Below are positions 1 through 64,000 of a stretch of DNA of 64,000 bases, one piece after another. Under the pieces are notes generated by a model, which worked only from the letters and a program-made list of their open reading frames with translations, ran no database searches and had not been told where the DNA came from. The first letter of the stretch is position 1, and every line of letters begins with the position of its first letter. Both the position numbers and the translations under genes were made by a program. Source of the DNA: Hoeflea sp. (GTDB lineage Bacteria; Pseudomonadota; Alphaproteobacteria; Rhizobiales; Rhizobiaceae); NCBI RefSeq assembly GCF_014359905.1, contig NZ_JACIYP010000001.1, positions 131,758-195,757 on the forward strand, in the 5' to 3' direction.

Positions 1-984
1 CAGCCCCGAGGCGATCTGCACATATTCGCCAGCCTCCGCCTTGTCGTTGGCATGGGCCGCGGACAGCGAATAGAGCGGCAGGGTGAACGCGCCCCAGAGG
101 AATATGCCGATCAGGTTGAGCGCGACGCTCGAGCCTGCGAACCAGACCATGAACAGGCCGCAGATGGTCGAGCCACTGGTCGCCATCAGCAACACCGAAC
201 GGCGGCTGATGATGTCGGAGAGATAGCCCAGCGGATATTGCAGCACGATTCCGCCAATGATACCCGCGCTCATGAAGGAGGCGATGTCGGCGACCTGCAT
301 GCCCAGATCCTCGGCGTAAAGCGGCCCGACCGAGCGGAACGAGGCGGTTGTCAGCCCTACGGTGATCGCGCCGGCAGACGCCAGCGGCGAAACCATCCAC
401 AGCCGCTTGGGGCTGAACGAGAACGGCGCGGGCGGGGCAGGGTTCGACCGGTCGGCGAGCGACACCGGCACGGTCGACAGGATGATCAGCATGGTCATCA
501 CCGCAAAGATCTCGAAGCCGCCGACGCCGAACACCGGCAGCAGATATTGCGACGCTGTCACGGCGCCCAGATCGACAAACCGGTAGATCGCCAGTGTCCG
601 CGCCCGGGTCGAATTGGTCACCTGCGCGTTGATCCAGCTTTCGACATTGGCAAACAGCGAGGCGAAGCAGATGCCGGTGACGAGCCGCATCAGGAACCAG
701 AAGAACGGATCGATTACCAGCACCATGGCGAGCGAGGCGCAGGCAGCTATCGCCGCCATCGCGGCAAAGGCGCGGATATGGCCCGAAGTCCGGAGCAGCC
801 ACGGCGTCATCCAGCAACCTATGATGAAGCCCAGGTAGTATCCCGCGCCGGCAAGGCCGATCACGCTGGCCGAAAACCCCTCCGCCGAGCCGCGCAGGGT
901 GATCAGCGTCCCCTGAAGTCCGTTGCCCGCCAGCAGCACGCCGGCGGTGGTCAGAAGCGGGAAAAGTGGGCGAAGCGAGGACAT
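1..984 (-). CDS. MFS transporter (partial; C-terminus lies outside the window)
   Basis: The minus strand is open from an ATG at 984 to the window edge (328 codons). The protein starts [20 protein letters not shown] and shows at least eight hydrophobic helices, with a basic loop near residues 255-262 (LSDIISRRS) that matches the MFS loop motif. Family knowledge places it in the inner membrane as a proton-driven exporter; the YcaD-like group is a reasonable guess, but the substrate cannot be read from sequence. It is divergent from aspS across a 231-bp gap. The long plus-strand ORF over the same bases is Arg/His/Gln-rich shadow translation. Confidence 0.85.
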
Positions 985-1215
985 GGAGGGCCGGGGACTG
1001 AAAAACAGATCCCGACCGTATATCGAAATTGCCGGGCCGTCGCGCCGAAATCCCGCCAATGCACAGTCCGATTGCGCCGTAGCGCCTTGACAAACCGGGT
1101 GGGTCATGCGCTTTTCCGCGCGATTTTTACCGTGCGCCGAAGCGGCGATGTGTGCCCCTTGCACTCCGCCAAACCGCCGATTTTGGCCGCAGGTTCCAGC
1201 CATCGAGGAAATGCC
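985..1215. promoter_or_regulatory. Divergent intergenic region with candidate aspS promoter
   Basis: This gap separates the MFS gene from aspS and should carry both promoters. A TTGACA hexamer at 1087-1092 faces aspS. No convincing -10 box sits 16-18 bases downstream, so only the -35 is suggested. No T-box or other leader structure was recognised. Confidence 0.3.
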
Positions 1216-3003
1216 ATGCATCGCTACCGTTCCCACACCTGCGCCGCGCTTCGCAAGAGCGACGCCGGGGCCACTGTCCGGCTTTCGGGCTGGGTGCACC
1301 GCGTGCGCGACCATGGCGGCCTGCTGTTCATCGACCTGCGCGACCATTACGGCCTGACCCAGGTGGTGGCCGATCCGGATTCGCCCGCCTTCAAGACCGC
1401 CGAGAAGGTCCGTGGCGAATGGGTTATCCGCATCGACGGCGTGGTCAAGGAGCGCATGCCCGAGACCATCAACGCCAATCTCGGCACCGGCGAGATCGAG
1501 GTCTTCGCCCAGGAGATCGAGGTTCTCTCGGCTGCCAAGGAACTGCCGCTGCCGGTCTTCGGCGAGCCGGACTATCCCGAGGATGTGCGCCTCAAGTACC
1601 GCTTCCTCGACCTGCGCCGCGAGACCCTGCACAGGAATATCGTTACGCGCACCAAGGTGATCGCCGACATGCGCAAGCGCATGACCGAGATCGGCTTTGC
1701 CGAATACGCCACGCCGATCCTGACCGCGTCGTCGCCCGAGGGCGCGCGCGACTTCCTGGTGCCGAGCCGCATCCATCCCGGCCAGTTCTATGCGCTGCCG
1801 CAGGCGCCGCAGCAGTACAAGCAGCTCCTGATGGTTGCCGGTTTCGACCGCTACTTCCAGATCGCGCCCTGCTTCCGCGACGAGGACCCGCGCGCCGACC
1901 GTCTGCCGGGCGAATTCTACCAGCTCGACCTCGAGATGAGCTTTGTCACCCAGGAAGATGTCTGGGATACGATGGAGCCGGTGATGCGCGGCGTCTTTGA
2001 AGAGTTTGCCGAAGGCAAGCCGGTGACGCAGGAATTCCGCCGCATTCCCTATGACCAGGCGGTCCGTACCTACGGCTTCGACAAGCCCGACCTCAGGAAC
2101 CCGATCGAGATGCAGGAAGTGACCGAGCATTTCGCGGGCTCCGGCTTCAAGGTCTTCGCCGGCATGATCGCCAATAACCCGAAGGTCGAAGTGTGGGCCA
2201 TTCCCGCCAAGACCGGCGGCAGCCGCGCCTTCTGCGACCGGATGAATTCCTGGGCGCAGGGCCAGGGTCAGCCGGGTCTGGGCTACATCTTCTGGCGCAA
2301 GGAAGGCGATACGCTCGAAGGCGCCGGCCCCATCGCCAAGAACATCGGCCCCGAGCGCACTGAAGCCATCCGGCTGCAGATGGGATTGGACGACGGCGAC
2401 GCCTGCTTCTTTGCAGCCGGCGATCCGGCGAAGTTCGCCCGCTTCGCAGGCGACGCCCGCACCCGCGCCGGCGAGGAATTGAACCTTGTCGACCGCGACC
2501 GGTTCGAACTCTGCTGGATCGTCGACTTCCCGTTCTACGAATGGGACGAGGACGCCAAGAAGGTCGAATTCGCCCACAACCCGTTCTCGATGCCCCAGGG
2601 CGGCATGGAGGCGCTCGAGTCCCAGGATCCGCTGACGCTCAAGGCCTACCAGTACGACCTCGTCTGCAATGGCTTCGAGATCGCCTCCGGATCGATCCGG
2701 AACCAGTCGCCGGAGCTGATGGTCAAGGCCTTCGAGAAGGTGGGCCTGAGCCAGGCCGATGTCGAGGAACGCTTCGGCGGCCTTTACCGCGCCTTCCAGT
2801 ACGGCGCGCCGCCCCATGGCGGCATGGCGGCCGGCGTCGACCGTGTCATCATGCTGATCGTCGGAGCCAAGAACCTGCGCGAAGTGGCGCTGTTCCCGAT
2901 GAACCAGCAGGCCCAGGACCTCTTGATGGGCGCGCCGAGCCCGGCGTCACCGGCGCAGATGCGCGAACTCTCGCTGCGCGCGATTCCCGCCAAGGCCGAG
3001 TAG
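1216..3003 (+). CDS. aspS: Aspartyl-tRNA synthetase
   Basis: A 595-residue class II aminoacyl-tRNA synthetase that charges tRNA-Asp in the cytoplasm. The N-terminal OB-fold anticodon-binding domain starts at [18 protein letters not shown]. Motif 2 is visible as [19 protein letters not shown], a GAD-type insertion lies mid-protein, and motif 3 is [19 protein letters not shown]. Length and domain order fit bacterial AspRS. The reading frame is open much further upstream (to 52), but similarity to the family begins at this ATG and the upstream part is antisense to the MFS gene. Many alphaproteobacterial AspRS are non-discriminating (Asp/Asn); that was not resolved here. A hairpin terminator follows at 3037. 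Confidence 0.97.
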
Positions 3004-3036
3004 GCAAGGCGGCCGAAACGCCGGACTCAGGTCATC

Positions 3037-3073
3037 AAAAAGCCCGGACAACCTGCTGGTTTCCGGGCTTTTT
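3037..3073 (+). terminator. Rho-independent terminator after aspS
   Basis: A perfect 12-bp stem (AAAAAGCCCGGA at 3037-3048 pairing with TCCGGGCTTTTT at 3062-3073) closes a 13-base loop and ends in a T run. It lies 34 bases after the aspS stop. The symmetric A and T runs mean it could also terminate the small minus-strand ORF. Confidence 0.85.
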
Positions 3074-3104
3074 CTGTCTTTGATTTCAGGTCGCCTGACC
3101 CGTG

Positions 3105-3245
3105 TCAGTCCGTGTCGTCGGCATCATCCGGGACGATATCCAGAAGGTCTTTCCGAGGCGTTTTCTCTTCCTTGGAAGACTTGGCCTTGGCGGGGGACTT
3201 GGCTGGCTTGGCAGCCGGTTTGGCGGCCGGTTTTTCGTCCGGCAT
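3105..3245 (-). CDS. Small Lys/Ala/Pro-rich protein, hypothetical
   Basis: A 46-codon minus-strand ORF. It begins MPDEKPAAKPAAKPAKSPAK, continues with a charged Lys/Glu stretch and ends in an acidic tail (DDADDTD). KPAAKPA repeats of this kind occur in histone-H1-like or low-complexity proteins, and no domain is recognisable. The frame can extend to an ATG at 3263 or further to 3371. No clear Shine-Dalgarno sequence decides the start. It sits between the aspS terminator and a large secreted-protein gene on the same strand. Low complexity makes coding status uncertain. Confidence 0.4.
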   Translation of the reverse strand: MPDEKPAAKPAAKPAKSPAKAKSSKEEKTPRKDLLDIVPDDADDTD

Positions 3246-3407
3246 GGACTTGTAACGTATCATGCATGAATCCAGTGCTGGTGTGAGGGGAGGGATCTGC
3301 GCGATCTTCCGAGCGCGCAAATCACATGAGATTCTTGACGTCACCCTGCGCCTGCGAGCCTGAACAAGCAAGCGCGACCGCCTCGTTCAGGAGAGCCGCT
3401 TGCTTGA

Positions 3408-4628
3408 TTATTCGCAGCAGAGCAGCACCGGGTCGTTGGCAGTCACCTGCACATTGAGCAGATCGACCAGCGACCTGGGGTCGCCCATGCCCGCGCCCAT
3501 GATGATCGGAATGCCAACCGGCTTGGCGGGCCTGGCGGTAATGGTGAAGGTCTGCGGGTTGTCGAGATAGGCGCTCGCCGCCGCCGAGATCTGCTGCTGC
3601 AAAGCCGGGATGCCAAGTTGCCCGAGCATCATCGGCAGCATGAACTTCAAAGACTGGCCCATCTGCTCACCGGAAACGCCCTGCTGCTTGCCCGCATAGT
3701 CGAGCGCCTTGCCGGTCAGGGAATCGTCTTTGAACTGGATCGAGGCCGAATTGAAGCTCAGCTGCTGCATCATGCCCATCATCGCAAATCCCATAGCCTG
3801 CTGGGCCGCCTTCGGGTCTGGGTTGGCGGCAGCGGCTGCCTGCGCCTGCTGCATCGCCTTGATGAACTCCAGCGTGTAGCCCGAAAGCTCCAGCGACATC
3901 GCAAGGCGGCCGACATCATCGAGACGGAGCGAATATTCGCGCAGGTTGAAAAGGCCGGGCTCCACCTCCCATACGCCGTCAAGCTTGAAGTCCCCGGTCA
4001 ATCGCGTGTAGCCGAGTTCGGTGAGTGCGGCCCTGGCCTTCGGGTCCTTGATCTCGCTGAGATCGATGGCGATGCCCTCGCCGTCAATCGTCGTGCTGAC
4101 GCGGGAATCGTCGTCCGCCCGGTCAACCTCCTGGGTCATGCTGGCCATCGAAAAGGTCTCTTTGCCGTCGTTTTCAACGGCGATCCGGCCGGTCGAGAAG
4201 CTTTCGTAAAAGACGATATTGTCCATCGTGTCGTATACCGGTTCGGACGGAACCGTCAGTCCGTTGAGTTCGATATCGGCAACCGTGAGCCTGATGCCTT
4301 CTTTCGCTACATCGATGTCCGCAAACACTGTCTGGTCGACATAGTAGCTGCCGTCGGTTTCTTCCGCGACGCCCGTGAAGGTGATGTCGCCAAGTTCAAA
4401 CGCCGGATCACCCGGGGCCTGCATCCGCACGGATTTCAACACGATGGTGTCGCCATCCGGTTCGACCGCCGAAAAACTCATCGAGGCGCCACCCTGGCCG
4501 GCCACCGCGGCGACCTTGGTGGCGAAGTCATCGGCGTCGAGCGCCCAGGCGGGCAATGCCAGGCCCGAAAATGTCGTCGCGAGCAGGGATGCGGCAAGCA
4601 GACGCTTTGAAGTGGAGTGGATCGTCAT
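3408..4628 (-). CDS. Secreted hypothetical protein (406 aa)
   Basis: The start ATG at 4628 has an AAGGAC Shine-Dalgarno nine bases upstream; the longer open frame is not needed. The first 29 residues form a Sec signal peptide ending in LALPAWA before LDADD. The mature protein is rich in beta-prone, mildly acidic segments with repeated 'functional term'-like strands, and has a Met/Gln/Ala-rich helical section near residues 245-290. It ends with two cysteines (LLCCE). No named domain was recognised; similar proteins in rhizobia are annotated hypothetical. A periplasmic location is inferred from the signal peptide. Confidence 0.75.
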   Translation of the reverse strand: MTIHSTSKRLLAASLLATTFSGLALPAWALDADDFATKVAAVAGQGGASMSFSAVEPDGDTIVLKSVRMQAPGDPAFELGDITFTGVAEETDGSYYVDQTVFADIDVAKEGIRLTVADIELNGLTVPSEPVYDTMDNIVFYESFSTGRIAVENDGKETFSMASMTQEVDRADDDSRVSTTIDGEGIAIDLSEIKDPKARAALTELGYTRLTGDFKLDGVWEVEPGLFNLREYSLRLDDVGRLAMSLELSGYTLEFIKAMQQAQAAAAANPDPKAAQQAMGFAMMGMMQQLSFNSASIQFKDDSLTGKALDYAGKQQGVSGEQMGQSLKFMLPMMLGQLGIPALQQQISAAASAYLDNPQTFTITARPAKPVGIPIIMGAGMGDPRSLVDLLNVQVTANDPVLLCCE

Positions 4629-5071
4629 CGGAAAGTCCTTGTGCTGGCGATGCGGTCTTGGCCTGCATCCTGATCTTGAGCCTGTCGCGCGCATATTACA
4701 GGTCGCGACCGTTGCTGTCATCGTCCACAGCTTTATGGTGCATGTGTGGCTGCCTGTGATGGCGAATTTGTTCGGCGAGACTTTTCCAGCGCCGCTATGC
4801 GGCCAGGAGACACTGTGTTCGCTTTCGGTAAATGAGGAATGTGCCCCGGAACGCTGCCGCATAAACCTGGCCGATCGGAAACAGCCAGCCCGGAGTCTCT
4901 CTACACTTTTTCGCGCCATGGCATCGTTGACCTGCTGCCATCGGATAGATCGCGAACGGGTTGGTTCGGGCCGGAAACGCCTCTGGTGAACTGCACCAAC
5001 GTGTCCTGCCATCAACGAATGCCGAGACTTCTCCGAGTTACAGATTCTCAGGCCCGATAGATGTCAAAGCC
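4629..5071. other. 443-bp gap, no gene recognised
   Basis: The gap separates two minus-strand genes. ORFs here on the plus strand are Arg/Ser/Cys-rich and unlike proteins. The 4640-4700 part should hold the promoter of the secreted-protein gene. No hairpin terminator, RNA gene or repeat was found. Confidence 0.5.
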
Positions 5072-5584
5072 TCAACGGGCTACCAGGACAGGTGTCCCGA
5101 CGCTCACCCTGTCGAAGAGGTCCATGATGTCTTCATTGTGCATCCGGATGCAGCCGTAAGAAACGAAACCGCCGATCGTTTCTGGCCGGTTGGTTCCGTG
5201 AATTGCATAGGAACCTCCGGCGAGCGTCATGGCGGCAGCGCCCATCGGATTTGAGGGAGAACCGCTGGGGATCACCGCCGGCAGATCCGGTTGTTTGCGC
5301 CGGATCTCGGGCGGCGGAGCCCAGTTGGGGCGGAGGAACTTGCCCTCAACGGAGGACGCGCCGCTCCATTGCGCGCCTTCTCGCCCCACACCGACAACAT
5401 AGCGCAACGCTTGTCCATCGCCGAGCACCAGGTAGAGACGGCGTTCCCCGGTTCGCACGACGATCGTTCCTGGCTCAACCTTGTCTTCGAACGGAACGAG
5501 TTCCGAAGCACTCGCGGAGATGGTTGCCGCCAGACCAACTCCGCCAGCAATGACCATCACGAGACAGCAGCCGGCTGCGCGCAT
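5072..5584 (-). CDS. L,D-transpeptidase (YkuD domain), small exported form
   Basis: A 170-residue exported protein that should form 3-3 peptidoglycan cross-links or attach a partner to peptidoglycan in the periplasm. Residues 1-27 form a signal peptide. The YkuD domain spans roughly 38-168. The catalytic signature is intact: His129 in SYAIHGTNRPETIGGF and Cys145 with His149 in SYGCIRMHN. The ATG at 5584 is preferred to 5626 because a GGGAG Shine-Dalgarno precedes it and the longer form would put a basic tail ahead of the signal peptide. It starts 35 bases after the autotransporter gene and is probably co-transcribed with it. Confidence 0.92.
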   Translation of the reverse strand: MRAAGCCLVMVIAGGVGLAATISASASELVPFEDKVEPGTIVVRTGERRLYLVLGDGQALRYVVGVGREGAQWSGASSVEGKFLRPNWAPPPEIRRKQPDLPAVIPSGSPSNPMGAAAMTLAGGSYAIHGTNRPETIGGFVSYGCIRMHNEDIMDLFDRVSVGTPVLVAR

Positions 5585-5619
5585 GACACTCCCTCGCGGT
5601 CGCCGTCGACGAGGCGGCG

Positions 5620-7620
5620 CTACCAAGTATAGCCGAGCTTTATAGCTCCTCCATAGGAGTGCGCGTTGCGTGCAAATGCGCCGTTGAGCGACCCGGCGAC
5701 GGAGAACCCGTTGCGCATTTTGACTTCAGCACTGGTGGACAGCAGAAGGGAATCCCTCTGCGGCCTTGCACCGTCGACCGTGAAGCTGGCGCCGGCCACG
5801 TTCTGGAACGAGGCGTTGACGGCTGTGTTGGAACTCAACTCATGCGCCCATGCGCCCCGCAAGCGCAACACCAGCATCGTATCCTCGTTGAAGGTTTCGG
5901 ACCATTCCACTTCCGCACCCAGTTCGCTGCGCAGCGAGGTCGCCGTGCGGGCTGCGTAGTCGAGGGCAAAGGTCGACGCGCCGCCAACCGTCGTTTCGCT
6001 GTAGGCAGGTGTTCGGAGAGACTGCCCCCGGAGGGCGGCGTAGGGTGTGATCCAGCCGAGCTTGTATCCGCCTTCGATATGACCGCCAACATTGTGCGCA
6101 TCGAAATTTGCCGCGAAGCGGTCTGTGCCCGCGACTGTCACCGTTCTGTGGGTCGATACATCACTGTAGCCATAGGCGACCGCTCCGGCGAGATAGAAGG
6201 CATCGAAGTCGCGGCGGGCATGAATGCCGGCATGATAGGAATTCATGCTGCCGCTGCCGAAATCGTCGCTCAGGTCAAAGCGCGTTCCGCTGACGCCCAG
6301 GGCAATTCCGATGATGGTGTCAGGATCGAGATAGTAGTCGATGCCCAGCGCGCCTCCCACCAGGTCAGATGTGCGTGTATGGGTTCCGAGTGTGGCGTTG
6401 CCCTCGGTCTCGCTGCGCTCGCCAAACCCGGCCGCCCACATGCCCCAGGTCCGCTGCGGCGTGTGGGTGGACAGGTTGGAAAAAGGCTGATTGCTGTCGG
6501 GACGGGCAACCGGTCCGTAACCCAGCACGCTGATGGTTGCGGGGACGAACTCCGGCACCGGCGGCGCCGCGACCACCATCATCGGGCCGCTCCTTCCGCC
6601 AAGCGTAAGGTCCATGAAGGCGTTCATGGCCTGCATTCCCGATGGCGCTACCGCTGTTCCAACCTCACCGGAAAGCTGCGTCAGCGCAGCCGTCAGTTCG
6701 GCTGGTGTCAGGGCAAGAGCCAAGACTGCAAAACCGGACGGCAGGGTGCCGCCGCCGGCTTCGTAGTCGTCCAGTATCTGGGCGATGACCACCGGGTTCG
6801 TCGGCGCGTTCGTTCCGGCAATCACGTCTTCGAAGGACCGCGTTGTTAGACCGCAGATCTCAATCGTGTTCGTATCGAGCGTGACCGAACCATTGCGCGC
6901 GAGCGCCGCACCGCAGTCGATGACCGAGCCGGTGAGCAGCGAGATGCTTGTCAGCGCGACGATCTGCCCCTCCATGACCGAGGTCGTTCCGAGCGTCGCT
7001 GAACTCCCCACCCTGTAGAAGACATTGCTTCCCTGGGCGCCGCTGATGAGCTGTACCGTTGACCCGCTGCCAAGCGTCAGCGTCGAGCCTATGTTGAAGA
7101 TGAAGACGGCGTTCGTATCGCCGTTGCCGTCAAGTATGAGGGTCTCGCCAACAGCAAGTCCGGCCGAGGTGTCGAAATTGTAAACACCGGGCTGCAGGAT
7201 AAGTCCGCCAAGCGCCTGACCCGTCAGGTCGCCGCCCGCAGATGTCGGTCGCCCCGCCAGCACGTTGTAGAGGGTGGTCAGGTCATCCTGCATACGGCCG
7301 GCCAGCGCGCTGCCCAGGTAAGTCGCACCGGTCTGAGTGACGCTACCCGATCCTGTAAACGTACTCCCGGGATAGACCCCGATATTGCCGACAATGGTGG
7401 TTGGGCCCGTGTTTGTGATCGTCTGCCCGCTGAGGACTGCGAAACTCTCGAGTTCCTGTGCGATCACGTCCGAGGCGCCAAATATTCCGATGGGAACCAA
7501 GGCGAGGGCCGCCACTGTCGCAGCAAGCAAGCGGTAGAGTTGCGTGTGGGATCGGGCGGCGGCGGGCGAATGTCGGTCGGCAAGAATGATCACGTTGGGC
7601 GTGTGAACGCAGGAATCCAT
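5620..7620 (-). CDS. Autotransporter with ice-binding-like (DUF3494) passenger
   Basis: A 666-residue secreted protein. After an N-terminal extension and signal-type segment (about residues 29-52, ending near VIAQ), residues about 55-250 match DUF3494, the fold of bacterial ice-binding proteins: FAVLSGQTITNTGPTTIVG at its start, then VYNFDTSAGL and AVFIFNIGSTLTLGSGSTV. A linker leads to a C-terminal beta-barrel (about 395-666, from WGMWAAGFGERSETEGN) that ends in GYTW, the terminal aromatic residue typical of autotransporter barrels. DUF3494 proteins also serve as adhesins, so surface adhesion is as plausible as ice binding. The ATG at 7620 has a GAGG Shine-Dalgarno; the TTG two codons upstream is less likely. 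Confidence 0.88.
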   Translation of the reverse strand: MDSCVHTPNVIILADRHSPAAARSHTQLYRLLAATVAALALVPIGIFGASDVIAQELESFAVLSGQTITNTGPTTIVGNIGVYPGSTFTGSGSVTQTGATYLGSALAGRMQDDLTTLYNVLAGRPTSAGGDLTGQALGGLILQPGVYNFDTSAGLAVGETLILDGNGDTNAVFIFNIGSTLTLGSGSTVQLISGAQGSNVFYRVGSSATLGTTSVMEGQIVALTSISLLTGSVIDCGAALARNGSVTLDTNTIEICGLTTRSFEDVIAGTNAPTNPVVIAQILDDYEAGGGTLPSGFAVLALALTPAELTAALTQLSGEVGTAVAPSGMQAMNAFMDLTLGGRSGPMMVVAAPPVPEFVPATISVLGYGPVARPDSNQPFSNLSTHTPQRTWGMWAAGFGERSETEGNATLGTHTRTSDLVGGALGIDYYLDPDTIIGIALGVSGTRFDLSDDFGSGSMNSYHAGIHARRDFDAFYLAGAVAYGYSDVSTHRTVTVAGTDRFAANFDAHNVGGHIEGGYKLGWITPYAALRGQSLRTPAYSETTVGGASTFALDYAARTATSLRSELGAEVEWSETFNEDTMLVLRLRGAWAHELSSNTAVNASFQNVAGASFTVDGARPQRDSLLLSTSAEVKMRNGFSVAGSLNGAFARNAHSYGGAIKLGYTW

Positions 7621-8134
7621 AGGCAAACCTCACATTGTCGCTGTTCTGGCGGTTGTCCCCCCAGTCCGGATCGCCCTGTGTGGTGGTATCAGCATACATA
7701 TTGGTTTGCTACTATATTAAAGCTGCGTTGCGCGGTGTCGGTTGCCGTTTGGCACGCGGCGCAACAAGGATGCTCGAGCCGGCACGTGGAGGCCTGATCG
7801 GGCAATGCCTGCGGCATGGCTTTGTCGTTTTTGAGGGATGTCCTTGATTTCGGACAAAGAAATGGCAGCGTTGGTCCAGCAATTACCGGTACGGAAGGAG
7901 ATGTCCGAGCAAAAAGGGGCTCTCGATGTCGGTGTTCGCTTTAATGATCCAGGGCGAAAAATGCTGAAACTACCCTGGGACAGGCTTAAAAAAGTCTCAA
8001 CAGGCAGACAAAAGGAGGCTTGTCAGTGGCGGGAAACCCACGATCTGGCATAAGGTGATGGCATAATACTGGCTGGATCGAGGGTGAACCGGCTGCCCCT
8101 TGCTCCGAATCACCGGCTCCGGTAACCCCACGCC
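7621..8134. other. 514-bp divergent intergenic region before parC
   Basis: This gap separates the autotransporter gene from parC. An AT-rich stretch at about 7686-7730 probably holds the autotransporter promoter. A 71-codon plus-strand ORF at 7838-8053 has no good start signal and no recognisable domain, so it is not called. The last 100 bases must include the parC promoter and leader; no hairpin of note was seen. Confidence 0.4.
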
Positions 8135-10381
8135 ATGGGAAAAAGCCTCATTCCGCCCGGTGGTGGCGACCACATTCAAGCCGTCGACCTGAAGAAAGCG
8201 CTCGAGGAGCGCTACCTGGCCTATGCGCTGTCCACCATCATGCACCGCGCGCTGCCCGATGTGCGCGACGGGATGAAGCCGGTGCACCGCCGCATCGTCT
8301 ACGCCATGAGCGAGATGGGGCTGAAGTCAAACGGATCGTTCAAGAAATGCGCCAAGATCGTTGGCGAGGTGATGGGTAATTTCCATCCCCACGGCGACCA
8401 GTCGATCTATGACGCGCTGGTGCGGCTGGCGCAGGATTTCGCGGTGCGCTATCCGCTCGCCAACGGCCAGGGCAATTTCGGCAATATCGACGGCGATAGC
8501 GCTGCTGCCATGCGCTACACCGAATCCAAGATGACCGCGGTCGCCGAACTGCTGATCGAGGGCATCGGCGAGGACGCGGTCGATTTCCGCACCACCTATG
8601 ACGAGGAAAACAGTGAGCCGGTGGTGCTGCCGGGCGCGTTCCCCAACCTGCTCGCCAATGGCGCCACCGGCATTGCGGTCGGCATGGCGACCTCGATCCC
8701 GCCGCACAACGCCGCCGAACTTTGCGACGCGGCGCTGGCGCTGATCCGCAAGCCCGACGCCACCGTCGAAGACCTGCTGCACTATGTCGAGGGCCCGGAT
8801 TTTCCCACCGGCGGTATCGTCATCGATAGCCGGGAGTCCATTCTCGAAGCCTACAAGACCGGCCGCGGCGGCTTCCGGGTGCGCGCCAAATGGGAGACCG
8901 AGGACACCGGCCGCGGCGGATACCAGATCGTCATCACCGAGATGCCCTATCAGGTGCAGAAGTCGCGGCTCATTGAAAAGATCGCCGAGCTGCTGATCGC
9001 CCGCAGACTGCCGCTGCTCGAGGACGTTCGCGACGAATCCGCCGAGGACGTGCGCCTGGTTCTGATCCCCAAGAGCCGCACGGTCGATCCCAACCTCTTG
9101 ATGGAATCGCTGTTCAGGCTGTCGGAGCTCGAAAACCGCATTCCGCTCAATCTGAACGTCCTGTCGATGGGCAAGGTGCCGAAGGTGATGAACCTCGCCG
9201 AGGTGCTCAGCGAATGGCTGGCGCACCGCCGCGAGGTGCTGCAGCGCCGCTCGCGTCACCGGCTGGCGGCGATCGACCGGCGGCTGGAGCTGCTGGCGGG
9301 CTTCCTGATTGCCTATCTCAACCTCGACGAGGTGATCCGCATCATCCGGGAGGAGGATGAGCCGAAACTCGAATTGATGAAGACATTCGAGCTTACCGAT
9401 GTGCAGGCCGAGGCAATCCTCAACATGCGGCTGAGGTCCTTGCGCAAGCTCGAGGAAATGGAAATCCGCAAGGAATTCGATGGCCTGACCGGCGAGAAGG
9501 CGGAAATCGAGGCATTGCTCGCCTCCGACGCCAAGCAGTGGCAGACAGTGGCCTGGGAAGTGGGCAACGTCCGCAAGACCTTCTCCAAGGAGACCGAGCT
9601 TGGGGCACGGCGCACGAAGTTCGCCGAGGCGCCGGTCGCCGATCTCGCCGCCATCGAGCAGGCGATGATCGAGAAGGAGCCGATCACCGTGGTGATCTCG
9701 GACAAGGGCTGGATCCGCGGCATGAAGGGCCACATGGCCGACTATGCCTCGCTGCAGTTCAAGGATGGCGACGCGCTGAAGCTCGCTTTCCCGGCCCACA
9801 CCACCGACAAGATCGTCATCGTCACCACCGGCGGCAAGGCCTACACGCTGGGCGCCGACAAGCTGCCGGGCGGTCGCGGCCATGGCGAGCCGCTCAGGAT
9901 CATTGTCGACATGGACAATGACCAGGCGGTGCTCACCGCCTTCGTGCACGATCCGGCGCGCAAGCTGCTGATGGCGTCAACCGCCGGCAACGGCTTCATC
10001 GTCGCCGAAAGCGATCTCGTCGCCAACACCCGCAAGGGCAAGCAGATCATGAATGTGAGCCTGCCCGACGAGGCGCGGCTGTGCGTGCCGGTGACCGGCG
10101 ATCATGTCGCTGTCATCGGCGACAATCGCAAGATGCTGATCTTCCCGCTCGCGCAATTGCCGGAAATGAGCCGCGGCAAGGGCGTGCGCCTGCAGCGCTA
10201 CAAGGATGGCGGCATCGCCGACATCAAGTGCTTTGCGATGGAGGAGGGGCTGACCTGGGAAGACAGCGCCGGACGCATACACAGCCGCAAGAAGGACGAA
10301 CTGATCGAATGGATCGCCGACCGCGCCCAGGCCGGACGCCTGGTGCCCAAGGGCTTCCCGCGCTCGGGCAAGTTCAGCTGA
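8135..10381 (+). CDS. parC: DNA topoisomerase IV subunit A
   Basis: A 748-residue type IIA topoisomerase subunit that, with ParE, decatenates daughter chromosomes. The breakage-reunion domain fills the first two thirds. The active-site tyrosine is Tyr128 in AAMRYTE, after Arg127. The C-terminal part carries beta-pinwheel repeats but lacks the GyrA-box of gyrase, which supports ParC over GyrA. The quinolone-resistance region reads [10 protein letters not shown], so the position of E. coli Ser80 is Gln89 and that of Glu84 is Asp93; this variant is, from memory, usual in rhizobia. The gene stands alone with partners elsewhere. Confidence 0.96.
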
Positions 10382-10453
10382 CGGGGCCGGTCTTGACAGG
10401 TCCTTGCGCCATCTCCTTCTGCCCCATTCTCACTGATCACAAGAGTTGATCCC

Positions 10454-10963
10454 ATGATTGAAATCCGTCCTGCCAAACCGGAAGACCGCGCGGCGATCGT
10501 CGAGATCCTGCATCACGGCTGGCACGATGGCCACGCGCATCTGGTCAGCCCGGAGGTGTTGCCGCTGCGCACGCTCGAATGCATCGACGATATCTATGGC
10601 GCATCGGAAGACGTGTTCTATGTCGCCCAGGAAAAGGACAGGATCCTGGGATTTGTCGCCATCAATGGCGACGAGCTGACCAAGCTGTTCATCGCCCGCA
10701 ATGCGCGCGGCAGCGGCGTTGCCGAAAAGCTCATGGCGTTCGGGGAGGCGAGGATCGCGGAAAACGGGTTCGCGGTGGCGCGGCTGCTGTGCCAGGTCGG
10801 CAATGTGCCCGCGGAAAAATTCTACGCCCGGACCGGCTGGGTCGAGGATCACCGGCGGCAGTATCCTCTCTGGATGCCGAAAGGCGCCACCGGCCATTTC
10901 ACCGCCGAGACCATGTGCCTGCTCAAGAAGGTCGGTCCCGGCCCGCAAACGGCGGGCTCCTAG
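10454..10963 (+). CDS. GNAT-family N-acetyltransferase
   Basis: A 169-residue single-domain acetyltransferase. The acetyl-CoA-binding motif A is seen as LTKLFIARNARGSGVAEKLM (residues about 74-93), followed by an Asn/Ala/Tyr-containing motif B (NVPAEKFYARTGW). The acceptor is unknown. It starts 72 bases after parC and may be co-transcribed. Its stop overlaps the stop of the opposite-strand DUF3750 gene by four bases (CTAG), so the two converge tail to tail. Confidence 0.88.
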   Translation: MIEIRPAKPEDRAAIVEILHHGWHDGHAHLVSPEVLPLRTLECIDDIYGASEDVFYVAQEKDRILGFVAINGDELTKLFIARNARGSGVAEKLMAFGEARIAENGFAVARLLCQVGNVPAEKFYARTGWVEDHRRQYPLWMPKGATGHFTAETMCLLKKVGPGPQTAGS

Positions 10964-11688
10964 ACCCCGATCCGCCCGAACCCCGGCAACTTCACCCCGG
11001 GCCGGGCGAGATCGAGGCCGAACACCAGGCCGCCGAGCCTCAGCTCGACCCCATGCAGAGCGCCCACCGCCAGCCCGGCATAGCCGCCGAGCGAGATCTC
11101 CAGATTGCGCCAGTCGGGCGTGACCGTCAGGAACTCTCTCCAGGGCCGGTAGTCGCGCCCCACCGCTTCGGGCGGCAGCGCGATGCCGAGCTCGGGCACT
11201 TCCCTGAGCACATGGGCGACGAAGGAGTTCGAATTAGGACCCGGCCAGATGTTGTAGTCTCCGCGTTCGGCGTGGGGATAGGCGTTCACCGCCGCTGCGA
11301 TCCGCGGGATCAGCGCTGCTGCCTCATCCCCGTGCAGGGCGAGCAGGATGTCGGGCTCGTTCGAGTACCAGCGTCCGTCGGCGGCATAGGCGTTGACGCG
11401 GATCGGGCTGCCCCAGCCCACCTTGTCGTAGCGCGTGTAGCGGTCGCTGCCGGACTGCTTGGTGACGACCCAGCTGTGGACAGCGAGCGCGCCCTTGAGG
11501 CCGCCGGTCCGCGCCGCCATCACATAGACCGCAGCCTCTCCATCGTCGGACGCGCCGGGCAGCAGGCCCGACGACGACCAGTCGGCGCTGTGCCAGGAAT
11601 CCGGCTGCGAGCCGGCCGCGCGGACTCCGAGCGAAGCCAGCGACGGAGTCACAAAACACAACAGCACGAACAGGATGAGTTTTTTCAA
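10960..11688 (-). CDS. DUF3750 family exported protein
   Basis: A 242-residue protein with a signal-like N-terminus (MKKLILFVLLCFVTPSLASL). The family signature is the stretch DYNIWPGPNSNSFVAHVLRE near residues 163-182, preceded by a conserved GWGSPIR segment. DUF3750 proteins are of unknown biochemical role; a Ser/Asn-rich putative active patch has been noted by eye only. A paired lipoprotein-like position and a Sec signal suggest the periplasm. It converges with the GNAT gene. The 76-bp gap to the upstream EamA gene on the same strand allows co-transcription. Confidence 0.8.
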   Translation of the reverse strand: MKKLILFVLLCFVTPSLASLGVRAAGSQPDSWHSADWSSSGLLPGASDDGEAAVYVMAARTGGLKGALAVHSWVVTKQSGSDRYTRYDKVGWGSPIRVNAYAADGRWYSNEPDILLALHGDEAAALIPRIAAAVNAYPHAERGDYNIWPGPNSNSFVAHVLREVPELGIALPPEAVGRDYRPWREFLTVTPDWRNLEISLGGYAGLAVGALHGVELRLGGLVFGLDLARPGVKLPGFGRIGV

Positions 11689-11764
11689 GCGCGGCCAGGC
11701 TCGTTCACGGGGTGGGGTTCACCGCAGTCAATCAGCGGGATGCGGCCAGAATGCGGCGGGTTGG

Positions 11765-12676
11765 CTATACCGGATGCCGCGGGGCGAGCGTTCGTGCCGC
11801 CTTCCTGTGCGATGACAATCGCCACAGGGAATGGCTCACCAGCGCCACGACGATGATCGCCCCGCCAACCAGCCCCGGCGTCGTCGGCGCCTCCGCGAAG
11901 ATCATCCAGACCCAGACCGGCGCGAGGATGGTTTCGAGCAGATAGAACATCGCCACCTCCGGCCCCGAGACATATCTCGGACCTGTGGCAAGGCACCAGA
12001 AGGCGATCGGGATGATGACCAGCCCGTTGAGCACCAGCCAGAAAGGGTCTCCGACGACCAACCCGGAGGGTCCCCCGACCATCAAGAGCCCGATCATCGA
12101 CGGCACGATGGCCGCAAACAACGGCGCAAATCCCATGTCGACGCGCGCCTTGCGGCTGGCGGTGATCGCGCCGGCGAGGATGAGGCTGGAGGCGAGCGCC
12201 AGCAAATCGCCGGTCAGATTGCCTGCTTTCAAGCCATCGGCGACGATCAGCGCCACGCCGAGGATCATCACGATCATCGCCGCAAAGGTCTGCGGCAAGG
12301 GCCTTTCACCGGTCAGCCACCAGGCGAGCAGGGCGGAGAACATCGGGTTGAACGCCAGAATGAACACCAGGTTTGCGGTGCTGGTGTTGTAGACCGCAAG
12401 CATGAAGGTGATCGAGGCGAGACCGTAGAGCGTCACCACCAGAAGGCCGGCCTTGCCGGGAATGATCGGTATGGTCCGCTTGAGCGCAAACCGGATGAAG
12501 CTCCAGGCGACAATGGCGGCAAGGAAGGTGAGCGCGCTGCGGACCGCTAAGGCCGACCAGGCGTCGCTTTCCGCGAGCCGGATCAGCGGAATATCCACCG
12601 TCAGCGTCAACCCGCCAAATGCGGTGATGGCCAGACCCTTGCGATGGTCGGCCGCTTGTTGAAGGTGATCCTGCAT
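11765..12676 (-). CDS. DMT superfamily transporter (EamA domains)
   Basis: A 303-residue inner-membrane protein with about ten hydrophobic helices in two EamA halves, matching the usual length of this drug/metabolite exporter family. The second-half helices include GAIIVVALVSHSLW near the C-terminus. The start at 12676 (MQDHLQQAADHRKGLAITAF) fits the family; the open frame continues to 12847, but that upstream part is proline-rich and overlaps the bpt gene. An AAGG sits about 18 bases upstream, so translation initiation is weakly signalled. Substrate unknown. Confidence 0.87.
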   Translation of the reverse strand: MQDHLQQAADHRKGLAITAFGGLTLTVDIPLIRLAESDAWSALAVRSALTFLAAIVAWSFIRFALKRTIPIIPGKAGLLVVTLYGLASITFMLAVYNTSTANLVFILAFNPMFSALLAWWLTGERPLPQTFAAMIVMILGVALIVADGLKAGNLTGDLLALASSLILAGAITASRKARVDMGFAPLFAAIVPSMIGLLMVGGPSGLVVGDPFWLVLNGLVIIPIAFWCLATGPRYVSGPEVAMFYLLETILAPVWVWMIFAEAPTTPGLVGGAIIVVALVSHSLWRLSSHRKAARTLAPRHPV

Positions 12677-12753
12677 GAAATGCGGCCTTGCTGAAAGGAA
12701 TGGACGGCGGGGAAGAGGGCAGGGGTCTTCGGGGCAAGGACTGCCGGCGTGCG

Positions 12754-13500
12754 CTATGGCTCGAAGCGTTGCCAGCCCTGCGCCATCAGGTGCTCCTGCG
12801 GCAGGAACCGTGTCTTGTATTCCATCTTGCGCGATCCCCTGACCCAATAGCCGAGATAGACATGCGGCAGGCCGAGCCGCTGGGCCCTGGCAATGTGATC
12901 GAGGATCATGTGGGTGCCGAGCGACCGGGTGGTCTCCTCGGGCTTGTAGAAGGAATAGACCATCGACAGGCCGTCGCCCATCCAGTCGGTCAGCGCCGCC
13001 GCGATCAGTTCGCCGACCGGGGCCTCCTGCAGCCCGTCGCCCTCGGTCTTCCGGCGGTACTCGATGATGCGGGTGTCGACATGGGAATCCTCCACCATCA
13101 TCGCATAGTCGCCGATGCTCATGTCGGCCATGCCGCCGCGCTGGTGGCGGCTGTCGAGGTAGCTGCGGAACAGCTTGAACTGCTCGCTCGATGGCTCGGC
13201 CCGGTATTCGGTGGCGACAAGGTCGCTGTTGACGGCCATGTTGCGCCGCATCGACTTTGTCGGCTTGAACTCACTCGCCAGGATCCGCACCGAAATGCAG
13301 GCCCGGCAGGTTTCGCAAGCCGGGCGATAGGCAATGTTCTGCGACCGCCGGAACCCGCCCTGCGTCAGGAGATCGTTCAGTTCAGGCGCCTTGTCTCCCA
13401 CCAGATGGGTAAAGACCTTCCGCTCGCCTTGGCCTTCAAGGTAGGGGCAGGGCGAGGGCGCTGTCAGGAAAAACTGCGGAGAATTGACGGGTTGGTTCAT
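12754..13500 (-). CDS. bpt: Aspartate/glutamate leucyltransferase (ATE/Bpt family)
   Basis: A 248-residue N-end-rule aminoacyl-tRNA-protein transferase that adds leucine (Bpt type) or arginine (ATE type) to proteins with acidic N-termini, marking them for ClpS/ClpAP. The N-terminal domain has the cysteine pair in [12 protein letters not shown], and the C-terminal domain shows the transferase core [20 protein letters not shown]. It is often annotated arginyltransferase in rhizobia; bacterial members of this length are usually Bpt. AAGG precedes tandem ATG codons at 13503 and 13500; spacing favours 13500. The stop of the upstream permease gene lies 22 bases away. Confidence 0.92.
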
Positions 13501-13522
13501 CATGCCTTGGATTCGAAGCGGT

Positions 13523-15343
13523 TCACAATCCGTAGTACCATGGCGCAAGCAGCGAAAAGGTCAACCAGATGATGATCACAAGCGGGGTGCCCGCGCGCAG
13601 AAAGTCGCTGAACCGGTAGTGGCCGGGTCCCATCACCAGCAAATTGGTCTGATATCCGATCGGCGTGGCGAACGAGCAGTTCGCGGCGAAGATCACTGCG
13701 GCGATGAACGGCTCGGGCGGAACCCCCATGCCCTTGGCGATTCCAAGCGCAATCGGCGTGAACAGCACCGCGGTGGCGTTGTTGGACAGGATGTTGGTCA
13801 GCGCCGCCATCACCAGGAACAGGCCGGACAGAATCACGCCCGCTGACGCGCCTTCCATCAGGCTGAGCGAGCTTGACGCGATCAGCGCGGCGCCACCGGT
13901 TGCCTCAAGCGACGTCGCCAGCGCCACCGAGGATCCGACCAGCAGGAAGATCTGTCGGTCGAAGGCGCGCGCCGCCTGCAGGATCGACAGGCATCCGGTG
14001 AGCAGCATCAGCACCGCACCGCAGACCGCCGCCACGACAATCGGCAGGATCGAGAAGGCCGACAGCACGATAATGGCAGCAAAAATCGCCACCGCGATGC
14101 GGGCCTTGCGCGATTGCGGCACGGCTTCGGCGGAGTACTCGAGAAGCAAAAGGTCATGATTGCCCCGCAACTGCGCGATCGCCTCCATCGGGCCGCCGAT
14201 CAGCAGCGTGTCGCCGGGCTCAAGCCGTATGTCGGACATGGCGGAGCGCGCCATGCGGCTCTTGCGCTGCACGCCCAGAACCGAAATGCCGAATTGCGGC
14301 CTGAGGCCGGAGAGCTGGATGGTGCGCCCGGCATAGCGCGATCCGGGCGAGATCACCGCCTCGGCAAGATGATAGTCCGGGCCGGGCGGCGGGTCTTTTG
14401 AAGTGTCCTCGACCGGACGGTCATCGGCTTTCAGCCCGGCGCTTCCGCGTGACAGCGCCTTGGAAAAGGCCCGCCTGGTTCCACTCACCACCAGCGTGTC
14501 CCCGGTGGACAAGGTGAGATCCTCAAACGGCGGCAGGACCGGTACGTCGCGCCGCTGCAGCAGCCTCAAGGTCAGATCTCCCAGGCCCGGAAACATGCCG
14601 GCCTTGGCCGTTATGCCGACAAAGGGGTGATCGCGGGTGAGCGTGATTTCGCCGATGAACTGCGCCCCGGATTTGGCGCCGGCGGAGAGCTGGGCCTCGC
14701 GTTCCGGCAGGATCCGCGGCAGCACGCCCAGCACATAGACGCCGCCCACCAGCGCCAGGATTACGCCCATGCCGGTGATGTCGAAGAACCCGATCTCGCT
14801 GCCGTAGTCCCGCGCCACGCCCGCAACCAGCAGATTGGTCGAAGACCCGATCAGCGTGGTCATGCCGCCCAGGATGGTGATGAAGGACAGCGGGATGAAC
14901 ACCCGGCTGGCCGAGATCGACCGTTGCGCGGCGATCACCACCAGGATGGGGATGAAGATCACCACCACCGGCGTGTTGTTGAGGAACGCCGAGATCACCG
15001 CCGCCCCCACCAGGATGAAAAGGATCGGCCGGAATGTTACCGATCCGCCCATCTTCCCCAGCCTGCGCGCCGGCGCCTCCATGGCATCGGTGGCAAACAG
15101 CCCCTGGCCGACGATCAGCAGCGCGATGACGGTGATCAGCGCAGGATTGGAAAACCCCGACAGCAGCCGCTCCGTGCTCAGAACCGCGCCGTCCGCGCCG
15201 GAATAGGGCACGGCGCCGAACAGGATCAGGATGGCCGAAAGCGAAACCAGCGACACGGTCTCCATCGCCCAGCGTTCCGATGCATAGGCGATGACGGTTG
15301 CCCCGATAATGAGGAAGGTGGCGACGAGATGAAGTTCGGGCAT
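13523..15343 (-). CDS. SLC13-family permease with two RCK-C (TrkA-C) domains
   Basis: A 606-residue inner-membrane transporter. The first membrane half contains the SLC13 signature region [15 protein letters not shown]. Two soluble TrkA-C domains follow at about 205-290 and 315-400 ([20 protein letters not shown] opens the second), and the second membrane half ends with [19 protein letters not shown]. This layout matches the YfbS/CitT-like group, thought to move sulfate, dicarboxylates or other anions; the ligand cannot be read here. The ATG at 15343 starts the family-conserved MPELH segment. No strong Shine-Dalgarno is visible. Confidence 0.9.
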
Positions 15344-15509
15344 GTATGTGTGGCGACCCCCTGGCACTGAATGGGCGCCACTTTACAGTGTAGCCGGCTC
15401 TCGCGCCTAGGGCGAAATTGCCCGCGAGATGAATTGCCGCGCAATCCACTGGGCAATCCGTGCCGAAACGGGGATTCTGAATCCGGCGCTTGCCGGCAAC
15501 CGGTGCGCA

Positions 15510-15605
15510 TCAAGATTTGCGCTTGTTGCGCAGGACCGGATCATTTCGGTCCTGAAACGTGACGAGGCGGATGGCTTCCCGCAGGATCTCGAAAAATTCT
15601 CTCAT
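15510..15605 (-). CDS. Small protein, 31 aa, divergent from LysR gene
   Basis: A minus-strand ORF, MREFFEILREAIRLVTFQDR then NDPVLRNKRKS, with an unusually good Shine-Dalgarno (AAAGGAG, six bases before the ATG). The first 16 residues form an amphipathic helix and the tail is basic. It is divergent from the LysR-family gene at 15695 across 89 bp, the arrangement in which LysR proteins usually control the opposite gene. No family was recognised; similarity to the DUF1127 small proteins is only superficial (short, basic C-terminus). Confidence 0.55.
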   Translation of the reverse strand: MREFFEILREAIRLVTFQDRNDPVLRNKRKS

Positions 15606-15694
15606 GGTGTGCTCCTTTGACACCATCAAGCGCGGCTTGCCGGGGGTTTTCAAACGAGTTATGGGATGGTTTCGATTGACTTGAGGTTATGCGA
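15606..15694. promoter_or_regulatory. Divergent promoter region, small gene / LysR
   Basis: An 89-bp gap between the 31-aa gene and the LysR gene. A TTGACT at 15676-15681 and a TTGATG-like region face the LysR start. LysR boxes (T-N11-A) can be drawn in several ways, so no single site is proposed. Confidence 0.35.
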
Positions 15695-16600
15695 ATGAGG
15701 CGCGGCCGCCTGCCATTGACCGCATTGCGCAGCTTCGAAGCGGCGGGACGCCTGGAAAGCATCACGCTTGCCGCCGAAGAGTTGTTCGTGAGCCAGGCCG
15801 CCGTGAGCCGCCAGATCCGTGAACTGGAGGCATTGCTGGGCCACCCGCTCTTCGAGCGCCAGCACCGCAGGATCAGGCTGACGGTGGAGGGCGCCGAACT
15901 GCTTTTGGTCCTGACCCGGGCCTTCGATGCCATCAGCGACGGTGTGGATGCCGTTTCAGACCGGCGCTCGACCGGTGAAGTCACGATCAGCGCCGAACCG
16001 TCCTTTGCGACCGGATGGCTGGTCAATGCCCTCGCTGAGTTCCGCCACCATCATCCGGGCATCGACGTGATTGTCGAATCAAGCGAGCGCTTGACCGAAT
16101 TCCGCTCTGGCGAAGCCGAGCTTGCCATTCGCTTCAGTGTCGAGCACTCCGCCTGGGCGCGAACCGAAGCCAGGTGGCTCTACGATGTCGAGATGATTCC
16201 GGTTGCGGCGCCGTCCCTGGTCAGCGCGCGCGCCTTGCCTTTGATCCCGCACGACATCGGCGGTGAAAGCTTGCTGCACGAGGATACAAGGGCGGTTTGG
16301 GAGCTGTGGTTTTCGCAGGCCGGGGCCGAGCCGGCCCCGGTTCGGCGCGGACCGGTATTTGCCGATGGCGGTCTGGTGCGGCAGGCGGCGCTGGGTGGGC
16401 AGGGAGTGGGTCTGATTGACAGCCGGATGGTGGCCGACGATCTCAGGCGCGGCACCTTGCTTCGCGTCGGCGCGCAGTCGATCCGCTATGGCAGCTATTT
16501 TCTGGTGGCCCGGGATTTTTCCAAACTGTCGATCCCGGCGCGGGCGTTTGCGGCCTGGATGGGAAGCCAATTTTCCGCGGATGCTCAGGCAGCCGGCTGA
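15695..16600 (+). CDS. LysR-family transcriptional regulator (GcvA-like)
   Basis: A 301-residue regulator. The N-terminal winged helix reads LTALRSFEAAGRLESITLAA then EELFVSQAAVSRQIRELE, and the periplasmic-binding-like effector domain fills residues 90-295. The N-terminus and the aromatic-rich effector core resemble the GcvA/AmpR group. The start is chosen at 15695 rather than 15689 because GAGG at 15683-15686 is eight bases from the former and only two from the latter. It is divergent from the small gene at 15605 and converges with the RDD gene three bases beyond its stop. Confidence 0.9.
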   Translation: MRRGRLPLTALRSFEAAGRLESITLAAEELFVSQAAVSRQIRELEALLGHPLFERQHRRIRLTVEGAELLLVLTRAFDAISDGVDAVSDRRSTGEVTISAEPSFATGWLVNALAEFRHHHPGIDVIVESSERLTEFRSGEAELAIRFSVEHSAWARTEARWLYDVEMIPVAAPSLVSARALPLIPHDIGGESLLHEDTRAVWELWFSQAGAEPAPVRRGPVFADGGLVRQAALGGQGVGLIDSRMVADDLRRGTLLRVGAQSIRYGSYFLVARDFSKLSIPARAFAAWMGSQFSADAQAAG

Positions 16601-16603
16601 CCC

Positions 16604-17074
16604 TTATCCCCGCACCACCACCGTCCCCAGCAGCCAGTCATGCACCGTCTGCTTGCGGTCGAACACCAGGGTGGCGAGCAGGATGAACGGGGTCAGGATG
16701 GCGTTCAGGGCCCAGAACAGAACGCCATGGACGACGGCCAGCAGAAAATCGACCGGGCGGCCGTCGAGGCGCACGAGCCGGACGCCCATCATCCGCATGC
16801 CCGGCGTCGCCTGGTTGGGGCCGCCCATCGACAGGCCGATATAGGGGATGGCCACCAGCAGGAACAGGATCGGATAGAGGAAGAAGCCCAGCCCCAGGGT
16901 GAAGATGCCGATGAAGAAGATCAGCACCGCCACCGGCACGCACAGCGCCAGCACGATGGCGTAATCGATGAAGAAGGCCAGCACACGCTTGGTGCGTACG
17001 CCGTCATAGAGCGCGATGTCGTCATAGGCGCCCATCGGCTGCTCGGCGGCGCTGTCTGGGTACGGTCGGCTCAT
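16604..17074 (-). CDS. RDD family membrane protein
   Basis: A 156-residue protein with the RDD-domain signature: the Arg/Asp-containing first helix RVLAFFIDYAIVLALCVPVA and the second motif TPGMRMMGVRLVR, plus four hydrophobic segments. RDD proteins are inner-membrane proteins of mostly unknown function; some are linked to ion transport. The ATG at 17074 follows AGGAGAG at a good distance. It converges with the LysR gene. Confidence 0.88.
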   Translation of the reverse strand: MSRPYPDSAAEQPMGAYDDIALYDGVRTKRVLAFFIDYAIVLALCVPVAVLIFFIGIFTLGLGFFLYPILFLLVAIPYIGLSMGGPNQATPGMRMMGVRLVRLDGRPVDFLLAVVHGVLFWALNAILTPFILLATLVFDRKQTVHDWLLGTVVVRG

Positions 17075-17273
17075 CGGTCTCTCCTGTCGTCGCGCGGGCA
17101 ATCCCGCGTTGACTGGGATGTAGGGAGCCGAAAGCTGTAATTAAAGGGTTTGGCGGGGGTTTTGGCCGTGTTTGCGCTGGATTTGGCGTCATCCCGAACC
17201 CCCGGTCCGGCATCCAGCGACGTGCCGCCGGGTCCAAAGCTTATTTGCGTAGAATGGTGGCGCGGCCCGCTTG

Positions 17274-17450
17274 CCCCCTCACCAACAAAATCTGCGACTT
17301 AGCTGCGCTAAGACCGCGATTTTGTATCCTCTCCCCGGAGGGGCGAGGAGAGGTGACGCGGGCCTCGCGGTTCCGCCTCTCCCCTTGGGGAGAGGAAGCA
17401 ATTTCAGCATCTTAGCGCAAGCTAAGTGCTAGAAATTGCAGGTGAGGGGG
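17274..17450. repeat. Composite palindromic intergenic repeat (RIME-like)
   Basis: A 177-bp element in the RDD-hemB gap. The ends are inverted copies (CCCCCTCACC at 17274-17283, GGTGAGGGGG at 17441-17450). Inside are three hairpins: AAAATC/GATTTT with CTTAG/CTAAG (17287-17323), the perfect CCTCTCCCC-TT-GGGGAGAGG (17376-17395), and GCAATTTC/GAAATTGC with CTTAGC-GCAA-GCTAAG (17398-17439). This is the layout of the palindromic intergenic elements common in rhizobial genomes. It would fold strongly if transcribed. Confidence 0.8.
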
Positions 17451-17484
17451 ACGGCTACGGGCGCAGGCGTAGGCCGGCTCTCCC

Positions 17485-18540
17485 TCAGCCGCCGCCCTTG
17501 GCGATCAGCCGCGCCGCCTCGGGGGCGAAATAGGTGAGGATGCCGTCGCAGCCGGCGCGTTTGAAGGCCAGGAGCTTCTCCATCATGATCCGCTCGCCGT
17601 CGATATAGCCCGCCGCATGGCCGGCCTTGATCATCGAATACTCGCCCGACACCTGGTAGGCGAAGGTGGGCAGGCCGTAGGTGTCCTTGAGCGCCCGGCA
17701 GATGTCGAGATAGGGCAGGCCCGGCTTGACCATCAGCATGTCCGCGCCTTCCTCGACGTCGAGGCCCGCGTCGCGGACCGCCTCCATGGCGTTGGAGGGA
17801 TCGAGGTAATAGGTGCGCTTGTCGCCCTTGAGCAGCCCCGATGTGCCGATCGCCTCGCGGTAGGGGCCGTAGCAGGCCGAGGCGAACTTGGTGGCGTAGG
17901 ACATGATCGCCACATTGTGATGCCCGGCTGCGTCCAGCGCCCGGCGGATCGCGCCGATGCGGCCGTCCATCATGTCCGACGGCGAGATGATGTCGGCGCC
18001 GGCGTCGGCCTGATGCACGGCTGCGGCAGCAATGGCGCGCACCGTCTCGTCATTGACGATCTCGCCGTCGCGGAGGATGCCGTCATGGCCATGGTCGGTG
18101 AACGGATCGAGCGCCACGTCGGTTATGACGCCGATGTTGGGCACGGCCTGCTTGATCGCCCGGGTCGCCTGGTTGATCAGGTTCTCGGGATCGAGCGCAT
18201 GCGATCCGGTCTGGTCGCGCTTTTCCATTTCCACATTGGGGAAGGTGGCGAGCGCCGGAATGCCGAGGTCGGCCGCCATCCGGGCTGCTTCCACCGCCTT
18301 GTCGACGCTCATCCGGTTGACGCCGGGCATGGCGTCGATCGGCTCGCTGAGATTCGTGCCGGGAACGAGAAAGATCGGCCAGATCAGGTCATCCACCGTC
18401 AACCGCGTCTCGCGCACAAGCCTGCGCGACCAGTCGGCCACGCGGGTGCGGCGCATGCGCCGGTGGCCGGTGATCTCGTCGATGTCGCTTGCCGCAGCCG
18501 CTGCAAGTCCTGCCGCCGTGTTCTTCGTGGTGTCGCCCAT
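17485..18540 (-). CDS. hemB: Delta-aminolevulinic acid dehydratase (porphobilinogen synthase)
   Basis: A 351-residue cytoplasmic enzyme joining two 5-aminolevulinate molecules into porphobilinogen for haem and cobalamin. The Schiff-base lysines are Lys218 (SYATKFAS) and Lys272 (LMVKPG). The metal-binding stretch is DVALDPFTDHGHDG, with aspartates where zinc enzymes have cysteines, so this is the Mg2+-type form usual in alphaproteobacteria. The first 25 residues form a low-complexity extension. It is monocistronic, with the palindromic repeat downstream of its stop. Confidence 0.97.
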   Translation of the reverse strand: MGDTTKNTAAGLAAAAASDIDEITGHRRMRRTRVADWSRRLVRETRLTVDDLIWPIFLVPGTNLSEPIDAMPGVNRMSVDKAVEAARMAADLGIPALATFPNVEMEKRDQTGSHALDPENLINQATRAIKQAVPNIGVITDVALDPFTDHGHDGILRDGEIVNDETVRAIAAAAVHQADAGADIISPSDMMDGRIGAIRRALDAAGHHNVAIMSYATKFASACYGPYREAIGTSGLLKGDKRTYYLDPSNAMEAVRDAGLDVEEGADMLMVKPGLPYLDICRALKDTYGLPTFAYQVSGEYSMIKAGHAAGYIDGERIMMEKLLAFKRAGCDGILTYFAPEAARLIAKGGG

Positions 18541-18749
18541 ATGTCCGTTTCCTCAGCTTCAGCCGTGCGCTGACAGCGCCCGCATTGTATCCAACGCGTT
18601 AGACCGCAACCGGGGCACTGAGGTCAAGAAGCGGGCGCGGGGCAGGCATCAATTCCGGCGCGGCCTTGCGCCGCAAGCCATCGATTGGGTATGAGTGCGC
18701 TTTGAGGATCGGTGCTCCCGGCGGACGCCATGAGAAGGACCCCGCAGCG

Positions 18750-19196
18750 ATGGCAATCTTGCAGATCGGCACCGCGCCCGAGGAGGGCACTGGCGCGCTG
18801 GAAGCGAGCTTCCGGCTGTTCATGCGCCTGGTGGCGCTGAGCTGCCTGGTTGCCGGCCTGCAATATTGGGGGCGGCTGATCGGCCTGTCGGATGGCGGCA
18901 TGTCCCGGTTTGACCTGATCCCGTCCTATTGGCAGCTTGCTGCCGCAGCGCTCGCGGTGCTGCTTCCGGTGGCAGCCGTGGGATTGTGGATGCAGGTGTC
19001 CTGGGGACCGGTGATCTGGGTGGTCGCGGCAGGCGCCGAGATCATCATGCACAAGGGCTTTCCGCTCTGGTATGGCGAGCGCCCATTGCTGGTCATCGCC
19101 CATTTTGTCGTGATCGCGGTCTATATCGGTTTTCGCGCCGCCCTGTTCGTCAAGCGCAGGCAGGATGCAAGGCTGGTAAGGTCTGATTCACTGTGA
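18750..19196 (+). CDS. DUF6163-like membrane protein
   Basis: A 148-residue protein (MAILQIGTAPEEGTGALEAS) with four hydrophobic helices and a basic C-terminus. I recall this as the DUF6163 family found beside hemB and ldtR in rhizobia; the family name is from memory. The start is set at 18750 because the alternative ATG at 18666 adds a basic stretch overlapping the hemB promoter. AAGGA lies 14 bases upstream. It runs toward ldtR, and the 125-bp gap holds AT-rich sequence likely to be the ldtR promoter. Confidence 0.7.
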   Translation: MAILQIGTAPEEGTGALEASFRLFMRLVALSCLVAGLQYWGRLIGLSDGGMSRFDLIPSYWQLAAAALAVLLPVAAVGLWMQVSWGPVIWVVAAGAEIIMHKGFPLWYGERPLLVIAHFVVIAVYIGFRAALFVKRRQDARLVRSDSL

Positions 19197-19321
19197 TGGG
19201 CGGTGTGCCAAAGGTAACACGCTGTTAAGCTTGCATTTTAAGTAGAATTTTAGGCGTATTCGATAGGGTCTGTCTCAAGGCGGGAACAAAAGCCGCCGCC
19301 ACAAACAGTGAGGCAGTCATC

Positions 19322-19846
19322 ATGTCGTATACAAATTCCGCACTTGCATCGGCGCGAAAAGCATCTCCGGCAAACGACGAGTCCGAAGGCCTGCGTGATC
19401 TCTATCTGGAATCGCTGCAACTGGTCGAACGGCTTCATCGCCGTCTGCTCGATGTCATCAAGGATGAATTCGACCGCGCCAGCCGGACCGATATCAATGC
19501 CATCCAGGCGCTGCTGTTGTTCAACATCGGCAATTCGGAACTGACCGCCGGTGAATTGCGCAGCCGCGGCTATTATCTCGGCTCCAACGTCTCCTACAAT
19601 CTCAAGAAGCTGGTGGATCTGGGCTATATCAATCACCAGCGCTCGCGGGTCGACCGCCGCGCGGTCCGCATCAGCCTGACCGAGCACGGCACGGAAATCG
19701 CCGAGACCGTTGCCGCGCTCTACGACCGGCACATCAACTCGATCGCCAAGGTCGGCGGCATAGGCGCCAGCGAGTTCGAGGAACTCAACAAGCTGATGCA
19801 GCGTCTTGACCGGTTCTGGAACGACCAGATCCAGTACCGGCTCTGA
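19322..19846 (+). CDS. ldtR: MarR-family regulator LdtR
   Basis: A 174-residue winged-helix regulator. The central segment LTAGELRSRGYYLGSNVSYN and the wing VDRRAVRISLTEHG match the MarR-fold LdtR described in Liberibacter and Sinorhizobium, where it controls an L,D-transpeptidase gene and stress tolerance. That partner is present 1 kb away at 20877, which supports the assignment. A perfect-stem terminator follows at 19873. Confidence 0.85.
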   Translation: MSYTNSALASARKASPANDESEGLRDLYLESLQLVERLHRRLLDVIKDEFDRASRTDINAIQALLLFNIGNSELTAGELRSRGYYLGSNVSYNLKKLVDLGYINHQRSRVDRRAVRISLTEHGTEIAETVAALYDRHINSIAKVGGIGASEFEELNKLMQRLDRFWNDQIQYRL

Positions 19847-19872
19847 GCTGACGGCAATCCGAAATGCCAAGG

Positions 19873-19905
19873 AAAGGCGGCGGGCATGGACACCGCCGCC
19901 TTTCT
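19873..19905 (+). terminator. Rho-independent terminator after ldtR
   Basis: AAAGGCGGCGG (19873-19883) pairs exactly with CCGCCGCCTTT (19893-19903) around a nine-base loop. It sits between the convergent ldtR and DUF1295 genes. The short T run suggests partial Rho independence. Confidence 0.7.
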
Positions 19906-19933
19906 CGTCCCACAGCGGGACAAGAGGGATCGG

Positions 19934-20734
19934 CTATTCGGCAGGGCCGGCGTTGAAGGCGCCGGGCCGGGGCAGGGGAATGAGCGCCGGTGTCCGCCCC
20001 GCATAGGGGGCGTAGTCTGTCCGGGAGGCATTCAGGTGCCGCTCCGTGAGCGGCAGGGAGACAAACCGGATGACCAGCGCCAGCACAACCGGGCCCATGA
20101 AGGTCCACCAGACGCCGGAGAGATCGTGGGCTGCAAGCCCCAGTCCGAACCAGAGCAGGATCTCGCCGAAATAATTCGGATGCCGGCTGTAGGCCCAAAG
20201 CCCGCTTGAAAGGGTCTGATGGCCCGCTTTGCCCTGGAGCCGATGGCGGTAGAGCTGCCAGTCGGCAATCGCTTCGATGAGCAGGCCGATCACGAAGGCA
20301 ATCAGACCGATGTATCCTGGCAGCGACAGCTGAGCGCTGGCAGGCGCGTCGAGCAGCGCGTACACGGGCGTCGCCACGATGCAGAGGATGACCGCCTGCG
20401 GCAAGAACACCTTGTAGAGGCTCTGCCACCACCAGTGCGGACCGCCCTCGGCGCGCATCCGGGCGTAGCGCGCATCTTCTCCCGCCATCAGGCGATGCCG
20501 CATGATCAGCTGGCCTGCAAGCCGCACCGACCAGATCGAAATGGCGGCAAGCAGCAGCAGTTTGACCGGCGATGCCTCTGCCCCGAGCATCAGACCCGTC
20601 CAGCCGATGACGGCAAAACCCGGTCCCCAGTAGTAATCCACAAGCCCTGCATCCTTGAGCGGAACATGAATTAGCCATATTGCCGTGAAAGCGATTAAGG
20701 TAAGCGCGAGGCTGGTGAGAAGGAACGAATCCAT
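19934..20734 (-). CDS. DUF1295 / steroid 5-alpha-reductase-like membrane protein
   Basis: A 266-residue integral membrane protein with about seven helices. The family signature is the C-terminal LWAYSRHPNYFGEILLWFG, a SAM- or NADPH-binding motif shared with isoprenylcysteine methyltransferases and steroid reductases; the final part (ERHLNASRTDYAPY) is also typical. Substrate unknown. It is divergent from the LdtP-like gene across 142 bp. The ATG at 20734 is chosen over 20764 because the hydrophobic N-terminus starts here. Confidence 0.85.
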   Translation of the reverse strand: MDSFLLTSLALTLIAFTAIWLIHVPLKDAGLVDYYWGPGFAVIGWTGLMLGAEASPVKLLLLAAISIWSVRLAGQLIMRHRLMAGEDARYARMRAEGGPHWWWQSLYKVFLPQAVILCIVATPVYALLDAPASAQLSLPGYIGLIAFVIGLLIEAIADWQLYRHRLQGKAGHQTLSSGLWAYSRHPNYFGEILLWFGLGLAAHDLSGVWWTFMGPVVLALVIRFVSLPLTERHLNASRTDYAPYAGRTPALIPLPRPGAFNAGPAE

Positions 20735-20876
20735 CAGGTCTCTCTCTTGTCTGCGCTCACGCAAATGTGTCGCCGCAGGCTTGCAGGACCGCTTTTGGTC
20801 CGAATATTTTAACGTTAAGAATGGTACTTTAGCAGGCCAGTCCCGACGTCAGATCAAATCGCATGGTGGATTACGC
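20735..20876. promoter_or_regulatory. Divergent region with candidate LdtR operator TTAACGTTAA
   Basis: This gap lies between the DUF1295 and LdtP-like genes. A perfect 10-bp palindrome (TTAACGTTAA, 20809-20818) sits 58 bases before the transpeptidase start, inside AT-rich sequence. MarR-family proteins bind palindromes of this size, so it is a candidate LdtR site; the match to the published LdtR box was not verified. Confidence 0.4.
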
Positions 20877-22148
20877 ATGACAAAGCCAACCGGATTAGAC
20901 AAAGTTTCCCGCCGCCGGTTCATCGGCCGCGCAGCGGGTATGACGGCTGCGGCGATGATCGCCGGGCCGGCCTTTGCCCAATCGGCGATCGAGGAGATCC
21001 TGGCATCTCCGGGCCGCGGCATGTGGGACGATCAGTTCGATGCGCAGAGTTCCCGCTCGGTGGCGCAGACGGCGACACGGCATCCGATTGCCAGCGCCGA
21101 CACGATCGCCTTTGTCGAACGCGCGATTTTTGACTATCAGAATTTGATTGCCCGCGGCGGCTGGCCGTTTGTTCCGGCCACCAAGAAGCTCAGGATGGGC
21201 GTGTCCGAACCCGAGGTGCGGATCCTGCGCCAGCGCCTGATCGCCTCGGGCGATCTCGACCGCAATGCCGGCCTGTCCAACGAATTCGATTCCTATGTCG
21301 ATGGCGCGGTCAAGAAATTCCAGGCCCGTCACGGCCTGCCGCCGGATGGCGTGCTCGGCAGCTACTCCTACCAGGCGCTCAACGTCTCGGCCGATGTTCG
21401 GCTCGGGCAGCTCGAGACCAATCTGGTGCGCCTGCGCTCGATGTCGGGTTTTCTCGGCGACCGCTATGTGATGGTCAACATTCCGGCCGCCCAGATCGAG
21501 GCCGTGGAGAATGGCAGCGTCGTGCTGCGCCACACGGCGATCGTCGGCAAGATTGACCGCCAGACGCCGATCCTGAATTCCAAGATCCACGAGATCATTC
21601 TCAATCCCTACTGGACCTCGCCGCGCTCGATCATCGAGAAGGACATCGTGCCGCTGATGCGCAAGGATCCGACCTATCTGGCGCGCAACAATATCCGCTT
21701 GTTTGACGGGCAGGGCAATGAAGTGGCGCCCGAGACCATCGACTGGCACGCCGAGAAGGCGCCGGAACTGATGTTCCGTCAGGATCCGGGCAAGGGCAAT
21801 GCCATGTCCTCGACCAAGATCAATTTCCACAATCCGCATGCCGTCTACATGCACGACACGCCGCAGCAGGGCGTGTTCAACCAGCTGATGCGGTTTGAAT
21901 CGTCGGGCTGCGTGCGCGTGCAGAACGTGCGCGACCTCAACACCTGGCTGCTGCGTGACACGCCCGGCTGGAATCGCCAGACCATGGAAGCAACCATCGC
22001 GTCGCGTGAAAACACCGTTATCGAACTCACGGAGCCGGTGCCGGTCTATTTCACCTATTTCACGGCCTGGGCCTCCGAAGACGGTGTCGTGCAGTTCCGC
22101 GACGACGTGTATCAGCGCGATGGCGTGGACGAGCTGGCGCTGCGTTAA
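20877..22148 (+). CDS. ldtP: Tat-exported L,D-transpeptidase (LdtP-like, LdtR target)
   Basis: A 423-residue protein. Residues 1-35 are a twin-arginine signal (SRRRFIGRAAGMTAAAMIAG then PAFAQ). A peptidoglycan-binding domain lies at about 105-170 and the YkuD catalytic domain at about 195-385, with His326 (VYMHDTP) and Cys345 (SSGCVRVQN). The YcbB-like insert between strands is present. It forms 3-3 cross-links in the periplasm. The nearby ldtR supports LdtR control. The open frame reaches 20685, but the Tat signal starts at this ATG. A terminator follows at 22181. Confidence 0.92.
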   Translation: MTKPTGLDKVSRRRFIGRAAGMTAAAMIAGPAFAQSAIEEILASPGRGMWDDQFDAQSSRSVAQTATRHPIASADTIAFVERAIFDYQNLIARGGWPFVPATKKLRMGVSEPEVRILRQRLIASGDLDRNAGLSNEFDSYVDGAVKKFQARHGLPPDGVLGSYSYQALNVSADVRLGQLETNLVRLRSMSGFLGDRYVMVNIPAAQIEAVENGSVVLRHTAIVGKIDRQTPILNSKIHEIILNPYWTSPRSIIEKDIVPLMRKDPTYLARNNIRLFDGQGNEVAPETIDWHAEKAPELMFRQDPGKGNAMSSTKINFHNPHAVYMHDTPQQGVFNQLMRFESSGCVRVQNVRDLNTWLLRDTPGWNRQTMEATIASRENTVIELTEPVPVYFTYFTAWASEDGVVQFRDDVYQRDGVDELALR

Positions 22149-22180
22149 GCAGCCCGCCAAAATCTATCGAAGTGGTGACA

Positions 22181-22203
22181 AGCCGCCCGCAATGGGCGGC
22201 TTT
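22181..22203 (+). terminator. Rho-independent terminator after ldtP
   Basis: AGCCGCCC (22181-22188) pairs with GGGCGGCT (22194-22201) around GCAAT, followed by TT. It lies 32 bases after the transpeptidase stop. Confidence 0.65.
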
Positions 22204-22383
22204 GCCATTTGGCGCGCCGCAATGACGCAATCGCGACGACCGATATTGCCCTTGCCATGCGACACGGTTAAATAACCGCAGCCGGTTCGACATGCTGCGT
22301 TCCGGTTCAGTGCTGTTTTCCGGGGCGCCGCCGCAACCGTTGAGGCGCTTCGTCAGACCCGAGCCACACAAGGAATCTTGAAC

Positions 22384-23694
22384 ATGTCCAACGCTTCTGC
22401 CGCCCGCTTCGCGGATGCCTTTTTCAATCGGTCGCTGGCCGAAGCCGATCCGGAAGTCTTTGGCTCGATCAAGAGCGAACTGGGCCGCCAGCGCCACGAG
22501 ATCGAACTGATCGCCTCGGAGAACATCGTGTCGCGCGCGGTGCTCGAGGCGCAAGGGTCGGTGATGACCAACAAATACGCCGAGGGCTATCCGGGCCGGC
22601 GCTATTATGGCGGCTGCCACTTCGTCGACATCGCCGAGGACCTCGCCATCGACCGGATCAAGCAGCTGTTTGGCTGCGGCTTCGCCAATGTGCAGCCCAA
22701 CTCCGGCTCCCAGGCAAACCAGGCCGTGCTGCTGGCGCTGGCCAAGCCCGGCGACACGCTGCTGGGCATGAGCCTCGATGCCGGCGGCCACCTGACCCAC
22801 GGCGCGCGGCCCAACCTCTCGGGCAAATGGTTCAACGCCGTGCAATATGGCCTGGATATCGCGACCGGCGTGATCGACTATGATCAGGTCGAGGCGCTGG
22901 CCCATGAACACAAGCCGCGCATCATCATCGCGGGCGGATCGGCCTATTCCCGCCACATCGACTTCGCCCGGTTCCGCTCCATCGCCGATGCCGTGGACGC
23001 CGTGCTTTGGGTCGACATGGCGCATTTCGCCGGTCTCGTGGCCGGCGGCTCGCATCCGAGCCCGTTCCCGCACGCCCATGTCGCCACCTCCACCACCCAC
23101 AAGACCCTGCGCGGCCCGCGCGGCGGCGTCGTCTTGACCAATGACGAAGACATCGCCAAGAAGATCAATTCGGCGGTCTTTCCGGGTCTCCAGGGCGGTC
23201 CGCTGATGCATGTCATCGCCGCCAAGGCAGTGGCCTTCGGCGAAGCGCTGACCCCGGAATTCAAGTCCTATATCGGCAATGTGGTGCGCAACGCTGAAGT
23301 GCTCGCCGAGACCCTGGTCGAAGGCGGCCTCGAGATTGTCTCGGGCGGCACCGACACGCACCTGATGCTGGTTGATCTCAGGCCCAAGAGCCTCAACGGC
23401 AAGGCCTCCGAGGCTGCCCTTGGTCGCGCCTTCATCACCTGCAACAAGAACGGCGTTCCCAACGACCCGGAAAAGCCCACCATCACCTCGGGCGTTCGCC
23501 TCGGCACGCCCGCGGGCACGACCCGCGGTTTCGGCGAGGCTGAGTTCCGCGAGATCGGCAAGCTGATCCTTGAAGTGCTCGACGGTCTCAAGAAGGCCAA
23601 TTCGGAGGAAGGCAATGCCGAGGTCGAGGCTGCGGTGAAGACCAAGGTGATGGCGCTCACCGACCGTTTTCCCATCTACCCGCATCTCGGCTGA
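22384..23694 (+). CDS. glyA: Serine hydroxymethyltransferase
   Basis: A 436-residue PLP enzyme that interconverts serine and glycine while charging tetrahydrofolate. The PLP lysine is Lys240 in [13 protein letters not shown], and the N-terminal folate/PLP motif is [16 protein letters not shown] at 22370-22374 is nine bases from this ATG, favouring it over the in-frame TTG at 22378. It begins a run of same-strand genes (nrdR, ribD, ribE), with nrdR starting six bases after its stop. Confidence 0.97.
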
Positions 23695-23700
23695 CCCGGG

Positions 23701-24183
23701 ATGCGGTGTCCCTATTGCGGTTCTGAAGACAGCCAGGTGAAGGATTCGCGGCCGGCCGAGGACGGCGCCGCGATTCGCCGCCGCCGCGTCTGCCCCGACT
23801 GCGGCGGCCGGTTCACCACCTTCGAACGGGTCCAGCTGCGCGATCTTCAGGTGCTGAAGAAAACCGGCCGGCGGGTGCCGTTTGATCGCGACAAGCTGGT
23901 GAAATCCTTCCAGATTGCGCTGCGCAAGCGGCCGATCGACCCCGAGCGGATCGACCGCGCGGTGTCGGGCATTGTCCGGCGTCTGGAAAGCTCGGGCGAA
24001 TCCGAAATCGCCACCGACGAAATCGGCCTGCTGGTGCTCGAGGCGCTCAAGGCGCTCGATGATGTCGGTTTCGTGCGCTATGCATCGGTGTATCGGGATT
24101 TCTCGGGGCCCGAGGATTTCGAACGCACCATCGCCGAACTGACAGCGCGGATCGCCAACGACACCACCGTCGGGGACCTCTGA
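23701..24183 (+). CDS. nrdR: Transcriptional repressor NrdR
   Basis: A 160-residue regulator of ribonucleotide reductase genes. The N-terminal zinc ribbon is CPYCGSEDS with VCPDCGGRF, and an ATP-cone follows at about 49-139 ([20 protein letters not shown]). It binds NrdR boxes when loaded with dATP. It lies between glyA and ribD, a conserved alphaproteobacterial order, and is probably part of one transcript. Confidence 0.96.
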
Positions 24184-24187
24184 CATC

Positions 24188-25291
24188 ATGGCTGTGAGCG
24201 CGCTTGACCGTCGCTACATGGCCGCGGCGATCCGCCTTGCCCGCTGGCATGAAGGCCGAACCGGCTCCAACCCCTCGGTGGCGACATTGATCGTGCGCGA
24301 GGCCGATGGCGATCCGGTCATTGTCGGGCGCGGCGTCACCGCCATTGGCGGCCGTCCGCATGCCGAGCCGCAAGCGCTGGCCCAGGCAGGCGAACTGGCG
24401 CGCGGCGCAACCGCCTATGTCACGCTCGAGCCCTGCGCCCATCACGGCCGCACCCCGCCTTGCGCCGAAGCGCTGGTCGCAGCAGGCGTCGCCCGCGTCG
24501 TGGCGGCGGCCAGCGATCCCGACGAACGGGTTTCGGGACGCGGCTACGCGATCCTGCGGGCGGCAGGGATCGAGGTGGAGGAAGGCGTGCTGGCAACCGA
24601 GGCCGAGCATGATCTTGCCGGCTACCTGACACGGCGGACCAAGAACCGGGTTCATGTGACCCTGAAGCTCGCGATTTCCGCCAATGGCAAGATCGGCCGC
24701 CGCGATGGCGCGCAGGTCCCCATTACCGGCGAGATCACGCGCCGTCAGGTCCATGCCCTCAGGGCCCTGTCCGATGTGATCCTGATTGGGGTCGGCACCG
24801 CGATCAATGACGATCCGGACCTGACCTGCCGTCTTCCCGGACTTGAAGACCGGTCGCCGGTCCGTCTGGTGCTCGACACCCACCTCAGGCTGCCGGTCGC
24901 CTCGCGGCTGGCGCTGTCGGCCCGGAATGTTCCGTTGTGGATCGCCACCGCGGCTGCCCAGGACCATCCGGCCCGCGCCGGCTTGGCCGCCGCCGGCGCC
25001 GAGTTTATCGCATCCGACGCCCATGACGGCCGCCTGGCTTTGCCCGAACTGCTGGAGGATCTGGCGGCGCGCGGCCTTTCCACGGTACTGGTCGAGGGCG
25101 GCGCCGATGTCGCGCGCGCGTTTCTCGCCGAGGATCTTGTCGATCGGATCGTGCTGGTGGAAGGCGAGCGGGGAATTGTTGGCGATGCGGTTGACGCACC
25201 GGTCACGCGGTCGACCATGCCGGCGGCTTTCCGGCAGGTCCTTTCCATGACATACGGTCCTGACACGATGTTCGAATACGAAAGGGCCTGA
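24188..25291 (+). CDS. ribD: Riboflavin biosynthesis deaminase/reductase
   Basis: A 367-residue bifunctional enzyme. The N-terminal deaminase has the zinc motif His58-Ala-Glu60, Cys83 and Cys92 (EPCAHHGRTPPC). The C-terminal reductase starts near residue 150 (VHVTLKLAISANGKIGRRDG). It carries out the second and third steps from the GTP-derived pyrimidine. It starts four bases after nrdR and ends two bases before ribE. Confidence 0.95.
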   Translation: MAVSALDRRYMAAAIRLARWHEGRTGSNPSVATLIVREADGDPVIVGRGVTAIGGRPHAEPQALAQAGELARGATAYVTLEPCAHHGRTPPCAEALVAAGVARVVAAASDPDERVSGRGYAILRAAGIEVEEGVLATEAEHDLAGYLTRRTKNRVHVTLKLAISANGKIGRRDGAQVPITGEITRRQVHALRALSDVILIGVGTAINDDPDLTCRLPGLEDRSPVRLVLDTHLRLPVASRLALSARNVPLWIATAAAQDHPARAGLAAAGAEFIASDAHDGRLALPELLEDLAARGLSTVLVEGGADVARAFLAEDLVDRIVLVEGERGIVGDAVDAPVTRSTMPAAFRQVLSMTYGPDTMFEYERA

Positions 25292-25293
25292 CC

Positions 25294-25911
25294 ATGTTCA
25301 CCGGCATCATCACCGATATCGGCCGCGTGGCCGCCGTGAGCGAACGGGATCAGGGCATTTCGCTGCGCATCGAAACGGCTTTCGATCCGGCGGGCATCGA
25401 TATCGGCGCTTCGATCGCCTGTTCCGGCGTCTGCCTGACGGTCACCGCTCTTCCCGAAGAGGCCAGCAATGCACGTTGGTTCGAGGTCGAGGCCTGGGAG
25501 GAGGCATTGAGGCTCACCACCATCGGCGCCTGGACTGTCGGAAGCCCTGTCAACCTGGAGCGCTCGCTGAAGCTTGGCGATGAACTGGGTGGCCACATGG
25601 TCTCGGGTCACGTCGACGGCCAGGCGGAAATCATCGCGATCAAGGATGAAGGCGAGGCCCGCCGCTTCACGCTGCGTGCGCCCGAAGCCCTGTCCCGCTT
25701 CATCGCGCCCAAGGGATCGGTGGCGCTCGATGGCACGTCGCTGACCGTCAATGCGGTGGAGGGCACCGATTTCGATGTGCTTCTGATCCGCCATTCGCTT
25801 GCGGTCACCACCTGGGGCGAGCGCGCAGTCGGCGATCGCGTCAATCTCGAGGTCGACCAGATGGCCCGCTACGCGGCGCGGCTCGCGGGCTTCAATGCCG
25901 CTCAGCCATAG
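25294..25911 (+). CDS. ribE: Riboflavin synthase alpha chain
   Basis: A 205-residue enzyme that dismutates two 6,7-dimethyl-8-ribityllumazine molecules to riboflavin. The two lumazine-binding repeats begin MFTGIITDIGRVAAV and, in the second half, GHMVSGHVDGQAEI. The SLTVNAVEG-type segment is in the second repeat. Its last ten bases overlap the stop end of the O-antigen ligase gene on the opposite strand. No FMN riboswitch was seen upstream of ribD or ribE. Confidence 0.95.
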   Translation: MFTGIITDIGRVAAVSERDQGISLRIETAFDPAGIDIGASIACSGVCLTVTALPEEASNARWFEVEAWEEALRLTTIGAWTVGSPVNLERSLKLGDELGGHMVSGHVDGQAEIIAIKDEGEARRFTLRAPEALSRFIAPKGSVALDGTSLTVNAVEGTDFDVLLIRHSLAVTTWGERAVGDRVNLEVDQMARYAARLAGFNAAQP

Positions 25912-27308
25912 GCTGTTGATGGACGCCTGGATGGCCGGCCCGGCGTTCCGGCGCTGATGTCGAAGCGGGCCAGCAGGTGCAGTCCGAACACGGCGAAGAT
26001 GTGCATCAGCCATATCGGATCGTTTCGCGCCAGAAAGAAGGTTTCCAGAAACGACAACAGGCTCATGAACACGATGATCATGAAAAACATGTCGGCAAGC
26101 TTGCGGTTGCCGGGGTTGCGCCGCGCACGGGCGTAGTTGACCATCGGGCCTATAAACAGGATCCAGATCAGCAGACCGCCGCCGACGAAGCCGAGATTGA
26201 GCAGGATATCGAGGTAATTGTTGTGGCCGTGGATGATGTAGCGGTAATCCCATGCAGCCTCGAACGGCTTGTCGAGTCCCAGTACATTGCCGGTACCCCA
26301 GAAGTTGTAGAGGCCGAACCCGAACCAAGGATGGTCCATGATTCGCGACAGGCTGAATTCCCACAAGGTGGTGCGGCCGGTGAATGTCTGGTCGCTCAGG
26401 AAGTCCAGCACCAGGTAGGACAAGCGGGGATGGTAGAGCGTGCCGATCGTGAACAGATAGGCTGTTGCGAGCGCCATCAGGGTCAACAGGATGGCTGCCG
26501 CCGCGCGTCCGAATATGGTGGCCGACATGACGATCAGGATCGCCACCGGAAACAGCCCGCTGGTTGTCTTCGATCCGGTCTGGACCACAAACAACGCCCC
26601 CGCGACGAAGATGACAAATCCGATCAAGGCCTGGCCTGATCGCATCAGGTAGAGGCCGCAGATGGCGATCACGCACATCACCGGCCCGGCGATGTTCTTG
26701 TGGCTGAAATGGCCGCGCCAAAGCCCGGCATGCTGCGGCTCATAGGCATCATAACCATGGGTCGCGAGATCGGGAAACACGAGCAGCCCGCCATAGGACA
26801 TGGCAAGGGCGGCCAGCAAGGCAAGCATCAGCGCGATCTGGAAATCTTTCTCTCCGCGCGGCAGGACGATCACCGAAAAGGCGATGAACATGCCGATGAC
26901 GGTCAGAATCACTGCGCGCAGGGTCTGTTCGGAATCAGGCGAGATGGCCACATTGTAGGCAAGCAGAAGACCCAGAAGCAGCAAGCCGGGCGTCAGCAGG
27001 CTCTTGAGCGCCTTGCTGCTGGCCAGGCTCATCATCGCCAGGGCAAACACCAGGCCGGCCGCCAGAAATCCGTACTGGTTGACCGGGCTGCCCTGGCTCG
27101 CGCCGGTTTCGCTCACCATGCTGGTGCTGACATAGGGCTGCAACGATATCAGCATCAGCGCCAGCCCCAGCGCTGACAGCAGAATCGACGTGCCGCGAAG
27201 AACGCCAGCCGACAGCATCTCCGGACGGGCCAGGTGCAGGCCGCCTTGCAGCGGTAACCAAGCCGAACGGCCCGGTTGTCCGGAGAGGGAAGGTGATGTG
27301 TGGCGCAT
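25902..27308 (-). CDS. O-antigen ligase family (Wzy/WaaL-like) membrane protein
   Basis: A protein of about 468 residues with some ten hydrophobic helices. The large periplasmic loop characteristic of Wzy/WaaL proteins carries WGRHFSHKNIAGPVM-like and WEFSLSRIMDHPWFGFGLYN sequence, with IIHGHNNYLDILLNLGFVGG near the end; these are the conserved O-antigen-ligase (PF04932) features. It likely polymerises or ligates an exopolysaccharide. The start is uncertain: 27308 is used, 27218 is possible, and no clear Shine-Dalgarno decides. The tail overlaps ribE by ten bases. Confidence 0.82.
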   Translation of the reverse strand: MRHTSPSLSGQPGRSAWLPLQGGLHLARPEMLSAGVLRGTSILLSALGLALMLISLQPYVSTSMVSETGASQGSPVNQYGFLAAGLVFALAMMSLASSKALKSLLTPGLLLLGLLLAYNVAISPDSEQTLRAVILTVIGMFIAFSVIVLPRGEKDFQIALMLALLAALAMSYGGLLVFPDLATHGYDAYEPQHAGLWRGHFSHKNIAGPVMCVIAICGLYLMRSGQALIGFVIFVAGALFVVQTGSKTTSGLFPVAILIVMSATIFGRAAAAILLTLMALATAYLFTIGTLYHPRLSYLVLDFLSDQTFTGRTTLWEFSLSRIMDHPWFGFGLYNFWGTGNVLGLDKPFEAAWDYRYIIHGHNNYLDILLNLGFVGGGLLIWILFIGPMVNYARARRNPGNRKLADMFFMIIVFMSLLSFLETFFLARNDPIWLMHIFAVFGLHLLARFDISAGTPGRPSRRPSTAYG

Positions 27309-27405
27309 GCCATGGCCCGGGCGAGAGGTGTCAGGCACCGAGCATCGGCAATTATGGTTAATCAACGGTGAAGATCGCGGCAGTCTGGCACCAATGAGCC
27401 TGGTG

Positions 27406-28122
27406 TCATCCGCTATTGGCGGACCCGGATCCCTTGGCGGCTCCATCATCGGGGTCGCCATGGTGCAACAGCGCTTCGGCCCCCTTGGCGCGAAGACTGT
27501 AGATGCCGGTCTCTACCCGTTCGAACCAGCCATAGTGATTGACGGCCATCAGCGCCCGGGCTTTCTCGACTCCCGAGGCCTTGGCGACAAGCGCTGCCTT
27601 GGTCGGGCCAAGCTGCGACAGCACGCGGGCGCAGCGAAGGGCATCCTGCCGGTAGGCGGTCATCAGCCCCTGCCGGGTCGCGCCGCCGGCATTGGGGTCA
27701 CCCGTCCGCTTGGTGAATTCCCGCAGCAGGCGGGCTTTCCTGATCGTCGATTTGCGCGGCTTGTAGGGCGCGGGGTCGGCATGGACTTCGACGAGCCCGT
27801 CCTTGAGCCGCACGGTCATCAACCCAAGGCCCAGCCGCCGGCACAGCGCGGTGTTGGCGGCGATCGCCTTCTGGAAGATCCGGCCGGTTCCGCGCGGCAC
27901 AGCGATATAGACCGCATCGGTGATTGCCTGGCGTTCGATGCCCTGATGAAACAGCGACAGCGAGAATCCGGTCTTGAGCTCCACCACCACCGGATCCTCG
28001 CCGTCGCGCACGGCCATGATGTCGGCAGGCCCGATTTCGCCCTTGACCGTGTAGCCCTGGCTTTCAAGCAATGCCTTGACGGGCAGATAGAGGTCGGTTT
28101 CCCTGGGCTTGGATGTGCTCAT
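27406..28122 (-). CDS. DUF2161 protein, PD-(D/E)XK-like fold
   Basis: A 238-residue protein starting MSTSKPRETDLYLPVKALLE. Residues 30-55 read GEIGPADIMAVRDGEDPVVV then ELKTGFS, which fits a PD-(D/E)XK nuclease core (Asp, then Glu-x-Lys). DUF2161 members are annotated putative phosphodiesterases; whether this one cuts nucleic acid is inference. The C-terminal part is a basic helix-rich region. The ATG at 28122 lacks a strong Shine-Dalgarno; the frame stays open to 28635, overlapping ribH. Confidence 0.8.
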   Translation of the reverse strand: MSTSKPRETDLYLPVKALLESQGYTVKGEIGPADIMAVRDGEDPVVVELKTGFSLSLFHQGIERQAITDAVYIAVPRGTGRIFQKAIAANTALCRRLGLGLMTVRLKDGLVEVHADPAPYKPRKSTIRKARLLREFTKRTGDPNAGGATRQGLMTAYRQDALRCARVLSQLGPTKAALVAKASGVEKARALMAVNHYGWFERVETGIYSLRAKGAEALLHHGDPDDGAAKGSGSANSG

Positions 28123-28383
28123 GCATGCTTGTCTAGAAGAGTCGCGCCGCTCAGAAAAGGCGCGCCGCGCGCCAGGTGCATTTGCGCTCTCGACCGGCGA
28201 TAATGGCGGCAAGCCGGTTCTGGCCGCGAACAAAAACCCGCTGCCGGCAGGCAGCTGGCCATTTGTGCTTGCCAAGCGGCGGACAAAGTGGTTTGACCGC
28301 CGCTCTGATCCGATCCAATTTCCCGGTTCCGTTTGGGAACCCTTGACGCGTGGCGAATCCGGCCCGCAAGAAGGAAAGCCGTC

Positions 28384-28839
28384 ATGGCGAAGACCAAGAC
28401 CCCGCATTTGCTGATCGTTGAAGCGCGTTTTTATGACGACATGTCCGATGCGCTGCTGGATGGCGCCAAATCCGCGCTGGACGACGCCGGCGCGACCTAC
28501 GACATCGTCACGGTGCCCGGCGCTCTGGAAATCCCGCCGGCGATCGCCATGGCGCTTGACGCCATGGACGAGGGCGGCACCGAATTTGATGGCTTTGTCG
28601 CACTCGGTGTCGTCATTCGCGGCGAGACCCATCATTTCGACATCGTCGCCAATGAATCGGCGCGTGGCCTGATGACGTTGTCGGTGTCCGAATCGCTGGC
28701 GCTCGGCAATGGCATCATGACCACCGAGAACGCCGAACAGGCCTGGGAACGGGTCAAGAAGGACAAGCTTGACAAGGGCGGCTTTGCCGCGCGTGCGGCG
28801 CTGACGATGATCGCGCTGAAAGACAATCTGGCGGGTTGA
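28384..28839 (+). CDS. ribH: 6,7-dimethyl-8-ribityllumazine synthase
   Basis: A 151-residue enzyme condensing the ribityl-aminopyrimidine with dihydroxybutanone phosphate. The active-site region [20 protein letters not shown] is intact, with the catalytic His of THHFD. It starts after AAGGAAAG at a good spacing. A nusB start overlaps or abuts its stop, the usual ribH-nusB pair. Together with ribD and ribE 2.5 kb upstream it completes the late riboflavin pathway. Confidence 0.96.
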
Positions 28840-28841
28840 TC

Positions 28842-29348
28842 GTGGTCGCTGAAAAAATTCCGGAACCGGCAGCTTCGCCGGAAATCAAGGCCGCCAACCA
28901 GCGCGGCGCGGCGCGTCTTGCCGCGGTCCAGGCGCTGTATCAGATGGATATCGGCGGCGCTGGCGTGCTTGAAGTTGTCGCCGAATATGAAGCCCATCGC
29001 CTCGGCAGCGAGATTGACGGCGAGCAGTACCGGCCCGCAGACGCTGCCTGGTTTCGCGCCGTGGTCTCCGGAGTGGTCGAAAACCAGCGCACGCTGGATC
29101 CGGCAATCCGCGCCAGCCTGACCGAAGATTGGCCGCTGTCGCGGCTCGACACAACGCTGCGCGCGATCCTGAGGGCAGGGGCCTGGGAACTCTGGGCCAA
29201 GAAGGATGTTCCCGTCGCCGTGATCGTCAATGAATATGTCGATGTGGCGCGCGCGTTCTTCGGAGATGACGAGCCGCGCATCGTCAATGCGGTTCTCGAC
29301 CGCATGGCCCGCCATTATCGCGGCGACCCGAAACCCGGCAAGGACTGA
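28842..29348 (+). CDS. nusB: Transcription antitermination factor NusB
   Basis: A 168-residue all-helical protein that works with NusE on boxA antitermination of rRNA operons. The signature [16 protein letters not shown] opens the fold and [20 protein letters not shown] closes it. The start codon is uncertain: GTG at 28842 is used; a TTG at 28836 would overlap the ribH stop by four bases. It is translationally close to ribH and leads into the MFS gene six bases downstream. Confidence 0.94.
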
Positions 29349-29353
29349 CGCGC

Positions 29354-30592
29354 ATGGCGTTTCTCGATCGTGTCGGATTGAATGGCGCATCCGAGGCCGA
29401 GAACCTGGCGCGACGCAATGCGCTGCTGCTGTCGGCGTCGCAGGCCTTTGGCGGCGCAGCCGCTCCGATCGCCATTTCCATGGGCGGCCTGGCGGGTTTC
29501 TATCTGCTCGGCGCTGACAAGTCTCTCGCGACTGCACCGGTGACCGGCTTCAACATCGGCGTCGCCATCGGCGCGCTTCCCGCCGCCTGGCTGATGCGCC
29601 AGATCGGACGCCGCGACGGGTTCCTGTCGGGCATGGTCATGACCGCGCTGGGCGGGATCGTTGCGGCAATCGCCCTGTTCCGGCACGAATTCTGGCTGTT
29701 CGCCTTTGGCATGGCCTTCATCGGCCTCGGCGGCTCCTTCGTGCAGCAATACCGCTTCGCCGCCGCCGACGGGTCTCCGACCAATTTCAAGGCCCAGGCC
29801 ATATCCTGGGTGCTCGCAGGCGGCGTCTTTGCAGCCATCATCGGTCCCCAGACTGTGATTTTCACGCGCGAGCTGTTTGCGCCGGTGATGTTTGCGGGCT
29901 CTTTTGTCGCCCTCGTGCCGCTCGCCCTGATCACCATGGGGATCCTGTGGTTCCTGCGCATCCCCAACGACACCCGGCCCGGCGACGCAGGACATGACGA
30001 AACGCCTGCGCGTCCCCTGTTCCAGATCATCAGCCAGCCGCGCTTCGTCACGGCGATGGTCTGCGGCGTCGGCTCCTATGCGCTGATGACCTTCATGATG
30101 ACCGGCGCGCCGCTCGCCATGGTCGGCTGCGGGTTCTCCCCAGAACTCGCCACCCTGGGCATCCAGTGGCATGTGATGGCGATGTTCGCGCCGAGCTTCT
30201 TCACCGGCAAGCTGATCGCCCGCTTCGGCCGCGACACCATCACCGCCACCGGTCTTGTCATCCTGCTCGGCTGCGCCATCGTCGCCCATATGGGGCTGGA
30301 GCTGTGGAATTTCTGGCTGGCGCTGGTTCTCCTGGGCATCGGCTGGAACTTCGGCTTCATCGGCGCCACCACCATGGTGACCTCGACCTACCGGCCGTCC
30401 GAGAAGAACAAGGTGCAGGGCTTCCACGATGTCACCCTGTTCGGCATCGTTGCCTTCTCCTCGCTGATGTCGGGCAAGGTGCTCAATGCCTGGGGCTGGG
30501 ACGCGCTCAACAGCCTGTTCTGGCCGGTTGCAGCCTTCTGCCTGCTGGTGCTCGGCGCACAGAATCTGTGGGAACGCCGCCGCTCCCTCTGA
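29354..30592 (+). CDS. MFS transporter (12 helices)
   Basis: A 412-residue inner-membrane protein with twelve hydrophobic helices and a basic central loop (residues about 205-220, PNDTRPGDAGHDETPARPLF). The MFS loop is AAWLMRQIGRRDGFLSG between helices 2 and 3. It starts five bases after nusB and may be part of the ribH-nusB transcript. Substrate unknown. Confidence 0.87.
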   Translation: MAFLDRVGLNGASEAENLARRNALLLSASQAFGGAAAPIAISMGGLAGFYLLGADKSLATAPVTGFNIGVAIGALPAAWLMRQIGRRDGFLSGMVMTALGGIVAAIALFRHEFWLFAFGMAFIGLGGSFVQQYRFAAADGSPTNFKAQAISWVLAGGVFAAIIGPQTVIFTRELFAPVMFAGSFVALVPLALITMGILWFLRIPNDTRPGDAGHDETPARPLFQIISQPRFVTAMVCGVGSYALMTFMMTGAPLAMVGCGFSPELATLGIQWHVMAMFAPSFFTGKLIARFGRDTITATGLVILLGCAIVAHMGLELWNFWLALVLLGIGWNFGFIGATTMVTSTYRPSEKNKVQGFHDVTLFGIVAFSSLMSGKVLNAWGWDALNSLFWPVAAFCLLVLGAQNLWERRRSL

Positions 30593-30638
30593 TACGCCTT
30601 TAGGCGCAAATCGCATGACCGAGTGAGGATTTCGCAGT

Positions 30639-30666
30639 GCTTATTGGGCATGCCCGGGCAATAAGC
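30639..30666. repeat. Hairpin in the MFS-hppA gap
   Basis: GCTTATTG (30639-30646) pairs with CAATAAGC (30659-30666), with GGC/GCC inside the loop. It lacks a T run, so it is not a classical terminator; it may slow or end transcription before hppA. Confidence 0.4.
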
Positions 30667-30820
30667 CCGCCTCTGCTCTTGACGTTGCCCCACCTGTATC
30701 GCAATCATCCGCCCCGAAGCGGTCGGGGGGCTCGGGCATGTGGTTTGATCTCTTTTCGCCGCGGAATGTTCTGACCGGGGGGGAATCGTCTGATTCCGGT
30801 CAAATTGGAGGGATACCAGC

Positions 30821-32974
30821 ATGACAATTCTTTTTGCTGTGATCGCCTGTGGATTGCTTTCCGTTGTCTACGCCATCTGGGCCACCAGCTCGGTCATGGC
30901 CGCCGATCAGGGCAACGCACGCATGCAGGAAATCGCCGGCTATATTCGTGAAGGCGCTCAGGCCTACCTGAACCGTCAGTACACCACCATCGCCATGGTT
31001 GGCGCAGTCGTTGTCGTCATCACCTACCTGCTGCTCGGCGCAACCGCCGCGATCGGGTTTCTGATCGGCGCCATACTCTCGGGCGCTGCCGGCTATGTCG
31101 GCATGCATGTCTCGGTCAGGGCCAATGTGCGCACGGCGCAGGCCTCGGCGGTCAATCTGGCCGGCGGCCTCGACATCGCCTTCAAGGCTGGCGCCATCAC
31201 CGGCATGCTGGTGGCTGGTCTGGCTCTGCTCGGCGTCGCGGTCTACTATTACATCCTGACCGGCCCGATGGCGCTGGCCTCCGACAGTCGTCAGGTCATC
31301 GACGCGCTTGTGGCGCTCGGCTTCGGCGCGTCGCTGATTTCGATCTTCGCGCGTCTGGGCGGCGGCATCTTCACCAAGGGCGCCGACGTTGGCGGCGACC
31401 TCGTGGGCAAGGTCGAAGCCGGTATTCCGGAAGACGATCCCCGCAACCCGGCCACCATCGCCGACAATGTCGGCGACAATGTCGGCGACTGCGCCGGCAT
31501 GGCTGCCGACCTGTTTGAAACCTACGCGGTGACCGTCGTCGCCACCATGGTTCTGGCCGCCATCTTCTTCGGCGGCACGGACATCCTGGGTTCGGCGATG
31601 CTCTATCCGCTGGCCATCTGCGGCGCGTCGATCATCACCTCGATCATCGGCACCTTCTTCGTCAAGCTCGGGCAGAACGGCTCGATCATGGGCGCGCTCT
31701 ACAAGGGTCTGATCGTCACCGGCCTGCTGTCGATCATCGGTCTTGGCGGCGCAACCTCGCTGACCATCGGCTGGGGCGAAATCGCCGTGATCGACGGCAT
31801 GTCGATCACCGGCACGAACCTGTTCATCTGCGGAATCCTGGGCCTGGTCGTCACCGCGCTCATCGTGGTGATCACGGAATACTATACCGGCACCAACAAG
31901 CGGCCGGTCAACTCGATCGCCCAGGCTTCGGTCACCGGCCACGGCACCAACGTGATCCAGGGTCTTGCCATCTCGCTGGAATCGACGGCTCTGCCGGCGA
32001 TCGTCATCGTCGGCGGCATCATTTCGACCTACCAGCTTGCCGGCCTGTTCGGCACCGGCATCGCGGTCACTGCCATGCTCGGCATCGCCGGCATGATCGT
32101 GGCGCTCGATGCCTTCGGTCCTGTCACCGACAATGCCGGCGGCATTGCCGAAATGTCGGGTCTTCCGCCGGAAGTCCGCCAGGCGACCGACGCGCTCGAC
32201 GCGGTCGGCAACACCACCAAGGCGGTGACCAAGGGCTATGCCATCGGTTCGGCCGGTCTTGGTGCGCTGGTGCTGTTTGCGGCCTACTCGAACGACCTGA
32301 AGTTCTTTGCCGCCAGGGCGGATGCCGAAGGCTCGACGCTCTATCCCTACTTCAAGGATATGGGCGAGATCTCGTTCGATCTGTCCAACCCCTATGTGGT
32401 CGCGGGCCTGATCTTCGGCGGCCTCATCCCCTACCTGTTCGGCGGCATCGCCATGACAGCCGTGGGACGGGCCGCTGGCTCGATCGTCGAAGAAGTGCGC
32501 GCCCAGTTCAAGGCCAAGCCGGGCATCATGGCCGGCACGGAAAAGCCCGACTACGGCCGCGCCGTGGACATCCTGACCAAAGCCGCGATCCGAGAAATGA
32601 TCGTGCCGTCGCTGCTGCCGGTTCTGGCGCCGCTGTTCGTCTATTTCGGCGTGCTGCTGATCTCCGGCTCCAAGGCCTCGGCCTTCGCGGCGCTCGGCGC
32701 CTCGCGGCTCGGCGTGATCGTCAACGGCCTCTTCGTCGCCATCTCGATGACCTCGGGCGGCGGCGCGTGGGACAACGCCAAGAAGTCCTTCGAGGACGGC
32801 TTCATCGACAAGGACGGCGTCAAGCACGAGAAGGGCTCGGATGCGCACAAGGCGTCCGTGACCGGCGACACTGTCGGCGATCCCTACAAGGACACCGCCG
32901 GCCCGGCCGTCAACCCGGCCATCAAGATCACCAACATCGTGGCTCTCCTGCTGCTGGCCGTGCTCGCGCACTAA
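30821..32974 (+). CDS. hppA: K+-independent H+-translocating membrane pyrophosphatase
   Basis: A 717-residue, roughly 16-helix proton pump that uses pyrophosphate hydrolysis. The substrate-site motif is [20 protein letters not shown], and the second is [20 protein letters not shown]. The segment [10 protein letters not shown] has Lys where K+-dependent enzymes have Ala, the mark of the K+-independent type. A strong terminator follows at 33005. It probably stands alone. Confidence 0.97.
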
Positions 32975-33004
32975 GCCCGACAGAGGGCGTCACAGCCCAC
33001 ATCG

Positions 33005-33041
33005 AAAGCCCCGCGGAGACACGTTTCCGCGGGGCTTTTTT
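33005..33041 (+). terminator. Rho-independent terminator after hppA
   Basis: AAAGCCCCGCGGA (33005-33017) pairs perfectly with TCCGCGGGGCTTT (33026-33038) around an eight-base loop, followed by a T run to 33041. It lies 30 bases after hppA. Confidence 0.9.
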
Positions 33042-33118
33042 ATTTCTGTGGTCGAGGCCTTGGTGAGGGCACCCGAGCGGGGCGTCGCAATGGTCATCGC
33101 CATCCCGGAAGGCACCGT

Positions 33119-33612
33119 TGCGTCGCTGGAACAGCGCTTCCGGCGCTTGTCTGCCACCCGGCGACAAGGTGGCTGGCGGGCGGCGAACCGCTGCCTCATC
33201 CCGAAGTCGCGTCGCGGCTGCCGCAGCCGATCAAGGCCTCTGTCGAGCCTGTCGTTTCAAGGGAATGGGATCATTCGGGCAAGGAGCGCCGTCTTTGCGG
33301 CCACGCCTGGGGGCGGCGGGACATCGCCCACGAGGCCATTCCCGATCTCGGACCGGTCGGCAAACGCCAGGAGAGCCTGCGCACGCAAATGCTTGATCGC
33401 ATCCACCTGGTGTCCGAAACCCGGCTCAAGCGCGAGAACCATGCCGACGCCGTGCTGCATGGTCTGGCTTGCCGCGCTTGCGGGAGTGGTGGTCATCGCG
33501 TTGGCCTATTGCCCGTACCCGGCAGTGCGGCACAACCTGACCCTGATCGCGATGCTCGGCGCGGTCACGGGTTTCATCGCGGTCTGTATCTTCGGCTTCT
33601 CTAATCCGCACG
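33119..33612 (+). pseudogene. Decayed membrane-protein gene (two frames)
   Basis: Two plus-strand frames carry protein-like sequence that no single ORF joins. The first (33299 to about 33470) reads AWGRRDIAHEAIPDLGPVGK, later RIHLVSETRLKRENHADAVL. The second (about 33455-33612) reads LAALAGVVVIALAYCPYP then AVRHNLTLIAMLGAVTGFIA, two clear hydrophobic helices. A frameshift near 33465 would connect them. The end resembles bestrophin-like DUF4239 proteins, but this is weak. No start or promoter was found; the left border is not defined. Confidence 0.4.
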
Positions 33613-33694
33613 GTCCGCCCGGGGCCATGGGCACCGGCACCCTCTCAGCATCTGCCCGAACAGATGGCACGGTCCTGAAGACCGAGGGCCCGGC

Positions 33695-34201
33695 TTACCC
33701 GCCGAAGATCGAACGGGCGACCGACGCGCCGGTACTTTCGGAGCTTCCTGCGCCGGCGAGCACCTGGGCCAGGAAGGACTTGTCGACACCGCCGGTGGGC
33801 GTGGTTCGAGAAATCATGTCGAAGACCCTGCCGTCCTTCAGCGTGTAGTTGGCGATCTGCTTGACCGTGCCCTCTTCATCGAAATAGACCGCCAGCACCG
33901 ACTGGTCGACCAGTTTGGGCTTGAGGAACATCGCAGCGCGTGTGCGCTTCTGCGAGACGTAGTAGAAGACTTCGTTGTCGAAGGTCGCCGTGGTGGACGG
34001 CGTGCCGAGCGACAGCAGCACCTGCTCTCGGCTCGAGCCGACCGGGGTCAGATCCAGCGCGGTCTGATCAACCACATAGCCCTGATTGAACACTTCGGTG
34101 GTGGAACAGCCAGCCAGGGCGATCGTTGAGACGACCGCAACTGCGGCGCCGAGACGCAAACGCCGTCCGGTTGCCTTGAAATCTCTCTTCGTCAACGACA
34201 T
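33695..34201 (-). CDS. bamE: Outer-membrane assembly lipoprotein, BamE/OmlA (SmpA) family
   Basis: A 168-residue lipoprotein. The lipobox LAGC lies at residues 29-32 after a basic N-terminus, and the BamE core has TPVGSSREQVLLSLGTPSTT and ATFDNEVFYYVSQ. BamE is a BAM-complex lipoprotein. The ATG at 34201 is directly after AAAGGGAG, unusually close; a TTG at 34195 would have better spacing. The longer frame to 34315 puts a basic extension before the lipobox. It is divergent from the cytochrome bc1 chaperone gene, an arrangement common in rhizobia. Confidence 0.9.
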   Translation of the reverse strand: MSLTKRDFKATGRRLRLGAAVAVVSTIALAGCSTTEVFNQGYVVDQTALDLTPVGSSREQVLLSLGTPSTTATFDNEVFYYVSQKRTRAAMFLKPKLVDQSVLAVYFDEEGTVKQIANYTLKDGRVFDMISRTTPTGGVDKSFLAQVLAGAGSSESTGASVARSIFGG

Positions 34202-34335
34202 CTCCCTTTGGCGCGTGCTTGCCCGCCGCAGCCATTGCGTTTTGCGTTTCATTCGGTAAACCAGCTTCCGCACGGATGCAACACGCCAGTCCCTCGCAGT
34301 CGCGATGATATCCAACGGCCATTGAAGGCAATTTC

Positions 34336-34890
34336 ATGATCTGGACCCTGTTCAAGAGAAAAAAAGCCAATCAGGCTCTGGTTGAGCAGCAATATGAGCG
34401 TCTTACCGGAGCTGCCCGGTCCCCGGTGTTCTATGAGGCCATGGACGTGCCCGACACGGTCATGGGTCGTTTCGAGATGATTTCGGTCCATCTGGTGCTT
34501 TATTTGCGCCGCACACAGTCTGCCGGGCCTGCGGCAAATGGCATCGCGCAGGATATTGTCGACGCGTTTTTCGAGGATGTCGACCATTCGATCCGCGAAC
34601 TGGGGGTCGGTGATCTGAGTGTGCCCAAGCGGATGAAAAAATTCGCCCGCATGTTCTATGGCCGGGCAAAATCCTATGGTGAGGCGCTCGATGACGGCGA
34701 TCGCGCCGCCCTGGCCGAGGCGCTCCGGCGCAACATCCATCCGGATCAGGCGGAGACAGCGCCCTCCATGCAGGCGCTTTCCGAGTGGATGTCCCGGACT
34801 GCACGGCAGCTCGAGGATATAGCGGACGAAACGCTGGCCGCCGGCCTGCTGGTGTTTCCGTCAGCAGAACGATTGGAGGTGAAGCCGTGA
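34336..34890 (+). CDS. Ubiquinol-cytochrome c chaperone family protein
   Basis: A 184-residue helical protein with the family signature SVHLVLYLRRTQSAG (residues about 50-65) and MKKFARMFYGRAKSYGEAL. It is related to mitochondrial Cbp3, which assists assembly of the cytochrome bc1 complex. Its stop overlaps the start of the DUF177 gene (GTGA), so the two are translationally coupled. Confidence 0.85.
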   Translation: MIWTLFKRKKANQALVEQQYERLTGAARSPVFYEAMDVPDTVMGRFEMISVHLVLYLRRTQSAGPAANGIAQDIVDAFFEDVDHSIRELGVGDLSVPKRMKKFARMFYGRAKSYGEALDDGDRAALAEALRRNIHPDQAETAPSMQALSEWMSRTARQLEDIADETLAAGLLVFPSAERLEVKP

Positions 34891-35447
34891 CGAGTTCAGT
34901 TGACGAGTTTTCCTATCCGGTTAAGGTCGGCCACATATCGGCCAACCCGTTCACGGTCCGTATCTCTGCCGATTCTGCCGATCTTGTGCGGCTTGGGGCA
35001 CAATGGGGCGTGCGCGATGTTCAGTCCTTCGAGGCCGAAGTGGTTCTCGGGCGCTGGAAACGCGATGGAGTCCGGGTGAAGGGACATGTGAGCGTCTCGA
35101 TTGTTCAGGATTGCGTGGTTACGCTCGATCCGGTCGCCCAGCTGATCGAAGAGGACTTCGAAGCCGTCTTCCTTCCCGAGAACTCGCGGCTGGCCAAAAG
35201 GGTGCAGGACGGCAGCGCGGAACTGGTGCTTGATCCCGAAGGACCTGATCTGCCGGAGACATTCACGGGCGATTCGATTGATGTCGGTGCGGTGGCAGCC
35301 GAGTTCGCGGCACTGGCGATAGACCCCTATCCCCGCAAACAGGGTGTGGATTACACCGATCGCATCGAAAGTGATCCGGCCACCGACAAAAAACCGTCAC
35401 CTTTTGCGGTTCTGCAAGGCCTGAAGCGTGATGATGCAGACAGTTAG
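34887..35447 (+). CDS. yceD: DUF177 (YceD-family) protein
   Basis: A 186-residue protein of the YceD/DUF177 family, which sits beside plsX in most bacteria and has been linked to 23S rRNA accumulation. The start is GTG after a full Shine-Dalgarno (GGAGGTG, at good spacing) and overlaps the preceding stop by four bases. The family core is GHVSVSIVQDCVVTLDPV and DPYPRKQG. In many bacteria rpmF lies between yceD and plsX; here it does not. Confidence 0.88.
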   Translation: MTSSVDEFSYPVKVGHISANPFTVRISADSADLVRLGAQWGVRDVQSFEAEVVLGRWKRDGVRVKGHVSVSIVQDCVVTLDPVAQLIEEDFEAVFLPENSRLAKRVQDGSAELVLDPEGPDLPETFTGDSIDVGAVAAEFAALAIDPYPRKQGVDYTDRIESDPATDKKPSPFAVLQGLKRDDADS

Positions 35448-35543
35448 CGACAGATGCAGCCACAAAGCGGTTGTGCCTCGTTCGAAAAAGGGTATTTTCT
35501 GCCCACAAATCCGGCCTCAAGAGCCGGGGATCAAGGACGGGGC

Positions 35544-36602
35544 GTGATACGGATAGCGGTTGATTTGATGGGGGGCGATCATGGCCCCAAAGTGGTCGTG
35601 CCCGGCGTCGCCAAGGCGTTGGAGCGTCACCCCGACATTCGCTTCACCCTGTTCGGCCTTGAAGCAGAATGCCTGTCCGTGCTTGAAAAATTTCCGGCGC
35701 TTCGCCAGGCCTCCACCTTCGTGCCCTGTGAAGTCGCCGTCAGCATGGATGACAAGCCGAGCCAGGCGCTGCGTCACGGACGCTACCGGTCGTCCATGTG
35801 GCGCTGCATCGAGGCGGTCAAGACAGGCGACGCCGATGTCTGCGTCTCCGCCGGCAACACCGGGGCGCTGATGGCGATGTCGCGGTTCTGCCTGCGCACC
35901 ATGGCCAATATCGACAGGCCCGCCATTGCGGCCATCTGGCCCACCGTGCGCGGCGAGAGCATCGTGCTGGATGTCGGCGCCACGATCGGCGCCGATGCGC
36001 AGCAGCTGATCGATTTCACCATGATGGGCGCGGCAATGGCGCGGGCGCTGTTCGAGATCGAGAGGCCAACCGTCGGGCTTCTCAACATCGGGGTCGAGGA
36101 AATCAAGGGCCAGGAAGAGGTCAAGGAGGCCGGCCGCCTGATCCGCGAAGCCGCGATGCCGAGCTTTGACTATTACGGCTTTGTTGAGGGCGATGATCTG
36201 GGCAAGGGCACTGTCGATGTCGTCGTGACCGAGGGCTTTGTCGGAAATGTCGCGCTCAAGACCGCCGAGGGCACGGCCCGGCAGATCGCGGGATATCTGC
36301 GCGCCGCGATGTCGCGGACCCTGATGGCCCGAATCGGCTATGTTTTCGCCAAGGGCGCATTTGACCAGCTGCGCGAGAAGATGGATCCGGGCAAGGTCAA
36401 TGGCGGGGTGTTTCTGGGACTCAACGGCATCGTCATCAAGAGCCATGGCGGCGCCGATGCCGAAGGCTTCGCGGCAGCGGTGGACGTCGGCTATGACATG
36501 GTGCGAAACGGCCTGAAGTCCAAGATTGAATTTGACCTTAACCTTTATCATACGCGTCGGTCAGCGATTGCGCTTCCGGTCGCCGACAGCTCTTCCAGCT
36601 AG
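35544..36602 (+). CDS. plsX: Phosphate acyltransferase PlsX
   Basis: A 352-residue enzyme that converts acyl-ACP to acyl-phosphate in phospholipid synthesis. It starts with GTG ([17 protein letters not shown] follows), preceded by AAGGA. The long frame upstream to 35454 adds 30 residues without family similarity. It is followed by fabH nine bases after its stop, the standard plsX-fabH order. Confidence 0.95.
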
Positions 36603-36611
36603 GATGAAAGA

Positions 36612-37583
36612 ATGATCCGCTCAGTTGTACGTGGTTTCGGGGCTCATCTCCCCGAGCGCATCGTGAAAAACCGTGATCTGGAAGGTGTGGTCGAAACCAG
36701 CGACGACTGGATCGTCCAGCGCACCGGCATCCGCCAGCGCCATATCGCCGGAGAGGGCGAAACAACCGCCTCGCTGGGCGAGATGGCCGCGCGCCAGGCC
36801 CTTGATCGCGCCAGCATGACCCCGGCCGATATCGATCTGATCATCTGCGCCACTTCGACGCCGGACAACACGTTTCCCGCCACCGCGGTCAACATTCAAA
36901 ACCGCCTCGGCATGCACCACGGCGCGGCATTCGATCTTCAGGCCGTCTGCTCGGGCTTTGTCTTCGCCATAACGACGGCAGACAGCTACATCAAGACCGG
37001 CCTTGCCCGCCGGGTGCTGGTGATTGGATCCGAGACCTTTTCGCGCATTCTCGATTGGACCGACCGGTCCACCTGCGTGCTGTTCGGCGACGGCGCGGGC
37101 GCGGTCGTGCTTGAGGCGGTCGAAGGCGAGGGCACCATGGCTGACCGCGGCATTCTGACGGCGCATTTGCGCTCGGATGGCGCCCATCGCGAAAAGCTCT
37201 ATGTGGATGGCGGACCTTCCACCACCGGTACGGTGGGGCACCTTCGCATGGAAGGCCGTGAAGTCTTCAAGCATGCCGTCGGCATGATCACCGATGTGAT
37301 CGAGGCGGCCTATGCCGCTACCGGGCTGGGATCGGCGGACATTGACTGGTTCGTTCCCCACCAGGCCAACAAGCGGATCATCGATGCCTCCGCGCGCAAG
37401 CTGGGCATAGATGACGCCAAGGTGGTCATCACCGTGGATCACCACGGTAACACCTCCGCCGCATCGATCCCGCTGGCGCTTGCCGAAGCTGCGGGCGACG
37501 GCAGAATCAAGCAAGGTGACCTCGTATTGCTTGAGGCCATGGGCGGCGGCTTCACCTGGGGTTCCGTGCTTCTGCGCTGGTGA
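36612..37583 (+). CDS. fabH: Beta-ketoacyl-ACP synthase III
   Basis: A 323-residue initiator of type II fatty acid synthesis, condensing acetyl-CoA with malonyl-ACP. The triad is present: Cys113 (AVCSGF), His250 ([11 protein letters not shown]) and Asn280 ([10 protein letters not shown]). It lies between plsX and ihfA. Confidence 0.97.
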
Positions 37584-37751
37584 CCGTCTGCTTCGGGTAA
37601 CGAAGAATTAACCCATGCACGACGGGTTTTGGCCAATTGCGGGGCAATACACGCCCATGCGATGGAGTTGCTTGACCTTGAGCGGCATGATCCATAAGTT
37701 AATTAAATTGTTTTAGGGGCGGCGGGGAGCTGACCAGTCTGGTTGGGAAAT

Positions 37752-38081
37752 ATGAGCGGCAAAACGATCACCAGGGCTGATCTCGCTGAAGCGGTATTCC
37801 GCAAGGTGGGACTGTCGAGAACCGAATCCGCCGAACTGGTTGAAATGGTCATCGATGAGGTCTGCGGCGCCATTGTTCGCGGCGATAGCGTCAAGCTCTC
37901 TTCATTCGCGACATTTCAGGTTCGTGACAAGAAAGAGCGGATCGGACGCAATCCCAAGACTGGTGAAGAAGTGCCGATCAGCCCGCGCCGGGTGATGACT
38001 TTCAAGGCTTCCAACGTGCTCAAAAGCCGTGTTCTCAAGGGGCATCTTAACCGCAAGGTGAAGAGCAAAGACAAGCCCTGA
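37752..38081 (+). CDS. ihfA: Integration host factor alpha subunit
   Basis: A 109-residue DNA-bending protein of the HU/IHF family. It has the N-terminal helices [18 protein letters not shown] and the IHF arm motif [20 protein letters not shown]. The C-terminal extension ([10 protein letters not shown]) is typical of rhizobia. It follows fabH by 168 bp and begins after a GGGAAAT, so its Shine-Dalgarno is weak. It may also act in integration of the element at 43.9 kb. Confidence 0.95.
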
Positions 38082-38088
38082 TCCACAA

Positions 38089-38110
38089 GCCCGGCTCGAG
38101 CGAGCCGGGC
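38089..38110. repeat. Perfect palindrome after ihfA
   Basis: GCCCGGCTCG-AG-CGAGCCGGGC begins eight bases after the ihfA stop. It lacks a following T run, so it is a terminator-like hairpin rather than a clear Rho-independent terminator. Confidence 0.5.
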
Positions 38111-38340
38111 GGATCCCGTGGAAAACGACGTCAGCGGCTGCAATTGCCTTGCGCCGCACTTGATAATTTGACTGCAAACCTTTGAAATGGAACTGGCTTC
38201 AGCGGCTGGGACGCGATTCGCCGGCGCTTTGACGCTGGCGGTTGCTCGTTTCGAGCGAGATGGCGCCCGAATTATCAAGGGACTGCGTCCGCTGTGCGCC
38301 AGACCCGAGGTGCAAGCGCTGACATGATCGGAGTGGCACA

Positions 38341-38892
38341 ATGGACAAGAGCCCTGACGCGTTCCGGACAATCTCGGAGGTGGCCGACGACCTAGACCTG
38401 CCGCAACACGTGCTGCGGTTTTGGGAAACCCGTTTCACCCAGATCAAGCCGATGAAACGCGGCGGCGGACGGCGCTATTACCGGCCCGATGATGTCGATC
38501 TGCTCAAGGGCATCCGCAATCTTCTCTACGATCAGGGCTACACGATCAAGGGCGTGCAGAAGCTCCTCAAGCAGAACGGCAACAAGTTCGTCATTGCCGT
38601 CGGCGCCGGAGACATGGCTGCGGTCGAGGCCCTGTCGGCCAGCATGGCCGAAGACAGCAAGCCGGCGCCGCAAGCTGCCGCTGCCGACGATGATCAATTG
38701 GTGGGCAAAGCCAGGCGGCCGACCACGCGTCGCTTCTTCGGGCTTGGCGGCGAGGCCGGAAAACCTGACCAAGAAGCAGCCGGTGCAGCGGGATCGGCTG
38801 CCGGCGGGCTGTCGCGCGACGACCGCGCGCTTCTTCAGGAAGCGCTCTACGATCTCCTGGAATGCAAGCGCCTGCTTGATCAGGTTCGCTGA
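38341..38892 (+). CDS. MerR-family transcriptional regulator
   Basis: A 183-residue regulator. The N-terminal winged helix reads [20 protein letters not shown] and [20 protein letters not shown], then RPDDVDLL. The C-terminal half is Ala/Gly-rich and ends in a helix ([20 protein letters not shown]). No metal-binding cysteines are seen. The plsX-fabH-ihfA-merR order is conserved in rhizobia; its targets are unknown. Confidence 0.88.
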
Positions 38893-38926
38893 TCCAGATC
38901 AGGTCTCCTGATGCCGATCAGGGATT

Positions 38927-39127
38927 TCAGTTGAGCAGCGACTGGCGCACCTGGCGGGCCTCTTCCAGCGCCGCTTCGAGGTGCACTTCCACCCCGACCA
39001 GCCGTTTCTCGCGAGCGAGCGCAAGCGCCATGTCCAGCTGCATTATCACCATGGCAAGGCGGTCGAGTTCGTCCTGCGTTTCCAGCGTGACGATCTCGGG
39101 ACAGGGGCGGGGGCGGCGCGTTGTCAT
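38927..39127 (-). CDS. Small hypothetical protein (66 aa) coupled to vtlR-like gene
   Basis: A 66-codon ORF starting MTTRRPRPCPEIVTLETQDE with a helical middle and an alternating acidic/basic C-terminus. Its ATG overlaps the stop of the LysR gene at 39124 by four bases (ATGA), so it is translationally coupled to it. No domain recognised. The helices and Glu/Leu spacing suggest a dimeric coiled coil. Confidence 0.7.
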   Translation of the reverse strand: MTTRRPRPCPEIVTLETQDELDRLAMVIMQLDMALALAREKRLVGVEVHLEAALEEARQVRQSLLN

Positions 39128-40122
39128 GAGCGTGCTGTGAACCCCTCGAAATAGGACTTGAGATCCTGGCGCGAAAATTGCGCCTCGATCTCCTCCGGTG
39201 ACAGTGAATCGGGCCCGAACCACGGGAACTTCCGCTCGTCAAAGCTCTCGGTGAGAAAATCGATAAATCCCCTGTGACGGGTGCTCTTGGCCACTTCCGG
39301 GTGCGTGGCGAGCCAGATCTCGACACGGAAATCGAAACCCAGGTCGATATGCTCGACATTACCGCCGATCGACCGGGCGTAGCTCGGCATCAGCCCGATA
39401 CCGGCGCCCTTGGCGATCGCCCAGTAATGCGCCGAGGAGAAGTTGGTCTTCATCCGCACCATGCGGTCTGCAATCTGGGCACCGAAGATCTTGTCGAGTT
39501 CATAGCCTCGAAGCTGATCGGTCTGCTGTTCGACAACGCGGTGATTGACCATGTCCGCAACACTTTTTGGCCGGCCGAATTTCTCCAGGTAGCTGGTGCT
39601 GGCAAACGGCTTGAGATGCAGATAGCCGAGCCGCTTGACCTTGAGCTCGGGCCTGTTCGGTTTTTCGAGCTGCACCGAAATGTCGGCTTCCATGCGCAGG
39701 ACATCGACCGAGCGCATGGCGCATTGCAGCTCAATCCTGTTCTGGCCGCCGGTGTCGTTGATGTAGTCGACGATGCGCGGCGTCAGCCAGAAACTGCCCA
39801 GGCCTTCGGTGATGGCAAGGCGGATCGGGCCGCTGGCCTCGCGTTCAGCGAGCGCTGCGACACGCCACATGTCCGAGACGGAGTTTTCCACTTCCCGTGC
39901 GGCAAGAACGACCCGCCGTCCTTCATCGGTCAGCCGCGCGCCTTCGGATTCGCGAAACAGCAGCGGGTAGCCAAGCTGATCTTCCAGCCGGGAGATCGTG
40001 CGCCGCGCCGTATTGACGGAAATGCCCAGTTCCTCGGCCGCCTTGCGAAAGCTCAGGAGCCTTGCGACAGCGAGGAAAACACGAATGCTGTTCCAATCGG
40101 CGTTGCGCCACTGGTGTTCCAT
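39124..40122 (-). CDS. LysR-family regulator, VtlR/LsrB-like
   Basis: A 332-residue regulator. The N-terminus DWNSIRVFLAVARLLSFRKA with AEELGISVNTARRTISRLED, and effector-domain motifs such as SSAHYWAIAKGAGIGLMPSY, resemble VtlR (Brucella, Agrobacterium) and LsrB (Sinorhizobium), which control small proteins, sRNAs and stress and host-interaction genes. The assignment is from memory, so no symbol is given. It is coupled to the 66-aa gene and divergent from the GNAT gene across 86 bp. Confidence 0.8.
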   Translation of the reverse strand: MEHQWRNADWNSIRVFLAVARLLSFRKAAEELGISVNTARRTISRLEDQLGYPLLFRESEGARLTDEGRRVVLAAREVENSVSDMWRVAALAEREASGPIRLAITEGLGSFWLTPRIVDYINDTGGQNRIELQCAMRSVDVLRMEADISVQLEKPNRPELKVKRLGYLHLKPFASTSYLEKFGRPKSVADMVNHRVVEQQTDQLRGYELDKIFGAQIADRMVRMKTNFSSAHYWAIAKGAGIGLMPSYARSIGGNVEHIDLGFDFRVEIWLATHPEVAKSTRHRGFIDFLTESFDERKFPWFGPDSLSPEEIEAQFSRQDLKSYFEGFTARS

Positions 40123-40208
40123 GGGTGGAACTCTCTGTTACTCTATTTGCCAAAGTCAAAACCCAGCAACTTGGTTACCCTTTCAAGGACTTGAATAGGG
40201 GTGCAACC

Positions 40209-41429
40209 ATGTCTGCCACACCACAAAATAGTCTTTTGGCCGCAAATGCAAGCGGGCTGACCGCCGAAGCGGCGCTTGAGGCCGAGCGTATGCGCCGCGC
40301 CGCCGCGATGGTCACTGTCACGAACCGGCTGGAGCCCTCGGAGGTGCCGCGGCTCCTGGAGGCTGCCGGCAGGGTGATCGGCCGGCTGGCCGCTCCCGAG
40401 ACCGTCATCCGCGTGGCCGAGAAAAACGCCGATGCCATATGGCTGTTCGCGCGCCGCGGAAAGGCGCGGCCCGAGGGCTTCATGTCGGCGCTATTGCTCA
40501 ATCAATCAGGACGTTCGGCGTTGTTTGACGGCACGTTGAACCTGCTTGATCCGCAGAACGAATACCTCGTCAGCCAGCATGAACGGCCGGCTGCGATCTA
40601 TGTCTGGGCAAGCTTTACGCCGGGTGTGCTGGCGGCGGGCATCAACCGCGTCATGGACCGGTTCGATTCCCCCCATTACGCCGAGGCCGATGTCATCTCG
40701 ACCTCGTTTACCATGCGCGGTCATCGCGCCATGGTGCGGCGCGGCTTCGAGCAGGGCGTCTGGCACGAGGACCGTTTTCTAGAGGATTTCTACATGATCC
40801 CGCGCCGGCCGGAAACGCTGGCCGCGCGGCTGCCGCGCTATGCCACGCATCATCCGGTCCAGCACCCGACAGGCATCCGCGTGGTCACCGGGTTCGACGA
40901 CATGATGCGCGTCGCCGCGGTCCGTTCGGCGGTTTATATCGGTGAACAGGCCTGCCCCTATGACGAGGAGTTCGACGGCAACGACCTGGCCGCCACCCAT
41001 CTGCTGGCGCTGATCGGCAACGAACCCGCCGGCTGCATGCGGCTGAGGTTCTTTGGCGATTTCGCCAAGCTCGAACGGCTGGCCGTGCGCAAGGAATTCC
41101 GCAAGTCGCGAACGGCTTTCGACTTGGTTCGCGCCAGTGTCGCCCTGTGCAAGGAAAAGGGCTATCGCCGCATCTATGGTCATGCGCGGGAGGACTTGCT
41201 GCCCTTCTGGCAGCATTTCGGCTTCAGGCTCAAGGAGAATGGCGCGCCATTTGCCTTCTCCGATCATGTGTTTGTCGAAATGATCGACACGATCGAGCCG
41301 TCGCCGACCGCGTTGTCTCTCAAGGATGATCCCTACCGCCTGATCCGGACGGAAGGCGTCTGGCATGTTCCAGGGCCGCTGGAACTGTCGGCGGCGCGGG
41401 CCGCTCATCTTCAAAGCCCGCAGATCTGA
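40209..41429 (+). CDS. GNAT-domain protein (406 aa, two-part)
   Basis: A 406-residue protein. The C-terminal half (about 225-350) has a GNAT fold with the acetyl-CoA-binding stretch LERLAVRKEFRKSRTAFDLV and the terminal GFRLKENGAPFAFSDH. The N-terminal half (1-200) is of unknown function. AGGGGTG precedes the ATG. It is divergent from the VtlR-like gene and followed by a small gene twelve bases after its stop. Substrate unknown. Confidence 0.82.
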   Translation: MSATPQNSLLAANASGLTAEAALEAERMRRAAAMVTVTNRLEPSEVPRLLEAAGRVIGRLAAPETVIRVAEKNADAIWLFARRGKARPEGFMSALLLNQSGRSALFDGTLNLLDPQNEYLVSQHERPAAIYVWASFTPGVLAAGINRVMDRFDSPHYAEADVISTSFTMRGHRAMVRRGFEQGVWHEDRFLEDFYMIPRRPETLAARLPRYATHHPVQHPTGIRVVTGFDDMMRVAAVRSAVYIGEQACPYDEEFDGNDLAATHLLALIGNEPAGCMRLRFFGDFAKLERLAVRKEFRKSRTAFDLVRASVALCKEKGYRRIYGHAREDLLPFWQHFGFRLKENGAPFAFSDHVFVEMIDTIEPSPTALSLKDDPYRLIRTEGVWHVPGPLELSAARAAHLQSPQI

Positions 41430-41441
41430 AAGGCAGCCGTC

Positions 41442-41711
41442 ATGCTTTCATCCGAAGCCACGTCCTTTGCGTGGATCATCCGCACCCTGGTGACCTGCCG
41501 GGAGGAAGCGGATCGCCTCAAGCTCGCGGATCTGAGCCACCTTATCAACATGGCGGTGTTGCAGACGGCGCTGGACTGGGAGGGCGAGGAGCCTTCCAGG
41601 GAGACGGAAACGAGCCTTGACGCGCTGCTGCGCCTGAAAATGAAACTCGCCTTTTCGGAACGGAGCGACAATGTCGTCCTTCTGAACTCGAAAACCGCAG
41701 GGGAAGCCTAA
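41442..41711 (+). CDS. Hypothetical protein (89 aa)
   Basis: An 89-residue acidic helical protein, MLSSEATSFAWIIRTLVTCR then EEADRLKLADLSHLINMAVL. AAAGG lies eight bases before the ATG. It starts twelve bases after the GNAT gene and is probably co-transcribed. No family recognised. Confidence 0.7.
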   Translation: MLSSEATSFAWIIRTLVTCREEADRLKLADLSHLINMAVLQTALDWEGEEPSRETETSLDALLRLKMKLAFSERSDNVVLLNSKTAGEA

Positions 41712-41725
41712 CGACCTGCGGTGTG

Positions 41726-41772
41726 CCGGACAGGCGCATGGGTTGACGCCACCGTTCGCGGCGCGCCTGTCC
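41726..41772 (+). terminator. Long-stem hairpin after the 89-aa gene
   Basis: CCGGACAGGCGC (41726-41737) pairs perfectly with GCGCCTGTCCGG (41761-41772) around a 23-base loop. T content after it is low (TCCTTATC), so termination efficiency is uncertain. Confidence 0.45.
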
Positions 41773-41884
41773 GGTCCTTATCACCAGTCCCTTGCTGGGC
41801 TGATCGGGAACCACAAGACCGAGACCGCGTCGGAGCAATCCCGGTTCCCGCGTTTCGGCTTCATTCGGGAAGGCCGAGAGAGGG

Positions 41885-43510
41885 TTACGAGCTCAATCTC
41901 AATTTCACCACGCCCTTCTTGATGGCGTCGAAGATCGGTGTCAGCTGGCTGCGCGAGGGCGCATCGAAGTAGTGGGCCTTGGTGGACGCGCACTGCTCAA
42001 GCAGGGCGCCGGTGGCGACATCGGGTTCTTCCAGACGGATCGTGTAGATCTCGATGCCGTCATCCTTTGCGTTGGTGCAGGCGGCGAGGGTCTTCGTGTC
42101 GAGCGCCGCGTTGGTCTGGCCGCTCGACGCTGTGGTCATATTGTCCAGCCGCCCATCGACCAGGTAGCCCATGCTGGAGTAGCCAGAGCCGAGCGCGTTG
42201 TTGAGGTTGCCGAAGGAGTTCTGGCCGTCGGTCAGAAAGATCATGACCTTCTCCACCGAGCTGTCGCTTTCGCTGGCGCCGTCGGTGAAGGGCTCGCGGC
42301 TTGAAAGCACCCGCCATCCCCACATCACGCCTTCGAGCATATTGGTCGATCCGTTGGCCTTCAGTTTCTTGACGGTTTCCTTGATGTCCTTGAAGTCGGT
42401 CGTCAGCGGCACCAGCGGTTCGACCTCACAGCCGAAGCCGGGCCCTTTCGGATCGAACTTGTTGGAATAGAATCTGGACGGCGAGAAATCGGTCTTGGGC
42501 TTTATCCAGGTCATGACCTGGGCGAGGGCGTCTTCGGCGTCCTTTGGTCTGGTGTATTTGCCGCTCTTGCCATAGCGGGATAGCTGGTTTTCCTTGTCCT
42601 TCTCGGAAGCCCCTTTTCCTTTGATCGGCGTCCCGCCATCGGGAAGATAGGAATTGGGGTATTTCCATGCATCATCGGGCTCATCGGCGGCAAAGAACGG
42701 CGTCAGCAGCGAGTTGGGATCGTTGGGGTCAGGCACAGTGTCATCCACATCATGCTTGGCCTTTCCCACGGGTATGCGTGTTTCCACGCAACCAGGCCAC
42801 TTGACGTTGAGGTGCTTGTACAGGGCGAAGCGGCTTAATCCCGCCGGCAGATCCGACTGCGGGACAGGGGCCTTGGCGTCCTGGTCAAGCCAGGCGGCTG
42901 CGGGTTTGGTGATCTTTCCCGCGCCGCTGATGGTTGGGCCATGGTGGGAGCCGACATTGACGAACCCGGAGTAGGGAACCATGGCAAACTTGATCTGGCC
43001 CTTCTCAAGACCCAAATCGGCCATGCCCTCGACAAGCCCGATCACCGCGTTCTGCATCGACACCAGCTTGCCGCCCGCCATGGAGCCGGTGGTGTCGAGC
43101 ACTAGCGCGATTTCATAGTTGGTGAAGGCGAAGGTCGCTTCCGCGTCAACCGAGACGGGCATGGATTTTTTGCCCATGAAGCCGCCAAACACCAGTGGCT
43201 TGTCGATGACGGCATGCACGTTCGCAACGCCGTCATTCAGGGCTACGCTCACTTGCGCGGCGGTAAAGCCGTAATTGGCCGCGACAATTTGCCGTGCAGT
43301 TTCGAGGGCATGGCTGTCGGTGGTCTTGCCTTCGCGAGCCACCGCCAGAGCCGCGGCATCCGCCGCGTTCTGCAGTTCGCTTTTCTGAACGCTCAACCCG
43401 ATATAATCGACCGCGAGCCCGCCCGCGAGCATGACCGGCACGACGAGGATGCCGAAGGCGACGCCGAAATTGCCGGACGGATCTCTGATGATTTCAATCG
43501 GCTGGCGCAT
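41885..43510 (-). CDS. TadE/TadG-like pilus-assembly protein with VWA domain
   Basis: A 541-residue protein. The N-terminal TadE-like membrane helix is GNFGVAFGILVVPVMLAGGL, followed by an Ala-rich Tad segment (SELQNAADAAALAVARE). The VWA domain starts near residue 145 with a MIDAS motif DTTGSMAGG and continues with MIFLTDGQNS. Such proteins occur with Flp/Tad pilus loci and are likely exported to the cell surface. The ATG at 43510 follows AGGA eight bases upstream. No other Tad gene is nearby. Confidence 0.87.
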   Translation of the reverse strand: MRQPIEIIRDPSGNFGVAFGILVVPVMLAGGLAVDYIGLSVQKSELQNAADAAALAVAREGKTTDSHALETARQIVAANYGFTAAQVSVALNDGVANVHAVIDKPLVFGGFMGKKSMPVSVDAEATFAFTNYEIALVLDTTGSMAGGKLVSMQNAVIGLVEGMADLGLEKGQIKFAMVPYSGFVNVGSHHGPTISGAGKITKPAAAWLDQDAKAPVPQSDLPAGLSRFALYKHLNVKWPGCVETRIPVGKAKHDVDDTVPDPNDPNSLLTPFFAADEPDDAWKYPNSYLPDGGTPIKGKGASEKDKENQLSRYGKSGKYTRPKDAEDALAQVMTWIKPKTDFSPSRFYSNKFDPKGPGFGCEVEPLVPLTTDFKDIKETVKKLKANGSTNMLEGVMWGWRVLSSREPFTDGASESDSSVEKVMIFLTDGQNSFGNLNNALGSGYSSMGYLVDGRLDNMTTASSGQTNAALDTKTLAACTNAKDDGIEIYTIRLEEPDVATGALLEQCASTKAHYFDAPSRSQLTPIFDAIKKGVVKLRLSS

Positions 43511-43848
43511 GGTCTTGATCCTGACTTGTTGTCTTTCCAATTACGATCGAGGATGCCTGGTCGTTAGTGAGACGTCTTCGTCACGAATTGCTCCGGATTT
43601 TCAATGAAAGTATCCTCCAATCATAAATTAAAGGTTGCTAATGCCCGAACATATGTATCTATCCCCATGTATTCCCTGAAACCGGCTCAATGCTGTCCGA
43701 TCCGACGAACGCCTGGACATTGTGTGACTCTGCGGGGGAGATTTCCCCGCCACATTGCCCGGCGTATCGGCTTTCACCGGTTTTTCTCCCGGTCCGGCCA
43801 TTTTGCCCTTGCTCGCAAAATCCCGATGTTCTAAGGCCTCTGTCAAGT
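43511..43848. other. 338-bp gap between VWA gene and tRNA fragment
   Basis: The first part (43590-43650) is AT-rich and likely holds the VWA-gene promoter on the minus strand. The last 60 bases should hold the tRNA-Pro promoter. No ORF or repeat of note was found. Confidence 0.4.
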
Positions 43849-43889
43849 CGGAGCGTAGCGCAGCCCGGTAGCGCACTTGTCTGGGGGAC
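43849..43889 (+). tRNA. tRNA-Pro(GGG), 5' half only (attachment-site junction)
   Basis: The first 41 bases match a bacterial tRNA-Pro: acceptor strand CGGAGCG, D-arm GCGC/GCGC, anticodon stem CTTGT and loop CTGGGGG with anticodon GGG. The partner strand breaks after AC (43888-43889); the expected AAG plus variable loop and T-arm are replaced by GGTTTCCCC and then the integrase 3' end. This is the junction left by integration inside the tRNA gene. The other half should be beyond the window. Confidence 0.85.
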
Positions 43890-43918
43890 GGTTTCCCCTG
43901 ATCCGAAAATCTCAATGA

Positions 43919-45013
43919 TTATTTGTGTTTAGCCGTAGGCTGCGCGTCGGCGGTGGGGATTTGCGTGGGGATTTGCGCCGTGCTCATGGCATTCATGCGG
44001 TTCATGGCGTCGGCGGCGGTGACGTGGGCATAGCGCATGGTGGTTTCGATGCTGGAGTGCCCGAGGATGAGCTGCAGGGCGCGCATGTCGCCGGTGGCGC
44101 GCAGGAATCGGGTGGCGAAGGTGTGGCGCAGGTCGTGGAACCGAAAACTAACCACTTTCGCTTTTTTGCACACCCTTGAGAAGTGGCTGTTGAGTGCCTC
44201 CTCCTCAACCGGTGCGATGTCGCCGCGCTTGTGGTGGATCGAGCCGCGGCGGATCCGGTGGGTGAAGACGCGGGCGTGCGCCCGGGCCAACGGCCAGAGC
44301 AGGGTGCGCAGCGCGTCGGACAGCGGCACGTGCCGGGTCTTGTCGCCCTTACCGGTGATGACGATATAGCCGCCGTGCCAGTCGATGTGGCGCCATTCGA
44401 GATCCAGGCACTCGGCCATGCGGCAGCCTGACAGCATGGAGAATCGGCAGAGCTCGGCGTAACCGGGCGCAAGCTGGGCAAACAGCGCCGTCTCCTCCTC
44501 GACTGATAGTTCGCGGATCACCTCCTGGCGCTCGCGCAGCATGTGATTTTTCCATGTGACGCGCGGTACCGGTTCATCCCACACGTCGCGGGCCCGGGTG
44601 ATGATGGCGCGCAACCTGGCCGTCGCGGTGCGGTTGACCGTGGCCGGTGACACGCCCGAGCCGCGCCGCGCCGCCACCATGGCGGCCACGTCCTGGTTGG
44701 TGAGCGAGCCGAGCAGGCGGTTCTTGCCGAAGTGCCGCTCGAGCCAGGCGATATCATGCAATGTGCTGTCGGAATTGGTGTGGTGCTGGCCGACTTCGAT
44801 CCAGTAGCGCGAGACGGCTGCTCCGAGTGTCAGTCCGCGCGCCGGCTGGCCTGCCCGGGCGCGGGCTTCAGCTTTGGCTGCATCCTTGAGCCGGGCCTGG
44901 GTGCGCTCTGCCTCGCGGCGCGACGTTGCGCCAGTATCTCCTGAATATCGGTGACCCCGGACCGTGAAGTCGTAGGAGAATGTGTCTTGTCCCGGACGTT
45001 TCCAGATCGACAT
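43919..45013 (-). CDS. int: Tyrosine recombinase integrase
   Basis: A 364-residue site-specific recombinase. The N-terminal arm-binding domain (1-60) precedes a core-binding domain and a catalytic domain. The residues are Arg198 (SGCRMAE), Lys225 (GKGDKTR), His293 and Arg296 (HDLRHT), His319 (LGHSS) and the nucleophile Tyr328 (TTMRYAH). Its stop lies 30 bases from the tRNA-Pro break, as expected when int abuts its attachment site. GGGAGAG precedes the ATG. It overlaps the xis-like gene by 184 bases in another frame. Confidence 0.95.
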   Translation of the reverse strand: MSIWKRPGQDTFSYDFTVRGHRYSGDTGATSRREAERTQARLKDAAKAEARARAGQPARGLTLGAAVSRYWIEVGQHHTNSDSTLHDIAWLERHFGKNRLLGSLTNQDVAAMVAARRGSGVSPATVNRTATARLRAIITRARDVWDEPVPRVTWKNHMLRERQEVIRELSVEEETALFAQLAPGYAELCRFSMLSGCRMAECLDLEWRHIDWHGGYIVITGKGDKTRHVPLSDALRTLLWPLARAHARVFTHRIRRGSIHHKRGDIAPVEEEALNSHFSRVCKKAKVVSFRFHDLRHTFATRFLRATGDMRALQLILGHSSIETTMRYAHVTAADAMNRMNAMSTAQIPTQIPTADAQPTAKHK

Positions 45014-45189
45014 TTGCGCTCTCCCACATAGGCTTCAAGATCGGCCGGATCAAACCGCCGCCGCGTCCGCTTTTCGCCGGCGCCCACCTCGACATAGGGC
45101 AGGTCGCCGCGCGCCACGATCGCCGCCAGCGTTTCCACCGATATGGAAAGAAAGGCCGCAGCCTTCGCCGGTGTCAAGAGCGGGGTCAT
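44830..45189 (-). CDS. xis: Excisionase-like helix-turn-helix protein
   Basis: A 119-residue protein. Residues 1-58 are an AlpA/MerR-like winged helix: LLTPAKAAAFLSISVETLAA and YVEVGAGEKRTRRRFDPADL. This is the usual form of small phage excisionases. The C-terminal 60 residues overlap the integrase gene in a second frame and read as a plausible helix (VTDIQEILAQRRAARQ). The ATG overlaps the previous gene's stop by four bases. The symbol reflects position and fold, not proven excision. Confidence 0.75.
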   Translation of the reverse strand: MTPLLTPAKAAAFLSISVETLAAIVARGDLPYVEVGAGEKRTRRRFDPADLEAYVGERKCRSGNVRDKTHSPTTSRSGVTDIQEILAQRRAARQSAPRPGSRMQPKLKPAPGQASRRAD

Positions 45190-45356
45190 TCGGGCGCCCT
45201 CCGGATCGCGTTGCCGCTGGTCACCATGGTGTAGCCGTCGTCGAACCGCACGCAGATGGAATTCATCTTGCCGCGCGCCAGCACGATGCAGGCCTGGCCC
45301 TTCCGGCCCTGCCGGTTCCAGCGATAGATGTAGCGTTGGGGTGCGGCGGTGATCAT
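45186..45356 (-). CDS. Small phage protein (56 aa)
   Basis: A 56-codon ORF beginning MITAAPQRYIYRWNRQGRKG, basic and beta-prone. Both ends overlap neighbours by four bases (ATGA at 45354 and at 45187), which strongly supports coding. No domain recognised. Confidence 0.75.
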   Translation of the reverse strand: MITAAPQRYIYRWNRQGRKGQACIVLARGKMNSICVRFDDGYTMVTSGNAIRRAPE

Positions 45357-46156
45357 GACAGCGCCGCCGGGAATTGCCGGATCATCAGGTCGGCCGGGAT
45401 AATGGCGTCGGTGGGGCGGAAGGCCGCGACCTGCTTCATGAAGAAGGCTGTGCCGGTGAATTCGCACTGGTCGGCGGCGAGATAGCCCCAGTCGAGGTCG
45501 AAAGGCCGGTCGTTCCATTTCGGGCCGCTCTTGCCGCCGAAGATGATCCAGTCGAGCCCAGAGCCATCCATGTGCAGGAACCGACTGAAATCAACCATCT
45601 CCTGCGCCGGCTCGAAGCTGATGCCCACCCACGGGATGCCGAAGCGGTGCTTGCATTCGAGCAGCCGCGGTATGTCGCGATCGGCCTCGGCCTGCGTGAC
45701 AACCGTGATCAGCACGCCGATGTGCTGCGGCCATCGCGGGCCTTGCTCCATGGTCGGCATCCAGTTCTGTGGCGCCATCTTCGGCAGGTTGGAAATCCGC
45801 TTGGTGCAGGACTGCCATTTCAGCCGGTCTGTGGCTTCCATCACGCCCATGTGGTCGTTGCGCCATTGCGGATCGACTTCGTTGTCGAACAGGTCGCCCA
45901 TGGACAGGGTGAAGACGCGGCGGTTGCGGCCGTGCTCGGCAAGGAACCTGTCCGCCTGCCGCTGCCACCGGAAGGGTTCGTTCCGGCCTTGCTCTGAGAT
46001 CCGCCGGCGCGGGACGCCCGAGCCCCAGTGGTTCTCGCCAGTGCGCCTGTCGACGCCTTCGGCATAGCAGTGATCGCAGGCCGGTCCGACCTTGCTGCAG
46101 CCCCACCAGGGATTGTGGGTGCTGTCGGTCCACGGGATTCCGGTTTCAGCCGCCAT
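45353..46156 (-). CDS. Phage Gp37/Gp68-like protein (DUF5131)
   Basis: A 267-residue protein with the DUF5131 start GIPWTDSTHNPWWGCSKVGP followed by a cysteine pair (CSKVGPACDHCYAE) and the end SGPKWNDRPFDLDW. The family occurs in phages and includes radical-SAM-like folds; its function is not settled. The cysteines could bind a metal or cluster. The ATG at 46156 starts the conserved core; it overlaps the upstream gene's end by eleven bases. Confidence 0.85.
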   Translation of the reverse strand: MAAETGIPWTDSTHNPWWGCSKVGPACDHCYAEGVDRRTGENHWGSGVPRRRISEQGRNEPFRWQRQADRFLAEHGRNRRVFTLSMGDLFDNEVDPQWRNDHMGVMEATDRLKWQSCTKRISNLPKMAPQNWMPTMEQGPRWPQHIGVLITVVTQAEADRDIPRLLECKHRFGIPWVGISFEPAQEMVDFSRFLHMDGSGLDWIIFGGKSGPKWNDRPFDLDWGYLAADQCEFTGTAFFMKQVAAFRPTDAIIPADLMIRQFPAALS

Positions 46157-46586
46157 CACTCCACCTCCTGGTGTCGGGTGCCAGGCGCACACGGGCGTCG
46201 GCCTGGAACTCTTTGAACGAAAGATCAGCGTCGCAGTCCGAAACATGGAGATACCTTGTGTATCGGGCCTTGGCTGGGCTGCTCGCCGGCACGGTCATGT
46301 CGTGGCCATGCCAGCTGACCAGGTAGAGCCGGGTGCGATCCCCGATGGCGCGCAGGTGATCGCGCAGCGCCGAGCGGCCGGCCGGGGTGACAAAGAAGAA
46401 CGTCATGTCCCAGTCGGTGCGGCCTTCCCGCCAATGCGGCGAGGCTCGCATGCTCGCTGCGATTTCGCCGCCTGCATCGGCGGCATAGTGATTGCGATAG
46501 CTCTCGCCCATTGGGTCGACTGGTCGACCCAGAGCATGGTCGATGCGATCCATCGCCTTGTCCTTGAGGTAACGGTTCACCTGCAT
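46146..46586 (-). CDS. Hypothetical phage protein (146 aa)
   Basis: A 146-residue protein, MQVNRYLKDKAMDRIDHALG then RPVDPMGESYRNHYAADAGG, followed by a mixed beta segment (TRLYLVSWHGHDMTVPASS). A Shine-Dalgarno (GAGGGTGTGAG) lies in the end of the clamp gene three bases away. It overlaps the DUF5131 gene by eleven bases. No family recognised. Confidence 0.75.
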   Translation of the reverse strand: MQVNRYLKDKAMDRIDHALGRPVDPMGESYRNHYAADAGGEIAASMRASPHWREGRTDWDMTFFFVTPAGRSALRDHLRAIGDRTRLYLVSWHGHDMTVPASSPAKARYTRYLHVSDCDADLSFKEFQADARVRLAPDTRRWSDGG

Positions 46587-46589
46587 CTC

Positions 46590-47735
46590 TCACACCCTCA
46601 TCGGCATCAGGACAAAGGTCATCTCGATCTCGTCGTCGTCGGCGTGGACGGGCTCGAACCGGGCCGGGGCGCCGTTGCTGGCCATGGCCACTGTGGCCTG
46701 GCCGCTCATATGGGCCAGCATCTGGCCGAGATATCGGGCGTTGAAGCCGATCTCGATGTCGTCGCCCGCCTCGGAGATGACCGGCATGTCCTCCTGGCCG
46801 TCGCCGGCGTCGGGGTTGGTCACGGTCAGGTCGAGCAATTCACGGCCCCATCTCATCTTGATCGCCCGGCCGCGCTCGGAGGAAATAATCGACACGCGCT
46901 CGACGGCGGCACCCAAGGCCGCCACGTCGAAGCGCCAGCGGTTTTCGCCGCCCTCGGGGATCACCCTCTGGTAGTCGGGAAATGTGCCGTCGATCAGCTT
47001 GGAGGCGATGCGCACGGCGCCGATCTCGAAGCTGATCATGGCCTCGCTCACCGAAATGCCGATCGATGCGCCGGCCGCCACCTTGTCCAGCGCCTTGGAA
47101 ACCAGGCCAACGGTCTTGGTGGGGATGATGACGCCCGGCATGTCGGCAAGGCCATTGGCAACGGAATAGATGGCGCGGGCCAGCCGGTGGCCGTCGGTGG
47201 CGACCGTGATCAGCTGGTCACCGAGTGCATGCATGTAGACGCCGTTGAGATAATAGCGCGTCTCCTCGGTGGAGATGGCGAAGCCGACCGAGGCCAGCAT
47301 GGCCGCGAACTTGGTGGCCGGAACCTCGAAGCGCGCGGGCTCGACATTGCGCCAGGGCTCAAGCCGCGGCCAGTCCTCTGCGGGCAGGGTGGCGAGCGAA
47401 AACCGCGAGCGGCCGCAGCTGAGCGCCGCCTGCCCATGGTCGGATGCCTTGAGCGTCACTTCCGCCTTGTCGGGCAGCTTGCGCAGGATATCGTGCAGCA
47501 GGGCTGCCGGCAGGGTGAAGCCGGCATGGTCTTGGGGTTCGCAGGGCAGCCCGGTGACCACCGATGTCATGACATCGAGATCCGTGCCCGACACGCGCAA
47601 GCCCCCGGCGGCATCTGCCTCGAGCAGCAAATTGGCCAGCACCGGAATGGTGTTGCGCCGCTCGACCGCGCCAAAGGCGGTCTGCACAGCGGCCAGCAGC
47701 GCCTCATGCGGGCAGGTGAGGGTGAAAGGCGTCAT
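46590..47735 (-). CDS. Element-encoded DNA polymerase III beta subunit (sliding clamp)
   Basis: A 381-residue beta clamp with three domains: NTIPVLANLLLEADAAGGLR opens domain I, ATDGHRLARAIYSVANGLAD lies in domain II and the C-terminal hydrophobic segment MTFVLMPMRV ends domain III. Host DnaN is about this length, so the copy is complete. Its role in phage replication, or as a host-clamp variant, is inferred. The 5' end overlaps the upstream gene by four bases, as do several genes in this operon. The chromosomal dnaN should be elsewhere. Confidence 0.88.
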   Translation of the reverse strand: MTPFTLTCPHEALLAAVQTAFGAVERRNTIPVLANLLLEADAAGGLRVSGTDLDVMTSVVTGLPCEPQDHAGFTLPAALLHDILRKLPDKAEVTLKASDHGQAALSCGRSRFSLATLPAEDWPRLEPWRNVEPARFEVPATKFAAMLASVGFAISTEETRYYLNGVYMHALGDQLITVATDGHRLARAIYSVANGLADMPGVIIPTKTVGLVSKALDKVAAGASIGISVSEAMISFEIGAVRIASKLIDGTFPDYQRVIPEGGENRWRFDVAALGAAVERVSIISSERGRAIKMRWGRELLDLTVTNPDAGDGQEDMPVISEAGDDIEIGFNARYLGQMLAHMSGQATVAMASNGAPARFEPVHADDDEIEMTFVLMPMRV

Positions 47736-48106
47736 CTGCTCTCACCGCTTCTGTCGTGTTCGATGGCCTTGTCGGGATCCGCGTTGCGCCAGTCCGGCCA
47801 TGTCCGTGCCTCGTTGCGCGCCTGCTTTTCGCTGATGAGCTTGCAGGCAAGCGCTGCCGTCAGGGCGAGGTCGCGGCGCGTGTCGCTGGCGGCGAACGCC
47901 AGTTCGCGTGTAAGGCCGTCAAGCGCAAGAATGACGACATCCACCCATTCTTCGGCCCGGGTGGCACGGCTCGTTTCGACTTCGACCAGTTCCTTGCGGA
48001 TGTGATCGATCACACCAGTGGTGCGAACGCCTGGCCCGAATGTATCATGGGAAAATTCCATCTGCCGCACCAGGTGCGTCTGCAGGTTCAAGTCAAAATG
48101 GCTCAT
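47732..48106 (-). CDS. dATP/dGTP pyrophosphohydrolase-domain protein (MazG-like)
   Basis: A 124-residue protein with the family core RQMEFSHDTFGPGVRTTGVI and DHIRKELVEVE, then EEWVDVVILALDGL. The Glu/Asp positions form the MazG-type all-alpha NTP pyrophosphohydrolase site. In phages such enzymes cut dATP or dGTP and can shape the nucleotide pool, including 2-aminoadenine genomes; no purZ is in view, so that is not supported here. AGGAAA precedes the ATG. It overlaps the clamp gene by four bases. Confidence 0.87.
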   Translation of the reverse strand: MSHFDLNLQTHLVRQMEFSHDTFGPGVRTTGVIDHIRKELVEVETSRATRAEEWVDVVILALDGLTRELAFAASDTRRDLALTAALACKLISEKQARNEARTWPDWRNADPDKAIEHDRSGESR

Positions 48107-48184
48107 GACGGTTGTTTCCTCACATCTCGAATCAGGGGTTCGCCCGGAGCGGTCTTCACGAGACCGCGCCGGGCTGGTGCGGGG

Positions 48185-49129
48185 TCAGGTCCGGGCTTCG
48201 GGCTTGCCGATATAGCCGGGCAGGCCGGTGTCGCCGACGGCGGTCTCGAAGTCCTCGATCACCCTTTCGGTCACCACCACATCGGGCCGCCAGATCTGAT
48301 AGAACCAGGTGATGGCGCCGTCGCGCATGCGGTAGCGCAGCCGCACCGGCACGCGCTGCAGCTCGCCCATGTGGAACAGCGGAATCTGCAGCATGAACAG
48401 GCCGGGCACCTTCAGCTTGTTGCCGTCGGAGCCATTGTGCACCTCGTCCCAGACGATCTCGCCCTCGCCCGATTGCAGCGTGACGGCCGACTTGGCGCTG
48501 GAGGCCACATGCACGGCCAGCCCGCGCGACAGCGTGACCAGCGCCGAGGGCGTGGCGATGGTGGTGGCGAACTTCGCCTCGTAGTCTGTCACCTCCAGAT
48601 CCTCGGGCGAGGAAAGGTCGGCGATATTGTCCTCGATGAAGCCGGCGAAATCGCCCTGCTTCATCGGCTGGCCGTTCATCTTCACCCATGTCTTCCACTG
48701 TTCGGACAGCGGGAACGGGTAATGGATGCGGTGGGCGAGATTGCCGGCGTCGCCATCGGTGCTGATCCGGTGATAGTCGATCACCGCAGTGAGCGAGGGC
48801 CTGGTCCAGTCGGTGGCGGCGAAGATCACGCTGTCATCGGTGGCGTGGCGGGTGGTGAGCTGGATGAAGGAGTCGAGCGTGTCGACCACAGCCGTGCCGG
48901 CCTTGCACTCGGGGAACAGCCGCCATTGCTCGGCCAAGTCCTTGAGGCTCTTGAAGCTGGGGTTTTCGCCGTGCAGCCTGCCCACAGGCACGCTCTCGGG
49001 CAGGCCCCTGCCTTTTACCTTCAGGTCGACGATATCCAGCCCGGCCGCTTCGCGGGCGAGCTTTGCGATCTGCTCGATGGCGTCCGGCTTGGGGGTCGGT
49101 TCGAGCATGGGTGTGTCAGTCCTGGCCAT
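48185..49129 (-). CDS. DUF2303 family phage protein
   Basis: A 314-residue protein of the DUF2303/YfdQ family, with the family-like end GAITWFYQIWRPDVVVTERV and an N-terminal helical segment. It occurs beside phage recombination genes but has no proven function. The leader AAAGGACCATCAC is nearly the same as that of the gene at 49505 (AAAGGACC), suggesting a repeated ribosome-binding cassette. Confidence 0.85.
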   Translation of the reverse strand: MARTDTPMLEPTPKPDAIEQIAKLAREAAGLDIVDLKVKGRGLPESVPVGRLHGENPSFKSLKDLAEQWRLFPECKAGTAVVDTLDSFIQLTTRHATDDSVIFAATDWTRPSLTAVIDYHRISTDGDAGNLAHRIHYPFPLSEQWKTWVKMNGQPMKQGDFAGFIEDNIADLSSPEDLEVTDYEAKFATTIATPSALVTLSRGLAVHVASSAKSAVTLQSGEGEIVWDEVHNGSDGNKLKVPGLFMLQIPLFHMGELQRVPVRLRYRMRDGAITWFYQIWRPDVVVTERVIEDFETAVGDTGLPGYIGKPEART

Positions 49130-49154
49130 GGTGATGGTCCTTTCGGGTGAGGGG

Positions 49155-49505
49155 TTAAACGGAGGGTTCGGCGGTGCGCGCGGTGGTGTCGCGCGGGCCG
49201 GTGAACATGTCGGTCTGCTGGGGGTGCTCGGTGGAGAGCGTGCCCTGCTCGGTGATCCAGTAGAAGGAGCGGGCGCGCGGGCGCTTGGGCGTCTTCGACT
49301 TGATGTCGGCGGAGATCGTCACCGTGCCGTTTTCGGCGGCGAGCGAGATGGTGAGGTTCACCTCGCCCTTGAAGGTCTTCTTCACGTCCTCGGTGGATAG
49401 CGTGTGGAGCTCCTGGAGCACCTTGGCCATCTCGGTCGAGAAGGAACGGTTGAGTTCCCCGCCCTCCAGCGCGCCGATCAGGATCGAGGCTTCACGAATC
49501 TGCAT
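49155..49505 (-). CDS. Hypothetical phage protein (116 aa)
   Basis: A 116-residue protein, MQIREASILIGALEGGELNR then SFSTEMAKVLQELHTLSTED, with a beta-rich middle (VNLTISLAAENGTVTISADI) and a low-complexity C-terminus. The Shine-Dalgarno AAAGGA is eight bases from the ATG, in the same local sequence as in the DUF2303 gene. No family recognised. Confidence 0.75.
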   Translation of the reverse strand: MQIREASILIGALEGGELNRSFSTEMAKVLQELHTLSTEDVKKTFKGEVNLTISLAAENGTVTISADIKSKTPKRPRARSFYWITEQGTLSTEHPQQTDMFTGPRDTTARTAEPSV

Positions 49506-49522
49506 GGGTTGGTCCTTTCGGG

Positions 49523-49765
49523 TCAGACCTCGACGCCGAGGGCGGCAAGGCGGGTGTCAATTTCGGTGATTTCCTGGGCAAGCGCGGCGGTAGCATCGCG
49601 CTTGATGCGGGCGAGGAACTGTTCGGACAGCACCACCTCCACTTCGCCGGAGCCCTTGCCGAGCACCAGGCGCAGCGGCTCGTCGGCGATGCGGCCAGCC
49701 AGGGCGGCGCGGCCTTTTCGAATGTCGGTCAGCTGATGCGCGCGGGCAATGTCCTCGAGTTTCAT
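49523..49765 (-). CDS. Hypothetical phage protein (80 aa)
   Basis: An 80-residue helical protein, MKLEDIARAHQLTDIRKGRA then VLSEQFLARIKRDATAALAQ. GGGAG lies six bases before the ATG. Its start overlaps the upstream HD-domain gene stop by four bases. The Lys/Asp pattern suggests a small DNA- or protein-binding role. Confidence 0.7.
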   Translation of the reverse strand: MKLEDIARAHQLTDIRKGRAALAGRIADEPLRLVLGKGSGEVEVVLSEQFLARIKRDATAALAQEITEIDTRLAALGVEV

Positions 49766-50586
49766 GCTTTTCTCCCGGTTCTGTCGGAGGATTTCCGGCC
49801 CGAAGGGCAAGCGTCCGACCGCACGCCGGCAATCGTTTGCCGCGCCGCCGCAGGGTCAGCAGCGTCAGCTGCGTGCGACCCGTGAGGCGAGGACAATTCG
49901 ACATGGGTGGCGTGCAGTGCGCGCTGCTCGTAAAGGGTTTCCTCGCCGACCAGCCGTTTGGCTGCCTCGATGAAGCGCTCCTCGGCCTTCATCGGCGCCC
50001 AGGGCTTGATGCCGCCCTTGAGGCGCAGCGTCTTGTTGTGGGCAACGGGAATCGCCTGCGCCTTTGCAGCCGGGCCGAACAGCGCCACCATTTCGGCGTT
50101 GCACATGCGCCGGTCGAAATCGTCGATATGCGCCTGCTCGAATTCGTTGGGCAGACCGAGGCCGGCGGCGATCCATCCGGCTTCGCGCCACTCGCGCTTG
50201 ATCTTGTCCCAGAAAAAATCCGCGCGATCAGCCGGCCTGTCGTCAAAGCCCGCTCTGATCGTCGCCACCAGCAGCCGCTGCGCCGGCGTCGGCTTGTCGC
50301 CCAGAAGGTACTCCTCGCCGTCATGCAGCAGGAACAGGGCCGCAAGCCGCGTGTCGCCGGTTTCGTTCAGGATCGCATCCGCGCCCATCACCGAGTGCTG
50401 CGCCACGGAATAGGCCACGCCCGGGTTGGAGCCGTTGAACCGGGCGATCTTCGACAGCCCGTTCGCCATGGCGAAGAAGTCGATCTCGACCGGGTCCGGC
50501 TCGGCAAGGTCGCGCACCGATCCGTCGGGCCGGAACGACCAGACGGGATCTGGGGCGAGGCGCCTGATGGGTGCTGCCTGACTCAT
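49762..50586 (-). CDS. HD-domain phosphohydrolase (YfbR-like)
   Basis: A 274-residue protein. The HD motif is seen in AYSVAQHSVMGADAIL and LLHDGEEYLLGDKPTPAQ, close to YfbR-type 5'-deoxynucleotidases; residues 40-200 hold the domain. The C-terminus (from about 225) is low complexity. AGGA precedes the ATG at 50586. It probably removes or reshapes nucleotides beside the pyrophosphohydrolase two genes downstream. Confidence 0.82.
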   Translation of the reverse strand: MSQAAPIRRLAPDPVWSFRPDGSVRDLAEPDPVEIDFFAMANGLSKIARFNGSNPGVAYSVAQHSVMGADAILNETGDTRLAALFLLHDGEEYLLGDKPTPAQRLLVATIRAGFDDRPADRADFFWDKIKREWREAGWIAAGLGLPNEFEQAHIDDFDRRMCNAEMVALFGPAAKAQAIPVAHNKTLRLKGGIKPWAPMKAEERFIEAAKRLVGEETLYEQRALHATHVELSSPHGSHAADAADPAAARQTIAGVRSDACPSGRKSSDRTGRKA

Positions 50587-50759
50587 CGCGCACATCCTGT
50601 GCCGATTGGCCCGCCGAGTGTTCCGGTTCCAGCTTGGGTTTTCTTATCTTGCCAGCTGTGGTGAAGCATGCTTATGGCCCGGCAGGGCGTTGCATCCTCC
50701 CGTGCCATAGATATTCTACGGTTCATTTGGGCCATTGCATCGCCCATGAAGGGGTCAAT

Positions 50760-51482
50760 ATGCCTGCCTATCTTGTCGATAAATGCCCGCATTGCCGGGG
50801 AGATAATCAGTCTCTTCGAATTATTGGCTTCACATTGATCAAAGAAGCGGGTCTGAAGCGGCCGCTTAAGGAGATTAGTTCGATTTTTGGAGGCGTTGTT
50901 TGCAATAGTTGTCAGGAACCGAGCGCTGTTGAAGTGTGGTTGCCCGGAGCCTCTTCTTCGCTCAGCAGTCTCAATGCTATTAATGATGCAAAAAACGGGA
51001 ATTCGGACATTGCGCTTTATAAACTGACTCACGAGTTTGTACCGACGCCTGGCTACCGCGAGCCTTTGCCCGGGCTCCCTGCGCACGTTCAAAAATCGTT
51101 CACCCAGGCAGAAACAGCATTTGACATTTTGGGCATGGAGGAGCCTGCCGCTATGGCGTATCGTCGGACCGTCGAGCAAGCTATAAACCATGCACACAGC
51201 GGTCTTAGTGGCGATCTGGTCGCGAAGATAACCCAACTTGCGAATACACAAGTCATTCCACACCAGATGGCTGACTGGGCGCATCAGGTCCGGATAATAG
51301 GCAACAGTGGTGCCCATGATGAATTTGTCAAAAGGTCCGAGGTTGAAGCAGCACGTGCATTTGCGGATGCATTTCTGCGTTACTTGATCGTATTGCCGGA
51401 TCAGGTGGCGACGCGTCGCCGTGAAACGGGAACAGATGCTCCGACAACCGCCCAGGGCAATGAGAGTGTTGCAACTGATTAG
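50760..51482 (+). CDS. DUF4145-like accessory protein with zinc ribbon
   Basis: A 240-residue plus-strand gene inside a minus-strand operon. The N-terminus has a CPHC...CNSC pair (residues about 10-50), likely a zinc ribbon; the C-terminus VIPHQMADWAHQVRIIGNSG then AHDEF matches DUF4145, often found beside restriction or defence genes. Base composition is more AT-rich than the neighbours. GAAGGGGT precedes the ATG. Position and strand mark it as a phage-carried accessory gene. Confidence 0.75.
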   Translation: MPAYLVDKCPHCRGDNQSLRIIGFTLIKEAGLKRPLKEISSIFGGVVCNSCQEPSAVEVWLPGASSSLSSLNAINDAKNGNSDIALYKLTHEFVPTPGYREPLPGLPAHVQKSFTQAETAFDILGMEEPAAMAYRRTVEQAINHAHSGLSGDLVAKITQLANTQVIPHQMADWAHQVRIIGNSGAHDEFVKRSEVEAARAFADAFLRYLIVLPDQVATRRRETGTDAPTTAQGNESVATD

Positions 51483-51499
51483 TTTCAGTATCATAGCGC

Positions 51500-51856
51500 T
51501 CATGCCGCAGCCCCTTCCACCACAGCCTTGTCTGTCGTGCCCGTGGCCGGCTTGAGCGCAGCCAGATACATTTCGATTGCCACCGTGCAGTAGCCGGCGC
51601 GGGTCACGTCGGCCATGTCGGCATAGCCGCGCTGGCCGCGCGCCTTGTCGATCACGCGGCGCATGTCGCCCTGCATCGCGGCCCAGAGCCGGGGCGCGAT
51701 CTCGGTGAAGCGGTCCATCATCGAGGCCAGATGGCTGGCGTCCTCGCGCGCGGCGCGGATGGCGGCGTCGGAGCCCTCGGCCAGCGCCTGGGCAAACAGA
51801 AGCGCATTGGCCTCGTCGCTGGGGCCGGCGATGAAGATGCGGGTGAGGTCGGTCAC
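51500..51856 (-). CDS. Hypothetical phage protein (118 aa)
   Basis: A 118-residue helical protein starting with GTG (TDLTRIFIAGPSDEANALLF). It ends 18 bases from the DUF4145 gene and starts three bases after the upstream stop. The Ala-rich C-terminus ends KAVVEGAAA. The longer frame to 52120 is Arg/Pro/His-rich shadow. No family recognised. Confidence 0.65.
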   Translation of the reverse strand: MTDLTRIFIAGPSDEANALLFAQALAEGSDAAIRAAREDASHLASMMDRFTEIAPRLWAAMQGDMRRVIDKARGQRGYADMADVTRAGYCTVAIEMYLAALKPATGTTDKAVVEGAAA

Positions 51857-51858
51857 GC

Positions 51859-52017
51859 TTACGCCCCCGCCGCGATGGCGATCACGCCGGTGGCGATCGC
51901 AAACAGGATGAGGACGGCGATTGCCGCCAATGCCGGGGCGTCGGTGCCGCGGGCTGCTTTTGCGCGTTCCTCGGTCAGGCGGGCGCCGTCGATGAGTGTG
52001 ATGGAGGCGGAGGTCAT
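51859..52017 (-). CDS. Small membrane protein (52 aa)
   Basis: A 52-residue protein, MTSASITLIDGARLTEERAK followed by one hydrophobic helix AIAVLILFAIATGVIAIAAG. Its ATG overlaps the preceding stop by four bases. A role in the host membrane, such as timing or exclusion, is a guess. Confidence 0.6.
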   Translation of the reverse strand: MTSASITLIDGARLTEERAKAARGTDAPALAAIAVLILFAIATGVIAIAAGA

Positions 52018-52127
52018 GCCAGCCACCCCAGGCACCACAAAAGCCCGATGGCGGGCAGCGCGGTGAACCATGCGGCCGCGAACGCCCAGGCAAGGCCCAC
52101 AAGGATGACTGTCGCGGCATCGCTCAT
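52014..52127 (-). CDS. Small membrane protein (37 aa)
   Basis: A 37-codon ORF, MSDAATVILVGLAWAFAAAW then FTALPAIGLLWCLGWLA, almost entirely hydrophobic. It overlaps both neighbours by four bases (ATGA at 52125 and 52015), which supports coding despite the size. Confidence 0.6.
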   Translation of the reverse strand: MSDAATVILVGLAWAFAAAWFTALPAIGLLWCLGWLA

Positions 52128-52348
52128 GACGGCGCCCCCAGCCAGCGGCCCGCGAGATCGGCGATGATCAGCAGCAGCGCGAGTGCGCTGATGGCCATGT
52201 GGGCAAGCTGAAAGCGCGTCGGGCGGAGCCTTAAAGGTTCGCCGGGCATGAGGTGGAAAGGCCGCGGGCGCATCCTGGCCAGTTCGGCGGCGTCCTCCGG
52301 TGTGATCCGAATGGTGTCGCGCTTGGCCTGCTGCTGATAACTGATCAT
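52124..52348 (-). CDS. Hypothetical protein, first gene of the leftward early operon (74 aa)
   Basis: A 74-residue protein: basic, Gln-rich start MISYQQQAKRDTIRITPEDA, then a hydrophobic helix (AHMAISALALLLIIADLAGR). GGAG is seven bases from the ATG. The leader upstream holds the PL-like promoter and two operators. It resembles small regulatory or membrane proteins at this lambda-N-like position; no function can be assigned. Confidence 0.65.
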   Translation of the reverse strand: MISYQQQAKRDTIRITPEDAAELARMRPRPFHLMPGEPLRLRPTRFQLAHMAISALALLLIIADLAGRWLGAPS

Positions 52349-52428
52349 TCCTGTCTCCGGAAAAAAGCAGGACGCATTCGCGCGCCCGGCAGGTGGGGAG
52401 GTCCAATCACTGGGAGGTGACGAGAGTA

Positions 52429-52456
52429 AGGATATTCGGATTTTAATCCGCGTCAA
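52429..52456 (-). promoter_or_regulatory. PL-like leftward early promoter
   Basis: Read on the minus strand, -35 TTGACG (52456-52451) and -10 TATCCT (52434-52429) are spaced by 16 bases. The operator at 52437-52450 lies inside the spacer, so repressor binding would block polymerase. The start would be about 75-80 bases before the first gene of the leftward operon. Confidence 0.7.
52437..52450. promoter_or_regulatory. Repressor operator OL1
   Basis: CGGATTTTAATCCG, a dyad of CGGATT/AATCCG around TT, within the PL-like spacer. It is the best-formed of five related sites. Confidence 0.75.
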
Positions 52457-52464
52457 GCGGAAAT

Positions 52465-52478
52465 AGGATAAAAATCCG
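52465..52478. promoter_or_regulatory. Repressor operator OL2
   Basis: AGGATAAAAATCCG matches the reverse complement of OL1 at 12 of 14 bases. It lies upstream of the PL-like -35 and 52 bases before the VasI-like gene, so it could also control that gene. Confidence 0.65.
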
Positions 52479-52530
52479 CTTGCTGCTTTCGGAGGGGTGT
52501 TCTTAGATTGCACGCAGAAGGGGAGGGTTC

Positions 52531-53148
52531 ATGCGCGCGGTTGTATGGTTTGTCATTGCAGGGCTGCTGGGTTGCTGGGAGGCTCGTGCCCAGGAGGCCG
52601 AGAACGCATGCATCGGAATCGAGAACGCGCTGGATCGCCTTGCCTGCTATGACCGTTTGTCCGGACGTACACCCAAGGTGTCGGCGTTGCCTTCGGCCGC
52701 GGGCAGTTGGGATGTTACCCAGACGACATCGAAGCTCACCGACGACCGCAATGTGACCATGACAGTAGACACTGGGGCTCCGGTGCAGTGCGGGCGCGTG
52801 ACTGCTGCTCCGGTCACTCTTGTTATCCGTTGCATGGAAAACAGGACGGCGCTGTATTTCTCGACGGAATGCCACATGACTTCGAGCGACTACAATTCAT
52901 ACGGTCATGTCGATATGCGCTTGGACGACGACAAGGCGTTTACCAGCCGAATGAACGAATCGACGGACAGCAGGGCGCTCGGGTTGTGGCAGGGGAGTGC
53001 ATCGATTCCCGTGATCAAGAAGATGTTCGGAAAGCAACGGCTCATTGCGAGGATGACGCCTTACGGGCGAAGCGCCATGACAGTTGAAATGGATATTGCC
53101 GGGCTTCAGGATCAGATCAAGCCGCTGCGGGAAGCCTGCGGATGGTAG
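52531..53148 (+). CDS. VasI/TagO-like exported protein in the immunity region
   Basis: A 205-residue protein. The signal peptide is MRAVVWFVIAGLLGCWEARA, followed by a Cys-containing ENACIGIENALDRLACYDRL; the core NRTALYFSTECHM and the end match VasI (PF11319), a family named for type VI secretion-associated TagO but also found alone in phages. Strong Shine-Dalgarno GGGGAGGG. It lies between the two operator groups, the position of superinfection-exclusion genes in lambda. A cell-envelope role is inferred from the signal. Confidence 0.75.
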   Translation: MRAVVWFVIAGLLGCWEARAQEAENACIGIENALDRLACYDRLSGRTPKVSALPSAAGSWDVTQTTSKLTDDRNVTMTVDTGAPVQCGRVTAAPVTLVIRCMENRTALYFSTECHMTSSDYNSYGHVDMRLDDDKAFTSRMNESTDSRALGLWQGSASIPVIKKMFGKQRLIARMTPYGRSAMTVEMDIAGLQDQIKPLREACGW

Positions 53149-53247
53149 GCAACCAAGGCAGAGCATTGAAGGCGCCGGCCCAGGTAGATGCTGAGATGGC
53201 TTGCTTTGTCGGAGCGGTTTTGTCTAGCGACACTTGAGGGCAGATTA

Positions 53248-53715
53248 TTGAGCGCAGCAAAGAAATTCATTGTGGTGGTCGCCGCTGGTCTCTCGGCCGG
53301 AGCTGCGTTGGCGTATTTCGGGGTGATCGATAACCCGCTAGAGCCAGCGCTTTACGCGAAATGCGAGGATGTTCTCAAGCGGCGACTCAAATCGCCGTCG
53401 AGTTACAAGCGTGTGAAGATGTGGCCATCTGAGAAATCACTCAGTGCGGAACAATATGCGGTGGAGAAGCCGGACATGGCCGATTCTTCCTATGGATTGA
53501 AGAAACTGGCCGACATAGAGAGCGGTGCCCTAAAGCCCGTGTTACGCCAAGTTCTCATCGAATATGACGCACAGAACGGCTTTGGTGCAGCAATTCGTGG
53601 TGCGGCAAAGTGCAGCTATGTTGCTGACTCAAGCAACGATCGGATTCTTGGTATAATGGTGCGAATTAATGGCAAGACGCATACTGACTGGCTTGTGGAG
53701 TCGATAAGAAACTAA
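53248..53715 (+). CDS. Hypothetical exported/anchored protein (155 aa)
   Basis: A 155-residue protein: basic start LSAAKKFIVVVAAGLSAGAA gives an N-terminal anchor or signal; the soluble part has two Cys and an Ala/Gly-rich middle. It starts at TTG after GAGGG; an ATG at 53188 is the alternative. It lies 99 bases after the VasI-like gene, on the same strand, and converges with the repressor gene. Lower GC than its neighbours. Together the two may form a lysogeny-expressed pair. Confidence 0.6.
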   Translation: MSAAKKFIVVVAAGLSAGAALAYFGVIDNPLEPALYAKCEDVLKRRLKSPSSYKRVKMWPSEKSLSAEQYAVEKPDMADSSYGLKKLADIESGALKPVLRQVLIEYDAQNGFGAAIRGAAKCSYVADSSNDRILGIMVRINGKTHTDWLVESIRN

Positions 53716-53791
53716 TCCAGGCGGTGTAGCATCGATTCTCACGCATTCTTGGCGTCGTGGCTGGCCAATGAAAAATAGATCTGCTGGCGCG

Positions 53792-54484
53792 CTAGATCCC
53801 GAACAGCTCGTTGGGTGTCAGCACCTTGTGGATTGCAATGACACGGCTCATCTCGATGGTAATCTCGGCGCCCGCGGGGTTGTACTTCAGCAGGATCACC
53901 GCCCCGTTCGCGCGCTTGTGCAATACCCCGATCGATGCCGTGACGGCCGTCGGGTCGCCGTTGCCTTCCTGAACGATTACGACGTCGGTGATCCGCGGCG
54001 GCTTGTGAGGGTTTACGTAGACCAGGTCCCCGGGAAAATAGCGGGGCTCCATGGATGAGCCCTCGACGAACAAGGCATAAATGTCCCGAGCGCCGCTGAG
54101 AGCTGGCGGTCGCCGCACATAATCGATCACTCCGCCCTGGAACTGGAATGAGCCCGAAAGCAGGCTGCCAGCCGCCGTACCCATGACCGGCACGTCCGCG
54201 GGCATGGAATCGCGTGATGGCGGGGAGATCTGGGCTGGCCGCACATCGCTTGCAGGCCGGCGCGGCCCCTCGGCAATGTCGGACCGGCCAAGCAGCCATT
54301 CCGGCGTTGTGTCGAGCTCAGCGGCAACCTTTGCAAGCGTATCAACGCGCGGCGAGCGTTCCGGGTGGTTAAGCCAGGACCGGATTGTGTCAGGCGATCC
54401 TGTGGCGCTGCGCGAGACCTTGGACGCCGAGAGTCCAAGCTCCTCCAGTCGCGCTTCCAGCCGCTGTCTGAATATATCGCTCAT
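53792..54484 (-). CDS. CI/LexA-like repressor with S24 peptidase domain
   Basis: A 230-residue repressor. Residues 1-66 form the helix-turn-helix DNA-binding domain. A cleavage-type Ala105-Gly106 precedes the S24 domain, whose Ser144 (EGSSMEPRYFPGD) and Lys190 (GVLHKRAN) form the catalytic pair. RecA-stimulated self-cleavage, and so SOS induction, is expected. It sits between the two operator groups; OR sites overlap its own ribosome-binding region, which lacks a good Shine-Dalgarno, so autoregulation is likely. Confidence 0.92.
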   Translation of the reverse strand: MSDIFRQRLEARLEELGLSASKVSRSATGSPDTIRSWLNHPERSPRVDTLAKVAAELDTTPEWLLGRSDIAEGPRRPASDVRPAQISPPSRDSMPADVPVMGTAAGSLLSGSFQFQGGVIDYVRRPPALSGARDIYALFVEGSSMEPRYFPGDLVYVNPHKPPRITDVVIVQEGNGDPTAVTASIGVLHKRANGAVILLKYNPAGAEITIEMSRVIAIHKVLTPNELFGI

Positions 54485-54486
54485 GA

Positions 54487-54500
54487 CGTATTTCTATCCG
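54487..54500. promoter_or_regulatory. Repressor operator OR3-like
   Basis: CGTATTTCTATCCG matches the consensus at 11 of 14. It lies two bases from the repressor ATG and covers its ribosome-binding region. Confidence 0.5.
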
Positions 54501-54520
54501 TTTCCACATTTTATTTCGAT

Positions 54521-54534
54521 AGGACATAAATCCG
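54521..54534. promoter_or_regulatory. Repressor operator OR2-like
   Basis: AGGACATAAATCCG matches OL2 at 12 of 14. It abuts the PR-like -35 box. Confidence 0.55.
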
Positions 54535-54563
54535 TTGACAAATCGGATTTTAGTCCGGATATT
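54535..54563 (+). promoter_or_regulatory. PR-like rightward early promoter
   Basis: -35 TTGACA (54535-54540) and -10 GATATT (54558-54563), spaced by 17 bases. The operator at 54544-54557 fills the spacer. The start falls near 54570, at or within a base or two of the ATG at 54571, so the transcript may be leaderless. Confidence 0.7.
54544..54557. promoter_or_regulatory. Repressor operator OR1
   Basis: CGGATTTTAGTCCG matches OL1 at 13 of 14 and lies between the PR-like -35 and -10. Confidence 0.7.
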
Positions 54564-54570
54564 TCGTGCC

Positions 54571-54843
54571 ATGTTGACTCTTCGCGAACAGTTCATCCGA
54601 GCCTTTGACGCTTTCGTTGCCGCTTCCGGCGTTGCGGAATCGACGCTTTCGGATCGCGTGATGGGGTCCGGCACCCGTTTTCGGCGCATTCGCGACGGCT
54701 CGGATATTGGCACCGTCACTTTCGAGCGCGTCATGCAGTGGTTTTCCGACAACTGGCCCGACAACGCCAAATGGCCCGAGGGCGTGGCGCGGCCCGCGCC
54801 GTCCGCGGCGGCCGACGCCGCAATCCCGGAGGTCGCCGAATGA
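54571..54843 (+). CDS. Cro-like small DNA-binding protein
   Basis: A 90-residue protein beginning MLTLREQFIRAFDAFVAASG then VAESTLSDRVMGSGTRFRRI, a plausible helix-turn-helix, then FERVMQWFSDNWP. The ATG lies just at the expected transcription start and has no Shine-Dalgarno. Its place opposite the repressor and first in the rightward operon fits Cro. It overlaps the next ORF by four bases. Confidence 0.75.
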   Translation: MLTLREQFIRAFDAFVAASGVAESTLSDRVMGSGTRFRRIRDGSDIGTVTFERVMQWFSDNWPDNAKWPEGVARPAPSAAADAAIPEVAE

Positions 54844-55076
54844 GCGCGCCGGCAAAATCCCGATGCAGGGTGGGGAAGCGGCTATCCCGCCGTTCGCCTG
54901 CGGCTCACCATACCCAGGAGTTCGCAGGTTCGCTGGCGCGAGCCACGGGTCTCGCACCGTCCTTCGGAGCCCCTGCAACCAATACCCCGAGCGCGCCTGC
55001 CGATTTACGCGACAAGAGTCGGAGAGACTGCAGCGGCAGGGCGGTTTTTCCATTTTCATCGTCGGGTCCTCCGTGA
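54840..55076 (+). CDS. Hypothetical ORF (78 aa)
   Basis: A 78-codon ORF that starts with an ATGA overlap with the Cro-like gene. The product is Arg/Ser/Ala/Pro-rich (MSAPAKSRCRVGKRLSRRSP), and composition resembles non-coding translation. The overlap and its place before a terminator-like hairpin argue for a real gene, the composition against. Confidence 0.35.
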   Translation: MSAPAKSRCRVGKRLSRRSPAAHHTQEFAGSLARATGLAPSFGAPATNTPSAPADLRDKSRRDCSGRAVFPFSSSGPP

Positions 55077-55125
55077 ACACGCGATGATCTGACCATTTTT
55101 GAACTCTTCCCACTACGGGAAACGA

Positions 55126-55158
55126 CGCCGGGATTTCCCGGCGCGGCGAAGCTTTTTT
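55126..55158 (+). terminator. Terminator-like hairpin before the CII-like gene
   Basis: CGCCGGGA (55126-55133) pairs with TCCCGGCG (55136-55143) around TT, and six T bases follow at 55153-55158 after a nine-base gap. In lambda a terminator lies at the same place between cro and cII. The gap to the T run makes intrinsic termination uncertain. Confidence 0.4.
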
Positions 55159-55191
55159 GCCTGCAGGGCGGGCCGGATGAGAGGATCGACA

Positions 55192-55707
55192 ATGTCAGGT
55201 ACGATTTCGGACGAAGCCCATTTCAGGCTCAAGGCTGCGCAGAAGGATCTCGTCAAGCATTGTGGCGGCGGCGATCGCGCCGGGCGGCTTGCCAACTACA
55301 GCGGCAGCCAGATGGGGCGCTTCGCCGACACCAGGGTGGCGCCTGACCTGATGCCGCTGCATGTCGCGCTGATCCTCGAGGCGGAGTGCGGCGTGCCCTA
55401 TGTCACCGCCGCCATGGCGGAGATCAACGGCCATCGGCTGACCGCGCCCGCGCCGGAGGCCGTGACGGGCGAAAGCGTCGAGCGGGATGTGTTCGGGTGC
55501 AACACCGAAATGATGCGGCAGGCGGCGGTGCTCGCCATGGCGGTGGCCGATGGCCTCGCCGATGGCAAGTTGACGCCGGCGGAGCTCGACAAGATTGCCC
55601 GCCAGACCGCGCCGTTTCGCGAACTCATGGCCAAGCTCGACATGGCGCTCGCCAAGGGGCGCGCCAGCGGTGGCCAGGTGGTCAATTTCGGCGGTGGCGC
55701 GGCATGA
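55192..55707 (+). CDS. CII-like phage regulatory protein
   Basis: A 171-residue protein. Residues 10-70 (LKAAQKDLVKHCGGGDRAGR, then ANYSGSQMGRFADTRVAPDL) look like a phage regulatory helix-turn-helix; the C-terminal half is helical. Shine-Dalgarno AGAGGA precedes the ATG. Its position matches lambda cII. It overlaps the next gene by four bases. Confidence 0.7.
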   Translation: MSGTISDEAHFRLKAAQKDLVKHCGGGDRAGRLANYSGSQMGRFADTRVAPDLMPLHVALILEAECGVPYVTAAMAEINGHRLTAPAPEAVTGESVERDVFGCNTEMMRQAAVLAMAVADGLADGKLTPAELDKIARQTAPFRELMAKLDMALAKGRASGGQVVNFGGGAA

Positions 55708-56435
55708 GTCAGAACACTTCAACCGCCGTGATGCAGCGGCGAAGCGAGCCGCATGACAGCCTGGATGATTTTCCATCGCCGCCTTGGGCGACCCGCGCCT
55801 TTGTCGAGCATGTCCTGATAGGGGTGCTTCATGCGGAACGTGGCGAACTTGTGCTTGAGCCTTGTTGCAATCGTGGTTGCATGGCGGTGCCCCTGTCAGA
55901 GTATTTTTCGGTCATCACCAGCGACATCCATGATTATGGTTGGCCCGGCCAGCAGCAGGTGCGTGATTTCCTGATCAATTATCCCGAGGATTTCGACCCG
56001 GACAATCAGCCCGATTGGGTGGTCGCCAATCCCCCGTTTCGTCTGGCAGTAGAGTTCATCGAGAAAGGGCTGCTGATAGCCCGGCGCGGTGTTGCAGTCC
56101 TGGTGCGCGTTGCCTTTGGCGAGGGCGTCGAGAGGTTCGAGCGGCTCTACCGTGACAATCCCCCCACGATAATTGCCTTTTACGTCGAGCGAGTGCCTAT
56201 GGTGCGGGGGCGTTATGACCCCGATGCAGCTTCAGCGACCGCCTATTGCTGGATGGTCTGGAAGCGGAATGCCCGGTCCGCGCCTCCTGTATGGATCCCG
56301 CCCTGCCGACGCTCCATGGAGCGGCCAACCGACATTGAGCTGGTACAGTGGTTGCCCGCCGATCCGAGCGACCAGGATGAAGCGCCCCTGTTTGATGTTG
56401 AGGCCTCGCCCGTCCCCCGCGAGGTCAAGCCATGA
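55704..56435 (+). CDS. DNA N6-adenine methyltransferase-like protein
   Basis: A 243-residue protein. The catalytic motif IV is clear as DWVVANPPF (residues about 106-114). Motif I, expected as a Gly-rich SAM loop, reads LEPCCNRGCMAVPL, so it is degenerate by eye. Phage Dam-like enzymes of this size protect DNA from restriction or control packaging. It overlaps both neighbours by four bases. Confidence 0.75.
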   Translation: MSQNTSTAVMQRRSEPHDSLDDFPSPPWATRAFVEHVLIGVLHAERGELVLEPCCNRGCMAVPLSEYFSVITSDIHDYGWPGQQQVRDFLINYPEDFDPDNQPDWVVANPPFRLAVEFIEKGLLIARRGVAVLVRVAFGEGVERFERLYRDNPPTIIAFYVERVPMVRGRYDPDAASATAYCWMVWKRNARSAPPVWIPPCRRSMERPTDIELVQWLPADPSDQDEAPLFDVEASPVPREVKP

Positions 56436-56785
56436 CCGCGCGCCTCACGATCGTCACCAATCATCCCGCCCGCGCCGTCCTCGCCGTGCTCGGGGTCGAG
56501 ACGCGACCGTCCTGGGTGGCCGTGGTGACCACGATCGAGGGCGTGCGCGGCCTGGCGCCCGGGGCCAAGGTGATCGGCCAATGGTTCGAACCGCGCAAAT
56601 ATCGTTCCGCCCTTGAATGGGCATTCCAGGACCGGCGGATGGTTGGCGATCTCGTCGGCCTGTCGCTTGAGGATTGCGAAAAGCTCGCCGCCTGGGCGGA
56701 GCGGCAGGGGGGAGAGACGCATGTCGACTCCAGCCTTCTGGCCGCCACCGGCGGCATGGTGATCAGTGAACGGAGGATCTCATGA
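56432..56785 (+). CDS. Hypothetical phage protein (117 aa)
   Basis: A 117-residue protein, MTARLTIVTNHPARAVLAVL with a helical middle (RSALEWAFQDRRMVGDLVGL). It overlaps the previous stop and the next start by four bases each. No domain recognised. Confidence 0.7.
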   Translation: MTARLTIVTNHPARAVLAVLGVETRPSWVAVVTTIEGVRGLAPGAKVIGQWFEPRKYRSALEWAFQDRRMVGDLVGLSLEDCEKLAAWAERQGGETHVDSSLLAATGGMVISERRIS

Positions 56786-56994
56786 GCGTCCGTCTGATCA
56801 CCGGCAAGCCGATGCGGGGTTTCCCGTCCGAGGTCAAGCAGCATGCGATCGTGCTCCTGTGGCAGCACGAATACACCCATGAGCAGATCGCCGCCGCTCT
56901 CGATATCCACGAATCCGTTGTCACGCGCGTGCTCGACATGGTGCGCGCCCAAACCGGGAGCTTGCGCCCGACACCAGAGGGGAAAATGCGATGA
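56782..56994 (+). CDS. Small helix-turn-helix protein (70 aa)
   Basis: A 70-residue protein. Residues 16-55 (PSEVKQHAIVLLWQHEYTHE and QIAAALDIHESVVTRVLDMV) form a sigma-4-like helix-turn-helix. It overlaps both neighbours by four bases. A regulatory or replication-accessory role is likely. Confidence 0.7.
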   Translation: MSVRLITGKPMRGFPSEVKQHAIVLLWQHEYTHEQIAAALDIHESVVTRVLDMVRAQTGSLRPTPEGKMR

Positions 56995-57110
56995 ACATCC
57001 CAACCGCCAACGGCGGCAAGCCCGACCGGGCGTCGGTGCCCGTGCACCGCCCATTACCGGACCTTGGCCGGAGCGAAGCCGCAGGCGACAGCGTGAGGAC
57101 AGAAAGATGA
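56991..57110 (+). CDS. Small ORF (39 aa) in the rightward operon
   Basis: A 39-codon ORF, MNIPTANGGKPDRASVPVHR then PLPDLGRSEAAGDSVRTER. Its ATG overlaps the previous stop and its stop overlaps the next ATG (57107), both by four bases, as in the rest of the operon. That pattern is the main support; composition is unremarkable. Confidence 0.5.
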   Translation: MNIPTANGGKPDRASVPVHRPLPDLGRSEAAGDSVRTER

Positions 57111-58039
57111 TCGAAGACCGCGCAGTCACCTGCACATTCGGCGTGCGCCCGCGCGTCAGGCGCAGCATCGGCCAGGACGCGTTCGGGACGGCGGACGCCA
57201 TCGGGCCGCAATTCGCTTTCCTGCATCCGGCGGAAGCGAAGGCCGCGATCGCGATGATGGCGGAGCGCGGGCACCCGCAAGGGGAAATGGCGACAGCCTG
57301 TGGTTGTTCGGAAGCCGATATCAGGCGCATTGTCAGCCGGGTCTGCCGCCCTGTGCCAGCGCCGGGTGGACGCGACGCGACAATGGCCACAAACGCCCAG
57401 GTTGCAGCGCCGCGCCGGCTGCATGCGCAGGCCGATCTCGACCGGGCGCTGCAGCTGATCGCGGCCCACGCGGCGGCCGAGGGCGCGGGACTGGACGAGC
57501 GGTTCATGCTCACGTTCGACATGCTGGCCATGGTGCTGGGCAGCTCCCTGGGGATGGCGCGTGACCGGGCCCGGGCGCTGGTCGCGGCAAGACTGATCGA
57601 CTGGCGCCAGCCTGCCGGGCACCCGGGCAGCATGCTGATCCTCGCCGCCGGCCGGTTGCGGCTCGAACGGCTGGGCGGGGCGATGCCCGCAGCGGCCGCT
57701 GGCCTGGCCCCGGCGGTGCGCCGCAAGGCGGTCACGCGCGGACGCGGCACGGAACAGGCCGCCGAGGCCAAGGCGGTGCAGATGCTGATCGTGCTCGACG
57801 GTTTGCGGGCGCAGGCGGGCGTGGGCCCGGACACGGGCTTTGCCGCCTCGGTGGCGGCGGTCATCAGGGCTTCGGCGCTGATCGACAAGACCGCGCGCAA
57901 CCATCTCGACCTGGTGATCCGCCAGGGCTGGGTGGCCCGCGACGCCAGCAAAGGCCGCTGCACCATCTTCACCATCACGCCGGCGGGGCGCGCGGTGCTG
58001 GACGCCGAGCCCAAGGGCAAGGCAGGGGAGGACGCATGA
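57107..58039 (+). CDS. Phage helix-turn-helix protein (310 aa)
   Basis: A 310-residue protein. The N-terminal part (to about residue 80) includes a basic helix-turn-helix-like GEMATACGCSEADIRRIVSR; the central part is helical (LDRALQLIAAHAAAEGAGLD), and the C-terminus has a winged-helix end (RCTIFTITPAGRAVLDAEPK). It probably binds DNA, perhaps as replication initiator or regulator; no family is certain. Confidence 0.7.
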   Translation: MIEDRAVTCTFGVRPRVRRSIGQDAFGTADAIGPQFAFLHPAEAKAAIAMMAERGHPQGEMATACGCSEADIRRIVSRVCRPVPAPGGRDATMATNAQVAAPRRLHAQADLDRALQLIAAHAAAEGAGLDERFMLTFDMLAMVLGSSLGMARDRARALVAARLIDWRQPAGHPGSMLILAAGRLRLERLGGAMPAAAAGLAPAVRRKAVTRGRGTEQAAEAKAVQMLIVLDGLRAQAGVGPDTGFAASVAAVIRASALIDKTARNHLDLVIRQGWVARDASKGRCTIFTITPAGRAVLDAEPKGKAGEDA

Positions 58040-58362
58040 TGGTGCGTCTCAAGCCGTTCGAGCGGCCGCTCTACATCATCGCGCCAAGCCTCATTCAGTG
58101 CCACCGCGCAGCGCTCGTCCATGATCTCGACCCGGCGCGGATGACCAATGTGCGCTGCATCACCCAGGCCGTCCAGTTGCGCGGCGCGCGCCCGGGCACG
58201 CCCTTCATCACCCACGAACGCGCCACCTGGGTGCGCAGCCTTCCCGGCGTCTACGATCTGGACAAAGCCATCGACGCGATGGTGCGGCTTGGCCGGTTGC
58301 GGGTGGCGGCGAGTGACGATCTCGCAGCCGCGCGCGGCATGGGTGTGGAGGCTGCGGAGTGA
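58036..58362 (+). CDS. Hypothetical phage protein (108 aa)
   Basis: A 108-residue protein, MMVRLKPFERPLYIIAPSLI with a mixed middle (TNVRCITQAVQLRGARPGTP). It starts by ATGA overlap and ends 14 bases from the stop of the opposite-strand membrane gene. No domain recognised. Confidence 0.65.
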   Translation: MMVRLKPFERPLYIIAPSLIQCHRAALVHDLDPARMTNVRCITQAVQLRGARPGTPFITHERATWVRSLPGVYDLDKAIDAMVRLGRLRVAASDDLAAARGMGVEAAE

Positions 58363-58376
58363 GCGGCTTCAATGGT

Positions 58377-59675
58377 CTACTTACTCCCTGGGCCTTCTTG
58401 TCCATAACGCAGGAGATCAGTGAAGTGCGGTGGTTCGGCGGTATCGCTGCCGTGCCCGGGAGCTCGCCGAAACAAAGCTTCCAAGATTGCTCCTCGGTCC
58501 TGTTTTACAGCTGCGTCCTCTTTGATCAGGAACAGATATGTATCCAGCATCACAACTCGGGCTCGGGCATCGTCCATCAGAAGCATGGAACGCATGTTGA
58601 ATCTTACCAGAAGCCGAACCAGCCAAACAATGAATCCAAGGGGAGCTGTGATGATAAGAAGTCGACCGAACGCCGTAAAGGTATTTGCAACTGCGCCATC
58701 ACCAACGGAGCCCTCTATGAGGCTGCTTTCCAGAATTCTCAGGAAATCAATAATCTCCGATTTGTACCAGTAGGCGAAGGCTGGAACGCCGATCAGTATC
58801 CCAGCCACAATGCCAGCGGAAATCCAAAATCCTCGTTCGGCATTCGTACGAAATCCGTTCCAAAGCTTTCTTGCTTCATCAAGTTTGAGGCTCTCTTTGA
58901 TTTCCGCAAGTGCCGCCTTCTGGACAGTACTCAACTCATCAACCTGAGTCTCCAAGCCTTCGATAGTTGCGATAATAGCGCTTTGCGATTCATCGATAGC
59001 TTTATAGCGCTCGGCCAACCGGCTGAGACCTTTGTTGTAGGTAGCCAGGCCTTTTTGAGCATCTGCTATTGTTTTCGTGAGTTGTTCGGCTTCTGGAAGC
59101 TTAGGTTGATCCTTGTCGTCGAGAGTGCGGATCGCAGCAATTTTGGCTGTCATTCGCGAAACGGGACCTACAAAAGGGCTGCTGTAAACCGTTGCGTAGC
59201 CCGAGCTGACTTCCTGTGTTCGTTCCAAGTAAAACGAAATTGCCAGTCCAAAAATATCAGCTGCATAAGAATAATATTTGGCATTATTGTTTTTGATCGA
59301 CTTGATGGAAGACCAAAATATATCAAGTTGTTCATCCGTTATAATAGGAACGTTTTTAATGGATTTGATCGTAACGTTATTGTTATTATCGTCAAATATC
59401 TGAAACTGCTGTATTGTAAATATTTCGTCTATAATTCGATCAAAAAAATTATGAGGAAAATTGCGAATAGATTTTGTATAAATATTTGTACGATCAAAGA
59501 GTTGCTTAAAAAACCTGATGTGCAGGTTCCTTTGTTCAGCAACAATGCTCTGCGCTGCACTTTTAGCGTGAGCTCCAGTGACCTGGTAGCTTCCTTTTCC
59601 AAAAAGCGCTTCAAGCGCCAGATATTCCTTTTTACCTACAACATAGGTAGATCCGCTCAATTCAGACACATCCAT
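58377..59675 (-). CDS. Accessory two-helix membrane protein (DUF6161-like)
   Basis: A 432-residue gene set against the rightward operon and far more AT-rich than it (Asn/Ile/Lys-rich residues 85-140). The N-terminal half is soluble; a coiled-coil region (about 195-265) leads to two membrane helices (GFWISAGIVAGILIGVPAFA and LLIITAPLGFIVWLVRLLVR), then a cytosolic C-terminus. I recall similar proteins as DUF6161; this is not certain. Position, strand and composition mark a phage-carried gene, perhaps for exclusion or defence. AGGAC precedes the ATG. Confidence 0.75.
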   Translation of the reverse strand: MDVSELSGSTYVVGKKEYLALEALFGKGSYQVTGAHAKSAAQSIVAEQRNLHIRFFKQLFDRTNIYTKSIRNFPHNFFDRIIDEIFTIQQFQIFDDNNNNVTIKSIKNVPIITDEQLDIFWSSIKSIKNNNAKYYSYAADIFGLAISFYLERTQEVSSGYATVYSSPFVGPVSRMTAKIAAIRTLDDKDQPKLPEAEQLTKTIADAQKGLATYNKGLSRLAERYKAIDESQSAIIATIEGLETQVDELSTVQKAALAEIKESLKLDEARKLWNGFRTNAERGFWISAGIVAGILIGVPAFAYWYKSEIIDFLRILESSLIEGSVGDGAVANTFTAFGRLLIITAPLGFIVWLVRLLVRFNMRSMLLMDDARARVVMLDTYLFLIKEDAAVKQDRGAILEALFRRAPGHGSDTAEPPHFTDLLRYGQEGPGSK

Positions 59676-59878
59676 CCGCAGGTCCTACCTGTTAGTGTTG
59701 CTTCGGGCAACGGCGATCTTTACCCGCCGCAAGTTACCCTGTCGATAGTAGTGGTCGTTGAAGGTGTGGCCATCAACCTTAGTCTGGGTTTTTCCGGCGT
59801 ATGGCTCTTCTGTCATTCGCACAATGGTGCCGGTGAAAGACCCTGCGATCATCCTATTGAATTATGGCGGCTTGCCGA
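59676..59878. promoter_or_regulatory. Gap between the accessory gene and the primase gene
   Basis: A 203-bp divergent region. It separates the AT-rich inserted gene from the resumed rightward operon and should carry the membrane gene's promoter. No operator copy or repeat was found here. Confidence 0.35.
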
Positions 59879-61249
59879 ATGACCGAGATCCACGACCTCT
59901 TCGTCGCCCGCGCCCGCGAGGTCACCCTTGCCGAGGCCGCGCCGCGGCTGGGGCTGGCGCTGACCGGGCGCAAGGCGGAACAGGCGATGCCGTGTCCGCG
60001 CTGCGGCGGCAAGGACCGGTTTGCGGTCAACACCTCCAAGAACAAGTGGAACTGCCGCGGCGGGTCTGTCGGCGGCAATGATGCGATCGGCATGGCCGGA
60101 CATCTTCACGGGCTCGACCTGCATCGCCGCGAGGAACTGCTCGAGGCCTGCGGCCTGGTGCTGGGCGAGGATGTGCCCGACGGGGCGGAGGCGATCAGCG
60201 AGGAGCGGCGCGCAGCGATGAAGGCCGAGGCCGAGGCGCTGAAGGCCAAGGCGGATGCCGAGGCTGCGGAGAGGGACAGGACGGCCGGCGATTTCCGCGA
60301 GAAGGAACTGGCCAGGTGCCGGGGGATCTACGAGGCGGTTCTTCCGGGGCTGGGGGGCACTGATGCAGCGCGCTATCTGCGCGGCCGTGCCGGCCTGCCG
60401 GTGCTTGCGGTAGACGCTATGAGTGCTGCCCGTTTTGTAGGGAAGCTCACCTATTGGCATGGCAAGGACGAGCGCGGCTTTGCCCGCGACATCTGGTGCG
60501 GGCCGGCGCTGGTGCTGCCCTTTATCGATGGCGAAGGCCAGATCATCGGCATTCACCAGACATGGATCGACCTCAATGCCGTGCCGAAACGGCGACCGCT
60601 GCTCTATGGCCTCACCAAGGCGGGCGCGGAGGCGGGCCGCGAGGACCGCGCCGGTTCGCCCACGGCCGCTTGGCCTTCGGCCGATGATCTCGCGGCGGGG
60701 TTCTATGAGCGGCTGCCCACCAAGAAGATGCGCGGCACCAAGAAGGGCGGGCTGCTGCCGATCGCGGGTCACATGAGCATGACCCGCTGGGTGGCGGGCG
60801 AGGGCATCGAGAATGTCTGCGCCTGGCTCGGCAAGGAGGTGCGCGAGGACGAGGCGCTGGCGCGGTCGACGTTTTACGCGGCAGCCGGCGATATCGGCAA
60901 CCTTGCGGGTGCGAGCGCGCGCACCGGCCGCTGGAAGCACCCGGCCGAGACGAAGACCGACGCGAAGGGCGTGGCCCGCCCGGTGATGCTGCCGAGCCCG
61001 GATCCTGACCCGGAGAAGCTCGGGGAAGGGTTTCCGGTCATGCCCCATGTCACAGAGCTGCTGCTGCTCGGCGACGGCGATTCCGAACCCTACTGGACCG
61101 CCACCATGATGGCCCGCGCCGCCACGCGCGCGGCCCTGCTGGCGCCCGGGGCCGATGTGCGCGTGCCCTGGCCGCCGGCCGGGCGGGACTGGGCGGAGAC
61201 GATTTTGGAAGTGATGAGGGGCAGCCAGGCCGTGACGGGGAATACATGA
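59879..61249 (+). CDS. Primase-like protein with CHC2-type zinc finger
   Basis: A 456-residue protein. The zinc finger CPRCGGKDRFAVNTSKNKWN then C (residues about 38-58) is of the DnaG/P4-alpha type. A helical linker (about 110-145) and a Toprim-like core (GHMSMTRWVAGEGIENVCAW) follow. It likely primes element replication with the helicase encoded next, with which it overlaps by four bases. ATG at 59879 lacks a strong Shine-Dalgarno; 59864 is an alternative. Confidence 0.85.
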   Translation: MTEIHDLFVARAREVTLAEAAPRLGLALTGRKAEQAMPCPRCGGKDRFAVNTSKNKWNCRGGSVGGNDAIGMAGHLHGLDLHRREELLEACGLVLGEDVPDGAEAISEERRAAMKAEAEALKAKADAEAAERDRTAGDFREKELARCRGIYEAVLPGLGGTDAARYLRGRAGLPVLAVDAMSAARFVGKLTYWHGKDERGFARDIWCGPALVLPFIDGEGQIIGIHQTWIDLNAVPKRRPLLYGLTKAGAEAGREDRAGSPTAAWPSADDLAAGFYERLPTKKMRGTKKGGLLPIAGHMSMTRWVAGEGIENVCAWLGKEVREDEALARSTFYAAAGDIGNLAGASARTGRWKHPAETKTDAKGVARPVMLPSPDPDPEKLGEGFPVMPHVTELLLLGDGDSEPYWTATMMARAATRAALLAPGADVRVPWPPAGRDWAETILEVMRGSQAVTGNT

Positions 61250-63090
61250 ACCAGAACGCCAATATCCCACCAGCCGTCCAGGCTCAGCTTACGGCCATGG
61301 GCCATGCGCCGCCCGATGCCGCAAGGCCAGACAAATCCCCGGACCCCTTGCAGGGCTCTGATGCTGCTGGTGAAACTGGTGCAAGACGGCAAAAGCCGGA
61401 CGGCGGCCGGAAAAAGGGCGCTTTTGCGCGTGGTGCCGATCAACCGTCGCTGGCCGACATTGTCGAGGCCTGCGTTATCCTCGATCATTCCGACACCGAC
61501 AACGCCAAGCGGCTGCTCACGCATTTCGGCGCGGACCTGCTGGTGGTCACGCAATCCAAGGCCAAGAGCCCGTTCTATGCGGTGTGGACCGGGGCCAGCT
61601 GGGACACCGACAATGGCGGCCCGCGGGCGCTGGCGCTGGCGCAGCAGCTCGGCGACCTGATCATGATGGAGGTCGAGCACATCGGCCCGACGCCGGATGA
61701 GGCGGAGGCGATGGGCACAGCCGAGACGGCGTGGGGAGAAATGTGGCCGGCGCTGTCGCCCGACGATGTCGGACCCAAGCAATCTGCCATGTTGCGCGCG
61801 GCGCATGCTGCGCTGAAAGCCTGGCAGAAGCGCCGGGCGAGCCGCGCCTCTTTCGCCGTGGGGTCGAAGAACCTGGCCAAGATGAACGCCATGCTGGCCT
61901 GCGCCGCGCCCCACATCATGCGCGATCCCGACGATTTCAACGCCGATCGCTATTCCTTCGCCACGCTCAACCACACCATCCGCTTCGGGCGTGAGACCGT
62001 GATCGTGCCCGCCCAGTCTGACGCCCAGGAGGATGGCGAGGCAATCCGCGCCACCGTCGATGTGCGCAAGGGCCATGCGCGCGAGGACCTGATCACCCAG
62101 CTGGTGCCGGTCGATTTCGACCCCGACGCGACCTGTCCGAAATGGGAGGCGTTCCTCACCCGCATGCTGCCGGACCCGCTGGTGCGCAAGCTGGTGCAGA
62201 TCGCCTTCGCGCTCGGGCTGGTGGGCGTCACGGTGCAAAAGCTGTTTTTCCATTATGGCTCGGGCGCCAACGGCAAGTCGGTCGCCATGGAGGTGATATG
62301 CCGGCTTCTGGGCTCGGCCTCGGTGACGCTGCCCGCCACCTCGTTCATCGGCGAGAGCAACACCGGCGGCTCGGCCTCGCCCGATATCGCCCGGCTTTAC
62401 GGGCGCCGATTCCTGCGCGTCAAGGAGCTGCCGGTGGGAGAGGACCTGAAGGAGAACCTGGTCAAGGAGGTGACGGGCGGCGAGGCGATCACCGCGCGCG
62501 ACCTGCACCAGGGCTATTTCGACTTCGACCCGCTGTTCACGCCGCATATGAGCGGCAACGGCTATCCGCGCATCACCGGCATGGACAACGGCATCTGGCG
62601 GCGCATGTGCGTGATCCACTGGCCCGTGCAGCTGTCGGCGGACCAGCAGCGCGATTTCGAGGACGTGATGGGCGAGTTCGAGGCCGAGTTCCCGGGCATT
62701 CTCAACTGGCTGGTCGACGGCATGCGCATGTTTCTCGAGGAGGGGCTCGTGATCCCGGAAGCCGTGGCACGGGCCACCCAGGACTATCGCGACGAGATGG
62801 ACCCGACCGCGGCTTTCTGCGCGGCCTGTGTTCGCCCAGACGCGGGCGGAAAGCTGACGGCCAAGGATTTCTATCACGCCTATGTGAACTACACCGTCGA
62901 CCAGGGCGGCAAGCCGATCGCGCTCACGCGCTTCGGGCTGATCATGAAGCGAAAATATGAGCGGCAGGAGGGCCGGACAAACCACTATCTCGGCGTTGTG
63001 CTGGTCAATGTGCCGCGCGGCGAGGGCGATAGCGGCCCGGGTGGTGCAGGCTCGCCACCGGGCCATTGGGAGGAAATCCCGCCGATTTAG
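61246..63090 (+). CDS. P4-type/D5-like phage replicative helicase
   Basis: A 614-residue SF3 helicase of the P4 alpha/D5 type. Walker A is HYGSGANGKSV (about residues 336-346), and the B/C region includes GRRFLRVKELPVGEDLKENL with KEVTGGEAITARDLHQGYFD. The D5N-like part lies at 230-310 and a winged helix at the C-terminus. It overlaps the primase by four bases. The iteron-like repeats begin eleven bases after its stop, in the place of an origin it might unwind. Confidence 0.92.
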   Translation: MNQNANIPPAVQAQLTAMGHAPPDAARPDKSPDPLQGSDAAGETGARRQKPDGGRKKGAFARGADQPSLADIVEACVILDHSDTDNAKRLLTHFGADLLVVTQSKAKSPFYAVWTGASWDTDNGGPRALALAQQLGDLIMMEVEHIGPTPDEAEAMGTAETAWGEMWPALSPDDVGPKQSAMLRAAHAALKAWQKRRASRASFAVGSKNLAKMNAMLACAAPHIMRDPDDFNADRYSFATLNHTIRFGRETVIVPAQSDAQEDGEAIRATVDVRKGHAREDLITQLVPVDFDPDATCPKWEAFLTRMLPDPLVRKLVQIAFALGLVGVTVQKLFFHYGSGANGKSVAMEVICRLLGSASVTLPATSFIGESNTGGSASPDIARLYGRRFLRVKELPVGEDLKENLVKEVTGGEAITARDLHQGYFDFDPLFTPHMSGNGYPRITGMDNGIWRRMCVIHWPVQLSADQQRDFEDVMGEFEAEFPGILNWLVDGMRMFLEEGLVIPEAVARATQDYRDEMDPTAAFCAACVRPDAGGKLTAKDFYHAYVNYTVDQGGKPIALTRFGLIMKRKYERQEGRTNHYLGVVLVNVPRGEGDSGPGGAGSPPGHWEEIPPI

Positions 63091-63100
63091 GCCGAAAACT

Positions 63101-63130
63101 GCACCAGTTTGCACCAGTTGCGCACCAGTT
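63101..63130 (+). repeat. Three forward GCACCAGT iterons
   Basis: GCACCAGT starts at 63101, 63111 and 63122, spaced 10 and 11 bases, so one per helical turn. Confidence 0.8.
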
Positions 63131-63173
63131 CGCGACAGTCTGCCAAGGGGGTTTGGGGGAATGAAATCAAGCA

Positions 63174-63283
63174 CTTGCACCAGTCTGCACCAGTTTTGCC
63201 GTCCCTATACGCATGGGGAAAATCTGCGGAGGAAAAAAACCATATGCGTATAGGCGTCAAAAACTGGTGCAGACTGGTGCAAG
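63174..63283. repeat. Imperfect inverted repeat of about 40 bp with paired iterons
   Basis: The left arm (63174-63214) and right arm (63244-63283) are near-complementary. Each has two iterons ten bases apart (forward at 63177 and 63187; reverse at 63263-63270 and 63273-63280) and ends in CCTATACGCAT (63204-63214) or ATGCGTATAGG (63244-63254). The centre is purine-rich (GGGGAAAATCTGCGGAGG). It could extrude as a cruciform. Confidence 0.8.
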
Positions 63284-63327
63284 CCATTGAAATATAGATA
63301 GAAAAACTATCGCTTAAACTATCGCAA

Positions 63328-63345
63328 ACTGGTGAAAACTGGTGC
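63328..63345 (-). repeat. Reverse iteron pair beside the next gene
   Basis: ACTGGTGA (63328-63335) and ACTGGTGC (63338-63345) are reverse copies ten bases apart, 28 bases before the next ATG. Confidence 0.75.
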
Positions 63346-63372
63346 AGCACTCAAGAACAGGAAAAACCGCTC

Positions 63373-64000
63373 ATGAGACAGACCGGAAAACAGACGGGCA
63401 TTATCGAGCTGCTGGAATGGGCCTACCGGCAGGAACTGCCCAAGGCGGAACGGGCGGTGGCGAGCGGAACGCAGACGGCGAGTGCCGCCTCGTCCTGGGG
63501 CATGGTCTATGATTTCGGCATTCTGGGCACGGTGATCGACGCGCCGCTCAATGCCCATGGGGTGGTGCCGATCTGGATGGATGCGGGCGACGTTCACCCC
63601 GATGCCCTGATCATCGGCCGCGCGGTGGACGGGCTGGCCGGGCTTTCCGTCGAGATCGCGCCGGACTGGTCGCCCTTTGCCGATTGGGCCGATGCGGACG
63701 GACTGGTGGCGGAAGCCGTGCGGCGGCGTCGCTGGCGGCTGGTGAAGCTTGCGGGACGCGAGATCCGAACCATGGTGATTGCCCGCGCCGTGCTCGGCCG
63801 GGCACCGGACTGGCGTGGCGCGGAGCCGGGGCGCACGATGGTGACGCGCGGCGGCAAGCCGGCGTGGTTCATGAAGCAGATGCGCATCGATCACTCGTCG
63901 GGCATGGAGTTCGAGTGCGAGGTGGATGGGTATAATCCACGCAGTCGGCGGCCGAGGCCGGGCGCCTACCGCAAATACCTGCTGTGCGACGATGTCGAGG
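63373..64000 (+). CDS. Hypothetical phage protein (partial)
   Basis: An open frame of 209 codons that runs off the window. It starts MRQTGKQTGIIELLEWAYRQ with an Ala-rich helical region (KAERAVASGTQTASAASSWG) and a basic segment near 115-140. AGGAAA precedes the ATG. It follows the candidate origin and could be a regulator or replication protein; no domain recognised. Confidence 0.7.
   Translation, partial: MRQTGKQTGIIELLEWAYRQELPKAERAVASGTQTASAASSWGMVYDFGILGTVIDAPLNAHGVVPIWMDAGDVHPDALIIGRAVDGLAGLSVEIAPDWSPFADWADADGLVAEAVRRRRWRLVKLAGREIRTMVIARAVLGRAPDWRGAEPGRTMVTRGGKPAWFMKQMRIDHSSGMEFECEVDGYNPRSRRPRPGAYRKYLLCDDVE

What the first reader, a model, noticed from the sequence alone, without database searches (positions are those of the whole stretch)
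63091..63372. Phased iteron array with a 40-bp dyad after the P4-type helicase
Nine copies of an 8-bp motif (GCACCAGT, one variant) fall in pairs or a triplet with 10-11-bp phasing, arranged symmetrically around an 11-bp inverted repeat and beside an AT-rich tract. This follows a primase-like gene and an SF3 helicase gene. It fits a replication origin that the helicase or a partner protein binds. The alternative is a regulatory or partition site.
Basis: partly seen in the sequence, partly recalled or inferred. Interest (0 to 1): 0.72.

Follow-up and report, generated by a model that had tools for sequence, protein, structure and literature searches.

The report
Prophage replication origin beside its helicase
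This is very probably the DNA replication start site of a bacterial virus, a mirror-image array of about twelve short repeats that its own helicase recognises; the kind is known, but comparing many relatives shows that the repeat word changes from virus to virus together with a small loop of the helicase.

Summary
The array is real and larger than reported: three more sites (GCGACAGT, GCGATAGT twice) complete a 12-site array, 4+2 | dyad | 2+4, starting 10 bp after the SF3 helicase stop codon. In 142 of 223 distinct regions behind homologous helicases one 8-mer has at least 9 sites; 0 of 223 control stretches do. The word differs between phages, the layout is kept. Across 147 clean arrays word similarity follows helicase identity, not large-terminase identity or the flanking gene; within the helicase the best signal is the wing of the C-terminal winged helix, residues 573-582. 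P4's annotated ori has the layout of one half-array; phage A2's annotated origin, directly behind such a helicase gene, reads as the same kind of array. Best reading: a self-loading SF3-helicase origin of the P4/SaPI/A2 kind in a prophage with its own virion genes. Neither binding nor replication was tested. The object is a new member of a known kind; the word-wing covariation, the 6+6 mirrored geometry and a constant G-rich element are the fresh parts.

The parts
59864..61249 (+). primase (zinc-ribbon type), upstream partner of the helicase
   Evidence: phrog_510 DNA primase E 3e-48; DUF7146 above and Zn_Ribbon_Prim below the Pfam cut-off
61246..63090 (+). SF3 (D5/P4-alpha type) helicase, 614 aa; C-terminal winged helix with helix 560-570 and wing 573-582
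   Evidence: D5_N E 8e-12; phrog_1156 E 2e-117; hhalign to P4 alpha probability 97.7; AlphaFold2 model, mean pLDDT 87
63101..63139 (+). left outer group: GCACCAGT at 63101, 63111, 63122 and GCGACAGT at 63132
63147..63159 (+). G-rich element GGGGGTTTGGGGG in the left spacer
   Evidence: with a relaxed pattern 116 of 147 relatives have such an element on this strand in the left spacer or centre. By itself it is not rare in this GC-rich window (5 plus-strand and 2 minus-strand hits in 64 kb)
63177..63194 (+). left inner pair: GCACCAGT at 63177 and 63187
63204..63254 (.). central 11-bp inverted repeat (arms 63204-63214, 63244-63254)
   Evidence: inverted repeats of 7 bp or more in 33 of 141 array centres, shuffled 8%
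63263..63280 (-). right inner pair: GCACCAGT on the - strand at 63263 and 63273
63281..63305 (.). AT-rich tract (76% AT)
63306..63345 (-). right outer group on the - strand: GCGATAGT at 63306 and 63318, variant ACTGGTGA (as read on +) at 63328, GCACCAGT at 63338
63167..63290 (.). 31-nt inverted arms (63167-63197 / 63260-63290, 90% complementary) that hold the inner pairs and their mirrored flanks
   Evidence: repeat I1
63373..64000 (+). start of the downstream gene (phrog_9306, 271 aa; runs beyond the window), right-hand border of the array
   Evidence: the gene family at this position is in 102 of 147 loci (78 of them hit by the window's own protein)

Best explanation
The stretch 63101-63345 is the replication origin of a temperate prophage that has its own virion genes. 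The prophage's own SF3 helicase (61246-63090) binds it with its C-terminal winged helix, whose wing (about residues 573-582) reads the 8-bp word. Shown: the 12-site mirrored array, its retention next to homologous helicases, and the covariation of word and wing. Inferred: that the helicase binds and loads here. Inferred with less certainty: the two half-arrays of six sites each seat one hexamer, head to head, so that a double hexamer opens an AT-richer part and starts replication, with the adjacent primase making the primers.
For: Retention: 142 of 223 distinct regions behind homologous helicases have 9 or more sites of one 8-mer; 0 of 223 control stretches from the helicase genes do (maximum 8); dinucleotide shuffles mean 4.3, maximum 9. 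After refinement 177 of 223 have at least 8 sites, and 6/6 is the commonest split (26 of 223; splits 5/6, 6/5, 5/5, 7/6 and 6/7 add 65). Word tracks the helicase: Spearman 0.385 for the primase/helicase family (10,585 pairs), 0.018 for the large terminase (2,628 pairs), 0.171 for the downstream gene (5,151 pairs), which falls to 0.03 once the helicase family is held fixed, while that family keeps 0.41 with the downstream gene held fixed (repeated against the aligned helicase with 0.04-0.05 and 0.39-0.50). Helicase given primase 0.373, primase given helicase 0.150 (110 loci). Localisation: of 467 six-residue windows along the helicase the one ending at 578 predicts word similarity best in all pairs (0.235; mean 0.041, sd 0.063), and in pairs 45-95% identical the best five end at 578-582 (0.375-0.413; mean 0.062, sd 0.090); the same windows lead after thinning to 127 loci. 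Wings of the form R-[IVT]-R-x-aromatic go with the word CGAGGGT in 18 loci, wing alone 2, word alone 7, neither 120 (Fisher p 1.5e-15; by helicase clusters 8/1/2/22, p 3e-5). Inside clusters the nearest wing predicts the word a little better than the nearest whole helicase (0.805 against 0.774, random 0.652). The C-terminal domain model is most like the RFX DNA-binding domain (1dp7, E 1e-3, TM 0.45/0.64), the known case in which the wing reads the major groove (passages of PMC4333399). P4's annotated ori has six type-1 repeats with spacings 10,11,22,43,10, the fourth inverted; 30 half-arrays here have the same order, medians 9,11,17,50,9. Phage A2's annotated rep_origin follows its P4-type primase/helicase gene and reads as a mirrored array of CGGGAGGAT around an AT-rich centre (sequence printed). 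Fold relatives of the helicase form hexamers and dodecamers (entry titles).
Against: No experiment. GC skew of the prophage shows no clear switch at the array. One gene family at the small-terminase position (38 loci; the window's own small terminase belongs to another family) keeps a partial correlation of 0.16-0.19 with the word after the helicase is held fixed, reached by 0 of 200 permutations, though the helicase given it is stronger, 0.42-0.49. Taken as whole domains, the ATPase and N-terminal parts of the helicase score higher (0.15 each) than the C-terminal domain (0.10); of the best 25 single columns about a third lie in the C-terminal domain, the rest mostly in the ATPase domain; windows ending at 373 and 90 also score high when all pairs are used. 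Across distant helicase clusters the nearest wing predicts the word no better than the nearest whole helicase (0.546 against 0.566; random 0.385). In a strict mirror test only 46 of 177 arrays exceeded all 30 random placements. 46 of 223 relatives have fewer than 8 refined sites. In A2 the automatic scan picked another, low-complexity 8-mer with 7 sites (null maximum 6); its array was seen by reading the sequence. The P4 ori-binding domain structure (1ka8) was not among the 50 listed Foldseek matches of the domain, and Pox_D5 scored below its cut-off.
Confidence: 0.86

Rival explanations
1. Packaging site (cos/pac): the repeats are terminase-binding sites.
For: In Rhodobacter phage RcapNL the record ends, annotated as 26-nt 3' cohesive overhangs, fall inside the homologous array. 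Terminase genes follow about 2 kb downstream in the window's prophage. One family at the small-terminase position has an independent link with the word (partial 0.16-0.19, 38 loci).
Against: Word similarity is unrelated to large-terminase identity (rho 0.018; partial given helicase -0.05). L011 and L012 share the word but their large terminases are 27% identical, while L006 and L011 have 89% identical large terminases and different words. In AmM-1 the record ends lie about 3 kb away; how either set of ends was determined was not seen.
Confidence: 0.05
2. Operator or control region for transcription between the replication and the late genes, read by a regulator or by the helicase acting as repressor.
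For: It is intergenic, between the early genes and the downstream genes; arrays of short repeats can be operators.
Against: Twelve sites in two mirrored sets of six around a dyad, the match to annotated P4 and A2 origins and covariation with the helicase are not expected of an ordinary operator.
Confidence: 0.05
3. Origin, but read by a partner protein rather than by the helicase.
For: The whole-helicase correlation is only moderate (0.385); linked genes can covary passively.
Against: The peak lies in the wing of a DNA-binding domain, the gene on the other side of the array shows no independent signal, and the 57107 protein has relatives in only 3 of 147 loci.
Confidence: 0.06
4. Partition or incompatibility site.
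For: Iteron arrays occur at such sites in plasmids (recalled).
Against: The prophage carries an integrase (43919-45013); no partition gene is named among the proteins that were scanned, which are only part of the prophage.
Confidence: 0.02

Closest known systems
Phage P4 ori and crr with alpha protein
   Same: Homologous helicase and C-terminal domain (hhalign 97.7%); 8-bp type-1 repeats; ori has the order and similar spacings of one half of these arrays; crr lies just 3' of alpha. PMC4234260 (passages) says alpha binds the repeats with a winged helix.
   Different: P4 has its repeats at two places, ori and crr, kilobases apart; here two halves face each other in 245 bp. P4's primase is part of alpha, here primase and helicase are separate genes. 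P4 is a satellite; this prophage has its own head and tail genes.
SaPI / PICI replicons (Rep helicase with downstream iterons)
   Same: Rep's C-terminal domain recognises iterons directly downstream of rep, apparently as two hexamers (passages of PMC7581432); two sets of iterons flank an AT-rich region immediately 3' of the initiator gene (passages of PMC6092414).
   Different: Those are satellites. [quoted passage not shown] here it is found in a prophage with terminase, portal and capsid genes and in complete phage records.
Lactobacillus phage A2 origin
   Same: Annotated rep_origin directly after a P4-type primase/helicase gene, with mirrored CGGGAGGAT repeats around an AT-rich centre.
   Different: Other word; the homologous gene is one 770-aa 'putative primase'. 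The experiments behind the annotation are recalled, not seen.
pRN1 plasmid origin
   Same: Origin directly downstream of a primase/helicase gene whose protein has a C-terminal winged helix (abstract and passages of PMC4234260).
   Different: pRN1 needs a 100-nt stem-loop and has no iterons.

Membership tests
P4-alpha / SaPI-Rep type SF3 initiator with cognate origin | SF3 helicase homologous to P4 alpha / SaPI5 Rep | tested here: met
   hhalign with P4 alpha probability 97.7; 7ola 'DNA primase' E 3e-14 with the family profile; that 7ola is SaPI5 Rep is recalled
P4-alpha / SaPI-Rep type SF3 initiator with cognate origin | C-terminal winged-helix DNA-binding domain | tested here: met
   Predicted model only: RFX-like winged helix. 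By sequence the domain alone matches 7ola (E 0.06) and P4 alpha (hhalign probability 12.6) weakly; the full-length P4 alignment reaches its recognition helix but stops before the wing
P4-alpha / SaPI-Rep type SF3 initiator with cognate origin | iterons immediately 3' of the helicase gene, in two sets | tested here: met
   relatives
P4-alpha / SaPI-Rep type SF3 initiator with cognate origin | AT-rich melting region between the sets | tested here: inconclusive
   window centre 54% AT, right spacer 76%, window 37%; mean of 147 centres 49% against 37% in the helicase genes
P4-alpha / SaPI-Rep type SF3 initiator with cognate origin | initiator binds the iterons | tested here: inconclusive
   indirect: word-wing covariation
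P4-alpha / SaPI-Rep type SF3 initiator with cognate origin | helicase plus array drives autonomous replication | not testable with these tools
   needs a cloning experiment
PICI / P4-like satellite | lacks its own virion genes and depends on a helper | tested here: not met
   terminases, portal, protease, major head protein and tape measure follow
cos/pac packaging site | site tracks the terminase | tested here: inconclusive
   not for the large terminase (rho 0.018); one family at the small-terminase position keeps partial 0.16-0.19 (38 loci)
Rfam RNA element or structured RNA | match to an RNA family | not tested
   no RNA search was run

The most novel reading that the evidence does not exclude
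These prophages hold a natural library of more than a hundred initiator-origin pairs in which an RFX-like helicase wing and a 12-site origin change words together under a fixed 6+6 mirrored geometry (one hexamer per half), while a second, constant, strand-specific element GGGGTNCGGGG marks the left spacer and centre and gives the otherwise symmetric origin a direction, for example as the first priming site.
Probability: 0.35. Interest if true: 0.75.

Novelty: new member of a known kind. Interest (0 to 1): 0.55.

Why it matters
It extends an origin type that was described as peculiar to phage satellites to phages with their own virion genes. The natural pairs make two open questions testable: how a self-loading SF3 helicase seats two hexamers on duplex DNA, and which residues set initiator-origin specificity, hence which phages and satellites can share an origin.

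Tried and rejected
Tried without result or rejected: GC-skew switch at the array (none clear). Packaging site (no link with the large terminase; the residual link of one family at the small-terminase position is unexplained). Reading by the downstream gene's product or by the primase. Fixed-distance consensus beside the inner sites (only one weak column on each side; a loosely placed TCAA-N3-5-TT is enriched). P4 ori-binding domain as the best structural match of the C-terminal domain (not among the 50 listed). First version of the wing statistic: a window in the ATPase domain was first, the best wing window second, the pre-chosen one 7th of 467; after words were registered on a wider matrix the wing came first. 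Residue numbers printed as 'window' came from locus L003 and are 7 too low near the C-terminus; searches give the right ones. Phage records outside the main set: of eight fetched, seven were scanned (L324 ends with the helicase gene). L319 and L321 gave 13 sites each, L318 and L325 9 each (null maxima 6), L322 and L323 8 each (null maxima 7 and 5), A2 7 of another 8-mer; only L319 and L321 are clean mirrored arrays by the scan. Arrays dropped before the covariation counts: 223 refined, 177 with 8 or more sites, 147 kept after filters on information, strand agreement and centre. Of 316 loci 6 had no helicase hit or no stop in view, and 87 of the other 310 were left out as near-duplicates or too short. 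For the structure alignment 4 of 53 chosen loci were left out for a frame problem.

Papers: PMC4234260 abstract and passages; PMC6092414 passages; PMC7581432 passages; PMC4333399 passages; PMC6536676 passages, in whose main text 'iteron', 'replication origin' and 'origin of replication' do not occur. All others: search listings only. That this array has not been described in alphaproteobacterial prophages rests on the searches in an open-licence library; most subscription papers are missing.

Full report
What is there. [quoted passage not shown] The reported nine copies are present, as are the 11-bp inverted repeat and an AT-rich tract. Three further sites, GCGACAGT at 63132 and GCGATAGT (minus strand) at 63306 and 63318, complete it to 4+2 | 2+4, twelve sites in all, the left half on the plus strand and the right half on the minus strand. 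Outside the array the window has five scattered matches to these words and never two within 260 bp.

Context. The gene order is integrase (43919-45013), CI-like and CII-like regulators, zinc-ribbon primase, helicase, array, phrog_9306 gene, a gene matching a minor tail protein family, small and large terminase, portal, protease, major head protein, tape measure. This is a prophage with its own virion genes, not a satellite; its right end was not mapped.

Relatives. Helicase homologues were collected from viral contigs (the last three capped at the best 80), genomes and annotated phages. Of 316 loci, 310 had a helicase stop in view and 223 downstream regions were distinct. An unsupervised count of the commonest 8-mer (up to one mismatch, both strands) in 420 bp gave 9 or more sites in 142 of 223 regions; the same count on 420 bp of the helicase genes gave at most 8 (0 of 223 with 9 or more), and dinucleotide shuffles a mean of 4.3 with a maximum of 9. 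After refinement 177 of 223 had at least 8 sites. Successive sites are most often 9 bp apart (then 10, 11, 8), and the commonest split is six and six (26 of 223; splits 5/6, 6/5, 5/5, 7/6, 6/7 add 65). Several arrays are mirrored to within a base or two, for example L269 with 8,11,17,50,8 | 87 | 8,50,17,11,8. Over all 177, however, only 46 exceeded all 30 random placements in a mirror test; mean mirrored fraction 0.66 against 0.47. 46 of 223 have fewer than 8 refined sites.

The word changes, the layout stays. Words include GCACCAGT, GCGATAGT, GCGAGGGT, TGTAGGGT, ATGACGCT, GGGAGGCT, GGGACGCA, GGGCCTGA and GGACAGCA. The window's own array is mixed: its minority word GCGATAGT is the main word of related phages (L007, L011, L012, L014).

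What reads the word. On 147 clean arrays, word similarity rises with the identity of the primase/helicase family (rho 0.385) and of the aligned helicase (0.387), is unrelated to large-terminase identity (0.018), and its link with the downstream gene (0.171) vanishes when the helicase family is held fixed (0.03) while the reverse does not (0.41). That gene and the helicase both flank the array directly, so linkage alone does not explain the difference. A repeat against the aligned helicase, with permutations, agrees for both families. One exception: a family at the small-terminase position (38 loci) keeps 0.16-0.19 after the helicase is held fixed, 0 of 200 permutations reaching it; the helicase given that family is 0.42-0.49. 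Against the primase the helicase also wins (0.373 against 0.150; 110 loci).

Where in the helicase. 467 six-residue windows were ranked: the wing of the C-terminal winged helix is first in all pairs and takes the first five places in pairs of 45-95% identity; the start of the preceding helix (windows ending 562-566) is also high, and so are windows ending at 373 and 90. As whole domains the ATPase and N-terminal parts score 0.15, the C-terminal domain 0.10; the two highest single columns that map to a window residue lie in the C-terminal domain, as do several others of the best 25, the rest mostly in the ATPase domain (numbers there 7 too low). Wings of the form R-[IVT]-R-x-aromatic and the word CGAGGGT go together in several separate helicase clusters. 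L012 and L006 have helicases 86% identical, differ in the wing (I against A) and have different words. Nearest-wing prediction is slightly better than nearest-helicase prediction inside clusters (0.805 against 0.774) and not better across clusters (0.546 against 0.566). So the localisation is strong among relatives and weak across deep divergence.

Structure. The helicase model (mean pLDDT 87) matches D5-type hexameric and dodecameric primase-helicases. The isolated C-terminal domain (mean pLDDT 79, core above 90) is closest to the RFX DNA-binding domain, the known winged helix that puts its wing, not its helix, in the major groove (passages of PMC4333399). This agrees with the covariation result, which was obtained first and independently.

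Controls of known function. P4's annotated ori has six type-1 repeats, the fourth inverted, spacings 10,11,22,43,10; 30 half-arrays here have this order with medians 9,11,17,50,9. P4 crr lies just behind alpha. Lactobacillus phage A2 carries an annotated rep_origin directly behind its P4-type primase/helicase, and the sequence there shows mirrored CGGGAGGAT repeats around an AT-rich centre, although the automatic scan did not pick that word. Phages of Synechococcus (L319) and Microcystis (L321) have 13-site mirrored arrays by the scan; the other records scanned are less clear.

Mechanism proposed. One helicase subunit per site and one hexamer per half-array, placed head to head; melting in an AT-richer part; the neighbouring primase starts synthesis. 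Binding by the helicase is inferred from covariation and precedent. The 6+6 stoichiometry is an inference from site counts and from the dodecamers of fold relatives. Bidirectional replication is a guess; skew did not support it.

A second element. Strict GGGG-N1-4-GGGG elements lie on the plus strand in the left spacer (49 of 147) and centre (78 of 147) but almost never in the right spacer (2) or on the other strand (2, 0, 0); shuffles give about 1% per zone. Their density is 3.8 per kb in the array regions and 0.18 per kb in the rest of the loci, and 76 of 147 have an inverted copy between the helicase stop and the first iteron. The middle is mostly TTC, TGC, TCA or TTT. The window has one (63147-63159), not exceptional in this GC-rich window by itself. 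Unlike the iteron word it is constant, so something conserved should read it; I could not find out what.

Verdict. A replication origin of the P4/SaPI/A2 kind in a prophage with virion genes: a new member of a known kind. [quoted passage not shown] The fresh parts are the large set of initiator-origin pairs with word-wing covariation, the 6+6 mirrored geometry and the constant G-rich element.

Changes made on checking: the small-terminase family result, the whole-domain scores and the scans of the other phage records were added; confidence was lowered by 0.01 and the packaging rival raised by 0.01 for the first of these.

Noticed in passing
window 63147-63159; left spacer or centre of relatives: Constant, strand-specific G-rich element GGGGTNCGGGG, plus an inverted copy behind the helicase stop in 76 of 147 loci. 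Reader unknown.
   Followed up: partly
spacers beside the inner pairs, relatives: TCAA-N3-5-TT pointing towards the inner sites in 46 left and 44 right spacers of 147, shuffled 1.8 and 5.6; opposite orientation 9 and 11.
   Followed up: partly
gene family at about +2.1 kb from the helicase stop, 38 loci (example L003 9729-10394): Family at the small-terminase position whose identity keeps a small independent correlation with the iteron word. Unexplained; the window's small terminase belongs to another family.
   Followed up: partly
L086 / L090 (Rhodobacter phage RcapNL): Record ends, annotated as 26-nt 3' cohesive overhangs, lie inside the array; how the ends were determined was not seen.
   Followed up: partly
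L051: Helicase whose first ~25 residues are close to those of L004 while the whole is about 32% identical to the window's helicase: a mosaic N-terminus.
   Followed up: no
window 58377-59675 (-): DUF6161 gene on the opposite strand among the early genes, between the phrog_27832 gene and the primase; looks like an inserted accessory gene.
   Followed up: no
L006, L011, L012: Terminase modules differ behind a stable primase-helicase-array-phrog_9306 block.
   Followed up: partly
phrog_9306 family, window 63373 onward: Protein of unknown function that borders the array in 102 of 147 loci, with a motif like LLxWAYxxEL near its start, seen by eye.
   Followed up: no
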